The notes below the pieces were generated by a model. That model saw nothing but the letters and a program-made list of their open reading frames with translations. It ran no database searches and was not told the DNA's origin. Shown here one piece after another: positions 1 through 42,460 of a stretch of 42,460 bases of DNA. The DNA comes from a virus. How positions within the stretch are numbered: position 1 is the first letter of the stretch; every line of letters starts with the position of its first letter. The position numbers and the translations under genes are program-made. Where the stretch lies: IMG/VR virus record IMGVR_UViG_3300009417_000013, positions 1 through 42,460 of that record. One strand, given 5' to 3'.

Positions 1-1236
1 CCCAAATTAAGTATCCCTAAGAATAAAGCTAAACGTTGGAGCGTATATTTCTATGTAAAGAACCCAACTACATTAAAAAATAAAAGACACCAGGAATGGA
101 TTAAGTCTAATCTTACGACCCAACAAAAAGAAGTTGAAGCCAAAAGACTAATACAAAGAATTACATACCTTCTAAATACAGGCACACATCCACTACTTAA
201 AATAGATTCAAATAAGAGAAACATTCCATTAACAAAGGCAATAGACCAAATATTTCCTATATGGTGTTGTCTATTAAGAGAGAATTCAATTAGTGAATAT
301 AAAACCCATATTGCTAACTTTAAAAGTTGGATGAAAACAAAATGTAAAAAGAATATTACAGCATTAGAGTTTTCAAGAAATCTTGCAATTAAGTATAAGA
401 ATTATATAATACTAGAGAAAAATACAAATAATACAAGAAAAAAATACTTAACGACAATTCACACAACTTTTAAGTATTTGGTTGATAATGACTACACAGA
501 TAATAATCCATTTACTGAAGTAAATGATATTAAGAATGAGGATAGGGAATTTCGTTTTATTAATGAGGAGGATCGAAACTTAATTTTTAAACATACTCAA
601 GAAAATTATGAAACCCTATATTACTTTATTATATGTATATATCATCTGTTAGCACGTCCTGATGAATTGATTTCAATGCAAATAAGAGACATTAATCTAA
701 AAGAAGGTGTTATTTCTTTTTATAAAGATAAAGTCAAAACAAAAAAATCAAAGCTGCCAATAATTACTCCAGCAGTAATGCTCATTTTAAATCGAATGGA
801 ATTAGATAAATATCCAAAATCATTTTATGTATTTGGCAAGGGAGAAACACCTCAACCAGGGTGTAAGAAATTTTGTAAAAGCGGAAAAGTTTCCACCATA
901 TTTAAAGGTATAAGAGAAGAATTAGATTTACCTTCTCGTTTACACATGTATCACTTCAAACACACGGGAATAATTGAATACATTAAAGCAGGTGTTAGTA
1001 TAGAAGCAACCGCTCGTCAAGCAGGTATTAAAGAACGAACACTTTTAAAGTATTATGTTCAAATAGCGAAAACACAAGCACCCGATGCTGCTATTCGGAT
1101 AAATTATCCACCAATTTCAACAGAAAGAAAACTGGTCCAAAGGAAAAAAATAAAACAATTAGTGGATGATTACGACAATATGAACACTGAAGAACAAAAG
1201 GCTTTTTTAAAAATAGTTCAATCTCCTAAAGGATAG
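1..1236 (+). CDS. int: Phage tyrosine recombinase (integrase), 5' end cut by the window edge
   Basis: Catalyses integration and excision of the prophage. The frame is open from base 1, so the first ATG (331) is internal; 411 residues are visible and the start lies to the left. The N-terminal part (about residues 10-50, RWSVYFYVKN) resembles an arm-binding segment, followed by a SAM-like core-binding region. Catalytic features: Arg in LLARPDELISM (about residue 219), a Lys-rich beta-hairpin (KDKVKTKKSKLPI), box II as MYHFKHTG and the nucleophile Tyr in ERTLLKYYVQIA (about residues 350-351). Box II has Lys where Arg is usual and Tyr where the first His is usual, a variant seen in some Bacteroidota recombinases. 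It ends in a 19-bp convergent overlap with the methylase remnant. A tRNA-Leu-like attR at the far end of the window fits this enzyme class. Confidence 0.93.
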   Translation, partial: PKLSIPKNKAKRWSVYFYVKNPTTLKNKRHQEWIKSNLTTQQKEVEAKRLIQRITYLLNTGTHPLLKIDSNKRNIPLTKAIDQIFPIWCCLLRENSISEYKTHIANFKSWMKTKCKKNITALEFSRNLAIKYKNYIILEKNTNNTRKKYLTTIHTTFKYLVDNDYTDNNPFTEVNDIKNEDREFRFINEEDRNLIFKHTQENYETLYYFIICIYHLLARPDELISMQIRDINLKEGVISFYKDKVKTKKSKLPIITPAVMLILNRMELDKYPKSFYVFGKGETPQPGCKKFCKSGKVSTIFKGIREELDLPSRLHMYHFKHTGIIEYIKAGVSIEATARQAGIKERTLLKYYVQIAKTQAPDAAIRINYPPISTERKLVQRKKIKQLVDDYDNMNTEEQKAFLKIVQSPKG

Positions 1237-2010
1237 TTCGCTGTTAAGCATTCTATTTTTTTCTTTTTCCTTGAACTCTTGTTATTAACTGTCACCATCA
1301 TTTGTTCATCATTTACAAACCAGTTATATTTCTCTCGATATTCTAACAAAACAGATTCAGGATAAGACGAAAGTAAAAATTTACCTTTGATATTTTTTAA
1401 AGTATCTAGTAATTCAACAAAATCTCCATGAGTATAACCTGCATATGACCCTTGTACTGATGAGACATAAGGCGGATCTATAAAAGAATGCATCAGGTCG
1501 ATCTTTCTTCTTAATCACTTTTACTGCATCATCGCATTCTATAAAAACACTATATAGCCTTTCCTCTAAATCTTTTGTAAAATTCGTTTTTTTGTTCCAA
1601 AAAGACCTTGCACTGCATCCATTATTGTCGATAGCGGGACCATTATTTTTTTTAGGGTTACGCCCAAAAGTGGAGTTACACATTATCCAAAAGGCCCAGG
1701 CACGTTCAACTTCTGTTGCAGATACATTGTTAAAGAGAAGATTGTTGGCCTTTTTGACTGTTGCTCTGGCGAACAATGTAGCATCAATTAGTTTTTTGAG
1801 CTTTCTGTAATTATTCTTTAACTGTACATAGAAGTTAATAACATTGCTGTTTTTATCATTAATTACTTCTCCTTTTGACGGTTCTTTTTGCCAAAAGACA
1901 GCTCCACCGCCAAAGAACGGTTCAATATACGTTTGATGTTTGGGAATCAACTTTATGATTTTAGTTGCCATTCGTTGTTTCCCTCCATAGTATGAAATTG
2001 GTGTTTTCAT
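1218..2010 (-). pseudogene. Frameshifted Dam-type (D12 class) N6-adenine DNA methyltransferase
   Basis: Would methylate adenine in DNA, often to protect phage DNA from restriction. Two frames join into one protein. The first (from ATG 2010, MKTPISYYGGKQRMATKII) carries the SAM-binding motif IEPFFGGGAVFWQ and a conserved NNGPAIDNN segment. It runs through DRPDAFFY and then shifts. The second frame resumes at IDPPYVSSVQGSYAGYTHGDF, the catalytic DPPY, and continues to the end. The break is at about 1478-1484, in a TATA-rich stretch just before DPPY, and fits a 2-bp deletion (or a +1 slip that drops one residue). No classic slippery site is obvious, so inactivation or a sequencing error is likelier than programmed frameshifting. 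An upstream ATG at 2061 would add 17 unconserved residues, so 2010 was chosen. Confidence 0.8.
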
Positions 2011-2187
2011 TAAAAAAAATTTATGATTATTAATTATTTTTTCTGTTTTTGGGATAAACACCCACTGAACTAAAAAAGCCTTTAAAAAGTCATGAAATCA
2101 TTGTATAGCTTCATTTTGATGCTGAAAATGTCCAAAGTTTACTGAACAAAAAACTAGTTTATGCGCGCCCCATCGGTATTTCCCATA

Positions 2188-2239
2188 TTCCCATAAAATT
2201 AAATTTCATGTCATCTGTAATAGCTTATTTTTATGGGAA
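2188..2239. other. Inverted repeat just downstream of terL
   Basis: TTCCCATAAAA (2188-2198) is exactly complementary to TTTTATGGGAA (2229-2239), with a 30-nt loop. It lies 5 bp past the terL stop on the minus strand. There is no clear U-tract on the far side, so it could be a weak terminator or a 3'-end stabilising hairpin. The rest of the 2011-2243 gap shows nothing further that I recognise. Confidence 0.4.
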
Positions 2240-2243
2240 AATT

Positions 2244-3722
2244 TTATGCAGATTTGGGTATTGGATTAAATCCGAACAAACCATCATTAGAATTAAGTAA
2301 GTGTTTATATCTCCAATACCATCCATAATCACTAGCATCTGAAAGGTGGGTGCTATATTTCCTATTAGTCATTTTCTTTTCACTAGTCTTATCCTTTTCA
2401 TTATCATTGATAACAGGAGCTAGTTCCATACTAATTATTGTATAAGGACACCTATCTTGATTAAACATTAATTTAGGACATCCTTTAGTTTCTGGATTCA
2501 TTAATTTTTGAGCCAATAGAAATTTATCCGCATGATATGGATTCTTGTTGATTGTTATGTGGTTCGTAACCACCCAGTCTAATTCTTCTAACTTAGAAGT
2601 GACTCTTGCATAGTAACTTTTCTTACTATGTTTTGATTTCAAGCCATTGCCATCACCCCATAGATTAATCCTTTTCTTCTTATGTCCTTTATAAATTTGG
2701 TCAAACATTACACATACATCTTCGACGGTATGCGCCACATTTTCATTCCCAAAAAATTCATTTAAGAAATACAATCCATGATTTTTTTCCTGCATCACGA
2801 CACAGCATTCAAATCCTGATTGAAAATCCCATGAAAGATCAATCTCATCGTGTTGGTCATAATATTCATCAATACCATATTTATTATTTCTATACTTATT
2901 ATGTATACCAAAGTGTGTATAAAAGCAATTGGCAATCTTAGAACATCGCTTATTCATTACCTCAACATCATATACTAGTGACGGTAAGGTCTTCTTTAAG
3001 TTCATCAAATACTCCTTACCTAAAATATGAATGTTGTCCCATCCTGTTGATTCAATATAAAATATCTTAGCAGGTTCTAATTTTGCTGCTTCTTCTAAGT
3101 CTGGAACCCACATTCCATCAGCATGCCACGGCATAGACCCCAATAAGTAAATTGATTGATGTATGTGAGGTACTTTCTTTGTTTTGGGATTTTTATGTTT
3201 GTAGGATGGCGCACGATTCATGATAAAGAACTCGGACCAAAATCGCTGTTCATCAAGGTGGGTTGCTTCATCTGCAATCATAGCGTCATAACTCCCCCCA
3301 TTAGATGAAAGCTTTTGATACATAGATACAAACTCAATAATGTGTCCTGTTGAAAAGGTAATGCAGTTATCCCACATCTCAGGCATTTGGAACGGCTTGT
3401 TTTTTCTTAGCCAATGTGCTGGAGGTTTTTTAAACTTTCTGTAGTGTCCTGGTCGATTGGGAAGATCTTCTTTTAACCCCAGAACATTTTCCAATATGTC
3501 TGTTATTGCTGCGAGGGATTTCGTTTTTGCTTGGCGCAAGTCTTTACAAACAAATGCAGTTTTTCCTCTTGGCAGTTGCTTGGCTAAAAAATAGAATATC
3601 AAAGCAATAATTGAAGATTTTCCACTTCCACGTCCACCAACCCACACCTTCATTTTCTGCTTGGCTAAAGCAAATCTTAATTGCTTTTTATTAAAATATT
3701 TTAAATTATTTTCATTCTTCAT
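2244..3722 (-). CDS. terL: Terminase large subunit
   Basis: ATPase/nuclease motor that packages DNA through the portal. Walker A is GGRGSGKS at residues 29-36; Walker B is DAMIADEATHL at about residues 147-156. The C-terminal half carries a nuclease-like region with acidic positions in EIDLSWDFQSG and NLWGDGNGLKSKH, as expected for the RNase H-like fold. At 492 residues it is of normal length. Its start overlaps the upstream small-terminase-like gene by 11 bp, implying translational coupling. The Walker B codons (plus-strand 3262-3274) match the first 13 nt of one spacer of the mini-CRISPR array at 28 kb. Confidence 0.95.
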   Translation of the reverse strand: MKNENNLKYFNKKQLRFALAKQKMKVWVGGRGSGKSSIIALIFYFLAKQLPRGKTAFVCKDLRQAKTKSLAAITDILENVLGLKEDLPNRPGHYRKFKKPPAHWLRKNKPFQMPEMWDNCITFSTGHIIEFVSMYQKLSSNGGSYDAMIADEATHLDEQRFWSEFFIMNRAPSYKHKNPKTKKVPHIHQSIYLLGSMPWHADGMWVPDLEEAAKLEPAKIFYIESTGWDNIHILGKEYLMNLKKTLPSLVYDVEVMNKRCSKIANCFYTHFGIHNKYRNNKYGIDEYYDQHDEIDLSWDFQSGFECCVVMQEKNHGLYFLNEFFGNENVAHTVEDVCVMFDQIYKGHKKKRINLWGDGNGLKSKHSKKSYYARVTSKLEELDWVVTNHITINKNPYHADKFLLAQKLMNPETKGCPKLMFNQDRCPYTIISMELAPVINDNEKDKTSEKKMTNRKYSTHLSDASDYGWYWRYKHLLNSNDGLFGFNPIPKSA

Positions 3723-4272
3723 CTACAACTTCATGTTCTATTTCTTCTGTGTCTTCTTCTAATACACGCTCATCAAAGGTTAAATAGAAATCTGGTAATT
3801 CAGGCACTTCTTGATCGTTCTCTTCAATAGAACCTGCCATTCGTTCTGCATCATTTAGACATTGTTTCGCTACTTGAATATATTTAGGGTTGGCTTTCTG
3901 TCTGTGAGAATTCATTGCTTCTTCAAATAGCTCAAGGTACTTTCTTTCATATATAGCTCTGGTTAAATCAGTATTGTTTTTTTCTACATCACCATGTAAA
4001 GTTGTTGTATCCCTGAGCAAAGACCAAGCATATCTTTCTGTAAACCCAAAATGATTTTTTATCATTGGAATTACATCTTTTCTAATACCACAGTATTTTA
4101 CAAGCCATTCAAATATTTGTGCATAAATGATTCTGAATTTTTCATCTTGATCACTCAGCTCTCCTTCATCAAGGTAAAACGCTTCTATTCTTTCCAAGCG
4201 AGACATTCGTTTGTCCTTAGTTAAAAGAGCTACTACATTCTCCGCAGGAGATTTCAGTAAGCTTTTAGTCAT
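3712..4272 (-). CDS. terS: Probable terminase small subunit (DNA-recognition protein)
   Basis: 186 residues, directly upstream of and overlapping terL, the usual place for the packaging-site recognition subunit. The central part (about residues 60-95: CGIRKDVIPMIKNHFGFTER then YAWSLLRDT) looks like a helix-turn-helix. It is followed by a helical segment (residues 100-145) that could oligomerise, and a very acidic C-terminus (DERVLEEDTEEIEHEVVDEE) that could contact TerL. I see no specific family signature, so the call rests on position, size and HTH-like character. Its start overlaps the end of the upstream gene by 8 bp. Confidence 0.65.
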   Translation of the reverse strand: MTKSLLKSPAENVVALLTKDKRMSRLERIEAFYLDEGELSDQDEKFRIIYAQIFEWLVKYCGIRKDVIPMIKNHFGFTERYAWSLLRDTTTLHGDVEKNNTDLTRAIYERKYLELFEEAMNSHRQKANPKYIQVAKQCLNDAERMAGSIEENDQEVPELPDFYLTFDERVLEEDTEEIEHEVVDEE

Positions 4273-4993
4273 TGCCTTTCATTTTTAAGTTGTCTCTATG
4301 TGCCAACGCTATTGCTTTTATTGCCTGTCTTTCCTTTAATTTCTTAGTCCATTCTTTGCACTTTAATTCATCTTTTCCTTGCCACTTATCGACCATTTTC
4401 TTTGCATATTGAATATCTGGTCGAATTTTATTGAGAAGTAATTTCTTGACTTCAGCTAGTGTATATTCTTCTATACTTTTTTCGCTTTTAGTTTCTTCAA
4501 CAGGAAGCTCGTTATGTGCTAAGTAATATTCAAGTTTTTGTTTATACTTTAAGCATTCCAATTCATACTTGACAAATTTAAACCAATACTTACCTCTTTT
4601 GAACTTAGATATATTCTGATTAGTTGAATTATTGTAGGCTTTAGAAGCTTTGTTGAAAGATTCTTGTTGTTTGGTTTTTAGGCTGATAACAATTGGATCA
4701 ATCTTACTACTTTTAACATCTATTCTTAATTGAAAAGGCAACTTCACTTTTACCTTCTTCGATGCGCTTTTTTTTGTTAGTTCTCCCCAATCAAATTTCT
4801 TATATTCCTTATAACCTACCACTTTTTTTAGCTCATCTTTTAGCTTGGCAAGGTTGTTATCACTATGTTCCAGCTTATTCCAAAATAACCTTTTAGCATA
4901 AGGAATGCTTTTACAATCTTTTATTAGTTGTATTCCTTCCTCCCAGCCTCCGTTACTTGATTTTAGATAGTTTATAATTTCCTCATTCACCAT
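4265..4993 (-). CDS. Hypothetical protein, first gene of the terminase operon
   Basis: 242 residues, rich in Lys and predicted mostly helical, with no motif I recognise. It contains many aromatic-basic patches (FKRGKYWFKFVKYELECLKY) that could bind nucleic acid, and a highly charged C-terminus. It is the promoter-proximal gene of the minus-strand terminase operon, overlapping the terS-like gene by 8 bp, which suggests a packaging or early-late role. The start at 4993 lies 12 bp past a GCC-poor, AT-rich spacer, beside a palindrome that separates it from the divergent portal operon. Confidence 0.6.
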   Translation of the reverse strand: MVNEEIINYLKSSNGGWEEGIQLIKDCKSIPYAKRLFWNKLEHSDNNLAKLKDELKKVVGYKEYKKFDWGELTKKSASKKVKVKLPFQLRIDVKSSKIDPIVISLKTKQQESFNKASKAYNNSTNQNISKFKRGKYWFKFVKYELECLKYKQKLEYYLAHNELPVEETKSEKSIEEYTLAEVKKLLLNKIRPDIQYAKKMVDKWQGKDELKCKEWTKKLKERQAIKAIALAHRDNLKMKGND

Positions 4994-5017
4994 TCAAAAC
5001 TATAGTGGTTTCATAAT

Positions 5018-5061
5018 AACCTAAAGTGGAGGGTTTCCTTTCAAACCATCCACTTTAGGTT
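5018..5061. promoter_or_regulatory. Perfect 13-bp palindrome between divergent late operons
   Basis: AACCTAAAGTGGA (5018-5030) is exactly complementary to TCCACTTTAGGTT (5049-5061), and inside it GGTTT (5032-5036) pairs with AAACC (5043-5047). It sits in the 95-bp gap between the terminase operon (-) and the portal operon (+). Divergent genes do not need a terminator there, so a shared operator or activator site for late transcription is the best reading. This is inferred from position only. Confidence 0.5.
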
Positions 5062-5088
5062 TTAAATTACTCGCTTTAGTTTTGGAGT

Positions 5089-5487
5089 ATGTTAAAAAAT
5101 ACAGTTAAACCTCTTATCAGTATTTATGAAGTATTGGCTGAAATAGATTTATTGGAAGATGCGGAGGGAAACCTCAAAGTATTTGAATTGACTTATTTTT
5201 CAACAAAAAAAGGATGTGTAGGAGATAAAAGAAATAAAAAGGAGGTGTCTAAAAAGCTTAAATTACCTAAAAGGTCTGGAGAGCTTCAAGAAAAACAACC
5301 TTCTAAATACAAAGGACATCACAAACGGGATCAGACCATACCATTGTATGACCGTGGGACACCTTTCAAATTGAAAATTTTCTCAATAATGGCATTCAAT
5401 CAAAAACGATGTGTAAGACCCATTATCAAACAAGGAAAATTGGTATATCCTCATTATGACAAACAAGGCAACCTAGTATATGAGTAG
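5089..5487 (+). CDS. Hypothetical protein preceding the portal gene
   Basis: 132 residues. The N-terminal 45 residues are acidic/hydrophobic (KPLISIYEVLAEIDLLEDAE). The middle is very Lys-rich and low in complexity (about residues 44-85), and the C-terminus is short and folded-looking (RPIIKQGKLVYPHYDKQGNL). No family recognised. It overlaps the portal start by 8 bp and is the first gene of the plus-strand portal-lysis operon, so a head-assembly or regulatory role is plausible. Confidence 0.6.
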   Translation: MLKNTVKPLISIYEVLAEIDLLEDAEGNLKVFELTYFSTKKGCVGDKRNKKEVSKKLKLPKRSGELQEKQPSKYKGHHKRDQTIPLYDRGTPFKLKIFSIMAFNQKRCVRPIIKQGKLVYPHYDKQGNLVYE

Positions 5488-6826
5488 TGCTATTAAAACA
5501 AGAGATTCTAAGTTTTTCAGTGAGTGGGTAATACCACAAACAGGGCATATTATAACTGTAAACTATGGTGAGAAAGGGAAACCAGAAAGCAACAAACCTT
5601 GTCGCCAAAAAGGATGCAAAGAAATTCCTAACAGTTATTCTAATTGGAATGTACATACAGATGTACAAAGATGGGGAGAGCAGAATGACCTTCCTGAAAG
5701 ACTAAGATCTATTATAGATGCTGATAAAGATGCTCCACATTTACAGACAACAAACTATAATTTTCTTGTTGGCAAGGGTGTTTGTGCATTTAAAAAAGTT
5801 TTTGAAGATGAAAAGAAGAAAGAACAGATTATAGAATATGAACCTTTTGATGAATTCAAAGATTCATTAGGCTGCTTTGTTTGGGAAGAATATTTTGAAG
5901 GAAGGGCTAAAAATCTAATTCATATTAGTAATGCTTTTTCTGAATATATTCTATCAAAAGGCTCACAATACCCTAGATCATATGGAAAAGTTGCTTCAAT
6001 TAGAAATATTGATTCAACAAATATAAGAGCTTGCGGAATCCCTAAAAATTCTAATCGTATTGAACACTATCGGGTCTATTCCAATAGTCATCCTGAAGGA
6101 ATCAAAGTTCCTGCTTTTGATCCTCGCAATCCAACTCGTCATAGAAAATTCATAGTTCATACTAAAGCCTATATTGTAGGCCATACTTATTATTCAAGAC
6201 CTGATTATATAGGAGCTTTAGACTCGTTAAAAATTCGTCGCTTGTTCAACAAGTATCATATTGCAGGATTTGAACGAGGCTGGTCTATTAAAAATCATAT
6301 TGAGATAAGTATGAAAGTTCTTACAGACCTTACGCAAAAAATAAATGCAGGAAAAAAAGGAGATGATACAGTAGGTATTGAAGATGTTGAACAAATTATG
6401 ATTGATGGATTAAAAGAAGAGTTAGAAGGCGTAGAAAACAATCAATCGAATGTTTTTACAAAATATGTTATAGACGATCAAGGACATTGGCAAGGAGTAA
6501 AGATTACTCCCCTAAAACAAGAAATAGATGGTAATCAATACTTAGAACTAGCAAAATTCGCACAACAAAACAATGCACCGTCTTTTTCTGTAGCTAATGC
6601 CATTGCAGGCATAGAGACACAAGGAAAATTAGGAAATGCTTCTGAATTAAGAAATCATATAAACTTTCATGTTACTTACAAGGCATATCAAAATAGATTG
6701 CTTTTACTGAAAGATTTAGAAGTAATCAAGAAAATCAACAATTGGGATAAAAATATATTTTTCAAGATAGAAGATCATCCACAGCCTGTAACAACAGATG
6801 TTAATAAAAATGGTTTAGCGGCATGA
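5480..6826 (+). CDS. Phage portal protein
   Basis: Forms the dodecameric ring at the capsid vertex through which TerL pumps DNA. Portal-like features include an N-terminal segment reading WGEQNDLPERLRSIIDADKD and then TTNYNFLVGKGV. A central wing follows (YGKVASIRNIDSTNIRACG, IEHYRVYSN). The stem/clip segment is YYSRPDYIGALDSLKIRRLF followed by GFERGWSIKNHIEI, a pattern I know from Bacteroidota prophage portals. The crown region near residues 385-430 is helical. At 448 residues it is of normal size. The next gene overlaps it by 4 bp (ATGA). Confidence 0.85.
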   Translation: MSSAIKTRDSKFFSEWVIPQTGHIITVNYGEKGKPESNKPCRQKGCKEIPNSYSNWNVHTDVQRWGEQNDLPERLRSIIDADKDAPHLQTTNYNFLVGKGVCAFKKVFEDEKKKEQIIEYEPFDEFKDSLGCFVWEEYFEGRAKNLIHISNAFSEYILSKGSQYPRSYGKVASIRNIDSTNIRACGIPKNSNRIEHYRVYSNSHPEGIKVPAFDPRNPTRHRKFIVHTKAYIVGHTYYSRPDYIGALDSLKIRRLFNKYHIAGFERGWSIKNHIEISMKVLTDLTQKINAGKKGDDTVGIEDVEQIMIDGLKEELEGVENNQSNVFTKYVIDDQGHWQGVKITPLKQEIDGNQYLELAKFAQQNNAPSFSVANAIAGIETQGKLGNASELRNHINFHVTYKAYQNRLLLLKDLEVIKKINNWDKNIFFKIEDHPQPVTTDVNKNGLAA

Positions 6827-7902
6827 GTTATAATATTTTATTTGATAGAGATGGCTACGCTGATTGTAGCTCACTTTTTAAAGAATGTTCTGTAGTCTCA
6901 AAAAATTTAGATTGGGATATTATAGCTGTTGCATTAAAGGATATTGAAAAAAGCATTGTCTGTAAATGCTTAGGTGAAGAACTATATGAATACATTTGTA
7001 AATTAACCAAAAAGAAAAATCGGAATTCTTTGGAAAATAAAACGCTGGAGGAATTACAGTATTTCATGGTAAAATTTGCAGAGTTTAAATTGGCTAAAAA
7101 TTTAGCTGTTTTAATTAATAACAAAGGTATTCAAGAAAATTCTAATGATGGAAAAACACAACCTGCAAGTCGCTTCATGTATAATGAATTTAAATGGGAT
7201 GCTTGTCGGTGTGCTTATGATTCATTAGAACGCTTGATTTATAAATGCATACTACCCAATAAAAAAAAGTTTCCTGATACTATCATTAATAATTCTCCAG
7301 CCTGCAAAAAGGCTTGTGTTTCTTTGGTCTATTCACCCGAAAACTTTTTAAAATTTGGGCAGTTAGAAACGCCAGGTGAGTACAAATCTTACCTTGCTTT
7401 AATCCCTTATTTAAAACGAGTTGAAGAGTGTGATATTATTAACTGTCTTTGCAATGATTTTTATTGTCAAATAAAAGAAGATGTTTGTAATGGAACAGTC
7501 AAAGAATGCCATAAAGAATTGTTAGAAAGTATTCAAAGATATATTGTCAACCAGACTCTTTTATTGGCTGCTACAGAGGGAGTATTGCGATATGGTCCAA
7601 ATGGATGGGCTTTTACAACACAGCAAACAAGTTCAAAAACATATAGTAAAGGTTCTTTGGAACAACAAAGAAAGCAATGTGCTGCACTATCCAATAATAC
7701 AAGTATTTTTTTAGAAAAAATCAAATCTTGCTTAGAGCTAAACAAGGATAAACCAGGATTCGAGCTTTTTAAAGAGTGCTGTGAGCAACAAGAAGAAAAA
7801 GAGGAAGATCACGATGAATGTTGTCCCTGTGGAGAGTGCTGTAACGAGAATGAAATTAAAAATAAAATTATTAAATCATCTGGAAATTCAGTCTTTTTAT
7901 GA
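6823..7902 (+). CDS. Head-tail connector-like protein (DUF6712-like)
   Basis: 359 residues, directly after the portal. The C-terminal half (ALIPYLKRVEECDIINCLCN, LLESIQRYIVNQTLLLAATE, then a glycine-rich GVLRYGPNGWAF) resembles the Bacteroidota head-completion family I know as DUF6712. The N-terminal half (LKDIEKSIVCKCLGEELYEY, LQYFMVKFAEFKLAKNLAVL) has the same order of helices, so the protein looks internally duplicated. The last 40 residues are Cys-rich and acidic (ECCEQQEEKEEDHDECCPCG), which is unusual for a connector and could bind metal or form disulphides. It is coupled to its neighbours by 4-bp overlaps. The family call is from pattern memory only. Confidence 0.6.
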   Translation: MSYNILFDRDGYADCSSLFKECSVVSKNLDWDIIAVALKDIEKSIVCKCLGEELYEYICKLTKKKNRNSLENKTLEELQYFMVKFAEFKLAKNLAVLINNKGIQENSNDGKTQPASRFMYNEFKWDACRCAYDSLERLIYKCILPNKKKFPDTIINNSPACKKACVSLVYSPENFLKFGQLETPGEYKSYLALIPYLKRVEECDIINCLCNDFYCQIKEDVCNGTVKECHKELLESIQRYIVNQTLLLAATEGVLRYGPNGWAFTTQQTSSKTYSKGSLEQQRKQCAALSNNTSIFLEKIKSCLELNKDKPGFELFKECCEQQEEKEEDHDECCPCGECCNENEIKNKIIKSSGNSVFL

Positions 7903-8180
7903 AAATTATCATCTATCCTTTAAAAGCTTTAAAGTCTCTTTTTTCTAAAATGGACAATTGGATTTTGGGTTTTTGTCCTGGAACATCTATTAGCTTAGGA
8001 ATGTATCATGATTATATTAACTTAATAGATTGGGCTTCTATTATCAATACAGGACTTGTAGGATTTGTCGGTGGAGTTATGGGTATGATTGGAAAGCTAC
8101 TTATCGAATTTATTTATTTAAAAATTACAAAAAGAAAAAACAATGAAACCTACTCCATTAAAAACCAAACCCAAAAATAA
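7899..8180 (+). CDS. Small membrane protein, holin candidate
   Basis: 93 residues. One clear hydrophobic helix with glycine spacing (IINTGLVGFVGGVMGMIGKL, about residues 48-72) follows an amphipathic N-terminus, and the tail is basic (KITKRKNNE). Size, topology and position immediately upstream of the lysozyme gene fit a holin or antiholin. It overlaps the connector-like gene by 4 bp and the next small membrane gene by 38 bp. Which of the two proteins is the pore former cannot be told from sequence. Confidence 0.6.
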   Translation: MKIIIYPLKALKSLFSKMDNWILGFCPGTSISLGMYHDYINLIDWASIINTGLVGFVGGVMGMIGKLLIEFIYLKITKRKNNETYSIKNQTQK

Positions 8181-8361
8181 ATCAAGAACCTTATGGGCAG
8201 CAGCAACAACTGTAATTGCGGGCGGTGTAATGATTGTCAGTGCAAAATTAGGGATAATTATTCCTGAAGAACATGCCCTTGAAATTGCTGGAGGAATTAC
8301 AACAGGTTTGGGTGTTGTCTTTTCTTTCTTGCGCTTAAAAACAAAATTACCTTTAGAATGA
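8143..8361 (+). CDS. Second small membrane protein, holin/antiholin candidate
   Basis: 72 residues: a very basic N-terminus (KPTPLKTKPKNKSRT), a first membrane helix (LWAAATTVIAGGVMIVSAKL), a short turn containing PEEHA, a second helix (AGGITTGLGVVFSFL) and a basic end. Two-helix holins have this layout. It overlaps the previous gene by 38 bp and the lysozyme start by 4 bp, so the three are translated as a lysis cassette. Confidence 0.65.
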   Translation: MKPTPLKTKPKNKSRTLWAAATTVIAGGVMIVSAKLGIIIPEEHALEIAGGITTGLGVVFSFLRLKTKLPLE

Positions 8362-8831
8362 AAGCATCAGACATTATAAAAGAATCAATCAAAAAACATG
8401 AAGGAATAAAGCTAAAAGCTTATAGATGTCCTGCTAATGTTTGGACAATTGGATATGGACATACTAAAGATGTAAATGAAGGCATGAGCATAACCCAATC
8501 TGAAGCGGATGATTTCTTAGAAGAAGATGTCACTGAAGCAGAAGAAGCTGTTATCTCTTTAATTGGCAAAAGTCTTATGCCTTTTGTCTTGCAACAGGAA
8601 TTTGATAGTATGGTTTCTTTTGTTTTTAATTTAGGCAAGCCCAAAACTAGAAAATATTCTATCTTGAAGAAATGGCGTAAACGGTTCAATGCTCGCAAAG
8701 TATTATACTATTCTGATGAAGAAATACTCTATTGGTTTGGAAAATATGTCTATGGTGATGGGAAACGATTACCAGGACTCGTAAAACGTCGAAAAGAAGA
8801 AGCAGAAAACTTCATAAAACAAACCAATTAG
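8358..8831 (+). CDS. Endolysin, GH24 lysozyme (muramidase)
   Basis: Cleaves the glycan backbone of peptidoglycan to release virions. At 157 residues it is the usual length of a T4/P21-type phage lysozyme. The catalytic Glu is in KKHEGIKLKAYRC (E15). Cys stands where T4 lysozyme has its catalytic Asp (YRCPANVWTIGYGHT), a variant common in phage lysozymes, and the Thr of GYGHT completes the triad. A second conserved stretch is SMVSFVFNLG and the C-terminal LPGLVKRRKEEAENF. There is no signal peptide, so export depends on the holin pair upstream. It ends in a 4-bp convergent overlap with the tape-measure gene. Confidence 0.93.
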   Translation: MKASDIIKESIKKHEGIKLKAYRCPANVWTIGYGHTKDVNEGMSITQSEADDFLEEDVTEAEEAVISLIGKSLMPFVLQQEFDSMVSFVFNLGKPKTRKYSILKKWRKRFNARKVLYYSDEEILYWFGKYVYGDGKRLPGLVKRRKEEAENFIKQTN

Positions 8832-11800
8832 CGATAAGTTCCCCCTGCCTCTTCTATAGTTTCTCTATATGTTTTTCTCTTAGCCTCGGCATCTGAAAAT
8901 AATACATAGGCTTGAATGAATGTTGGATATTTCAACATAATATCTTCAAGTTTATGTATCTTTTCATTTATTTCTTTCAAATCAACCACATTGGTATTTA
9001 ATCTATTTTTGTTTCGCTCAATTTCTTCTTTTAATCTAATGGATTGAAAAATAGATTGTGCTGGCTTGAAAAACTCAATATTATCAATATCGGGTTTAAA
9101 AGATAATTTAGTTCTCTTATTAATAGATAATCTATTCCAATTATCTCTGATTTCTTCAGATACTTCTTCGACATTTCTTTGAGATAATAATTCTCCTATT
9201 GTATATGTTTTTTCTAATCTAGTTTCATTAAACATGTTACTGTAATCGAATTCTCTGGTAACTTCTCCAAAAAGTGAATTAAACAGATTAACTGATTTTT
9301 GATGCTGATTGATTGAAGTACTTTTATCTTCTTTTTCGATAAATTTATTCAAATCAACTTTTTCTCCATCTCTATACTGTGAATTGAAAATAAGCTCATC
9401 TACTATACTTTTATTATTTTTATAAGCTTTAGAGGATGCTGCCATATAGAATTCTCCTTCTTCTAATTCTCCTACTTTTATGCCTGTTGCACCATCAATC
9501 ATTTCAATACCTCCTTGTGCATGCTTAGAACCTCTTTGCAATACATCAGTTTCTTTTACCCTTTGTCCATTGCGAAAATATCCTCCTTTCTCAAAATTAT
9601 TAGATATTTGATTTTTAACGACTTGAAATGCTCCGTTAATTAGTGCTGTTAATATTCCTGCTCGAATAACCCCTGATACGCCAAATGTTGTTACGGAATC
9701 TGCTTGTGCTAGTGATTTTGCCGTAGCTTCAGCGATTGAAATATTGATTATTTTCTGGAGTGTATCTAATGCTGATATAACTATTTTTTTACCAAAATCC
9801 TTTGAACTTTGCTCTTGGTCTGTTAAAAATTCTCCAAATTCACTACCAATATCCGTAATGAAAGATACCATAACATCTTTCCTTTGTTCTGCAAATTGTT
9901 CTTCAATCTCTTTTAATTTTTCTGCTTGTTCAATTTGCTTTTCTGTTTCCTCTACATATTTTTCAGTTTGTTGTTCTAATAGTTGATTCTTTTTTTCATA
10001 CAGACTTTCATCTCTAATACCTGACGATTCATTGACCTCTATTTGAAAATCAATAATTTGTTGTTGCCTCAATAGTTTAGCTTGAATAAATTCTTCTTCT
10101 AATTGATTGATTCTTTGAATCTTTTCTTCAGCAGCCAATTTCTCCTGTTGGTATATTTCGAGTTTTTGCGTTAACAGTTGGGTTTCCTTATCGGCCTCAT
10201 TGAGTTGTGATAAGGAACTCAATGTTTGAGTGAAAGAAGCCGCTTGATCTTCTGGTGTGGCTATCGTTGGCGTATCTATTTCTGTAGAACCGCCCTCAAT
10301 CGTTCTTGGTGTGATCGTAACGAGCTGTTCTATCTCAATAGGTGGTCTAACAATGGCTTTTAATTTGTCTTCCTCTATTTTTATTTTATCCTCAATTGCT
10401 TTAATGTCAGCGATAAACTGAGCTTTGATATTTACATCTAGTATTTTATCAATTTGCTGTTTTTTATCATTTATTTTTTGACGCAGATCGGCCACTGATT
10501 CTTCTACTGCCTTGAGTGCTTTGGGTTGTTGTTCTCTAATACCTTGAGCAAAGCCCTCTAAAGCTTTTCGTCCATTTTCCTTATTGATTTCTCTCTGCAA
10601 TTGGGCCGTTTTTACAGCATCTTTTTTTGTCTTTGCATTAGCTGCATCTCTAGCTTTTTGCATCAACTGTTCTGTCTCGTTTGTAATGGCTTTTATTCTT
10701 TCGGTGGGGTCTTCTATAGGCACTTTGATTTTTGGTATTTGAGCAAATGAAGGCGCAATTGCGTTCACTGATTCAATTACACCATTGATTGAGGAGAACG
10801 CTGTTTTTTTCAATTCTTCAAAACCTAAGCTTAAATTCCCGATAATATCAATACCGCCTTTAAGCAGATTCCACATGAATTGTATCGGCAATAAAGTAGC
10901 ATTGATTAAGACTCCCATTGCTTTGATACCCAAACCAAATTCTTTGGAAGCATCTGCACCGTTGAGCAAATAATCAAATAACCGAGCCAACCAACTTCCT
11001 ACAGGTTGTAAGGTTTCCACTAATTCAATAAGTACCTCTATCCCTTTGGTTTTTATATTAGTGGAAAATAAATCGACAGTAGCGGATGTACCTGAAAAAA
11101 GATTTGAAAGCTCTTGTTGTGATTCTGCTAATTTTGTTTCTGCCTCAAGTTGTTTTTGAGTCGCTATTACATATTCATCATTCTTGTCAATTAAGTCCTC
11201 AATATTTGTGTTTACGTTTTTGAGCGATCTTATATATTCAATTCCTGCATCCTCTCCAGGACCACCGAAAACATCGGCTATTACTGTTTGTAATTTATTG
11301 GCAGGAATTTGAGTTTTATCTAATTGGCTAGCGACAGACTCTAATGCGTCAACTGTAGTGATTGCACCACTGTTAAGATTGTTGAATAATTTTGTAGTAA
11401 ACTCTCTTCCAAATGCAGCTTCTAAAGCTTCTTTTGTTGGTTTGGTCTGTTGTCTAATTCTCAGACCAAATTCTTTTACAGTGTCTATTCCCTTGTCAGA
11501 GAAAACTCCTTGTTGTGTTGAGCTAGTAATAATAGAGAGAAATTCGTCTGTTGTCAGTCCAGCAGCTTTCGCCTGTGAAGAATATTCTTTGATATTTTCA
11601 ATGAGTTCACCTGAAGCGTCTCCCCCTGCTAAAAGTGCTTTCTCAATAAGACCTAAATTTTGCTCTGCGGTCCCCCCTAATTGCTTGGTTATTGCATTTG
11701 TTGATTCTAAAACATCCTTATAATCTTTATCGAATGTTGTGGCAACACTTTTGATTTTTGCGGTTACAACATCAAGTTCATTGCCATCAATATCTAGTAA

Positions 11801-12346
11801 TTGTTTAACCTCCGCCCGAATTTTTTCAAACTCTCTTTGTATGGAGACCAACTCTGCTCCTTTTGCCACCAATGCCCCTAATGCAATAATGAAAGCCCCA
11901 AGTCCTGTTCCAAGTAAAGCTGTCTTGATCGAGTCTAAGGATAGCTTTCCTTGTATCCCAAATTTTGACCAAAAACCTGACCCTTTATCTACTGAAGTAT
12001 TTACCCCTTTTTGTCTTTTTTCTAAGTCTGATAGGGCTTTACCTAGAGCTTCGACCTTTGCTTGATGTTTTTGATAATCTGGGGTATTTTCATTGAACCG
12101 ATCTCTTGCCTTTTTAGCAAGATTAAATTCTTTTTTTATATCGGATTTGCTGGCATTTTTAGCAAATTCATTTGTTGCTTCCGTAAGTTTTTTTATACCT
12201 TTCCTAAACTCATCACTATCTGGAATTAAATTATCCAAATCGCCTTCAGCTTTGTTCATAGCTCCTCGCCATTTCTCCGTATTCTTGATAGCTTCCTGAG
12301 TATCAACAGAAATCTTTACATTGATATGTTCTTCTGTAATATTCAT
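8828..12346 (-). CDS. Tail tape measure protein
   Basis: 1172 residues, the largest gene here. It sets tail length and is threaded through the tail tube. The N-terminal 130 residues are coiled coil. A hydrophobic segment follows (TALLGTGLGAFIIALGALVA, about residues 142-165), and then the tape-measure core (FDKDYKDVLESTNAITKQLG, LTTDEFLSIITSSTQQGVF, PANKLQTVIADVFGGPGEDA). Long coiled coils occupy about residues 550-860, with a second hydrophobic patch near 900. The C-terminal part (YFRNGQRVKETDVLQRGSKH, then a segment ending in ELEEGEFYMAA) is typical of Bacteroidota tape measures. It overlaps the upstream gene by 4 bp. As last gene of the tail operon it is in an unusual position; it normally precedes tail-tip genes. 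Confidence 0.9.
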   Translation of the reverse strand: MNITEEHINVKISVDTQEAIKNTEKWRGAMNKAEGDLDNLIPDSDEFRKGIKKLTEATNEFAKNASKSDIKKEFNLAKKARDRFNENTPDYQKHQAKVEALGKALSDLEKRQKGVNTSVDKGSGFWSKFGIQGKLSLDSIKTALLGTGLGAFIIALGALVAKGAELVSIQREFEKIRAEVKQLLDIDGNELDVVTAKIKSVATTFDKDYKDVLESTNAITKQLGGTAEQNLGLIEKALLAGGDASGELIENIKEYSSQAKAAGLTTDEFLSIITSSTQQGVFSDKGIDTVKEFGLRIRQQTKPTKEALEAAFGREFTTKLFNNLNSGAITTVDALESVASQLDKTQIPANKLQTVIADVFGGPGEDAGIEYIRSLKNVNTNIEDLIDKNDEYVIATQKQLEAETKLAESQQELSNLFSGTSATVDLFSTNIKTKGIEVLIELVETLQPVGSWLARLFDYLLNGADASKEFGLGIKAMGVLINATLLPIQFMWNLLKGGIDIIGNLSLGFEELKKTAFSSINGVIESVNAIAPSFAQIPKIKVPIEDPTERIKAITNETEQLMQKARDAANAKTKKDAVKTAQLQREINKENGRKALEGFAQGIREQQPKALKAVEESVADLRQKINDKKQQIDKILDVNIKAQFIADIKAIEDKIKIEEDKLKAIVRPPIEIEQLVTITPRTIEGGSTEIDTPTIATPEDQAASFTQTLSSLSQLNEADKETQLLTQKLEIYQQEKLAAEEKIQRINQLEEEFIQAKLLRQQQIIDFQIEVNESSGIRDESLYEKKNQLLEQQTEKYVEETEKQIEQAEKLKEIEEQFAEQRKDVMVSFITDIGSEFGEFLTDQEQSSKDFGKKIVISALDTLQKIINISIAEATAKSLAQADSVTTFGVSGVIRAGILTALINGAFQVVKNQISNNFEKGGYFRNGQRVKETDVLQRGSKHAQGGIEMIDGATGIKVGELEEGEFYMAASSKAYKNNKSIVDELIFNSQYRDGEKVDLNKFIEKEDKSTSINQHQKSVNLFNSLFGEVTREFDYSNMFNETRLEKTYTIGELLSQRNVEEVSEEIRDNWNRLSINKRTKLSFKPDIDNIEFFKPAQSIFQSIRLKEEIERNKNRLNTNVVDLKEINEKIHKLEDIMLKYPTFIQAYVLFSDAEAKRKTYRETIEEAGGTYR

Positions 12347-12915
12347 AACTTAATCTCTATCTGCTTAGAAGCTATTTTGTTTAAAAAATTCAGTTCGTTT
12401 GTAGTGAAACTAAATGCAATATCTTTGATTACCCTATCAATTGTTCCATATAGAATTTTGTTAAATCGCCATTTTCTTCTTTTTTTTCGATTAGTCTCTT
12501 TATTATAGATAGTCCAGGACATTCGCCAAGCTAAATCCCTAATCATTTCATCTTCTCCCCTTAGCTCTCTGATTGTTCTTAATTCTTTAGATATTTTAAA
12601 TTTTTCTAAACCTCTATCTCTAATCCATTTTGCTAGTTCAGAGACAGGAGGTAATTGTGAATGATTTATTTGTTGAGCTGACATATCGGAGAAGCGTCCG
12701 TATGGTTCAAAACCAAGTATTAGTTGTGCTAAACCTGTTGAAGATTCTAATACAATTTCTTTGTTCAAAGAATCCACTAAATCCCCAGAAGCATTTACGT
12801 TCTTATCTTCTAAACCAAAGTTTTGTGAATTGGTGCGAAGTTCCTCTAATACGAACTCTCCATATTCATCTAATACTTTCGTTAAGATTTTATTTATTTC
12901 TTCAAATATTGCCAT
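12343..12915 (-). CDS. HK97 gp10-like / tail-completion protein (tentative)
   Basis: 190 residues. The N-terminal 40 residues are helical (EEINKILTKVLDEYGEFVLE). The middle contains GFEPYGRFSDM and LPPVSELAKWIRDRGLEKF, a proline-turn plus tryptophan-helix pattern I associate with small neck or minor tail proteins of Bacteroidota phages. A basic stretch (NRKKRRKWRFNK) precedes a final amphipathic helix. It lies between the tape measure (4-bp overlap) and a large tail protein (sharing one base). The family assignment is inference from pattern and context. Confidence 0.5.
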   Translation of the reverse strand: MAIFEEINKILTKVLDEYGEFVLEELRTNSQNFGLEDKNVNASGDLVDSLNKEIVLESSTGLAQLILGFEPYGRFSDMSAQQINHSQLPPVSELAKWIRDRGLEKFKISKELRTIRELRGEDEMIRDLAWRMSWTIYNKETNRKKRRKWRFNKILYGTIDRVIKDIAFSFTTNELNFLNKIASKQIEIKL

Positions 12916-15110
12916 TATGGAGCTTCTGTTTGCTCAATAAACCAAAAATTCTCATTAATGAATGTTACCTTAAAGTAGTAATATTCTCCACACACAACTA
13001 CTCGAAAAACACATTCTTGTATATTTGCCACAGAGCCAATAGGAGCTGTTTTTGAACTTCCAATTGTCGTGATTGCCCCCACATCATCAAACCACTCTAT
13101 TTGTTGATATTGATTGTCATTTATTACAGTTAAAGTAACAGTATCGTTCTCCTGAGTTAGTTCTAATAGAACGGGTTTTAGCAAACAAGTATCATCAATA
13201 ACTCTCTGTGCGTCTAAATAAAACAAGGTTGCTTGAGATTTAACAATTCCACATTTTTTCACAGTTAGATTATACTCTTTGAAAATAAAGCATCCTGTTA
13301 TACCAGAGACTTCTAACCAATACACATTATCACATTTATGTTGTGCGACAAATTTTGCATCTGGCAATATGTTGACTTGTATGCTTGCGCCATCCTGTAA
13401 TGTGGTGAGCCATTGCTTAAAATACTGTTCATACATTCCATATGTCCCCTCCCACGCAAGCGAACAACGGTTTTGAAGATCAACAACCATTCCATTATGT
13501 AAAATGTCATCGTAGGAAGCAAAGGGATATAAATCGCCTGATGAATTTGATTGGAAGCCATGATATAGTACTACTCTTGGATCAAGATCATTTTGCCCAA
13601 CTTCAAAGCTGTTTGTAGAACCAACAGTATTAATACAAGGAATCCTATAAGAAATTAAATTAGGGTAAGAAAAATTTGAAGCATACATAGGAGCAATAAC
13701 AGGATCAATTGTGTTTTCTCCTTGGCCAAATGTTAGGTTATCCAATATACCATCTCCCTCTTGCCATTTTTTATCCTTTTTAGGTTTTTTGTAAGTAAGG
13801 TTATATCCTTCATTTATCTCATAACAAACATCTCCTTGTCCGCATATAATATTCTGGTATGGTTTTGGATTTTGATTATAGAGGTCTTTATGAAACTTAA
13901 ATTCAATGCATTTTGAAATTGAATCAAAACAAATGTAAGCACAAAAACTTTTTGCAGTCTCGTTAAGAAATTCACCAATTGACATCTCTGGCAAACAATC
14001 CTTAATATTATATGTCCCTACGGGAATCAATGCAATGTCTCCATTGAAAGCCGTAACAGTTCTATCCAACATGCAATTTGAGAAAAAATATGCTTTGATA
14101 AAACAAGGGTCATTTAATAATTCTCCTTTGATTTTATAACCTGTTTTTAGTGAGATTTGATTTAAAATATATTTCCACGATATTTGAGGCGACCAGGAAT
14201 ATTGCGCTCGCTCTCCGTTCTGGTTCACATTCCCTAAATATGTACCTTGTGAATAAGGATTTACAAATCCAGACCACTCTGGATTTTTGTCGTCATAAGC
14301 TCCTGGATTATAATAAGGTGCAAAAACATGACTTGGGTGTGGATTTGTCATGTAGTTGTTTAAATAATCAATCATACATTGATTATTTGTTTCAATTGAA
14401 TCATCTGATATTTCCGTAAAAGTAAGCGTGTTTTGCTGTGTATTAAAACCCACAGAAGGAATATCATTTTCATTATTAGAACAAAAAATAAGTGTATTTC
14501 CAGATCTTGTAACTGTTACTTCATAAATAGGATTATTATTAATTGCATTCATAAATGCAAACAAAGCATCGTTAAATAAAACAGCTCCTCCAGTTCCTCC
14601 AACACCTCCCCAGGTATAAGAATTTGTAGAGATTCCATTAATAGTAGCACTTATACTTCCAACATCAAGAATATTTGAATCAAATTCAAAGATTCGGCAA
14701 TTTTTGAAATCTTGACATCCTGTATCAAATTCGACATCCATACAATTACTAATATCCTGATTGGCATATGAAAGGGTGAATTCCCCTTTATTATCAAAAA
14801 ACTGTTTTTGGTATTGTGTAAAATTTGACTTTTTCACCTTTAAACGCCCACAGTAATTTGGTATGCCTTCTATATAAATTTGTGTATTAATGTAAGTTGG
14901 TTTCAACGCAACATCTAATCGCTCAGGAAAGCCCATTTTTTTTTGATTACCTTCTGTTGGACAATTGACAGGCAAGGTAAAGACTCCAGGCACAGCCTCT
15001 TGATTGAATACAGGAGAATCTTGTCTAAAATTATTTGTATAATCTTCAGACAAAACAAGCTCCTCTATCTCACCACTTGGACATTCTATGTGAATTTCAA
15101 AAGGTTTCAT
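12915..15110 (-). CDS. Large tail-tip / baseplate-like structural protein
   Basis: 731 residues, no signal peptide. The N-terminal 110 residues (VFNQEAVPGVFTLPVNCPTE, then a GFPERLDVAL segment and IYIEGIPNYCGRLKV) match a conserved opening of large Bacteroidota phage tail proteins, where a small-deviation beta domain precedes a hub-like region. The rest is beta-rich with many Asn, Tyr, Gly and Cys. The last 100 residues (VLLELTQENDTVTLTVINDN) look like an Ig-like domain. Context between tape-measure and other tail genes supports a tail-tip role, perhaps distal tail or hub. It overlaps the next upstream gene by 4 bp. Confidence 0.6.
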   Translation of the reverse strand: MKPFEIHIECPSGEIEELVLSEDYTNNFRQDSPVFNQEAVPGVFTLPVNCPTEGNQKKMGFPERLDVALKPTYINTQIYIEGIPNYCGRLKVKKSNFTQYQKQFFDNKGEFTLSYANQDISNCMDVEFDTGCQDFKNCRIFEFDSNILDVGSISATINGISTNSYTWGGVGGTGGAVLFNDALFAFMNAINNNPIYEVTVTRSGNTLIFCSNNENDIPSVGFNTQQNTLTFTEISDDSIETNNQCMIDYLNNYMTNPHPSHVFAPYYNPGAYDDKNPEWSGFVNPYSQGTYLGNVNQNGERAQYSWSPQISWKYILNQISLKTGYKIKGELLNDPCFIKAYFFSNCMLDRTVTAFNGDIALIPVGTYNIKDCLPEMSIGEFLNETAKSFCAYICFDSISKCIEFKFHKDLYNQNPKPYQNIICGQGDVCYEINEGYNLTYKKPKKDKKWQEGDGILDNLTFGQGENTIDPVIAPMYASNFSYPNLISYRIPCINTVGSTNSFEVGQNDLDPRVVLYHGFQSNSSGDLYPFASYDDILHNGMVVDLQNRCSLAWEGTYGMYEQYFKQWLTTLQDGASIQVNILPDAKFVAQHKCDNVYWLEVSGITGCFIFKEYNLTVKKCGIVKSQATLFYLDAQRVIDDTCLLKPVLLELTQENDTVTLTVINDNQYQQIEWFDDVGAITTIGSSKTAPIGSVANIQECVFRVVVCGEYYYFKVTFINENFWFIEQTEAP

Positions 15111-15541
15111 TTTACTCGTATATTTCTATGAATTTTTAGAAAAACAGTTTGTAAAAAATCAACACCATCAATATTTGGATATGTTCCTTTATATCCTATA
15201 ACAATGACATCTAAATCTGATAATCGACCATCATTTTTCTGCTTAATAATTTGCATCCATTTAGGAGAATTTTCATCAACAGCTCTTCCTGTTGCATAAC
15301 TTCCTGCTACATAAATTTCAACATTTTTATTTTTAAAAAAATGTAAAACCAAAGCCATCTTATTTTGTCCAAAAGAAGAAATGTTTTCCAAAGACTCTGG
15401 CGGAGTTACTTGTTTTAATGTCGAAAAAAACAACGCATACATCTGTAGATCAAAATCGTTTATAATTGATTTTGTGTAACCTTCATTTCGATTCAATTGC
15501 CTTTCTCGATAAGCGATTCTATTTTTCTCCTTAACATTCAT
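15107..15541 (-). CDS. Nucleotidyltransferase-fold protein inside the tail operon
   Basis: 144 residues. The segment VEIYVAGSYATGRA, about 27 residues, then GRLSDLDVIVIG is the signature of the polymerase-beta/MNT nucleotidyltransferase fold: a Gly-Ser turn followed by a hydrophobic-flanked Asp-x-Asp that binds metal and NTP. The spacing between GS and DLD is longer than the usual 9-13 residues, so there is an insertion, and the protein ends soon after. The N-terminal 75 residues are helical. It overlaps both flanking tail genes (4 and 11 bp), so it is co-translated with the tail. It could modify a protein or RNA, act as a host-takeover factor, or be a catalytically dead structural adaptor. 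Confidence 0.55.
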   Translation of the reverse strand: MNVKEKNRIAYRERQLNRNEGYTKSIINDFDLQMYALFFSTLKQVTPPESLENISSFGQNKMALVLHFFKNKNVEIYVAGSYATGRAVDENSPKWMQIIKQKNDGRLSDLDVIVIGYKGTYPNIDGVDFLQTVFLKIHRNIRVK

Positions 15542-17525
15542 TTGTCTCTATACAGTTTCTTGCTGCTAAATAATTATCTGCCCATAGCCCATCATTGTTC
15601 CAATCAAATATTGTCCCATTATAATCTACAAATATATTGTCATTAGTATATTCATAAACTACACCATCTGGTCTTTCGATACATAATGAGAAAGTCTGAC
15701 AAGCAGGAAATTTGATTCTAAATGATTTTAAGATTCTTCCATCTGTTTCTAATGGATAATGAAAAGTTATGTAACCAATACCAAGTGTGTTCAAAAGGTC
15801 AACAAAGACCGTATCATAATTAAATGTACCAATGAAGACATTATTCGTATTGGTTGAATTAGCTTGCAAGGTAATAGGAGATGATAAAAGATTTTGTTCA
15901 TCTATTTCAAACTTTGTGATAATCCATTCATATGTACCTCCATTTGCAAAAGAAGCAGAGAACAAAGTATCTGTTGTTGGATAAGCACACTCCTTAAAAT
16001 TTCCATCACAAGGTAAATCGCAAGGAAAACAAGAATCTGTTGTTGTCAATGAAAAATCACATGCTAATGTTTTGATGAATCGACGAAATAAAATACCATT
16101 TTCAGGCAAACTACCACCTGTCCAAATATGAGGTAAAGTAATAGTTTGCCAAGTGACTCCACCATCAAAAGATATTTCATTTATTTCCGAAACAATGGCA
16201 GAATTAGGACTTATGTAATCATCTGCTGTAGTTGTAACAGTCCAACCTTCCTCGAAATCCTCAATTTTGTTGATTTTTATTCTTGCTTCATCTAAGCAAG
16301 GACATATTGAAGGGGAACAAACAACCTCTTGACTTGACTCAATAAGGTTAAAATTTAAATTAATCAATTTTTGATTATCTGTTTTGATTGTTGTTGCACC
16401 ATAAGGAATTTCCATTTTACAATATTGTCCATTTTTCGGATCTGGACACTTTGCTTTCTTTTCACAAAAAACAATTTCAATAACAGAATTTGCCATTAAT
16501 AAGTGTTGTATGTATTCTATTTCGCATTTTGAATATATATACCCAGTCTGTTGAATGTATTGTTTTCTCTTTTTCTTCTTAAATTGTAATGTATCTCCTT
16601 TTTCATTTGTTCCTGTTTCTCCTGATGTTATAAATTGATATGTTCTATGACCTTGTGTTAAAATATTTTCAATCCCTCCTTCAGAATTATGAAACTTATA
16701 ATACTTAGTACAACTTGTGTGTTGTACAAAACAAAATTTCTTCTTTTGAACATAAATATTTCCATCAGAATCTACTAATTGAAAAGAGTATTCAGCAATT
16801 TCTTCTGTTGGACAATCTATATCTAATTGGCAATATCCCGACGGAAAGGAAACATAACCATACACATTATCAAGAACAGGAAAATTTTTTTGATGGGTTA
16901 TAGTAGTGCCATCCTTTTTGGTAATAGTAACTTCACCTATCAATATTAAGCCAACAACGTCATTTCTTATTAGTGCTGTTAACCATATTGGCTGAATGCA
17001 AGTTATTTTAGTGGGTTCAGGCGCATGATTCAAAAAGAGTTTTTCAGGATTGGGTTGGCTTGTCCATATTTCATGACGGCTCTCCAAATATTGTTGGGCG
17101 GTCATGCCTAACTTCTCCTCTATTCCACCTTTGACAATAATTCCAGAAATAGAGGTAAATCCATTGTGTTGTTCTACTCCTGTAGCATCTATATATTTTT
17201 GTGATACCCGAATGGAATAGCCACGAACAGCATTTTCATGAATCATTGGGATATTGCTCCCAAACTCAGGACAATCAAATTTTAGGCAGCTATCTAAAAT
17301 ATAAAAAGGATCAAATATAGCACAGCCATTTTGGTCTGCTTTAAGTTCTAGTGTTGTGTCTAAAAGTGTTGAAGTTTGATTTGGAATAAAAGCCCCATCT
17401 TGTACAAAAATCTCAGCACAAAACATCAAATCTAAAGCTGTTTCTGTTGTACGCACCTTTATGGTTCTTCCTTCTTTTGATTTAGAAAAAACATATAAAT
17501 CATTAGGTGTATCAATAGTAATCAT
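15531..17525 (-). CDS. Large Cys-rich tail-tip / baseplate-like structural protein
   Basis: 664 residues, no signal peptide, beta-rich, with about 30 cysteines, many as CxxC or CC-like pairs (SPSICPCLDEARI, DSCFPCDLPCDGNF). The N-terminal domain (IDTPNDLYVFSKSKEGRTIK) opens like other Bacteroidota tail proteins. A middle segment is very basic (QFKKKKRKQYIQQTG), and the C-terminal 150 residues look like a beta-sandwich (FRIKFPACQTFSLCIERPDG) that may contact the host surface. It overlaps neighbours by 11 and 4 bp. The exact role (hub, spike or receptor binding) cannot be fixed from sequence. Confidence 0.55.
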   Translation of the reverse strand: MITIDTPNDLYVFSKSKEGRTIKVRTTETALDLMFCAEIFVQDGAFIPNQTSTLLDTTLELKADQNGCAIFDPFYILDSCLKFDCPEFGSNIPMIHENAVRGYSIRVSQKYIDATGVEQHNGFTSISGIIVKGGIEEKLGMTAQQYLESRHEIWTSQPNPEKLFLNHAPEPTKITCIQPIWLTALIRNDVVGLILIGEVTITKKDGTTITHQKNFPVLDNVYGYVSFPSGYCQLDIDCPTEEIAEYSFQLVDSDGNIYVQKKKFCFVQHTSCTKYYKFHNSEGGIENILTQGHRTYQFITSGETGTNEKGDTLQFKKKKRKQYIQQTGYIYSKCEIEYIQHLLMANSVIEIVFCEKKAKCPDPKNGQYCKMEIPYGATTIKTDNQKLINLNFNLIESSQEVVCSPSICPCLDEARIKINKIEDFEEGWTVTTTADDYISPNSAIVSEINEISFDGGVTWQTITLPHIWTGGSLPENGILFRRFIKTLACDFSLTTTDSCFPCDLPCDGNFKECAYPTTDTLFSASFANGGTYEWIITKFEIDEQNLLSSPITLQANSTNTNNVFIGTFNYDTVFVDLLNTLGIGYITFHYPLETDGRILKSFRIKFPACQTFSLCIERPDGVVYEYTNDNIFVDYNGTIFDWNNDGLWADNYLAARNCIETNEC

Positions 17526-18322
17526 AAGTCTATTAATTTTTCATACTTCTTAATACTCTTTTTTGGGCAAAATTCAGAAGAAACACCTTTTGTATAGTCA
17601 CACCACCAAAGGCGATAACGAGCGAATTTACAACAGTCTTTTTTCTTTAATTTCAGAATTACCTCTAATGAAGTTCTACAACGATTTGAACCCAAAAAGT
17701 CTGACTCTTTGAGTTTAATGGTTTTTTCTTTTAATGTTTGATATTTTGAATCTTCTTGTAAAATGAACCATTCAAATGATTCATATCCAAAGGAAGTATT
17801 TTTTAATATGATACATTCCTCTTCCTCTTCTGTTTTGAACTCAAATTGTGGTTTCATTTCTGGACAAAGAGTAGTCCAACAATTTCTATTGACACACCAT
17901 TTTTTTCCTAAGTGAATTTTTGTAGGTACAACCCATCCCCAAAGTCCATCGCCATAACTATTACATACAGGCTCCGCAGTAGATGTTTCAATAAAAGCAC
18001 AATCTTCATCTTCAAAATCACCCTTTGAAAGTTTGTTAATTATTTCATATAAAATACGCTCTGTCTCCACCAAAAAATCCTTGCCCAATTCGGGGCAATC
18101 TCTTCCTGCATTCGCTAACAAACAAAATCGAAAATTATACTGTCGGGCTTTTTCTGTGAGCTTGGTAATGTATGGAATTTCCATACCTAACATAATGTAT
18201 TCATTCTTGGCTCGTACACCGTCTAATATCTCGGTTTTTGTGCCATAAACAAAGTCTTGAATACAAACATGCTGTTTGGCTAGATTTGCCATAAAACCTT
18301 CTAAATCGGCTATATTATTCAT
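17522..18322 (-). CDS. Tail terminator/completion-like protein with Cys-rich extension
   Basis: 266 residues. The N-terminal 105 residues (DLEGFMANLAKQHVCIQDFV, RAKNEYIMLGMEIPYIT, then FRFCLLANAGRDCPELGKDF and TERILYEIINKLSKG) follow the helix-strand order of Bacteroidota tail-terminator-like proteins, in which a Met/Leu-rich strand ending in Pro follows a short helix. The C-terminal 160 residues add a Cys-rich, strongly charged extension that is not usual in that family. ATGA overlaps of 4 bp link it to both neighbours. The call is inference from pattern and context. Confidence 0.5.
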   Translation of the reverse strand: MNNIADLEGFMANLAKQHVCIQDFVYGTKTEILDGVRAKNEYIMLGMEIPYITKLTEKARQYNFRFCLLANAGRDCPELGKDFLVETERILYEIINKLSKGDFEDEDCAFIETSTAEPVCNSYGDGLWGWVVPTKIHLGKKWCVNRNCWTTLCPEMKPQFEFKTEEEEECIILKNTSFGYESFEWFILQEDSKYQTLKEKTIKLKESDFLGSNRCRTSLEVILKLKKKDCCKFARYRLWWCDYTKGVSSEFCPKKSIKKYEKLIDL

Positions 18323-19191
18323 TGTACACTATGTCTTTGAGCCATGTATTTTTTATTCAATACATCTATCATTCCAAAGAAAGTATACACTGAACAGTTT
18401 TTATAGGCATAATATTTTTTCAAATCACCATCACTCATTTTCAGCATTAAGTCGTTCCAGTCTTCTTCTTCCTCTTCAATAAATTTTGGGGCAGGTAGTC
18501 CACTCATTTCATTTGAGTCTTCTCCTTGTTTCGTTTCAAAAATTTTATATCGTCGGTTTATATGATCCAAACTTCCAATAAAATAGTGCATAATAGAATA
18601 CAAAATAGATAAATCTAAATCCTTGAATTTTTGAGTGTTTTCGTGTACTAATTCTGTGTAAAATTCAATTCTTGGATCAATCTGTTTTTGAATTTCTTCT
18701 TTTTGTGTGTTTGCTTTTCTTTCTTCTCGACATAAAATAGCAGTAATCATTAGAGCATAATCTTTATTTTGAGTATCAACATATTTTTTGTAGGCATAAT
18801 GTAAATAGTCAAATTCTGCCATTGTAATATTGCCTAATTTATCGGATGATATATGATAGATGATACCATTATGCTTAAACGAATAAAAAGGCTGTACAAC
18901 ATTATGTGTTTCAAACATCCAATCCAATGAAGGAGCAATGTATTCTAATAGATATTCATCTAATTCAAAAGTAGCTTCTTTAAATTCAATTTTGCGAATT
19001 CCATTTTCAGCAACAGCATAGATGATTTTTTTTTGGGCTTCCTTATTCCCTTGTAAGGCTAAAAATAGATTTCTACTAATCTTGTGAAAACAGGATTCTT
19101 TAATATCGCTCCATTCTTCAGGAAAAGGAATTCTTTGTTTTTTCCATTCTCCTGGTTTACTTGCTCGTTCTATTTCTAAAATTAAATCCAT
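18319..19191 (-). CDS. Tail-assembly-chaperone-like protein
   Basis: 290 residues, helical and acidic, no membrane segment. The order of features fits the chaperone slot of Bacteroidota phages, where the gene lies between tail tube and tape measure. A segment reads SSDKLGNITMAEFDYLHYAY, then DYALMITAILCREERKA. After it come helices with IEFYTELVHENTQKFKDLDL, SILYSIMHYFIGSL and an acidic tail (KFIEEEEEDWNDL). Such proteins hold the tape measure during tail assembly. It is the first gene of the translationally coupled tail operon, just downstream of a terminator hairpin at 19196-19227. Moderately sure of the role. Confidence 0.5.
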   Translation of the reverse strand: MDLILEIERASKPGEWKKQRIPFPEEWSDIKESCFHKISRNLFLALQGNKEAQKKIIYAVAENGIRKIEFKEATFELDEYLLEYIAPSLDWMFETHNVVQPFYSFKHNGIIYHISSDKLGNITMAEFDYLHYAYKKYVDTQNKDYALMITAILCREERKANTQKEEIQKQIDPRIEFYTELVHENTQKFKDLDLSILYSIMHYFIGSLDHINRRYKIFETKQGEDSNEMSGLPAPKFIEEEEEDWNDLMLKMSDGDLKKYYAYKNCSVYTFFGMIDVLNKKYMAQRHSVQ

Positions 19192-19195
19192 AATC

Positions 19196-19227
19196 TATAA
19201 AAATGCCCCTCACAAGGAGAGGCATTT
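19196..19227 (-). terminator. Terminator between head/tail-tube genes and tail operon
   Basis: On the minus strand AAATGCCTCTC and GAGGGGCATTT pair across a CTTGT loop and are followed by a short U-tract (TTTTTAT). It lies downstream of 19253-19702 and upstream of 18319-19191. It probably attenuates highly expressed capsid and tube transcripts before the tail-tip genes. Confidence 0.75.
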
Positions 19228-19252
19228 AAAATAAGGAATCTACGTTGTTGCT

Positions 19253-19702
19253 TTATTTTTGTTCAAAATAATGTTGGATAAAACCAATTCGATTCAAAAG
19301 TTCTAAATCCTCATCTGTCAAATTTTCAAGAGGAACTCGACGAAATTGTTGATTAGAGAGTTTTCCTTCTTTTGTTCCAGGAATCGTCCAGAAATCTTCC
19401 TCTGTTTTAAGATCAGTATCATACGGAACTTTCAGTGTAACTGATGGTCTAAAATCATCTTTAATACACCATTTCTTTAGATTAGGACAAAGTTCTTTAG
19501 TATAGTTTTTAGACTTTTCTTTGAGTTCTATTTGTTCCAATCCTGTCATTTTGAGTTCCTCTTGTTTTTCTTTCAGTAAAGATTTCAAATTGACATTCTC
19601 TGCTTCTAACTTTTTATTAGTGGTCGCTCCATCATTGACAGACTTTTGTAAGGTCTTAGTCTCCTTTTGCAATTCCTCTATCTTTTTTTTATCATCAGCC
19701 AT
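19253..19702 (-). CDS. Coiled-coil structural protein of unknown role
   Basis: 149 residues. Residues 3-65 form a continuous coiled coil (KKIEELQKETKTLQKSVNDG and onward). The C-terminal half is a compact domain (FRPSVTLKVPYDTDLKTEED, LENLTDEDLELLNRIGFIQH). The layout, coiled coil then small domain, is shared with the gene at 20472-20984, but the C-terminal domains do not look alike. It sits between tail tube and tail chaperone genes, so a virion or assembly role is likely. A terminator follows. Confidence 0.55.
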   Translation of the reverse strand: MADDKKKIEELQKETKTLQKSVNDGATTNKKLEAENVNLKSLLKEKQEELKMTGLEQIELKEKSKNYTKELCPNLKKWCIKDDFRPSVTLKVPYDTDLKTEEDFWTIPGTKEGKLSNQQFRRVPLENLTDEDLELLNRIGFIQHYFEQK

Positions 19703-19762
19703 AATTGGTATTGATTTTGATTCTGATTTTAGTTAAAAATATTTTTTGATTCAATATTCCTA

Positions 19763-20401
19763 TTAAGGGATTGGAGTTAATAATGCATACATGCATTTGC
19801 TACGATAAGTAAAGGTTAATACATACTTATTTTCTGTAGCATTGATAGTTTCATCTAATGTCATATCCGCTCCATTATCCTTTTCACCAAATAACCATAC
19901 ATAACCATTACTGTCTTCAGGTATGAGAATTAAATCATTATCTAATAAATCTTTGAGCGTACAATTTTTACCAGGTGAAATTCCACAGACTTCAACTGTC
20001 AATTTTCTAACTTGTATTTTATTTTTCCCTTCACCTTCAGTACTAGAATTATAAGCAACCACCTTTGCTGTTGAAGAAATTTTTGCGAAGGTATGTGTAC
20101 CCACCATTTCTATAGCATCTTTAGGCTTAATTATGCCACATTCAATTCCTGAAGCATTGTCTTGCTCAAAAGGTTCTCGGATGCTTGCGACATTACATTC
20201 ATAGGCATAATAAATATCACATTTTAAACCTGGCTTAAAGTCCGCACAACCATCAAGGTCTTGCTCCTTTTTCTCATCACATTTACAGGCAAAAAGGATA
20301 ATGGTTTTGTTGGCTGCTGCTTGTATTTGTGTGAAGAGAACAAGCATCATCATGAGGAATCCCACCATGAAATTCTTGCGCTCTATAGCTATATGCTGCA
20401 T
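19763..20401 (-). CDS. Major tail tube-like protein with a signal-peptide-like N-terminus
   Basis: 212 residues from the ATG at 20401. The C-terminal region (LILIPEDSNGYVWLFGEKDN, DETINATENKYVLTFTYRSK) matches the pattern of Bacteroidota tail tube proteins, where a short beta hairpin with a Trp/Leu-Gly-Glu turn is followed by a Y-x-L-T-x-T strand. The middle has Cys-rich strands (DGCADFKPGLKCDIYYAYEC). The N-terminus is odd: after a basic start it has a hydrophobic run (FMVGFLMMMLVLFTQIQ) and AAA, as in a Sec signal peptide, before NKTIILFACKC where a tube protein would begin. No start codon exists nearer the expected N-terminus than the MMM triplet (about 20350). A GTG at 20452 would only lengthen it. 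Confidence 0.6.
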   Translation of the reverse strand: MQHIAIERKNFMVGFLMMMLVLFTQIQAAANKTIILFACKCDEKKEQDLDGCADFKPGLKCDIYYAYECNVASIREPFEQDNASGIECGIIKPKDAIEMVGTHTFAKISSTAKVVAYNSSTEGEGKNKIQVRKLTVEVCGISPGKNCTLKDLLDNDLILIPEDSNGYVWLFGEKDNGADMTLDETINATENKYVLTFTYRSKCMYALLTPIP

Positions 20402-20471
20402 TGATTTCAATTTTGTTATGTTGGAAAATAGACAACATAGATTCCTATACACGACAAAATATTTTCAGTCA

Positions 20472-20984
20472 CTAATTATCTACAAGTTTAACAATGCTCC
20501 GTCCAGCATCTACTAAAGCCTGTAAAACTTTAGGATCTTCCATCGCTTCGGCTGGATGGACTTTTGATCTAAAGTCTAATGGATTCAAAAATGGATGAAC
20601 AGCAATTAAGGTGAACTTACCTTCTTTTGTTTCTCCATTTTCTTTATAGTTTGCTGTAAACTCCGTTTCTGTAGGAAGTTTTAAAGGCGTTTTTTTGACT
20701 TTAGGAGTAGAGGTATCTGGCGATTGTTTGTTCAATACTTTTTCGTGTCGCTTCACCTCTTTCTCTAAAGTCTTTATTTTTTCCAGAGCTTTGTTCAAAG
20801 CCTTGTCTTGTGTTTTAGAGTCAGCTTTCAACTGGTTGATTTCTGTTTGTAATTTTTCTGTGTCTGGAAATTCTTCAAATACTTTTTCCCATGTTTGGAT
20901 TTGTTCTTTCAATTCGTTCACCTCTTGACATACAGAATCAATTGTCTTTTCTTTTGTAGGTACTTCCGTTGATTTATCAGCCAT
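20472..20984 (-). CDS. Coiled-coil head-associated protein downstream of the capsid gene
   Basis: 170 residues. Residues 15-95 are coiled coil (CQEVNELKEQIQTWEKVFEE; LEKIKTLEKEVKRHEKVLNK). A Pro/Lys linker precedes a conserved-looking C-terminal domain (FTANYKENGETKEGKFTLIA, then HPAEAMEDPKVLQALVDAGR). That C-terminal pattern, strand pair plus an A-x-E-A-x-x-D helix, recurs in small proteins after the capsid gene of Bacteroidota prophages. It may be a decoration or head-completion protein. Confidence 0.55.
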   Translation of the reverse strand: MADKSTEVPTKEKTIDSVCQEVNELKEQIQTWEKVFEEFPDTEKLQTEINQLKADSKTQDKALNKALEKIKTLEKEVKRHEKVLNKQSPDTSTPKVKKTPLKLPTETEFTANYKENGETKEGKFTLIAVHPFLNPLDFRSKVHPAEAMEDPKVLQALVDAGRSIVKLVDN

Positions 20985-21030
20985 TCTTATAGTTTTCTGT
21001 TACAAAATTTGGTTAAATCCGTTTAAAATA

Positions 21031-21123
21031 GCCCCGATAGCAGCGGTATGGTGGGAATGTATCCACCATAATAGCGGATAGCGGGACCATACGCCACGAC
21101 GAAGCTCCTGACAGTTCGCTCCT
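21031..21123 (+). repeat. Dispersed hairpin element, copy 1
   Basis: About 93 bp, reading GCCCCGATAGCAGCGGTATG, then a TGGTGG/CCACCA hairpin with a GAATGTAT loop, then GCGGATAGCGGGACC, then a CGACGAAGCTCC box and TCGCTCCT. It fills the gap between the capsid gene and the coiled-coil head gene. Related copies are at 32141-32259 and, inverted, at 34045-34137. Confidence 0.85.
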
Positions 21124-21133
21124 AAAAAAGATT

Positions 21134-22267
21134 TTAGGCCGCAGCTCCTAATTGTTCATTGACAGCAATGGTAAAAGGATTATCAGGACGGGTAATCTCA
21201 TATTCTAACTCTTCTTCAGGAAGTGGAATAAGATAAGGATTAGGTACTTGATCATTTGTCAGTATGAAACGTTCATCGGGACAGATAAAGCCCTGCCCTC
21301 TTTTCATATCTCCAAATATGCAAATGCTTCGTTTGTCTTTTTCAAAATACAGCGTAGTATCATCTGACATTTCATCATAGACATTGACTAAATTACCTTC
21401 TCCAATTAAAATCATCGCATCATTTGGATACTCATAATCAATTGATTCTAATGGACACATCATCACATTGCTATGTGGAATCATAAATGGACGTAAATTA
21501 GAATTAGGAGTTCGTCGCCCATTCATAGACAATAAGTCTACATATACATTGTCAGATTGATAATACTTTTCAAATTTTGCTTCACAATACTTAATGTAGT
21601 TCTCACAACTAAGATATAAACGAGCAGGTTTTCCTTTCAAACAACGGTGTACATTCTTCACCATCAAGTCTACCTGAGCACATATATTTTCTTTTGTGAT
21701 TTTTCCTGTTGGAATTGGTGTAATATCTCCTTTTTGATACAATTTCCAGATGTTGCTAAACAATCCATCTCCACTCAACCAAGCTGATCCTGGTTTATTC
21801 GGCATAAGTGATGTCGGTGTTACTGAAAATATATCGGAAACATACTGTTTATCTTCCTGAATTTGGTAGAGCAAATTATCTATCAAATACTGATGAAAAC
21901 CATATGCATAAGGATTACTACCAGCTTCTTGCATCAAACCTAAATAGTGATGTTGGTCATATTCACTCGGACATAGCAAAACATCTATCTTGATTTTGCA
22001 AATATCTATACATTGAGGCTTTATCTCCATAGAAGCTCTTGGTGTAAAAGCTTTCTGCCATTTTTGAATGATTCTGCCATAACGAGCTTCAGAAACTTCT
22101 AATGTTCGTTTGACACCACCAATACTAACTGCCAACTTATTTGTTTGACCAAGATTTCGTTTACATTTATTCATCATTTGCTCCCCTAACTTAACGAGGC
22201 ATCTATTGGACTTTGCAATAAACTCTTCTAAGTTTTTAGGTTTAAATGGAGTAGAATTATGTGACAT
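21134..22267 (-). CDS. Major capsid protein
   Basis: 377 residues, no signal peptide. Position after the prohead protease/scaffold gene and the fold order fit an HK97-type capsid protein. The N-terminal arm is helical (LEEFIAKSNRCLVKLGEQMM). A P-domain-like segment with LYLSCENYIKYCEAKFEKYY and VDLLSMNGRRT follows, then an A-domain-like end (MMCPLESIDYEYPNDAMILI, IFGDMKRGQGFICPDERFIL). These match the strand-helix pattern of Bacteroidota capsid proteins, where a surface-exposed 'copper-plate' strand precedes a phe-rich end. It has more Cys than usual. I am fairly sure from context, less so from sequence alone. Confidence 0.75.
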   Translation of the reverse strand: MSHNSTPFKPKNLEEFIAKSNRCLVKLGEQMMNKCKRNLGQTNKLAVSIGGVKRTLEVSEARYGRIIQKWQKAFTPRASMEIKPQCIDICKIKIDVLLCPSEYDQHHYLGLMQEAGSNPYAYGFHQYLIDNLLYQIQEDKQYVSDIFSVTPTSLMPNKPGSAWLSGDGLFSNIWKLYQKGDITPIPTGKITKENICAQVDLMVKNVHRCLKGKPARLYLSCENYIKYCEAKFEKYYQSDNVYVDLLSMNGRRTPNSNLRPFMIPHSNVMMCPLESIDYEYPNDAMILIGEGNLVNVYDEMSDDTTLYFEKDKRSICIFGDMKRGQGFICPDERFILTNDQVPNPYLIPLPEEELEYEITRPDNPFTIAVNEQLGAAA

Positions 22268-22330
22268 TCTTTTTAATTTGGTAATTGATAAAAGTTAAAC
22301 AACAATAGATTTCTTTTGGACTACTTCTTA

Positions 22331-23704
22331 TTACAATCCTGCTTCTTTTGCAAGCTCTTTACTTTTAAGTATATTTTTAGCTTTCAAATCAACTATGTCT
22401 AATTCTTTATCAGGTGTATCCAATAAGGTTTGATAGATAGTACCTTCTTCCTCTGTATCCAATTCTTGATTTTCAGGATCTCCACCTCCTGCTGGTGTGT
22501 GTTCGTCGGCTGGGTCTTCTTCTAATTCTTTGATACGTTTGTTTTTAATCTCAATTTTTTCCTTTAAGTTTAAAATTTCCGTATCTGTTTTCAATTTAAA
22601 TGAATCAAATTGATTTTGTAAATTTTGTATTTGGCTGTTGTCTTTTTCTTCTTGTGTTTTTACTTTTTCTTTTGGATCTGAATTATCTTGTTCTTCTTCT
22701 CCCTTAAAGAAGTTCTTAACCATTTTGTAAAAACTTTGTTCATTTTTTTGTTCAGACATCAAATTGTTTTTTGCATCATATTTACAGCCATCTTGATTAG
22801 CTATATCTACGATTGATTTACGACTTACTTTGAAATATTTTGCAAATCCTTCTAAGCGATTAATAGGAGGACAATTGATTTTTGCTTGTAAAATTTGGTT
22901 TACCGTTCCTGTAGATATTCCTGCTGCTTGTGCCATTCCTGCAACAATATCAGCTCTTTTCATCTTATCAGTTTCTTTTGCTGATATTAACTTGTTTAGA
23001 TGTGCAGCTAATTTTGATCCATTATCTGGAATCATATTTGTTGTGATTTGAGGTAAACCTATTTCTTCTAAGAATTCATTAGAAGGAACTAAATCAATAG
23101 AATTTTGTGAACCTTCTTTTAAAGGGTCATATAGGTTTTCTATGAACTTTTTCTCTACAACTTCTTTTGCAGACATCCAGCGATTTTCATCCATCAAATC
23201 AGAAACTTCTTGTTTTGTCAATGACGATATTCGTGAATACTCATTTTCTAAACGATCTTCTAATTCAAGAAGATGTTGATATGAACTTTTGTGTGCTGTC
23301 TTGTCTCCATTTGTTCCCATTATAGGATTGTGAATCAAGAAATAACTTGATTTTGAAATTTTGACACGATCTTTTGTAGTACAAAAAACAAGGTGTGTTG
23401 CTGCCGACGCATTGTATCCTGAATACTTTATATCTATCGAAGCTCTATGTTCTGCTAAATAATCTCCTATTAAGGTTGATTCATTAACACTACCTCCTAA
23501 ACTACCTGACACATTTATTTGAATATTCGTAGGATTAAAGTTTTTAACCCTTCTTTTTATATCTTTTGCACTAACTCCCCAACGATGAAAATATCCTTCA
23601 ATCTCTATTGTCATGCTTTTGTTAGCAGCATTTTCAACAATATTGAGAACTCCTTCCTGTACCTTTATTTTACCATTTAGTGTTTCTACTTCTATAAAAC
23701 TCAT
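22331..23704 (-). CDS. ClpP-like prohead protease fused to HTH and coiled-coil scaffold
   Basis: 457 residues. Residues 1-195 are an S14/ClpP-type protease: catalytic Ser100 in GYNASAATHLV, His125 in YFLIHNPI, and an upstream oxyanion-type strand (NVSGSLGGSVNES). Residues 247-305 form an XRE-like helix-turn-helix (KRADIVAGMAQAAGISTGTV, then a NCPPINRLEGFAKYF helix and VSRKSIVDIANQDG). Residues 365-400 are coiled coil (LKTDTEILNLKEKIEIKNKR), and the end is acidic. Protease plus C-terminal scaffold matches head maturation proteases that liberate a scaffold. The HTH between them is unusual. Directly upstream of the capsid gene. Confidence 0.85.
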   Translation of the reverse strand: MSFIEVETLNGKIKVQEGVLNIVENAANKSMTIEIEGYFHRWGVSAKDIKRRVKNFNPTNIQINVSGSLGGSVNESTLIGDYLAEHRASIDIKYSGYNASAATHLVFCTTKDRVKISKSSYFLIHNPIMGTNGDKTAHKSSYQHLLELEDRLENEYSRISSLTKQEVSDLMDENRWMSAKEVVEKKFIENLYDPLKEGSQNSIDLVPSNEFLEEIGLPQITTNMIPDNGSKLAAHLNKLISAKETDKMKRADIVAGMAQAAGISTGTVNQILQAKINCPPINRLEGFAKYFKVSRKSIVDIANQDGCKYDAKNNLMSEQKNEQSFYKMVKNFFKGEEEQDNSDPKEKVKTQEEKDNSQIQNLQNQFDSFKLKTDTEILNLKEKIEIKNKRIKELEEDPADEHTPAGGGDPENQELDTEEEGTIYQTLLDTPDKELDIVDLKAKNILKSKELAKEAGL

Positions 23705-23727
23705 AGGAATTTATTTTGGGGTACTTT

Positions 23728-25569
23728 TCAACACTTCACAGATACTTTATAAATAAAATCACCACAGCCCTCAATATTGAATGTCAAATTATAACCTCCA
23801 GAATCTACTGTCTTTGGAATAGTCAATATACCTCTGTCATTTGTAATTGTTCCATCAATAGTTATAGTACCATTTGTTATAGAATAAGAAGTAACTCCAC
23901 CACTACATTCAGGCGGAATAAGATGATATTCATTACCACAATTCAAGGTCGGCTCAATTACAGGCTGATTTTCTTCGCTATGATTGATAAGCTCAAAGGT
24001 CGAGCAATCACATTCACTATCACAAATTTCTGGAGGAGTAGCTGGCCCAGGAGATTCTTCACAAAGTTGAATCTCTTGTAGCTTTACGGTAACATCAATT
24101 GTTCTATCAGAAAAGTCCACTTGACGAAAACCAAATCCATCAAGTCCGCATTCGCAATTTGTTGCAAAATAATTGTGTGCTTGAAATCCGTTTGGGTCAA
24201 AGTTTTGTGCAGGGCCTAGTACAGAAAAGCCAAAATTCCAATTTTCACCTGTTACAGTATTAAGAGCAGCAACCATGTCATTAGTAAATCCACCTCGTTC
24301 ACCCCTGAACACTACAGGAGTATCCAGAGAGCAAGTATCTCCACAGTAAATGATATAATATATCTCATAGACACGTCCATTACGAAGCGTCCATCCTTGC
24401 CCACCAAGCGGACTCATCCAGGCCGTTGTTACATTTTGTCCATCATTGAATCCCCCAGCGATGGGAGGAGCTTCGCCTGTAAAATTTGTAGGATTTCCTG
24501 TTGTGTAGTTTGTAGTATTTTCAAAGGTTCTGATACCATGACAATTGGTACAAGGCTCTTCTGGTAAGATATTCTCCGCAGTAACTTGATCTGTTTGGTC
24601 ACTATTGGCTGTAGCTGTATTCTTAATATCAGCTAGTATGTCGGGACTATCAGGAATCACATTTATATTGAGTGTGTCACATTCGCCAACAGCTAAGTCT
24701 CCAACTGTCCAAAGACCTGTTGCTCCGTCATAGTCTCCGTCATCAGACAGATAAGTAACAAACGCTGGCATATCATCAAATACTGTCACATTTGTTGTTG
24801 TTACATCTCCAGTATTACAGACAATCAACGTATAAAGAATTTGTACACCATCTGAATATGCAGGTGTTCCTGCTTCAGTAGTAGTTGTTGTTGTTGCAAG
24901 TTTTAGCAATTCTAACATTGCTTCTTGTGTAATACACTCTCCATCTTCACAGATTAGACCTTCTTCACAAGTAATTTTCTCACAGGGATCTGGTGGCTCT
25001 ATACACTCGCCTTCTTCGCAGATTAGACCTTCTTCGCAAGTAATGTTCTCACAGGGATCTGGTGGCTCTATACACGCTCCATCTTCACAGATTAGTCCGT
25101 CTTCACAGACAACATCCTGACAAGGAGAACAAATATGATTAATGCCAAAAGCGCACTTTTTGCCTGAGCAATTTTTGGTTTTGATTTCGTATTCAATGAT
25201 TAAATCATTGGTCAATTTCACATCGTCTGTAAAATCTTCAATAGTTACACTGCCATTATGTTCCTCTATTAGGATAGAATCGGTAGTATGTAATAATCCA
25301 TCATAAACAACAATATTGACACAAACGAAGGCATCCGTCGTATCTAACTGTGTTGAGTCTATAAAAGTAATTGGAGGGACTAAATTTTCTACTTCTACGA
25401 TGCCTTTACCACAACCTGCATTCCCTTCAGCATCTTCCCAGTATAAATTACCACATTCAATTTTAAGACAATCCTGATTTTTACAACATTGGGCATTGGC
25501 TACAACACCAACTAAAAGTAAAAACAGACTAAGAAAAAAAACTTTGATTTGTATAAGTTGTTTTGTCAC
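23728..25569 (-). CDS. Secreted Cys-rich surface protein with DUF11-like domain
   Basis: 613 residues, starting at a GTG (25569) because no ATG precedes the signal peptide (VFFLSLFLLLVGVVANAQ). Order: beta domain (30-145); three 23-residue Cys repeats (CEEGLICEEGECIEPPDPCE and relatives, about 150-215) encoded by 69-bp tandem DNA repeats near 24932-25125; a Thr run; and a DUF11-like adhesive domain (VQILYTLIVCNTGDVTTTNV, then FDDMPAFVTYLSDD). A Gly/Asn/Cys-rich C-terminal region follows. It lacks an obvious type IX sorting domain. It lies directly upstream of the prohead protease gene. A secreted protein there is odd: it may be lysogenic-conversion cargo or a particle appendage. Confidence 0.8.
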   Translation of the reverse strand: MTKQLIQIKVFFLSLFLLLVGVVANAQCCKNQDCLKIECGNLYWEDAEGNAGCGKGIVEVENLVPPITFIDSTQLDTTDAFVCVNIVVYDGLLHTTDSILIEEHNGSVTIEDFTDDVKLTNDLIIEYEIKTKNCSGKKCAFGINHICSPCQDVVCEDGLICEDGACIEPPDPCENITCEEGLICEEGECIEPPDPCEKITCEEGLICEDGECITQEAMLELLKLATTTTTTEAGTPAYSDGVQILYTLIVCNTGDVTTTNVTVFDDMPAFVTYLSDDGDYDGATGLWTVGDLAVGECDTLNINVIPDSPDILADIKNTATANSDQTDQVTAENILPEEPCTNCHGIRTFENTTNYTTGNPTNFTGEAPPIAGGFNDGQNVTTAWMSPLGGQGWTLRNGRVYEIYYIIYCGDTCSLDTPVVFRGERGGFTNDMVAALNTVTGENWNFGFSVLGPAQNFDPNGFQAHNYFATNCECGLDGFGFRQVDFSDRTIDVTVKLQEIQLCEESPGPATPPEICDSECDCSTFELINHSEENQPVIEPTLNCGNEYHLIPPECSGGVTSYSITNGTITIDGTITNDRGILTIPKTVDSGGYNLTFNIEGCGDFIYKVSVKC

Positions 25570-25651
25570 TTACAATGATTTTTAGGTTATTGTTTTATGG
25601 TGTAAGTTGTTTTGTCACTTACAATGATTTTTAGGTTATTGTTTTATGGTG
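25554..25651. repeat. 49-bp exact tandem duplication at the start of the secreted-protein gene
   Basis: The unit at 25554-25602 is repeated without change at 25603-25651. It covers the 5' region and the first codons of the gene starting at 25569. As 49 is not a multiple of 3, the upstream copy makes a seven-codon minicistron (GTG ... CCA TAA) ahead of the true GTG start. This may affect translation or just be a recent slippage event. Confidence 0.9.
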
Positions 25652-25667
25652 ACAAACCTAACTTGTT

Positions 25668-26123
25668 TCAGTTGGAATCTAAAGTGGAGGGTTTGAATCT
25701 GGCCACTAATCGCATCGCTGTAACAGCTCCTTCATAGGAAAATATTTCCTCATCTAAATCATATCGATCATAAAACCGTTCCAAACTTTGCAATAATTCT
25801 GCGCCCATTTCTCTTTGCCCAACAACATATCCTGTCATTTCAGAAATGAAAGTTCTATATAATAGCTCTGCAATAACAAAAACAGCATCGGGATTTTTTT
25901 TCAAATACTCATAGTCCTTTTTCCCTACAACCAAGATGACTCGATCCTGTTTTTGTAATAACGGCTCTTTCCCTATGACATTCATAGTATATGTTTGTTG
26001 TAGGTAATACCACATTTCTGTATTACTTCTAACCTCTAATTCTTTTCCAAAACGGCTCATCAAATAGCCTTTTATAATGGGTCTAATTGGCATAACAATT
26101 TTATTACTGTACCTCTTGAACAT
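25668..26123 (-). CDS. Hypothetical protein of Bacteroidota phage type
   Basis: 151 residues, helical, no signal peptide. The N-terminus (MPIRPIIKGYLMSRFGKELE) resembles small proteins in Bacteroidota mobile elements that start with a strand and an amphipathic helix, but I cannot name a family. The middle (DRVILVVGKKDYEYLKKNPD) is strand-rich, then two long helices. It is transcribed with, and upstream of, the secreted protein and head genes, so a late-gene regulator is one possibility. It starts 85 bp from the divergent peroxidase gene. Confidence 0.5.
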   Translation of the reverse strand: MFKRYSNKIVMPIRPIIKGYLMSRFGKELEVRSNTEMWYYLQQTYTMNVIGKEPLLQKQDRVILVVGKKDYEYLKKNPDAVFVIAELLYRTFISEMTGYVVGQREMGAELLQSLERFYDRYDLDEEIFSYEGAVTAMRLVARFKPSTLDSN

Positions 26124-26208
26124 AGCTTCAATTTTTACTTATCCTGAAAATATTTTACTTTTACGTAGAAAACAATCTTTTTATTGTAAAAAGTCGTAAA
26201 ACGTCAAT

Positions 26209-27360
26209 ATGCAGCATTTATATTTACTTTTGTTACTCTTAATTCCAAGTATCTTACTTGGACAAACCCCAATAGGAGTCCAGGAAAAGGAAGAAATCAG
26301 ACAGTTCATCCTACAGATTCAAGGTGGTGCTGAAAACGCCATTCTACCATCTTCTAATGACCAAGTAGTTTTTAATGGAAACTATCCAGTTGATAATGAC
26401 AAATTACTCCACAAAATAGATTTAGGCAAAGTTTTATTCTATGATGGTGAAACGAATTGTGGGTTATGCCACAATCCCGATTTTTCGGGTTTCCCACATA
26501 TTAATCCTGCTATTGGCTTTGGTGGAATAGGAAATGGGCCTGAAAGGGTCAAAGATTCTTTGGCGACGGAATTCGATATTCAACCTGTGGCTACGAAATC
26601 ACAACTAAATTCGGGCTACAATAAAATTGTTCTACATGATGGATCAATGGGCTATGGAGGTCGAAATGCGGATCTTCCCGATTCTATTTTAGCCAAGCAT
26701 GAAGTGAATTTCTTACAAGGGGATGGTACAAATACCCAGAGTATAGTCGGTGTAAAGGTACACCGTACTTTTGATATTGATGCTTGTCGTAACAACCCAT
26801 TGATAAATAAATCCTGTGAGGAGGTCTATGGAGTGCCTATTATAGACGAATTCATTGTAGGTGATGCTATCGCTACCTGGGAGAAAAGTACCGATAATAT
26901 ACCTTACAATGCTCCATACCAACGATTCTTGAAAGGAGATTTAAATGCCATGACTAATCTTCAGATAAAAGGAGCTACAATTTTCTTTGGAAAGGCGCAA
27001 TGTAATAGCTGTCATTATGGACCAGCCTTAACCTCCGATACATTTGCCCAAAAGACTACAAAAAAACCATATGAAGGGGTACCTGGTAGATCTGGATTCA
27101 CTAAAAACCCTGAAGATTTATGGGAAGTAAGAACACTTCAGTTGTATAATTTAAAAGATGCAAAGTTTCTTTTTTGGGAGGGAGAGTACACGACGTTTAG
27201 CGGTGGAATCAAAGCCCACCAAAAGACACTAAATTTACCTAATCTTACAGGGAGCGAACACAAAGCTCTGGTCGATTTCGTAAAAAACGGACTCTACGAC
27301 GAATCAATCAAAGACCGCATGCGATTCGCTGGCGATCACATTTTAGAAAAATACTTTTAA
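26209..27360 (+). CDS. Exported di-haem cytochrome c peroxidase (CCP/MauG family)
   Basis: Reduces hydrogen peroxide with electrons from a cytochrome, in the periplasm. 383 residues with a signal peptide (HLYLLLLLLIPSILLGQT). Two haem-binding motifs: CGLCH (84-88) preceded by LGKVLFYDGETN, and CNSCH (265-269) preceded by IKGATIFFGKAQ and followed by YGPALTSD. The second half shows the family's AIATWEKS and PYQRFLKGD segments. Length is normal. It is a lone plus-strand gene with a 2-bp gap to the next one. A respiratory/detoxifying enzyme is unusual cargo for a prophage; it may protect the lysogen from oxidative stress. An ACAATA-like box on the minus strand (26179-26192) lies upstream. Confidence 0.9.
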   Translation: MQHLYLLLLLLIPSILLGQTPIGVQEKEEIRQFILQIQGGAENAILPSSNDQVVFNGNYPVDNDKLLHKIDLGKVLFYDGETNCGLCHNPDFSGFPHINPAIGFGGIGNGPERVKDSLATEFDIQPVATKSQLNSGYNKIVLHDGSMGYGGRNADLPDSILAKHEVNFLQGDGTNTQSIVGVKVHRTFDIDACRNNPLINKSCEEVYGVPIIDEFIVGDAIATWEKSTDNIPYNAPYQRFLKGDLNAMTNLQIKGATIFFGKAQCNSCHYGPALTSDTFAQKTTKKPYEGVPGRSGFTKNPEDLWEVRTLQLYNLKDAKFLFWEGEYTTFSGGIKAHQKTLNLPNLTGSEHKALVDFVKNGLYDESIKDRMRFAGDHILEKYF

Positions 27361-27361
27361 T

Positions 27362-27940
27362 ATGAATTTAAAAGAAGAATTTCAGGAGATTCCTACAACT
27401 GATTTACAAGTAATCTTAATCGAAAGCGAATTAGAAGAAGATTATGAAGCTTGTACTTTAATCAGAGATGAATTAGAAAGGAGGAAGGAGGAAGGAGGAA
27501 AGAAGCCTAAAGAGAAATATCTAACACATTTACTTGAGCGACCATTTAAGTATCTTTTTTTCGATGATTATATCAAATTTAAAACAGGATTGGAAATTAC
27601 TTTTCAAAGCAATCATGCTATCCCACCATATTTCTGTTTTTCTCAAATCCCAGCAAATGACGTTTCCGTTTATCCACTCAATATACACAATGAAGCCGAT
27701 GTCATAAAAAGCCACATCCTCAAAGAACTTGACAAAAACAATCTAATCATCTTAAAAAGCAATATAGACTCTTTCATCAAAAAGAATGTAAGAACTTATA
27801 AAAGATGTGGCGTTTTTGAAGTCATGCTAAAAGGATGTATCAAAAATCAGGAAGAAGATATTTTTCTTTTCAGCTATAACTTCACTCGTTATTCTGGTAT
27901 CAATACAAAAAAAGAACTTATTATAGAGATTCCTAAATAG
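27362..27940 (+). CDS. Hypothetical protein with UVR-like motif
   Basis: 192 residues. Residues 13-40 (DLQVILIESELEEDYEACTL, then IRDELERRK) fit the short helical UVR motif that mediates protein contacts in UvrB, UvrC and ClpC-type proteins. A Lys/Glu-rich linker follows, then a strand-helix domain of about 140 residues with no match I know (PPYFCFSQIPANDVSVYPLN; SNIDSFIKKNVRTYKRCGVF). It begins 1 bp after the peroxidase stop, so the two are co-transcribed. It ends 10 bp before the left arm of the terminator that holds the CRISPR array. Confidence 0.55.
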   Translation: MNLKEEFQEIPTTDLQVILIESELEEDYEACTLIRDELERRKEEGGKKPKEKYLTHLLERPFKYLFFDDYIKFKTGLEITFQSNHAIPPYFCFSQIPANDVSVYPLNIHNEADVIKSHILKELDKNNLIILKSNIDSFIKKNVRTYKRCGVFEVMLKGCIKNQEEDIFLFSYNFTRYSGINTKKELIIEIPK

Positions 27941-27950
27941 ACATAAAAAA

Positions 27951-28145
27951 AGCCCACAGTCAATAGGATTTCAATTCCAAGATGGTTCGATTAAAACTGC
28001 GTAACTACGGAGCGTTAAACCGTTGTCTCCTATATTTCAATTCCAAGATGGTTCGATTAAAACTTCAAAAATTTTACAGGACGAAACAGATGAAGCAACA
28101 TTTCAATTCCAAGATGGTTCGATTAAAACCCATTGACTGTGAGCT
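27951..28145. terminator. Bidirectional terminator whose loop is filled by the CRISPR array
   Basis: AGCCCACAGTCAAT(AGG) at 27951-27967, preceded by seven A, is complementary to CC-ATTGACTGTGAGCT at 28130-28145, followed by ATTTTTTT. The minus-strand RNA pairs 14 bp with one G-U, plus GG/CC with a bulge, and ends in seven U. It lies just past the metalloprotease stop. The left arm shares AGCCCACAGTC with the ordinary terminator at 30405-30430. What would be a short loop is 162 nt long and holds exactly three CRISPR repeats and two spacers. Confidence 0.75.
27968..28129 (-). CRISPR. Orphan mini-CRISPR array: 3 identical 30-nt repeats, 2 spacers of 36 nt
   Basis: Repeats at 27968-27997, 28034-28063 and 28100-28129 are identical. 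On the plus strand they begin ATTTCAATTCCAAGATGG and end TTCGATTAAAAC. Read on the minus strand they begin GTTTTAATCGAACC and end GGAATTGAAAT, like type I-B and III repeats whose crRNA handle is ATTGAAA plus one base. Spacers are 27998-28033 and 28064-28099. No cas gene is in the window. Only 22 and 27 nt separate the array from the stop codons on either side, so there is no leader. In the minus orientation it lies in the 3' UTR of the metalloprotease gene, and host Cas proteins would have to process it. Confidence 0.88.
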
Positions 28146-28151
28146 ATTTTT

Positions 28152-30377
28152 TTACCTTATCAAAACTTTCGCCTCAACCATTCCCCCCTCTCGCCATGTT
28201 TGTTGTGGATGTGATTTATATCCACGATTAGACGTGATTAAAATATCATAACGACCTCGTTCTACATCTAAAAGAAGCCTATCTTTTAATTTTCGTCCTG
28301 ATTCAGAGGAAATATAAACCAATTCTCCCGGATCTCCATAAAAACCATTATGATTCAAGTCTATCCAAATGAACCAGGTTGTTTTGGTTCTGCTTTTTTG
28401 TTCTAAAACCATATCATAACGAATGCCTTTACGAAGTGAAAACTCTTCATCGCTTCGATGAACACCCCCCTCTTTTAATTTGATTTCTGTATTCCGAATT
28501 TTGATACGTTTAACGTATAATATATCCGTTCGCTCAACTTCATAATCATTCCATTCCCCTCGATAACCAATTGGTATTGGTTTTGTATAATCACTATTAT
28601 ATCCTGCTTCGTAAATACTGATTTCAGTGAAGTTTTTATCAAAGCCAAAATGAAACCAAGCGAACCGATCCACACCGTTACAACTTGCAATTTTCACATA
28701 GATGTAACCGCTTTTGTTTTTCCATTCCCCTCGATCAAAGAATACTTTTTTCCCAGACAATCCACCGCCAACTTTTTGAAACTGTCCCCTATCAGGTTTC
28801 CCTGAAGATAGTTTTTTGATCTTTTGGCTGTTTTCCTCGCATAAGACAAATACTTCCTCATTTAGCTCTGTATAAAAAATGAAAGAATTTTCCTTTCCAC
28901 CAACAACGCCAAACCATCCTAAATCTTCTAAGAAGATTCCTTTCCAACGTCCTTGTTTATATTGCAATGTTAGAAACTCCATTTTGCTCCCTTGCTTACC
29001 TATGTATCGCTGATATTTTATTTCATATTCATTGATAAATAAAATGCCAAGTCCTACTATATTCTTTTTAGTTGGAACTAATCCTTCAAAAGCACTTGAA
29101 AAAAATTCGATTGAAATATTCTTAATATTGTTCTGTTTTTCGTGCATTTCTGCTTTTCCTACACAACGAAGCTCTACCCTATTTGCTGCGGTGCGTCTTA
29201 TACGCATATTTAAGCCCTTTGGCAAATTCCTGACCACATAATCACTTGGTAAAATACGAGCCTTAAAACGGCTATCACAGCCTATTAACTCAATCTCTAA
29301 TGGTGTATTGATTCGTCCATCATTTTGAAAGCCTTCTACAAAAAAGACAGAGGTACTAACTAATTGCGCCTTGATTGCATTGTCTAATTCAGTTTCAAAA
29401 ATCATCTCATTTTCAACACCTATTTTATTGCGTCCTGCTACATCAGAACTAAGCGTTTGGTAGGCTTTTTCTCTTTGTCCAGGCGTGAACATAATTTCGG
29501 CACCATAGTCCATGACGTTGTAGATATTACCAGGGCCACTGCAACCGCTTTCAAAATCACTTCCTTCTGCATCTATTGGCAAAACGATTGCATTAGCCCC
29601 GATAGTATTGGGTGTGTCCGCAATGCCATCATCAAATTTACAATTAGCCCTATCGCCTACAGTTCTATATTCCAAACGTCCATCGCTTCGATCATCGCCC
29701 CAGGCATGGGCTAATCCTAACCAATGCCCTACCTCATGTGCAAGTATATGTTCTCTATTGGTATCCAGAGCCAAACCTGTTTTGCCTAAATAACCTTTTG
29801 CAATAACAATACCATCTTTATAAGTTGAATTAGGAGAATCAACCAGCTCTGGATAAAACGCATAGCCACTTGCTCCGTTAATTGCATCGACGACCCACAC
29901 ATTCAAATACTTACTTCGATCAAAAAACGCTTCTTTTTGTAAATCGCCCAAACTATAACCAACAGGACGCTCATAGTAAAATACACCTGTTATTCGATTT
30001 CCTACTTCGTCGTAGTCCGCTATCTGAAAATCCATGTCCATAGAGACCTGATCTTCAAAAAACATATTGCCCTCAATCAAACGGTCTTCATTCGTCGCAC
30101 TAAAATCTGCATTCAAATCTTGTACGGCTCTTTCGATTTGTTCACGTTCTACTTTGTCAGTCTCGCAGCTCTTTGTGACGATATGGAAGACAAGCGGAAT
30201 CGTTCGTTTTTGATAATCTATATCAACTCGTTTCGTTTTTTCCAATTTTGCACCGTTGGCGTGGCGTTCCAATTGGCGTTCCAAATCACAACATTCTTGT
30301 GAAAACATCGAACAAAAAATACAAGTGGTCAATAACAACAACATTAAGATTCCTCTTGATAATTTCTTCAAATTCAT
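28152..30377 (-). CDS. Secreted M43 (pappalysin-type) zinc metalloprotease with GEVED-like domain
   Basis: 741 residues with a signal peptide (ILMLLLLTTCIFCSMFS). The M43 catalytic domain spans about residues 55-335: zinc site HEVGHWLGLAH (214-224, three His and catalytic Glu), preceded by KYLNVWVVDAI, and Met-turn NVMDYG near residue 290. Residues 340-640 are beta-rich with repeated GEW segments (DRGEWKNKSGYIYVKIASC; YRGEWNDYEVERTDILYVK). The C-terminal 90 residues (TTWFIWIDLNHNGFYGDPGE) look like a GEVED domain, common in secreted Bacteroidota enzymes. No clear type IX sorting domain follows. It is bracketed by two related terminators. Likely lysogen cargo that degrades external proteins. 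Confidence 0.9.
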   Translation of the reverse strand: MNLKKLSRGILMLLLLTTCIFCSMFSQECCDLERQLERHANGAKLEKTKRVDIDYQKRTIPLVFHIVTKSCETDKVEREQIERAVQDLNADFSATNEDRLIEGNMFFEDQVSMDMDFQIADYDEVGNRITGVFYYERPVGYSLGDLQKEAFFDRSKYLNVWVVDAINGASGYAFYPELVDSPNSTYKDGIVIAKGYLGKTGLALDTNREHILAHEVGHWLGLAHAWGDDRSDGRLEYRTVGDRANCKFDDGIADTPNTIGANAIVLPIDAEGSDFESGCSGPGNIYNVMDYGAEIMFTPGQREKAYQTLSSDVAGRNKIGVENEMIFETELDNAIKAQLVSTSVFFVEGFQNDGRINTPLEIELIGCDSRFKARILPSDYVVRNLPKGLNMRIRRTAANRVELRCVGKAEMHEKQNNIKNISIEFFSSAFEGLVPTKKNIVGLGILFINEYEIKYQRYIGKQGSKMEFLTLQYKQGRWKGIFLEDLGWFGVVGGKENSFIFYTELNEEVFVLCEENSQKIKKLSSGKPDRGQFQKVGGGLSGKKVFFDRGEWKNKSGYIYVKIASCNGVDRFAWFHFGFDKNFTEISIYEAGYNSDYTKPIPIGYRGEWNDYEVERTDILYVKRIKIRNTEIKLKEGGVHRSDEEFSLRKGIRYDMVLEQKSRTKTTWFIWIDLNHNGFYGDPGELVYISSESGRKLKDRLLLDVERGRYDILITSNRGYKSHPQQTWREGGMVEAKVLIR

Positions 30378-30404
30378 AATTGATATATTTTAAATAAAAA
30401 AAAA

Positions 30405-30430
30405 AGCCCACAGTCTTACGACCATGAGCT
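30405..30430 (-). terminator. Terminator downstream of 30452-30934
   Basis: On the minus strand AGCTCATGGTC pairs with GACTGTGGGCT (with G-U pairs) across GTAA, followed by ten U. It shares its AGCCCACAGTC arm with the terminator that encloses the CRISPR array at the other end of the metalloprotease gene. Confidence 0.85.
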
Positions 30431-30451
30431 TCAACACGTATAAGATACTCT

Positions 30452-30934
30452 CTATGTGGAGGTAGTTTTCTCCGCATTTTCTTCGGCGAGAGCATCTTCC
30501 CCTTCGTTCCCATTATTCCCAGCAGCCTCTTCTCCCCCATTCTCAAGATCAGTAGCAGTGTTCTCCTCTTTAGGTGTGTCATCTTCTCCATCATTAGCAG
30601 TTGCCCCGTAGGTAGGTTCAATTTTGTCACTCGCTGAAAAGCTGCCTTTTCCGATTGCTTTGTAACCATTATCAGCGCACTCTTCAATTGCAATCAAAGA
30701 AACGGTATTGGCGCCGATTGGTGTCATTTTTTCAATCTGGCTTTCGTCATTGATTGAGACTAAGAACAATTCGTCGGAGACAGCAACAATCATATTTTTA
30801 GGAACAATCTCTTCTTTGTTAGCTTCTACAAATTCAAGACTCAATTGCTGAATTTCAAGGCTTGTAACTGCTGCATTTTCTTGGTGCTTCATTCCTAAAG
30901 TCAAAGCTCTTACGAGTGCATTTACATTCTTCAT
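30452..30934 (-). CDS. Hypothetical protein with acidic disordered tail
   Basis: 160 residues. The first 100 form a compact alpha/beta unit (LEIQQLSLEFVEANKEEIVP, MIVAVSDELFLVSINDE). The last 55 are acidic and low-complexity (NDGEDDTPKEENTATDLENG), with Glu, Asn and Gly in excess. No family recognised, no signal peptide. It is the gene just upstream of the metalloprotease, separated by a terminator. A competing frame at 30286-30693 gives an arginine/methionine-rich product that looks like a shadow. Confidence 0.6.
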   Translation of the reverse strand: MKNVNALVRALTLGMKHQENAAVTSLEIQQLSLEFVEANKEEIVPKNMIVAVSDELFLVSINDESQIEKMTPIGANTVSLIAIEECADNGYKAIGKGSFSASDKIEPTYGATANDGEDDTPKEENTATDLENGGEEAAGNNGNEGEDALAEENAEKTTST

Positions 30935-31000
30935 AAAACATGTACTTTTAAATGTGAAAAAATAAAAGAACTTGTTTTTCTAAATTAGTTTGTTGGAAAA

Positions 31001-31029
31001 GAAGCTATAAGCAAACCACTTATAGCTTC
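31001..31029 (-). terminator. Perfect 11-bp hairpin upstream of 30452-30934
   Basis: GAAGCTATAAG (31001-31011) pairs exactly with CTTATAGCTTC (31019-31029) around a 7-nt loop. On the minus strand it is followed by TTTTCC, a short U-tract. It could be a second terminator for the operon ending at 31205 or a leader hairpin of the downstream gene. Confidence 0.55.
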
Positions 31030-31080
31030 TCATAGAATAGATAAATATAGACGAACTTTCTCAACAAAGATAAACTTTTT

Positions 31081-31098
31081 CTTCGTATTGTGAAAAAA
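31081..31098 (-). promoter_or_regulatory. Operator-like box TTCACAATACGAAG
   Basis: On the minus strand this reads TTTTTTCACAATACGAAG. The core TTTCACAATACGAA recurs at 35111-35128 and 35356-35371, and is related to the TTACAATA boxes of the immunity region at 41.7 kb. It lies just past a terminator, in a plausible promoter position for the 30452-30934 gene and metalloprotease. Binding by the repressor is inference. Confidence 0.45.
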
Positions 31099-31108
31099 AT
31101 AAATAAAA

Positions 31109-31140
31109 AAAGCCACCATTTGGAGGGAAATGGTGGCTTT
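31109..31140 (-). terminator. Strong terminator of the 31.2-33 kb operon
   Basis: AAAGCCACCATTT (31109-31121) and AAATGGTGGCTTT (31128-31140) are perfectly complementary with a 6-nt loop. The minus strand continues with TTTTTTTATTTATTTTTTT. It follows the 31205-31639 gene by 64 bp. Confidence 0.9.
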
Positions 31141-31204
31141 ATACTCGCTATTCTCAATTAGCTGCTTACAATTTCATTTACGAATAGTTAATTATTTTGT
31201 TTCA

Positions 31205-31639
31205 CTAAAAGAAAATACTTGGCGATTCTGTTTCAACATATAATCTTTTTGTTTCCTTGTCGAAATTCAAAACCACTGCATCTCCCCATAGTTTAAAAAA
31301 GTAGTCCAGTGTTTCCTTTTCTATCATTTCTATATCGGTGGCTTCTGGAATGTAAATGCGATCAAAAATAAAATGTTTTTCATCATTGAGTACATCCCAT
31401 AAAACTAAAATCTCATTTCCTTTGCTTTCCTTCACCTCGACCTCTAATGAAAATGGAGAAATGGCATCGCCTAAGACAGTCTCTAATACTAATTCATGTG
31501 TTCCTACTTCTTGCAATTTATTATAATTGTCTACACTAAAAGGAATCTGTGGTGAGCCAACTGTTCGATTAATCATTTTGGATATGTTTGGAATATCGAA
31601 AATTGGTCCATTTGTGATTGATAAGAAAAATGTGTTCAT
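31205..31639 (-). CDS. Hypothetical protein
   Basis: 144 residues, strand-rich (HELVLETVLGDAISPFSLEV, EVKESKGNEILVLWDVLNDE), acidic, no signal peptide or membrane segment, no family recognised. It is the last gene of a minus-strand set of small genes and is followed by a strong terminator. The upstream 68-residue gene ends 4 bp before its start, so they form an operon. Confidence 0.6.
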   Translation of the reverse strand: MNTFFLSITNGPIFDIPNISKMINRTVGSPQIPFSVDNYNKLQEVGTHELVLETVLGDAISPFSLEVEVKESKGNEILVLWDVLNDEKHFIFDRIYIPEATDIEMIEKETLDYFFKLWGDAVVLNFDKETKRLYVETESPSIFF

Positions 31640-31643
31640 AATT

Positions 31644-31850
31644 TTAATTTATTTCGTTAGGTGATTTAATAATTAATTTTAAGTCTTTTGAGTAAATATT
31701 AATAATAGGAATATCTTTCGTTATAGTTTTAATAGTTTCTTTTTTCAAATGATGAATCTCTAATCCTAATTCTGTTACTTCTACAAATTCCTCTCCAGTT
31801 GTTTCTCTCATGACTTTTCTCACAACCAGAGGCTTTTTAACATCTTTCAT
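31644..31850 (-). CDS. Small hypothetical protein
   Basis: 68 residues, basic N-terminus and strand-rich (VVRKVMRETTGEEFVEVTEL; DIPIINIYSKDLKLIIKSPN). No family recognised. It lies 4 bp upstream of the 31205-31639 gene and 34 bp downstream of another small gene, which makes a real co-transcribed gene likely despite its size. Confidence 0.5.
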   Translation of the reverse strand: MKDVKKPLVVRKVMRETTGEEFVEVTELGLEIHHLKKETIKTITKDIPIINIYSKDLKLIIKSPNEIN

Positions 31851-31884
31851 ACTTGTAATTTTGAATTAAAAAAATGGTTTCTTG

Positions 31885-32091
31885 CTACTCCCCTACTCTA
31901 TTCCCCAATTTAAAGAATAGTCCTTTTAGTTTTTCTAAAAACTTCAACTCTTCTCGTCCTATTGGATCTTCGTCTAAAAGTGTAACGGACATGTTTCTTA
32001 ATAATTCATACAGCCGTTTTGGATCTGTATCTGCTAAGATTTTGTCAAATTCGTTTTTAACAATTTTTTCTTGACTTTTCGTTAATGACAT
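31885..32091 (-). CDS. Small hypothetical helical protein
   Basis: 68 residues from the ATG at 32091 (MSLTKSQEKIVKNEFDKILA). The same frame stays open upstream to 32226 through the dispersed hairpin element, but that part is clearly repeat DNA, so the shorter start was chosen. Helical and charged (DPKRLYELLRNMSVTLLDED), no membrane segment. No function can be assigned. Confidence 0.5.
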   Translation of the reverse strand: MSLTKSQEKIVKNEFDKILADTDPKRLYELLRNMSVTLLDEDPIGREELKFLEKLKGLFFKLGNRVGE

Positions 32092-32140
32092 AATTTCTGA
32101 TTTTTGGTTTTTTGAAATAGGTTCTATCCTTCTAAGATAG

Positions 32141-32259
32141 ACCCGATAGTAGTGGTATGGTGGCGGTTGAGACACACGGCCGTGTGTCTCAACATAAGCC
32201 ACCATAAGAACGGATAGCGGGCCCATGCATTGCGACGAAGCTCCCCACCGTTCTCTCCT
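32141..32259 (+). repeat. Dispersed hairpin element, copy 2, with a 28-bp palindrome in the loop
   Basis: It shares with copies 1 and 3 the opening ACCCGATAGTAGTGGTATGG, the TGGTGG/CCACC stem, CGGATAGCGGG, CGACGAAGCTCC and the TTCTCTCCT end. Where the others have a GAATGTAT loop, this copy carries GTTGAGACACACGG and its exact complement (32166-32193), a GC-rich 28-bp perfect palindrome. Stem conserved, apex replaced: the hairpin itself seems to be the selected feature. Confidence 0.88.
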
Positions 32260-32524
32260 ATTGGAAATTTATTGTATAGAAATATTTTCGCTCAATTTTA
32301 TGTTGTCTTAATTTATCGCTCCAATCGTTTTTCTTATACATAAGAACCTTTCGATTCGTTCCCTCTCGATAGCCAACAAGCTCTCTATTACACATACGAT
32401 TATATACGCTTTTTCGCATCTTTTTATTAAAAGACAAGGTATTGAACAAACTGTTCAATGAGGGAAAATACGCCTTCTCTTCGTCTATACAAACGCCTTG
32501 ATACTTGAAAAAATATTGAGACAT
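32258..32524 (-). CDS. Small hypothetical protein
   Basis: 88 residues, aromatic and basic (YFFKYQGVCIDEEKAYFPSL; NKKMRKSVYNRMCNRELVGY). The middle could be a small winged-helix-like DNA-binding unit, but this is weak. It ends at the edge of hairpin element copy 2 and overlaps the end of the upstream gene by 40 bp, an unusually long overlap. Confidence 0.5.
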   Translation of the reverse strand: MSQYFFKYQGVCIDEEKAYFPSLNSLFNTLSFNKKMRKSVYNRMCNRELVGYREGTNRKVLMYKKNDWSDKLRQHKIERKYFYTINFQ

Positions 32525-32961
32525 CTTTCTTTAAATTTAAGTAAATGAGAAATATACTCCTTTTTTTCGGTTGAGGGGAGAGATAGGGGAGGGGCTGTTG
32601 TTCGCCCCTCCGCTACTCTTTCTGACAACTTTACATTTTCGTTTTTCATCAATCCTTTTTCGCCATATTTTGGCATTGAATCGAATTTTATTTTTGCGAG
32701 AAATTGAATAAAAATCAAATAGGTGTTGTAAGCAGGGGAAACGTTCTTGAGAGGTTTGGTATAATTGACCAATTCCAATATTCCCATCTCTGTACCTTCA
32801 TCGTCGGAGACTCCAGTGTACTTCTCCGAAATAATATGATGTTTTTGTGTATTGGTCTTTGGATCAAGGTGTGAGTATAAGACCGTTTTGATACAGGTAA
32901 GGGAATCTATCCACAATTTAATGACAATACTATCCCCAATTTCAGATACATAAGCTTTCAT
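32485..32961 (-). CDS. Hypothetical protein
   Basis: 158 residues from ATG 32961 (MKAYVSEIGDSIVIKLWIDS). The frame extends to an ATG at 33033, but those 24 residues overlap the structured leader and its inverted repeats, so the inner start is favoured. The N-terminal half is strand-rich and the middle helical (YNTYLIFIQFLAKIKFDSM). A low-complexity segment (EGRTTAPPLSLPSTEKKE) precedes a final helix. No family recognised. It is preceded by an elaborate inverted-repeat region, suggesting regulation at the RNA level. Confidence 0.5.
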   Translation of the reverse strand: MKAYVSEIGDSIVIKLWIDSLTCIKTVLYSHLDPKTNTQKHHIISEKYTGVSDDEGTEMGILELVNYTKPLKNVSPAYNTYLIFIQFLAKIKFDSMPKYGEKGLMKNENVKLSERVAEGRTTAPPLSLPSTEKKEYISHLLKFKERCLNIFSSIKAFV

Positions 32962-33028
32962 AGGATAACTTTTTAGGTGACAAAATGACATAGAAAAACC
33001 GACAATCACAAGACGGCTTTCCTTAAAT

Positions 33029-33180
33029 GTCACTCTAAGAGAAAGTTAGCAATCATATCTGGTGGGATATGAAAACCGTCAAGAATTGTCGGCTATATAC
33101 AAACACCCAAAAAGGTGTAATTATCCAATAAAATATAAATAGTAGAGAATTGATGATTACTCAACTCTCTTAGAGTGACG
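33029..33180. repeat. 152-bp region bounded by 14-bp perfect inverted repeats
   Basis: GTCACTCTAAGAGA (33029-33042) is exactly complementary to TCTCTTAGAGTGAC (33167-33180). A second, imperfect inverted pair (CCGACAATCACAAGACGG near 33000 and CCGTCAAGAATTGTCGG near 33093-33109) crosses it. No coding frame lies inside. It may be a structured leader of the downstream small genes, a binding site, or a tiny non-autonomous element. The flanks show no obvious target-site duplication. Confidence 0.6.
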
Positions 33181-33259
33181 CTTCAAAGGTATCACAAATT
33201 TTTTGAAAAATCAAAAGAGGAGTGTTTTAATTTTGTGAAACTTTGTTTGTCTTAAACAA

Positions 33260-33288
33260 AAATCCCGTTCTGGTTAGGAACGGGATTT
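33260..33288. terminator. Bidirectional terminator after the TPR protein gene
   Basis: AAATCCCGTTC (33260-33270) pairs with GAACGGGATTT (33278-33288) around TGGTTAG. U-tracts occur on both strands (plus TTTTTTTTATTTTTTT, minus TTTTTG). It starts 4 bp past the stop of the minus-strand gene at 33292. Confidence 0.88.
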
Positions 33289-33291
33289 TTT

Positions 33292-33993
33292 TTATTTTTT
33301 TGTTATTCGATATTTTCTTCTCTCATTATAAATCGGTTCATTCCATTTGCAAACACCGCCATGCCTAGAACAAGTTCCTCGTCCTTCTGAATCGCTAGTC
33401 GTTCCATCACAGCATCTTCTTTGATAGCCAATAATGTCTTTTATTATTGGATTTATCTTGTCGTATAGTTTTTTTGCTTCTTCATTATCCAATTCAGCAG
33501 CTTCAAAAACTTGAACAATAGCATCTTCTTTCTTTTTTAGTTTCAAAAGGCATTGTCCTTTTATTAAATAAATATCGCTCTTGAACTGACCTGTTATGTT
33601 ACTTAAAGCATCTAATTCTCTAATTGACTCTTGATATTTTCCCATTTTTTTCAAAACAATTCCCTTTTTCAATTGAGCTTCATAGTTTTCAGGATATATT
33701 AAAAGCGCACTATCTAAACCTACTAATGCTTGTTTGTATCTTTTTCTTTCAGAATTTTTCGTTGCTGTATCAAAATATACTTGCGAGCTATCTTTTTTTG
33801 CTTGAATCGCTAATCTACTTTTTTCTGTTTCTAATCTGATTCGTTCATCTTCTATTTTTTTATTTTCTGCGTCTACTTTTTCCTTTGCAATTCTTTCCTT
33901 TTCTTGTTTTTCATGGTTCAAATTGCCTATATATGCTATACCAAATAACAATAAGAACACTATTCCTGCAATCTTTAATTTTCTTTTATTCAT
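33292..33993 (-). CDS. Membrane-anchored TPR protein with DUF3761-like C-terminus
   Basis: 233 residues. An N-terminal membrane helix (IAGIVFLLLFGIAYIGNL, residues 9-26) is followed by a coiled coil (30-70). About three TPR-like helix pairs (75-180: YKQALVGLDSALLIYPENYE; KYQESIRELDALSNITGQF) come next, and a C-terminal GYQRRCCDGTTSDSEGRGTC followed by SRHGGVCKW. That end matches the Cys/His/Gly pattern of DUF3761, a small exported domain of unknown function. The bulk probably lies outside the inner membrane. It is a single-gene unit with its own terminator, typical of a lysogenic-conversion gene. No target is evident. Confidence 0.75.
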   Translation of the reverse strand: MNKRKLKIAGIVFLLLFGIAYIGNLNHEKQEKERIAKEKVDAENKKIEDERIRLETEKSRLAIQAKKDSSQVYFDTATKNSERKRYKQALVGLDSALLIYPENYEAQLKKGIVLKKMGKYQESIRELDALSNITGQFKSDIYLIKGQCLLKLKKKEDAIVQVFEAAELDNEEAKKLYDKINPIIKDIIGYQRRCCDGTTSDSEGRGTCSRHGGVCKWNEPIYNERRKYRITKK

Positions 33994-34044
33994 AATAAAT
34001 GAGGTTAGTTAAATAAAGCATAAATATACAAAAAAATATATTTA

Positions 34045-34137
34045 AGGAGAGAAGGGTGGGAGCTTCGTCGTGGCGCATGGTCCCGCTATCCGTTCTTATG
34101 GTGGATACATTCCCACCATACCACTACTATCGGGTCT
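34045..34137 (-). repeat. Dispersed hairpin element, copy 3 (inverted)
   Basis: The reverse complement reads ACCCGATAGTAGTGGTATGG, GGGAATGTATCC, then CGGATAGCGGGACC, CGACGAAGCTCC and TTCTCTCCT. It is nearly identical to copy 1 in its loop and to copy 2 in its flanks. It occupies the gap between the TPR gene and the lipoprotein gene. Confidence 0.88.
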
Positions 34138-34209
34138 ATGTTGGGAGGTTTTTACCTTTGCAAAAAAATCCTTATATTTACATCATTCATTCATCAAAAG
34201 TATATTATT

Positions 34210-34404
34210 ATGAAAAAGATATTTTTATTGATTTTATTATGTATATCTGTAGGCTGTAACAAAGAACAAAAAGAGTTAGAAGCCTGTCAAGAAGCCCTCT
34301 TAGGTAAGTGGGGATTCTGGCTTATAGCGGAATTAACAGAGACTGATTTAGAGATTTACTATGAAGAAGGTGATTTTAGCTTTTTTTATAAAAAAATCAA
34401 CTAA
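34210..34404 (+). CDS. Small lipoprotein, superinfection-exclusion candidate
   Basis: 64 residues from ATG 34210 (MKKIFLLILLCISVGCNKEQ): a typical lipoprotein signal with lipobox ISVGC, then a short mature part (ELEACQEALLGKWGFWLIAE, then an acidic YYEEGDFSFF end). The frame extends upstream to 34138 into repeat DNA, so the inner start is better. A lone, short, plus-strand lipoprotein gene with its own terminator in a prophage is reminiscent of lipoproteins that block receptor use by other phages, but no sequence homology supports this. Confidence 0.7.
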   Translation: MKKIFLLILLCISVGCNKEQKELEACQEALLGKWGFWLIAELTETDLEIYYEEGDFSFFYKKIN

Positions 34405-34412
34405 AAGAAACT

Positions 34413-34452
34413 AAAAAAGCCCCATTTACAAGTTTGTAAATGGGGCTTTTTT
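34413..34452. terminator. Perfect bidirectional terminator between convergent genes
   Basis: AAAAAAGCCCCATTTACAA and its exact complement TTGTAAATGGGGCTTTTTT form a 19-bp stem with a 2-nt loop. It separates the lipoprotein gene (+) from the 34457-34708 gene (-) and serves both. Confidence 0.95.
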
Positions 34453-34456
34453 CATT

Positions 34457-34708
34457 TCACTTAAACATTAAAGTAATAACCTCTAATAGATCTGCATTGA
34501 TACCGACTTCCCAAGCTGCTTCGTCCGCAGCCGCCAATTCCTCTTCCTTCTTCACAATTTTATGAGAAGAAACATCCAAGTTTCTAACAATTTTATCAAG
34601 ATTTTTAACTCCGATTTCTTCAATGTTTTCTTTTAGGCTCTTATCAGGGTCCAAGTATCGAAAAGATGCTTTACCTGTAAGATTAGCCAATGTAGTTTGG
34701 TCTGGCAT
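34457..34708 (-). CDS. Small hypothetical helical protein
   Basis: 83 residues, acidic and helical (NIEEIGVKNLDKIVRNLDVS; KKEEELAAADEAAWEVGINA). No membrane or signal segment, no family recognised. It is a single-gene unit transcribed from the complex inverted-repeat region to its right, and shares the perfect terminator with the lipoprotein gene. Confidence 0.5.
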   Translation of the reverse strand: MPDQTTLANLTGKASFRYLDPDKSLKENIEEIGVKNLDKIVRNLDVSSHKIVKKEEELAAADEAAWEVGINADLLEVITLMFK

Positions 34709-34770
34709 GGTCTTTAGTTTATTCCCAATGTGGGAAGATTACAGAATTAAGAAAAAGTTCTATTTTCTGC

Positions 34771-35049
34771 CCAAAACTAAAGATTCTATAGATTGTATAT
34801 ATGTTGAGTGTCAAGCACTTAGAATCTTGGCAAAAGTTTTGGACTAAATCAGTTGTGTCTATCTGTTTCCGATGATAAAAAAAGGGTACAGGGTTAGTAG
34901 AACTACCTCTATATAGCGACCAAACTATATACACTTGCTACAATAAAGGCAGGTGAGGAGAGGAGTTCTACGCCCTGTACTTTATTGTAAACATCGCAAA
35001 ATTTAAGGAATGAATCCTTTATTGAAAAGTATATATTAGTTGGTCGCTA
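34771..35049. other. Intergenic region with nested, mutually exclusive inverted repeats
   Basis: The 34709-35425 gap has no convincing gene. Pairs seen: (a) CCAAAACT..AGATTCTA (34771-34788) with TAGAATCT..AGTTTTGG (34820-34842). (b) GTACAGGG..TAGAACT-CCTCT (34886-34910) with AGAGGAGTTCTA..CCCTGTAC (34959-34980). (c) TAGCGACCAA (34914-34923) with TTGGTCGCTA (35040-35049). (d) TACAATAAAGGCAGG (34939-34953) with CCTGTACTTTATTGTA (34974-34989). The left arm of (c) lies in the loop of (b) while its partner lies outside, so both together would make a pseudoknot. (d) competes with (b). This could be a structured RNA, a recombination site or an operator cluster. Confidence 0.6.
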
Positions 35050-35110
35050 ATGACGTGAAATTAATAAATACATTTTAAAATATAAAATATTTAACAAATG
35101 ATTTAACTGA

Positions 35111-35128
35111 TTTCACAATACGAAAAAA
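35111..35128 (+). promoter_or_regulatory. Operator-like box TTTCACAATACGAAAA
   Basis: TTTCACAATACGAAAA with inverted TTTC/GAAA ends. Identical in 16 positions to the box at 35356-35371 on the other strand, and close to boxes at 31.08 kb and in the immunity region. It is followed by a short hairpin with CAATAC/GTATTG and a T-run (35127-35157), a possible plus-strand terminator. Confidence 0.45.
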
Positions 35129-35175
35129 GCCAATACAGAAGTATTGACCTTTTTTTTCAAATAACAAATAGAAAA

Positions 35176-35213
35176 GCCAAGAGCGTCAAAACGTAAATTT
35201 TGATTCTCTTGGC
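35176..35213. other. 16-bp imperfect hairpin
   Basis: GCCAAGAGCGTCAAAA (35176-35191) pairs with TTTTGATTCTCTTGGC (35198-35213) apart from two central mismatches, around a CGTAAA loop. No U-tract follows, so it is not a clear terminator. It is one of several hairpins in the 34.7-35.4 kb gap. Confidence 0.5.
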
Positions 35214-35272
35214 ACATTACATTTTCGTAACAAATATACTGAATATCAGCCACATATCAAAATATACAAAAA

Positions 35273-35300
35273 AATCCTGATCTTTTGGGAGACCAGGATT
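35273..35300 (-). terminator. Terminator of the GIY-YIG fusion gene
   Basis: On the minus strand AATCCTGGTCT pairs with AGATCAGGATT (one G-U) and is followed by TTTTTTGTATA. It lies about 125 bp past the stop of 35426-35953, with an operator-like box (35356-35371) between. Confidence 0.8.
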
Positions 35301-35355
35301 AATTACCTTAACCAAAACTATTATGAAAAACATTTACGTTTAAAGATACAAATTA

Positions 35356-35371
35356 TTTTCGTATTGTGAAA
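35356..35371 (-). promoter_or_regulatory. Operator-like box, inverted copy
   Basis: Minus strand TTTCACAATACGAAAA, the same 16 bp as at 35111-35126. It lies downstream of the GIY-YIG fusion gene. With the other copy it brackets two hairpins, so looping by a repressor is possible but unproven. Confidence 0.4.
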
Positions 35372-35425
35372 TGTTAGTTAATAACTTTTTTTTGGTAATA
35401 TTCGTTAATTGTGTTTATTTGGTCA

Positions 35426-35953
35426 TTAGCGTTTATTGAATATTGGTTTGTATAAATCAATTACGACACGCTCTATAACATTTAATTCTGATACTTCACA
35501 CTCTATAACCTTATATGAAGAAAAAGTTTTAGTCTTTTCTTGTACGTGTCTGCCTATTCTACCCAAAACATTAATAGATTGCCCAACATATACAACTTTA
35601 CCCACTTCATTAAATAGCTTGTAAATTCCTATAATGTTTGTATTACTTGTTTCCTGCTGAGGAAAAGAAAAGTCATTCCCCTCTATTATATTCTTTAATT
35701 GTTCTGTAATTAGAGACTTGTTTGAACCAGAAACATTAACACCTTCAACTAACTTTGTTGCTTGTATATGAATTTGAATTAATTGCATTTTTTGGATTTC
35801 ATTAACTGGTAACTTGGATTTTTCATCCCAGTCTTTAGGATATACCTTTGTTGAAATCTTTATTCTTTCATTATTTTGATAAATACATAAATTAACGAGT
35901 CCAACAGTATTCGGTCTTTTTTTGCTAGTATCTAAATATAAATTAACACTCAT
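35426..35953 (-). CDS. GIY-YIG nuclease fused to an integrase-type Arm-DNA-binding domain
   Basis: 175 residues from ATG 35953 (MSVNLYLDTSKKR); a start at 35983 would add ten hydrophobic residues with no support. Residues 1-70 (NLCIYQNNERIKISTKVYPK, then DWDEKSKLP) match the N-terminal arm-binding domain of Bacteroidota tyrosine recombinases. Residues 107-175 are a GIY-YIG nuclease: GIYKLF (109), VVYVGQS (YVG at 122-124), GRIGRH (Arg132, His136), Glu161 in LNVIERVVIDLY and the final KPIFN. The catalytic set appears complete. A recombinase DNA-recognition arm joined to a nicking/cleaving domain suggests a nuclease that cuts att-like sites, perhaps of rival elements. It has its own terminator. 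Confidence 0.85.
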   Translation of the reverse strand: MSVNLYLDTSKKRPNTVGLVNLCIYQNNERIKISTKVYPKDWDEKSKLPVNEIQKMQLIQIHIQATKLVEGVNVSGSNKSLITEQLKNIIEGNDFSFPQQETSNTNIIGIYKLFNEVGKVVYVGQSINVLGRIGRHVQEKTKTFSSYKVIECEVSELNVIERVVIDLYKPIFNKR

Positions 35954-35986
35954 GTAAAAAAATTTAGTTATTAAAAAATACAAAAC

Positions 35987-36058
35987 GCTAATATTATGTA
36001 TATGCTACTGCCAAACACAAAGCCTGGCAGAAGCAGACACATACACCTATTCATTAGC
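35987..36058. other. Imperfect long hairpin between small genes
   Basis: GCTAAT (35987-35992) through CTGCCA (36008-36013) pairs with TGGCAG (36025-36030) through ATTAGC (36053-36058), with bulges. The right end overlaps the stop of the next gene. It has the same layout and some of the same sequence (GTAT..GCAGA..ATAC..TTCATTA) as the perfect hairpin at 36369-36438. Confidence 0.5.
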
Positions 36059-36347
36059 ATTTATGCCCTTCGTTGTATCTGGAAATTGTAGCAAATTCAT
36101 TTAAGATGTTTTCCAGAGTTTTTTTATAATAGGCATAATCTTCATTTTTTACAAAAATTTCTACATCTCTATAAACTAAATATGCCAAATCGTCCTCCTT
36201 TTTTATAGCAGAAGCAATCTTTATGCTATCAACATCTTTTATATGAAACGGATGAATCTCTTTCATTCCATGTTCTCTTAATATGAATATGTTTTTTGGT
36301 CTATATATTTTTACATATTCCCGACCTCCTATGTTTATTTTATCCAT
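36054..36347 (-). CDS. Small hypothetical protein
   Basis: 97 residues, strand-rich N-terminus (INIGGREYVKIYRPKNIFIL) and helical C-terminus (DYAYYKKTLENILNEFATIS), no membrane segment. No family recognised. It stands between two intergenic hairpins (35987-36058 and 36369-36438), which sets it apart from the tightly packed operon to its right. Confidence 0.5.
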   Translation of the reverse strand: MDKINIGGREYVKIYRPKNIFILREHGMKEIHPFHIKDVDSIKIASAIKKEDDLAYLVYRDVEIFVKNEDYAYYKKTLENILNEFATISRYNEGHKC

Positions 36348-36368
36348 GTTTTTGATTTTAATATAATT

Positions 36369-36438
36369 ACATAATGAATAAATGTATCTGTCTATATTTC
36401 GCTACGCTCCATACAGCAGATACATTTATTCATTATGT
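36369..36438. other. 22-bp perfect inverted repeat (large hairpin)
   Basis: ACATAATGAATAAATGTATC-TG (36369-36390) is exactly complementary to 36417-36438, with a 26-nt loop containing TTCGCTACGCTCCATAC. It fills the gap between 36444-36671 and 36054-36347. There is no long U-tract. It could be a processing site, an attenuator or a protein-binding site. Confidence 0.75.
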
Positions 36439-36443
36439 GTTAT

Positions 36444-36671
36444 TTACTTTTGGCGATTTTGGTCTTTAGTTTCTTGAGAACCAGAAAGAACTGAAGTAGG
36501 CTTTTCATTTTCATTATAGACGACATCATCTTCTGTTTTCAAAATCACCTTACCACTTTGGGCAACATAGATTTCTTCAACCTCTGATCGAGGTTCACTG
36601 TCCCATACATAAAAGACATTAGCATCTTTAGGGAGCGTTTGTAACTGTTCAATTACTTGTTTTACATTCAT
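36444..36671 (-). CDS. Small phage/mobile-element protein (YVWDSEPR type)
   Basis: 75 residues. The pattern VKQVIEQLQTLPKDANVFYV, WDSEPRSEVEEIYVA, SGKVIL, DDVVY is one I know from small early proteins of many phages, of unknown function. The C-terminal 20 residues are polar (SVLSGSQETKDQNRQK). It starts 5 bp from the stop of the upstream gene, within the early minus-strand operon. Confidence 0.65.
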   Translation of the reverse strand: MNVKQVIEQLQTLPKDANVFYVWDSEPRSEVEEIYVAQSGKVILKTEDDVVYNENEKPTSVLSGSQETKDQNRQK

Positions 36672-36676
36672 ATCTC

Positions 36677-36922
36677 TTAATTTAATAGATAATTGTTATT
36701 ATAAGTTCTTCTTATCTCTCCTTTTTGAGACAATACATCTATTGCTGTATACAATTCAGGATACCCTGTATATTTTGCAGCTATTCCGATGTTGCGAAGT
36801 TGTTTGTTAGCTTTACTCAGCAAAACGAGTATAGATGTTTCCTTCTTTTTTTTCAAGACTTTAGTAATGGCGATCACCGCTAATTTGTCTGGTATTTGAT
36901 GGTGTTTTTTGGTTTTAAACAT
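36677..36922 (-). CDS. Small protein with winged-helix-like features
   Basis: 81 residues, basic. The helix-turn-helix-wing order (LLSKANKQLRNIGIAAKYTG; LYTAIDVLSQKGEIRRTYNN) suggests a small DNA-binding regulator. No family recognised. Part of the early minus-strand operon. Confidence 0.5.
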   Translation of the reverse strand: MFKTKKHHQIPDKLAVIAITKVLKKKKETSILVLLSKANKQLRNIGIAAKYTGYPELYTAIDVLSQKGEIRRTYNNNYLLN

Positions 36923-36940
36923 TTGGTTTATTTTTAAGTT

Positions 36941-37303
36941 TCATAAAATATATTCATAACCTGATAAAGTGATGATACAATAACCATCTTTTAATCCAGG
37001 TACATCTTTCTCTATATAAATGATTTTTCTTTCATAACGTGCCTTCATTTCTATGATAGTGAACTCAATAATATCTCCAATCTCATAATCAAGATTCTCA
37101 CAAATAACAAATGGTTTTATACCACCGTAATATCTTTGTGCATCAACTTGTTTTATTTTTAGTTGATGTCTTTTTTGTTTTTTTATAGAATTCATTGTTT
37201 GGTTTTTAGTAAAACTATAATCTAATTTTGTAAATAATTGATTGGCTTCTTCTAATGTGATTTCTCCTAGTGAATAACGCCATATTATATTAAAAAGACT
37301 CAT
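36941..37303 (-). CDS. DUF3850-type (ASCH/PUA-like) protein
   Basis: 120 residues. From about residue 45 (HQLKIKQVDAQRYYGGIKPF, then EIGDIIEFTIIE, KIIYIEKD, GLKDGYCIIT) it follows the DUF3850 pattern, an ASCH-like beta-barrel thought to bind RNA or modified nucleotides. The first 36 residues (YSLGEITLEEANQLFTKL) look like a short SHOCT-like helix pair. A second ATG (37195) would give only the DUF3850 part, but the ATGA overlap with the upstream stop favours 37303. Confidence 0.7.
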   Translation of the reverse strand: MSLFNIIWRYSLGEITLEEANQLFTKLDYSFTKNQTMNSIKKQKRHQLKIKQVDAQRYYGGIKPFVICENLDYEIGDIIEFTIIEMKARYERKIIYIEKDVPGLKDGYCIITLSGYEYIL

Positions 37304-37503
37304 AACTCTTCAAATTCAATATCTTCAATAATCTGTTCTTTGCGTTTCAAAAAAGTTTCCGCTTCATCCACAGTTACCCGAGAAACAATGACGGGCTTAT
37401 CATTGGGTTGAGGTGAATCATAGAAATGATCCATCCTCAGAAATTCATCGAAGTACATATCACAAACCTTTCTAAAGTAGTCAGATTTATTACCGTGCAA
37501 CAT
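37300..37503 (-). CDS. Small hypothetical protein
   Basis: 67 residues, acidic (YFDEFLRMDHFYDSPQPNDK; VTVDEAETFLKRKEQIIED). No family recognised. It overlaps the DUF3850 gene by 4 bp and the upstream winged-helix gene by 14 bp, so it is translated as part of the early operon. Confidence 0.5.
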   Translation of the reverse strand: MLHGNKSDYFRKVCDMYFDEFLRMDHFYDSPQPNDKPVIVSRVTVDEAETFLKRKEQIIEDIEFEEL

Positions 37504-37867
37504 TTTTTCTCCTTTTAGATTTACGAATTTTCTTAGTTTTCTTCTTATAATAATTATTGAAAATCAAATCATTCATCTTCAACCATTCTTTACCTTTTTC
37601 AGTCAAGAAATACCACATTTCCATTTTTTCATTCACATCATCACTTCCATAATAATTGATTTGTCTATCAAGCATTCCATGATAATGGAAATAGCGAAAG
37701 TTTGAACGAATCGTTGATTCTAAAAAGTCATATTTTTCAAGTACATTTAACAATGTTCTTTTACAAGCAACTTTCTGATTTCTGATTTCAAGTAGAAGTA
37801 TAATTTGTTTTCTGGTAACAATTACTTGTTCCATGTCCTTATTAGGATCATTATATCTTGATTCCAT
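37490..37867 (-). CDS. Winged-helix DNA-binding protein (probable)
   Basis: 125 residues. The segment TRKQIILLLEIRNQKVACKR, LLNVLEKYDFLESTIRSNF, then YHGMLDRQ and WYFLTEKGKEWLK fits a winged helix: recognition helix followed by a wing and a terminal helix. The C-terminus is very basic (KKKTKKIRKSKRRKN). Probably an early regulator. It overlaps the next gene by 14 bp. Confidence 0.6.
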   Translation of the reverse strand: MESRYNDPNKDMEQVIVTRKQIILLLEIRNQKVACKRTLLNVLEKYDFLESTIRSNFRYFHYHGMLDRQINYYGSDDVNEKMEMWYFLTEKGKEWLKMNDLIFNNYYKKKTKKIRKSKRRKNVAR

Positions 37868-37894
37868 ATATTATTTTGTTTTTAGGTTATTAAA

Positions 37895-38197
37895 TTAGTT
37901 CCAACGATTTTTTAAGTGAGAATAAGGTTTATTAGGGTCATTGATATACTTATTCATATAATAGCTGTAATAAAGAAACTTATCAATTCCCCACGATAGG
38001 AGAGCTAAGACAGGAGGAACGATTAAAAATTTCATAGCAAATTTAGAGTCAAACCACCACCAGACCACCAGACAAATAATAAATAGAATAGCTTGTATAG
38101 TCCAAGCCAGATATAAACAACCATAGTATGTCGTGTGGTTCTTAACTAACCACTTCTCGTAGTTTTCAATCTCTACTTTGTAGGTTTTATTGTTCAT
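37895..38197 (-). CDS. Two-helix membrane protein
   Basis: 100 residues. Hydrophobic helices at about 27-48 (CLYLAWTIQAILFIICLVVW) and 56-76 (FLIVPPVLALLSWGIDKFLY), with soluble ends. No family recognised. It sits in the early operon just downstream of the replication genes, so a host-membrane-directed early function is possible. Confidence 0.6.
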   Translation of the reverse strand: MNNKTYKVEIENYEKWLVKNHTTYYGCLYLAWTIQAILFIICLVVWWWFDSKFAMKFLIVPPVLALLSWGIDKFLYYSYYMNKYINDPNKPYSHLKNRWN

Positions 38198-38199
38198 TT

Positions 38200-38463
38200 T
38201 TATAAATTTTCGGAGTTATTGAATGATTGAAATAATGTTGTTTGTTTATTAGTTTCGATTTCGTTTTTTAGTTCACTATGCAAATCAACAAAACACTTAA
38301 TTTTATAAGCAGCTTGTTGAATTGTCATTTGTTTTTTTTCGACCTTATTAGAATATACACGTATTCGCATTTTCATCTCAACAACCAATTCTTTTAGCTG
38401 CTGCACCTTAGTTGTTGGACGGTGGGCTTTTACCGCCTCTCTAATTTTTGCATCTGTAGTCAT
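38200..38463 (-). CDS. Small helical protein downstream of the primase-like gene
   Basis: 87 residues from ATG 38463 (MTTDAKIREAVKAHRPTTKV). The upstream extension in the same frame overlaps the DUF6371 gene and is not credible. Long helices (LKELVVEMKMRIRVYSNKVE; AAYKIKCFVDLHSELKNEI) suggest coiled coil. It starts 1 bp from the primase-like stop. Possibly a replication accessory. Confidence 0.6.
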   Translation of the reverse strand: MTTDAKIREAVKAHRPTTKVQQLKELVVEMKMRIRVYSNKVEKKQMTIQQAAYKIKCFVDLHSELKNEIETNKQTTLFQSFNNSENL

Positions 38464-38464
38464 A

Positions 38465-39586
38465 TTAAAAATTTGATTGTAAAATAATAAGCTCACCATC
38501 TTCATTGATGGCAGTACCTTCGTTGTCTTGATATAAGCACAGGTCAAGCAAATCCCATCCCTGTTCGATTCGTTCAGGCGTTTTGACCTCTTCTAAGATA
38601 TAAGACAAGGAACAGTTGTGACCAATAAGATCAAGGTCATAGCCCTTCATTTCCCATAACTGGTAAGGAGTTCGCCCTCTTTTGTCAGGTTTTCCCAAAT
38701 CAGGATACAGTACAATAGGGTAGCCCATTAGTGGCTCAAACTTTTTGTGGTTGATTCCATTAAGCGCACCCGTCGCCATCCAAATATATTCAGGGTAAAG
38801 AGCCGACATAATCACAGCCGTTTTTTCAGATTCTACGATAGCGATTTCCTGTGTTTTTGGAGCATTGCGAATTTGATGTATACCAAAGAGACATTGGGCT
38901 AAATTGTATTTTCCTTTCTCGTGCATCCAATTGATAAAAGGTCGCCCTTTTTCCTTTAATCTTTTACCTGTAACTGCATTGTAGACCATCACTTTCCCAC
39001 CTCTTATTTTTAAGTGCTGATCGACCTGCCAAAACACCGTGGCATTTAGCCACTTTTCACTTATTCTAAGATAGGGTCTATGTTCCTCATTCCACAGGTA
39101 AATATGGCTACTTGTGCCGATGCGAAACCGATTAAAAAGCTTTTTGGTAATCTGTTCACCAAAGAGCAAAAGCAAATATTTATAAAAGTTGTTATATTCA
39201 TAGTTGTCAAAAGTATATTTCACAATACCAGGATCTGTATAGGATATAGGAGTTTTTTTAATTTGTCTATTCTGATACATTGGCAACAGCGAATTTTTGA
39301 ACTGGTCAAAAGAAGGGTTGTCCCGAAAGTAGTCTTTAGGCCCATAGTGATACCCACAGTTATTTTCTCGATCACATTTTCCAACCTGCTCATGTAAGTA
39401 TTCTTCTGTCTCATTATTTTTGTACTGAACCATTCGCTTTTGGTTACAATTAGGGCAGTGGGATTTCTTAGAAGAACGGTCTAAGCTGTATTTGTATGTA
39501 GGGGGCATATATATATACTTTTCTGACACCTTGACCTTCTTGACCTTCTTGACCTTCTTGCCTGCAAATAACTGATAATCAAACAT
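38465..39586 (-). CDS. DUF6371 primase-like protein (zinc finger plus TOPRIM-like)
   Basis: 373 residues. The N-terminal zinc-finger motif is Cys44-x2-Cys47 and Cys71..Cys77 (SHCPNCNQKRM, VGKCDRENNCGYHYGPKDYF), the opening of DUF6371 proteins in Bacteroidota mobile elements. The C-terminal half carries a TOPRIM-like pair: EIAIVESEKTAVIMSALYPE with the metal Glu and IVLYPDLGKPDKRGRTPYQL with the metal Asp. It probably primes phage DNA synthesis. Residues 8-19 (AGKKVKKVKKVK) are encoded by the 9-bp repeats of the candidate origin, so the true start may be the ATG at 39508 (MPPTYKYSLDR). Confidence 0.85.
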   Translation of the reverse strand: MFDYQLFAGKKVKKVKKVKVSEKYIYMPPTYKYSLDRSSKKSHCPNCNQKRMVQYKNNETEEYLHEQVGKCDRENNCGYHYGPKDYFRDNPSFDQFKNSLLPMYQNRQIKKTPISYTDPGIVKYTFDNYEYNNFYKYLLLLFGEQITKKLFNRFRIGTSSHIYLWNEEHRPYLRISEKWLNATVFWQVDQHLKIRGGKVMVYNAVTGKRLKEKGRPFINWMHEKGKYNLAQCLFGIHQIRNAPKTQEIAIVESEKTAVIMSALYPEYIWMATGALNGINHKKFEPLMGYPIVLYPDLGKPDKRGRTPYQLWEMKGYDLDLIGHNCSLSYILEEVKTPERIEQGWDLLDLCLYQDNEGTAINEDGELIILQSNF

Positions 39587-39812
39587 TTAAGAACTTACAA
39601 GAGGGTCACAAGAAGTCCAAGAGGTTCAAAAAAACGGTGTTTTATGGGAAAAAACAGGATTAAATAGTGTTTATTGATATGTAACTGCTTTTTGGGACAA
39701 AAAGCATACTAAAAATGACCTTCTTGACCCTCTTGTGACCTTCTTGACAAGTCGCAAGTAACTGATTAACAACAAATTACAACTAAGAAGGTCAAGAAGG
39801 TCAAGAAGTCCA
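39529..39812. repeat. 9-bp repeat cluster, candidate replication origin
   Basis: Four clusters of TTGACCTTC or its complement: A (39529-39560, three forward copies), B (39599-39627, three degenerate reverse), C (39716-39747, three forward) and D (39785-39811, three reverse). A-B and C-D each have TAACTGATAA or AACTGATTAA between them, so the region is two similar modules of forward repeats, AACTGATWA, then reverse repeats, around an AT-rich centre. It lies between the DUF6371 and DUF3987 genes. Iterons beside replication genes usually mark the origin. Confidence 0.75.
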
Positions 39813-39834
39813 ACGGCTCAAAACAAGGGTTATA

Positions 39835-41226
39835 TTATAGGCACTTGCTATATAGCCCATATGATACCTTTTCAAATAACTCCTTTTCCCTTAAAAGGCG
39901 TTTAACGGTACTAACACTCATTTGAAATTCCTCTCCCTTTTTACAGGCTTCAGCCGTAGTAAATTCTTCATTTAAATTTTTGTACCAATCCGCTTTTGAT
40001 TTCATCATATTATCCAATGGAGAGTTAAATTCAATCTTTGTTAAAACCTTAAAAAAGGTTTTACGAAAATATTCTGCCAATTTAATAGCCCTTTCTAATG
40101 TAATTTTATTTATTTCAAAATTGATTTTGTCTAACTCTTCTTCATGTACAGCAATATCTAGTAGTTCCAATATCAAAGCAAAACGATAACAATAAGCTCC
40201 TAATTTTTTATAAAATGACATAACGAAATCGGCATTTGCCTCATTTATCAAATCAACATTACGCTTATTCCATTTTTTATAGAGTTTTTTTGCCTCTTTT
40301 CCTAATTTTACATCTATTGTAGTTCGATTCTCAACCTCTATTTTATCTTGTACTTCATTTCTCAATCCATATAACCGATTTACAAATTTTTCATATTGTT
40401 CAAAGACTTTCTTTGGTACATCAATATCTGTATCATATTCCATTTTTTTCTTGTCTGGATAGGCAAATAATAAGCGAGCAAAAAAACCGTTATCCATTTT
40501 TCCACCAACAGAAATATTAGCAAGTAATTTTGGCTGTATTCCACCAATAATTGATACTGAATTTCTCTTTAGAAAGATTGTATCTTTGGTCGCACGATTA
40601 ACTTTATGCCTTTTTCCATTCCAGTTTTTGAGCCAATACTGCTCGTCAGCACCTTTTCTATATTGATTCATAGATCGCATAAAGCCGTCAAACTCGTCTT
40701 GGTGTGCAATCAAACCTTTAGGATTTCGAGACATTGCCATTGAGACACTCTCAACCGTTAGATCTGCCATTAGTAAATCTTTTCTGAAAGGTTTCTTTTT
40801 TGTACCTGACATATCCGCATCCCACATTGCAATTTCCTCTAAATATTCTTTATGATATTCTTCTTCTTTTTTATATAAAGGAGCAAGACAATGATCCATT
40901 ACAGGACTTTTACCGACAGAAGAATCTCCCACTAGAACAGAGTATAAAATAGGAGGAGCATAATATCCATTTTTTACTTTGAGTCTAAAGTCAGTTCCAA
41001 TTGATCCAGCAAATGTTGTCATCATGCTTAAACCGAAAAACGAAATAGGTAGATTATAGGCCTCATTAAATGCTAATATAATTTCTTGTACTGGTTTAGG
41101 GAAAACCTCAAGGGGAAAAACACAAGATTCTTTTTGGTTAATAGGTTTCTTTTTTGGCTTTTTCGATTTAGATCTATCTTGATCTAATTTCTTCTTGATA
41201 GTTGTTGAAGCTTTAGCTTTCGTCAT
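39835..41226 (-). CDS. DUF3987 helicase-like replication protein
   Basis: 463 residues. After a basic N-terminus (residues 1-35) the DUF3987 core begins with FPLEVFPKPVQEIILAFNEA and continues GSIGTDFRLKVKNGYYAPPI. Walker A is GDSSVGKS (100-107). Walker-B-like and later conserved segments include GLIAHQDEFDGFMRSMNQYR and SIIGGIQPKLLANI, with GKMDNGFFARLLFAYPDKKK beyond. The last 60 residues (FTTAEACKKGEEFQMSVSTV, then KRLLREKELFEKV) look like a winged helix for DNA binding. It is the family usually found with DUF6371 in Bacteroidota phages and plasmids. Origin-like repeats follow it. Confidence 0.85.
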   Translation of the reverse strand: MTKAKASTTIKKKLDQDRSKSKKPKKKPINQKESCVFPLEVFPKPVQEIILAFNEAYNLPISFFGLSMMTTFAGSIGTDFRLKVKNGYYAPPILYSVLVGDSSVGKSPVMDHCLAPLYKKEEEYHKEYLEEIAMWDADMSGTKKKPFRKDLLMADLTVESVSMAMSRNPKGLIAHQDEFDGFMRSMNQYRKGADEQYWLKNWNGKRHKVNRATKDTIFLKRNSVSIIGGIQPKLLANISVGGKMDNGFFARLLFAYPDKKKMEYDTDIDVPKKVFEQYEKFVNRLYGLRNEVQDKIEVENRTTIDVKLGKEAKKLYKKWNKRNVDLINEANADFVMSFYKKLGAYCYRFALILELLDIAVHEEELDKINFEINKITLERAIKLAEYFRKTFFKVLTKIEFNSPLDNMMKSKADWYKNLNEEFTTAEACKKGEEFQMSVSTVKRLLREKELFEKVSYGLYSKCL

Positions 41227-41353
41227 GCTTAAATATTTAGGCTTCTCACATCAATAGATATGCTATAAACGAATAGAATTATTCGTCAGGAGGAGATGTG
41301 AAAATGTAATGTAAAAAATGTAATGTAAAATCTGGAGAACAATGAAAGTGGTA
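41227..41353. other. Spacer between immunity and replication genes
   Basis: 127 bp without a gene. It holds a direct repeat of AATGTAATGTAAAA (near 41307-41335) and a weak inverted pair CACATC (about 41249) with GATGTG (about 41294). These may be promoter or regulator sites for the replication operon; nothing else is seen. Confidence 0.35.
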
Positions 41354-41647
41354 TTAACCTGTAGCTGAAACAAAATTTCGTGCTAAATATTGATTTCTTA
41401 TATTCTGGATAAAATCATTTAGCATATCTTCTTTTGCCTCAAGATAAATTTTAAAGAGTTCCTCTATTTGAAGATTTTTGCGCTTTGTGTTTTTTTTCAA
41501 ACATTCTCTAATAGTATAAGCAGTATAGCCTTTTCCTATATTGAACTTTAACTCTCTTGACATTTCTGCCATAAGTTTATAATCATTCATTCCAATCTTT
41601 TCACGATAAGGAATATTTAATTTATTATATGTAGATTTTTCTTTCAT
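41354..41647 (-). CDS. Cro-like early regulator candidate
   Basis: 97 residues from ATG 41647 (MKEKSTYNKLNIPYREKIGM); the frame upstream overlaps operator DNA. The central MAEMSRELKFNIGKGYTAYT, IRECLKKNTKRKN, then EELFKIYLEAKED has the helix-turn-helix and flanking helix layout of small Cro-type or Bacteroidota early phage proteins. It is the first gene of the minus-strand early operon and diverges from the repressor gene. No family is certain. Confidence 0.6.
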   Translation of the reverse strand: MKEKSTYNKLNIPYREKIGMNDYKLMAEMSRELKFNIGKGYTAYTIRECLKKNTKRKNLQIEELFKIYLEAKEDMLNDFIQNIRNQYLARNFVSATG

Positions 41648-41672
41648 AATAAGAAAACAATTTTTAATTTTG

Positions 41673-41755
41673 TAACACATTGTTTCACAAATGTAAAACA
41701 ATAAAGTTTACAATACAAAGAAAATTACAATAAAATTTTACAATATGAAAAAAGA
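41673..41755. promoter_or_regulatory. Divergent promoter/operator region of the immunity switch
   Basis: TTACAATA occurs at 41708-41715, 41725-41732 and 41738-41745; the last overlaps the ATG of the repressor gene. Related boxes TTTCACAAAT (from 41672) and AAAACAATAAAG (from 41696) lie to the left. Tandem boxes between divergent repressor and Cro-like genes are the normal place for repressor binding, and the box over the start codon suggests autoregulation. Confidence 0.6.
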
Positions 41756-42125
41756 TACAGAAAGAAAAAAGGAGTTTTCACCAGAATATTTAGCGTTTAT
41801 TGAACGCTTTTGGATATACGTAGAAAGCTTAGGAATCTATCAAAGTAATTTAGCTGACAAATGGGGACTGAATAATTCAGAGATGACTCACTATAAGAAT
41901 AAGACAAGAGGCATGTCTATGGAAAAATTCTTGCAAGTGATGTTGAAAGAAGATGACTTTCCACTAAAATATATAATGTATGGAGAAGGCGAGGAACCCA
42001 TCAAAAAAATTCCTGGAAAGAAAGGTGATCCCATTAAAAAATTAGAAGAAAAAATAGACGATATGAATCAAAGGCTGGAGCTAGCCGAAAAAGAAATAAA
42101 GAAACTCAAAAAAACTAGAAAATAA
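41745..42125 (+). CDS. Phage repressor-like protein (XRE-type HTH plus coiled coil)
   Basis: 126 residues. The HTH region is about residues 14-65 (FIERFWIYVESLGIYQSNLA, DKWGLNNSEMTHYKNKTRGM), followed by KFLQVMLKEDDFPLKYIMYG. The C-terminus (residues 98-124, LEEKIDDMNQRLELAEKEIK) is a leucine-zipper-like coiled coil for dimerisation. There is no LexA/CI-type peptidase domain, so induction is not by RecA-driven self-cleavage; an antirepressor or another signal is implied. Its start codon lies within an operator-like box. It diverges from the Cro-like gene. Confidence 0.8.
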   Translation: MKKDTERKKEFSPEYLAFIERFWIYVESLGIYQSNLADKWGLNNSEMTHYKNKTRGMSMEKFLQVMLKEDDFPLKYIMYGEGEEPIKKIPGKKGDPIKKLEEKIDDMNQRLELAEKEIKKLKKTRK

Positions 42126-42176
42126 TTTTGTAATCGAGGAAGAGAATAATGCGCCAATTTTTTAAAAAACACCCGA

Positions 42177-42267
42177 TTGAAACAATCTGAAACAAAAAAC
42201 TTATTTATAGGAACATAAGTTACTGTAAATCAACGTTTTATTTTTTCAGTTGAAACAATCTGAAACA
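42177..42267. repeat. Direct repeats next to attR, candidate integrase arm sites
   Basis: TTGAAACAATCTGAAACA is present at 42177-42194 and again at 42250-42267, 73 bp apart. Each is itself a pair of GAAAC half-units. They lie 70-160 bp inside the attR core, where arm-type integrase or excisionase sites would be expected. Nothing else is seen in the 42126-42337 gap. Confidence 0.55.
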
Positions 42268-42337
42268 TAAATTAGTGTAAAAAACAGTATAGTCCATACT
42301 GTAACTAATTGATTATCAAGGAATAAGTAATATGGTC

Positions 42338-42358
42338 TCGATTCCCACCTTCGGTACA
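42338..42358 (+). other. attR core: 3' end of a tRNA-Leu gene
   Basis: TCGATTCCCACCTTCGGTAC-A matches the T-loop/T-stem 3' side (TCGATTCCCAC), the acceptor 3' strand (CTTCGGT, pairing with the GCCGAAG start of tRNA-Leu) and the discriminator A. The bases before it (AATATGGTC) do not continue a T-stem, so only the 3' tip is present. That is what remains at attR after insertion into a tRNA 3' end. The whole tRNA should lie left of the integrase. Confidence 0.65.
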
Positions 42359-42361
42359 GTA

Positions 42362-42400
42362 AGCCTCAACGAACTTTTTTTGTTTGTTGGGGCTTTTTTT
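42362..42400 (+). terminator. Host terminator downstream of the tRNA remnant
   Basis: AGCCTCAACGAAC (42362-42374) pairs with GTTTGTTGGGGCT (42382-42394) with G-U pairs, followed by TTTTTT. It directly follows the tRNA-Leu 3' remnant, as expected for the original tRNA terminator. Bases from about 42359 to the window end are chromosomal, with no gene visible. Confidence 0.8.
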
Positions 42401-42460
42401 ATTGGTTTAATTAGCTCACAGGATTTTATAGGAAACGGTAAAAACACTATATTTAGAAAG

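Follow-up and report, generated by a model that had tools for sequence, protein, structure and literature searches.

A leaderless mini-CRISPR array with type I-B family repeats within the loop of a predicted transcription terminator in a probable Bacteroidota phage

We describe a short CRISPR array lying in the loop of a bidirectional transcription terminator in a virus genome (IMG/VR record IMGVR_UViG_3300009417_000013; hereafter the window, that is, the whole stretch of 42,460 bases that was analysed). We consider, with a probability of about 0.6, that this locus is a leaderless phage mini-array with repeats of a type I-B family, serving as a 3' UTR guide array for the Cascade I-B of the host against other elements, and its purpose is probably to turn the CRISPR machinery of the host on competing viruses. 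The window contains integrase, terminase, head maturation protease and tape-measure-like genes and, since its terminase is akin to that of Polaribacter phage Leef_1, it most likely corresponds to a temperate tailed phage of Bacteroidota.

The array consists of three identical 30-nt repeats with a periodicity of 66 nt, separated by two 36-nt spacers that are unrelated to each other (Table 1). It therefore has the near-identical direct repeats of 23–47 nt and the unique spacers of similar length by which CRISPR arrays are defined. A preliminary description of this DNA had placed the repeats and spacers exactly between the two arms of a terminator stem, in a gap between two stop codons. Both points were confirmed: 0 nt separate the ends of the array from the arms, and the intergenic gap is bounded by the stop codons of the gene for a 192-aa protein (plus strand) and of an M43 metallopeptidase gene (minus strand). 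The span of 27951–28145 originally given for the array does contain it, but takes in arm sequence, the array proper extending from 27968 to 28129.

Table 1. Features of the window at and around the array (positions on the plus strand of the window)
Feature	Position	Strand	Remarks
Di-haem cytochrome c peroxidase (CCP/MauG) homologue	26209–27360	+	First gene of the convergent pair; PF03150, 2e-11
192-aa protein, no assigned function	27362–27940	+	Convergent neighbour reaching the terminator
Terminator arm: A-tract plus GCCCACAGTCAATAGG	27945–27967	.	On the minus strand, 3' arm and U-tract after the array
CRISPR repeat 3, leader-distal	27968–27997	-	Minus-strand sequence GTTTTAATCGAACCATCTTGGAATTGAAAT; Rfam CRISPR-DR2
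Spacer 2, 36 nt	27998–28033	-	Target not found
CRISPR repeat 2	28034–28063	-	Rfam CRISPR-DR2
Spacer 1, 36 nt	28064–28099	-	Target not found; plus strand open as SKILQDETDEA
CRISPR repeat 1, would be leader-proximal	28100–28129	-	Direction from the leader side in ten chromosomal arrays; Rfam CRISPR-DR2
Terminator arm: CCATTGACTGTGAGCTATTTTT	28130–28151	.	On the minus strand, 5' arm directly before repeat 1
Secreted M43-type metallopeptidase	28152–30377	-	Pfam PF05572, 8e-12
Plain terminator of the same type (AGCTCA...TGTGGGCTTTT), without array	30403–30432	-	About 25 bp upstream of the M43 start codon

The two arms can pair in the RNA of both strands, with the minus strand giving the strongest pairing (MFE −60.5 kcal/mol, z = −3.65). 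The helix joining the two flanks scored 24.5, whereas the highest score among 2000 shuffles was 16.5 and that among 33 other arrays belonging to this repeat family was 11.0. Since this score exceeds those of all the shuffles and all 33 arrays, the pairing of the arms cannot be attributed to chance. When the flanks were joined without the array, folding yielded an ordinary terminator, whose 15-bp stem closes a 3-nt loop and is followed by a T7 tract (−24.0 kcal/mol), and the joined flanks have the GC-bearing stem, the short loop and the U-tract on both strands by which a bidirectional intrinsic terminator is recognised. With one repeat placed in the loop, the folded stem became longer and continuous (−35.2 kcal/mol), as a result of pairing between the repeat ends GTTTTAAT and ATTGAAAT. 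The full array makes a loop of 162 nt, with which the hairpin may or may not terminate transcription efficiently; the outer stem has a pairing probability near 1 in the folding model. The location of the array inside the loop of a transcription terminator, as first proposed, is thus upheld by the pairing of the arms, the folding of the flanks and the comparison with the 33 arrays.

The window repeat is, on the basis of its sequence, a member of a type I-B CRISPR repeat family. A relaxed repeat pattern identified 52 stretches in 84,980 species genomes, and arrays of this family, with 8 to 106 repeats, were found in Chitinophaga, Bernardetiaceae, Prevotellaceae and other taxa, in Bacteroidota and beyond. 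Close relatives of the window repeat in genome arrays differ from it at 2–5 positions, the nearest (Ignavibacteria, L044) having two differences. In Chitinophaga solisilvae, a family array directly follows a complete I-B operon (cas6b-cas8b-cas7-cas5-cas3-cas4-cas1), and, in a Bacteroidales MAG, the 36-kb contig that carries the family array also contains I-B cas8b-cas7-cas5 genes. The Rfam model CRISPR-DR2 matched each of the window repeats over 30/30 positions (E = 0.0004, below the gathering score). The match to the I-B repeat family and that to CRISPR-DR2 rule out a chance repeat or an iteron-like tandem. The repeat, initially attributed an I-B/III form, fits type I-B best, rather than type III.

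The exact window repeat was absent from the 84,980 species genomes and from the sampled relatives, and a direct search of viral and genome collections for exact or near repeats retrieved none, the relatives described above having come from the relaxed pattern. The exact repeat was present in no collection searched, and thus pointed to no host. The preliminary description had proposed a comparison of the repeat with the arrays of the host and of Bacteroidota, and the absence of its repeat from relatives, named there as counting against the array, was borne out only in part. Comparison with the arrays of Bacteroidota provided near-identical repeats accompanied by I-B cas operons, but not the exact repeat; the relatives also include a syntenic prophage with a mini-array of its own (see below).

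Two other loci with repeats of this kind deserve mention in their own right. On a Candidatus Poribacteria contig (L042:220–520, minus strand), a solitary I-B repeat lies between promoter-like sequences (TTGCAA, TATAAT) and a terminator-like hairpin, a layout that looks like that of a stand-alone repeat RNA gene. At L117 (G888:C26:19860–19889), two degenerate I-B-like repeats, 54 nt apart, are found just after an apparent recombinase gene, and these may possibly be a relic array on a mobile element.

Ten chromosomal arrays with repeats from this family share a leader motif (TCGTCG...GACGA), located ~107–127 bp (about 118) upstream of the GTTTTAAT side, and the leader side in these arrays indicates that the direction of transcription would correspond to the minus strand in the window. 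The motif was absent from the window array and from both of the other phage arrays considered here, and none of the 51 window ORFs was a cas gene, in agreement with the preliminary description on both counts. A leader is needed for canonical adaptation, but not for the status of mini-array, and the window carries what is expected of a phage mini-array: a short array, in a viral genome, with no cas genes. According to our proposal, minus-strand transcripts of the M43 peptidase gene would include the array in their 3' UTR. No evident promoter was found close to the array, and a terminator is located ~25 bp before the M43 start codon, which makes expression of both the M43 gene and the array uncertain. 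This second terminator is strong and leaves little room for a promoter before the M43 start; it may be an attenuator.

The best relative of the window phage that we found is a prophage-like contig of 43.6 kb from a Chitinophagales MAG (G010:C268, hereafter c268), with syntenic genes for an integrase (32%), a terminase (29%), a tape measure protein (37%), a DUF11 protein and a di-haem cytochrome c peroxidase (26%). Between its integrase and terminase genes, prophage c268 has a mini-array, again cas-less and leaderless, with five repeats and four spacers. Apart from these repeats, the family pattern had no match in the 6.1-Mb MAG, which encodes a Cas6b. The last repeat is interrupted close to its 3' end by the A-tract of the plain terminator immediately downstream, and a promoter-like TAnnTTTG sequence of the Bacteroidota type precedes the first repeat by ~116 bp. 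The site after the cytochrome gene of c268, which matches the place of the window array, has a plain terminator, no array and different neighbours. It had been suggested that the same terminator without an array should be sought in related prophages; a true empty site with both window flanking genes was not found, because we found no close relative with the M43 and 192-aa genes.

The cytochrome gene itself, which encodes a di-haem cytochrome c peroxidase/MauG with CxxCH motifs and a signal peptide, has its homologue at the matching place in c268 (L068:13522–14787, plus strand). It has thus been kept in two distantly related temperate Bacteroidota phages, in an orientation opposing that of the late genes, and it had no PHROG match. 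The window also contains, in an intergenic gap, an Rfam Flavo-1 RNA (21026–21092, plus strand; 45.4 bits, above the gathering score), which was not found in c268.

A third array, with six repeats (L067:681–1036), is present in an unrelated phage (IMGVR_UViG_2778261583_000002; holin, amidase and tail genes), downstream of the holin and amidase genes, and its last repeat runs into a terminator. In c268 and in this third phage, the whole terminator lies downstream of the array, whereas in the window the array lies in the loop. A terminator right after the last repeat is not a trait confined to phages, as it also occurs in the chromosomal arrays L019, L026 and L051; these were the three convincing cases among the 5 of ~43 chromosomal array pieces flagged by our terminator detector. 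Three more viral contigs had no array, nor was any seen among the prophages with related terminases examined in another bacterial family, so the arrays appear to be sporadic accessories. The three cas-less phage arrays considered here (3/3) all adjoin or occupy an intrinsic terminator, and it could be that such arrays prefer these sites, where they would be transcribed in a 3' UTR and acquire a defined end; in the window, the hairpin would be split, with a long-range stem coupling termination to the folding of the array. We regard this broader idea as speculative and rather unlikely to hold.

When 50,697 phage and 72,556 plasmid records were searched, none of the 11 spacers from the three phage arrays had a usable protospacer, and the two weak plasmid matches obtained with BLAST (E values of 0.2 and 0.6) both concerned spacers of the third phage only. 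A codon-degenerate pattern revealed no protospacer for spacer 1, and the window spacers had no usable match in the related prophage. Self-targeting or mutual targeting by the window phage and prophage c268 was rejected, as the matches did not exceed those of shuffled controls, except for one weak match of spacer 2 (25/36 at window position 32226, versus a maximum of 23 in 30 shuffles), which we did not take as real. A tiny, leaderless array whose spacers have no known targets, and which belongs to a type occurring sporadically among relatives, might be an inert relic that recombined from a host array into a non-coding terminator loop, where it is harmless and without present function. However, all three window repeats are identical, with no decay, and both the related prophage and the unrelated phage keep similar arrays, the repeats of which are mostly intact. 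We consider an inert relic to be fairly unlikely.

We favor a guide array used by the phage, and propose that a single repeat or a short array entered the loop of a pre-existing bidirectional terminator, a gap in which an insertion would harm no gene and in which the insert would extend the stem. Cas6b of the host would cut within the repeats of the transcript, giving rise to up to two crRNAs, and these would be loaded onto the Cascade I-B of the host, so that other mobile elements are excluded to the benefit of the lysogen or the infecting phage. The terminator hairpin would, in this scheme, provide a landing site and a transcript end, rather than a device for crRNA maturation.

The preliminary description had instead suggested that the hairpin trims or protects the 3' end of the crRNA. 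An active contribution to guide RNA biogenesis could take the form of a closed pre-crRNA, a protected 3' end or Cas6-dependent termination, and the folding model is compatible with it, in that both arms are predicted to join the ends of repeats 1 and 3 in one continuous helix with a pairing probability near 1, a helix present in 1 of the 34 arrays compared, that of the window. In type I-B systems, however, Cas6 cuts inside each repeat, which would remove the terminator arm from every crRNA. A role for the hairpin in the formation of the crRNA 3' end is therefore unlikely, since Cas6 would part the last repeat from the arm. Moreover, both of the other phage arrays have an entire, plain terminator downstream instead. 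We consider an active hairpin very improbable and did not retain this part of the earlier interpretation; what stands is a cas-less, leaderless I-B phage mini-array in a terminator loop. A neutral or expression-giving landing site is a simpler explanation than a hairpin protecting the crRNA.

Leaderless phage mini-arrays raise two questions: how they are transcribed and how phage genomes acquire them. The window locus suggests an answer, with arrays located at the terminators of gene ends and read as 3' UTRs. If this proves correct, overlooked arrays and solitary repeats could be sought in terminator hairpins, and the pair of syntenic prophages, one with its array in the loop and the other with its array beside a plain terminator, constitutes test material.

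Virus-borne mini-CRISPR arrays have been described in the Saccharolobus portogloboviruses SPV1 and SPV2 (Medvedeva et al. 2019, PMC6858448). Like the window array, these have one or two spacers, are carried by a virus and lack cas genes, and their repeats are of the host type; they differ in having promoter-bearing leaders and spacers matching a rival virus, whereas the window array has no leader, no target found and a site in a terminator loop (PMC6858448). Leaderless, cas-less mini-arrays are known in bacteriophages and prophages (PMC6858448; reviewed in PMC11656645), and the window locus fits this class. The known phage mini-arrays are stated to have repeats identical to those of the host (PMC11656645); the window repeat had no exact counterpart in the genomes searched.

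Solitary phage repeats act as RNA anti-CRISPRs, or Racr (PMC10651486), and the window array shares with them a phage-encoded CRISPR repeat RNA of intergenic origin. The RNA of the window locus could accordingly be a Racr-like decoy, its repeats occupying the Cas6 or Cas7 of the host with no guided cleavage, and folding predicts that the putative single-repeat ancestor would have been a strong, stable hairpin RNA. However, Racr are solitary repeats without spacers, and the published search for them kept solitary repeats and set aside clustered repeats and mini-arrays (PMC10651486); the window has three perfect repeats with two full-length spacers of normal size between them. We therefore judge a decoy of this kind to be decidedly unlikely, and the guide array remains our preferred reading.

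In the leader-repeat hairpins of type II-A and VI-B systems, as in the window, upstream sequence pairs across repeat sequence, but in these systems the pairing is between leader and first repeat and prevents stray crRNAs (PMC13187072), whereas in the window the upstream arm pairs with the arm beyond the last repeat, forming a terminator. Text searches of literature that included few subscription papers revealed no CRISPR array in a terminator hairpin, and the accessible portions of the reports on phage mini-arrays make no mention of such a position (PMC6858448, PMC11656645). Thus, phage mini-arrays are already known, and the new part is the nested position of this array in a terminator loop, together with the recurrence of such arrays at terminators.
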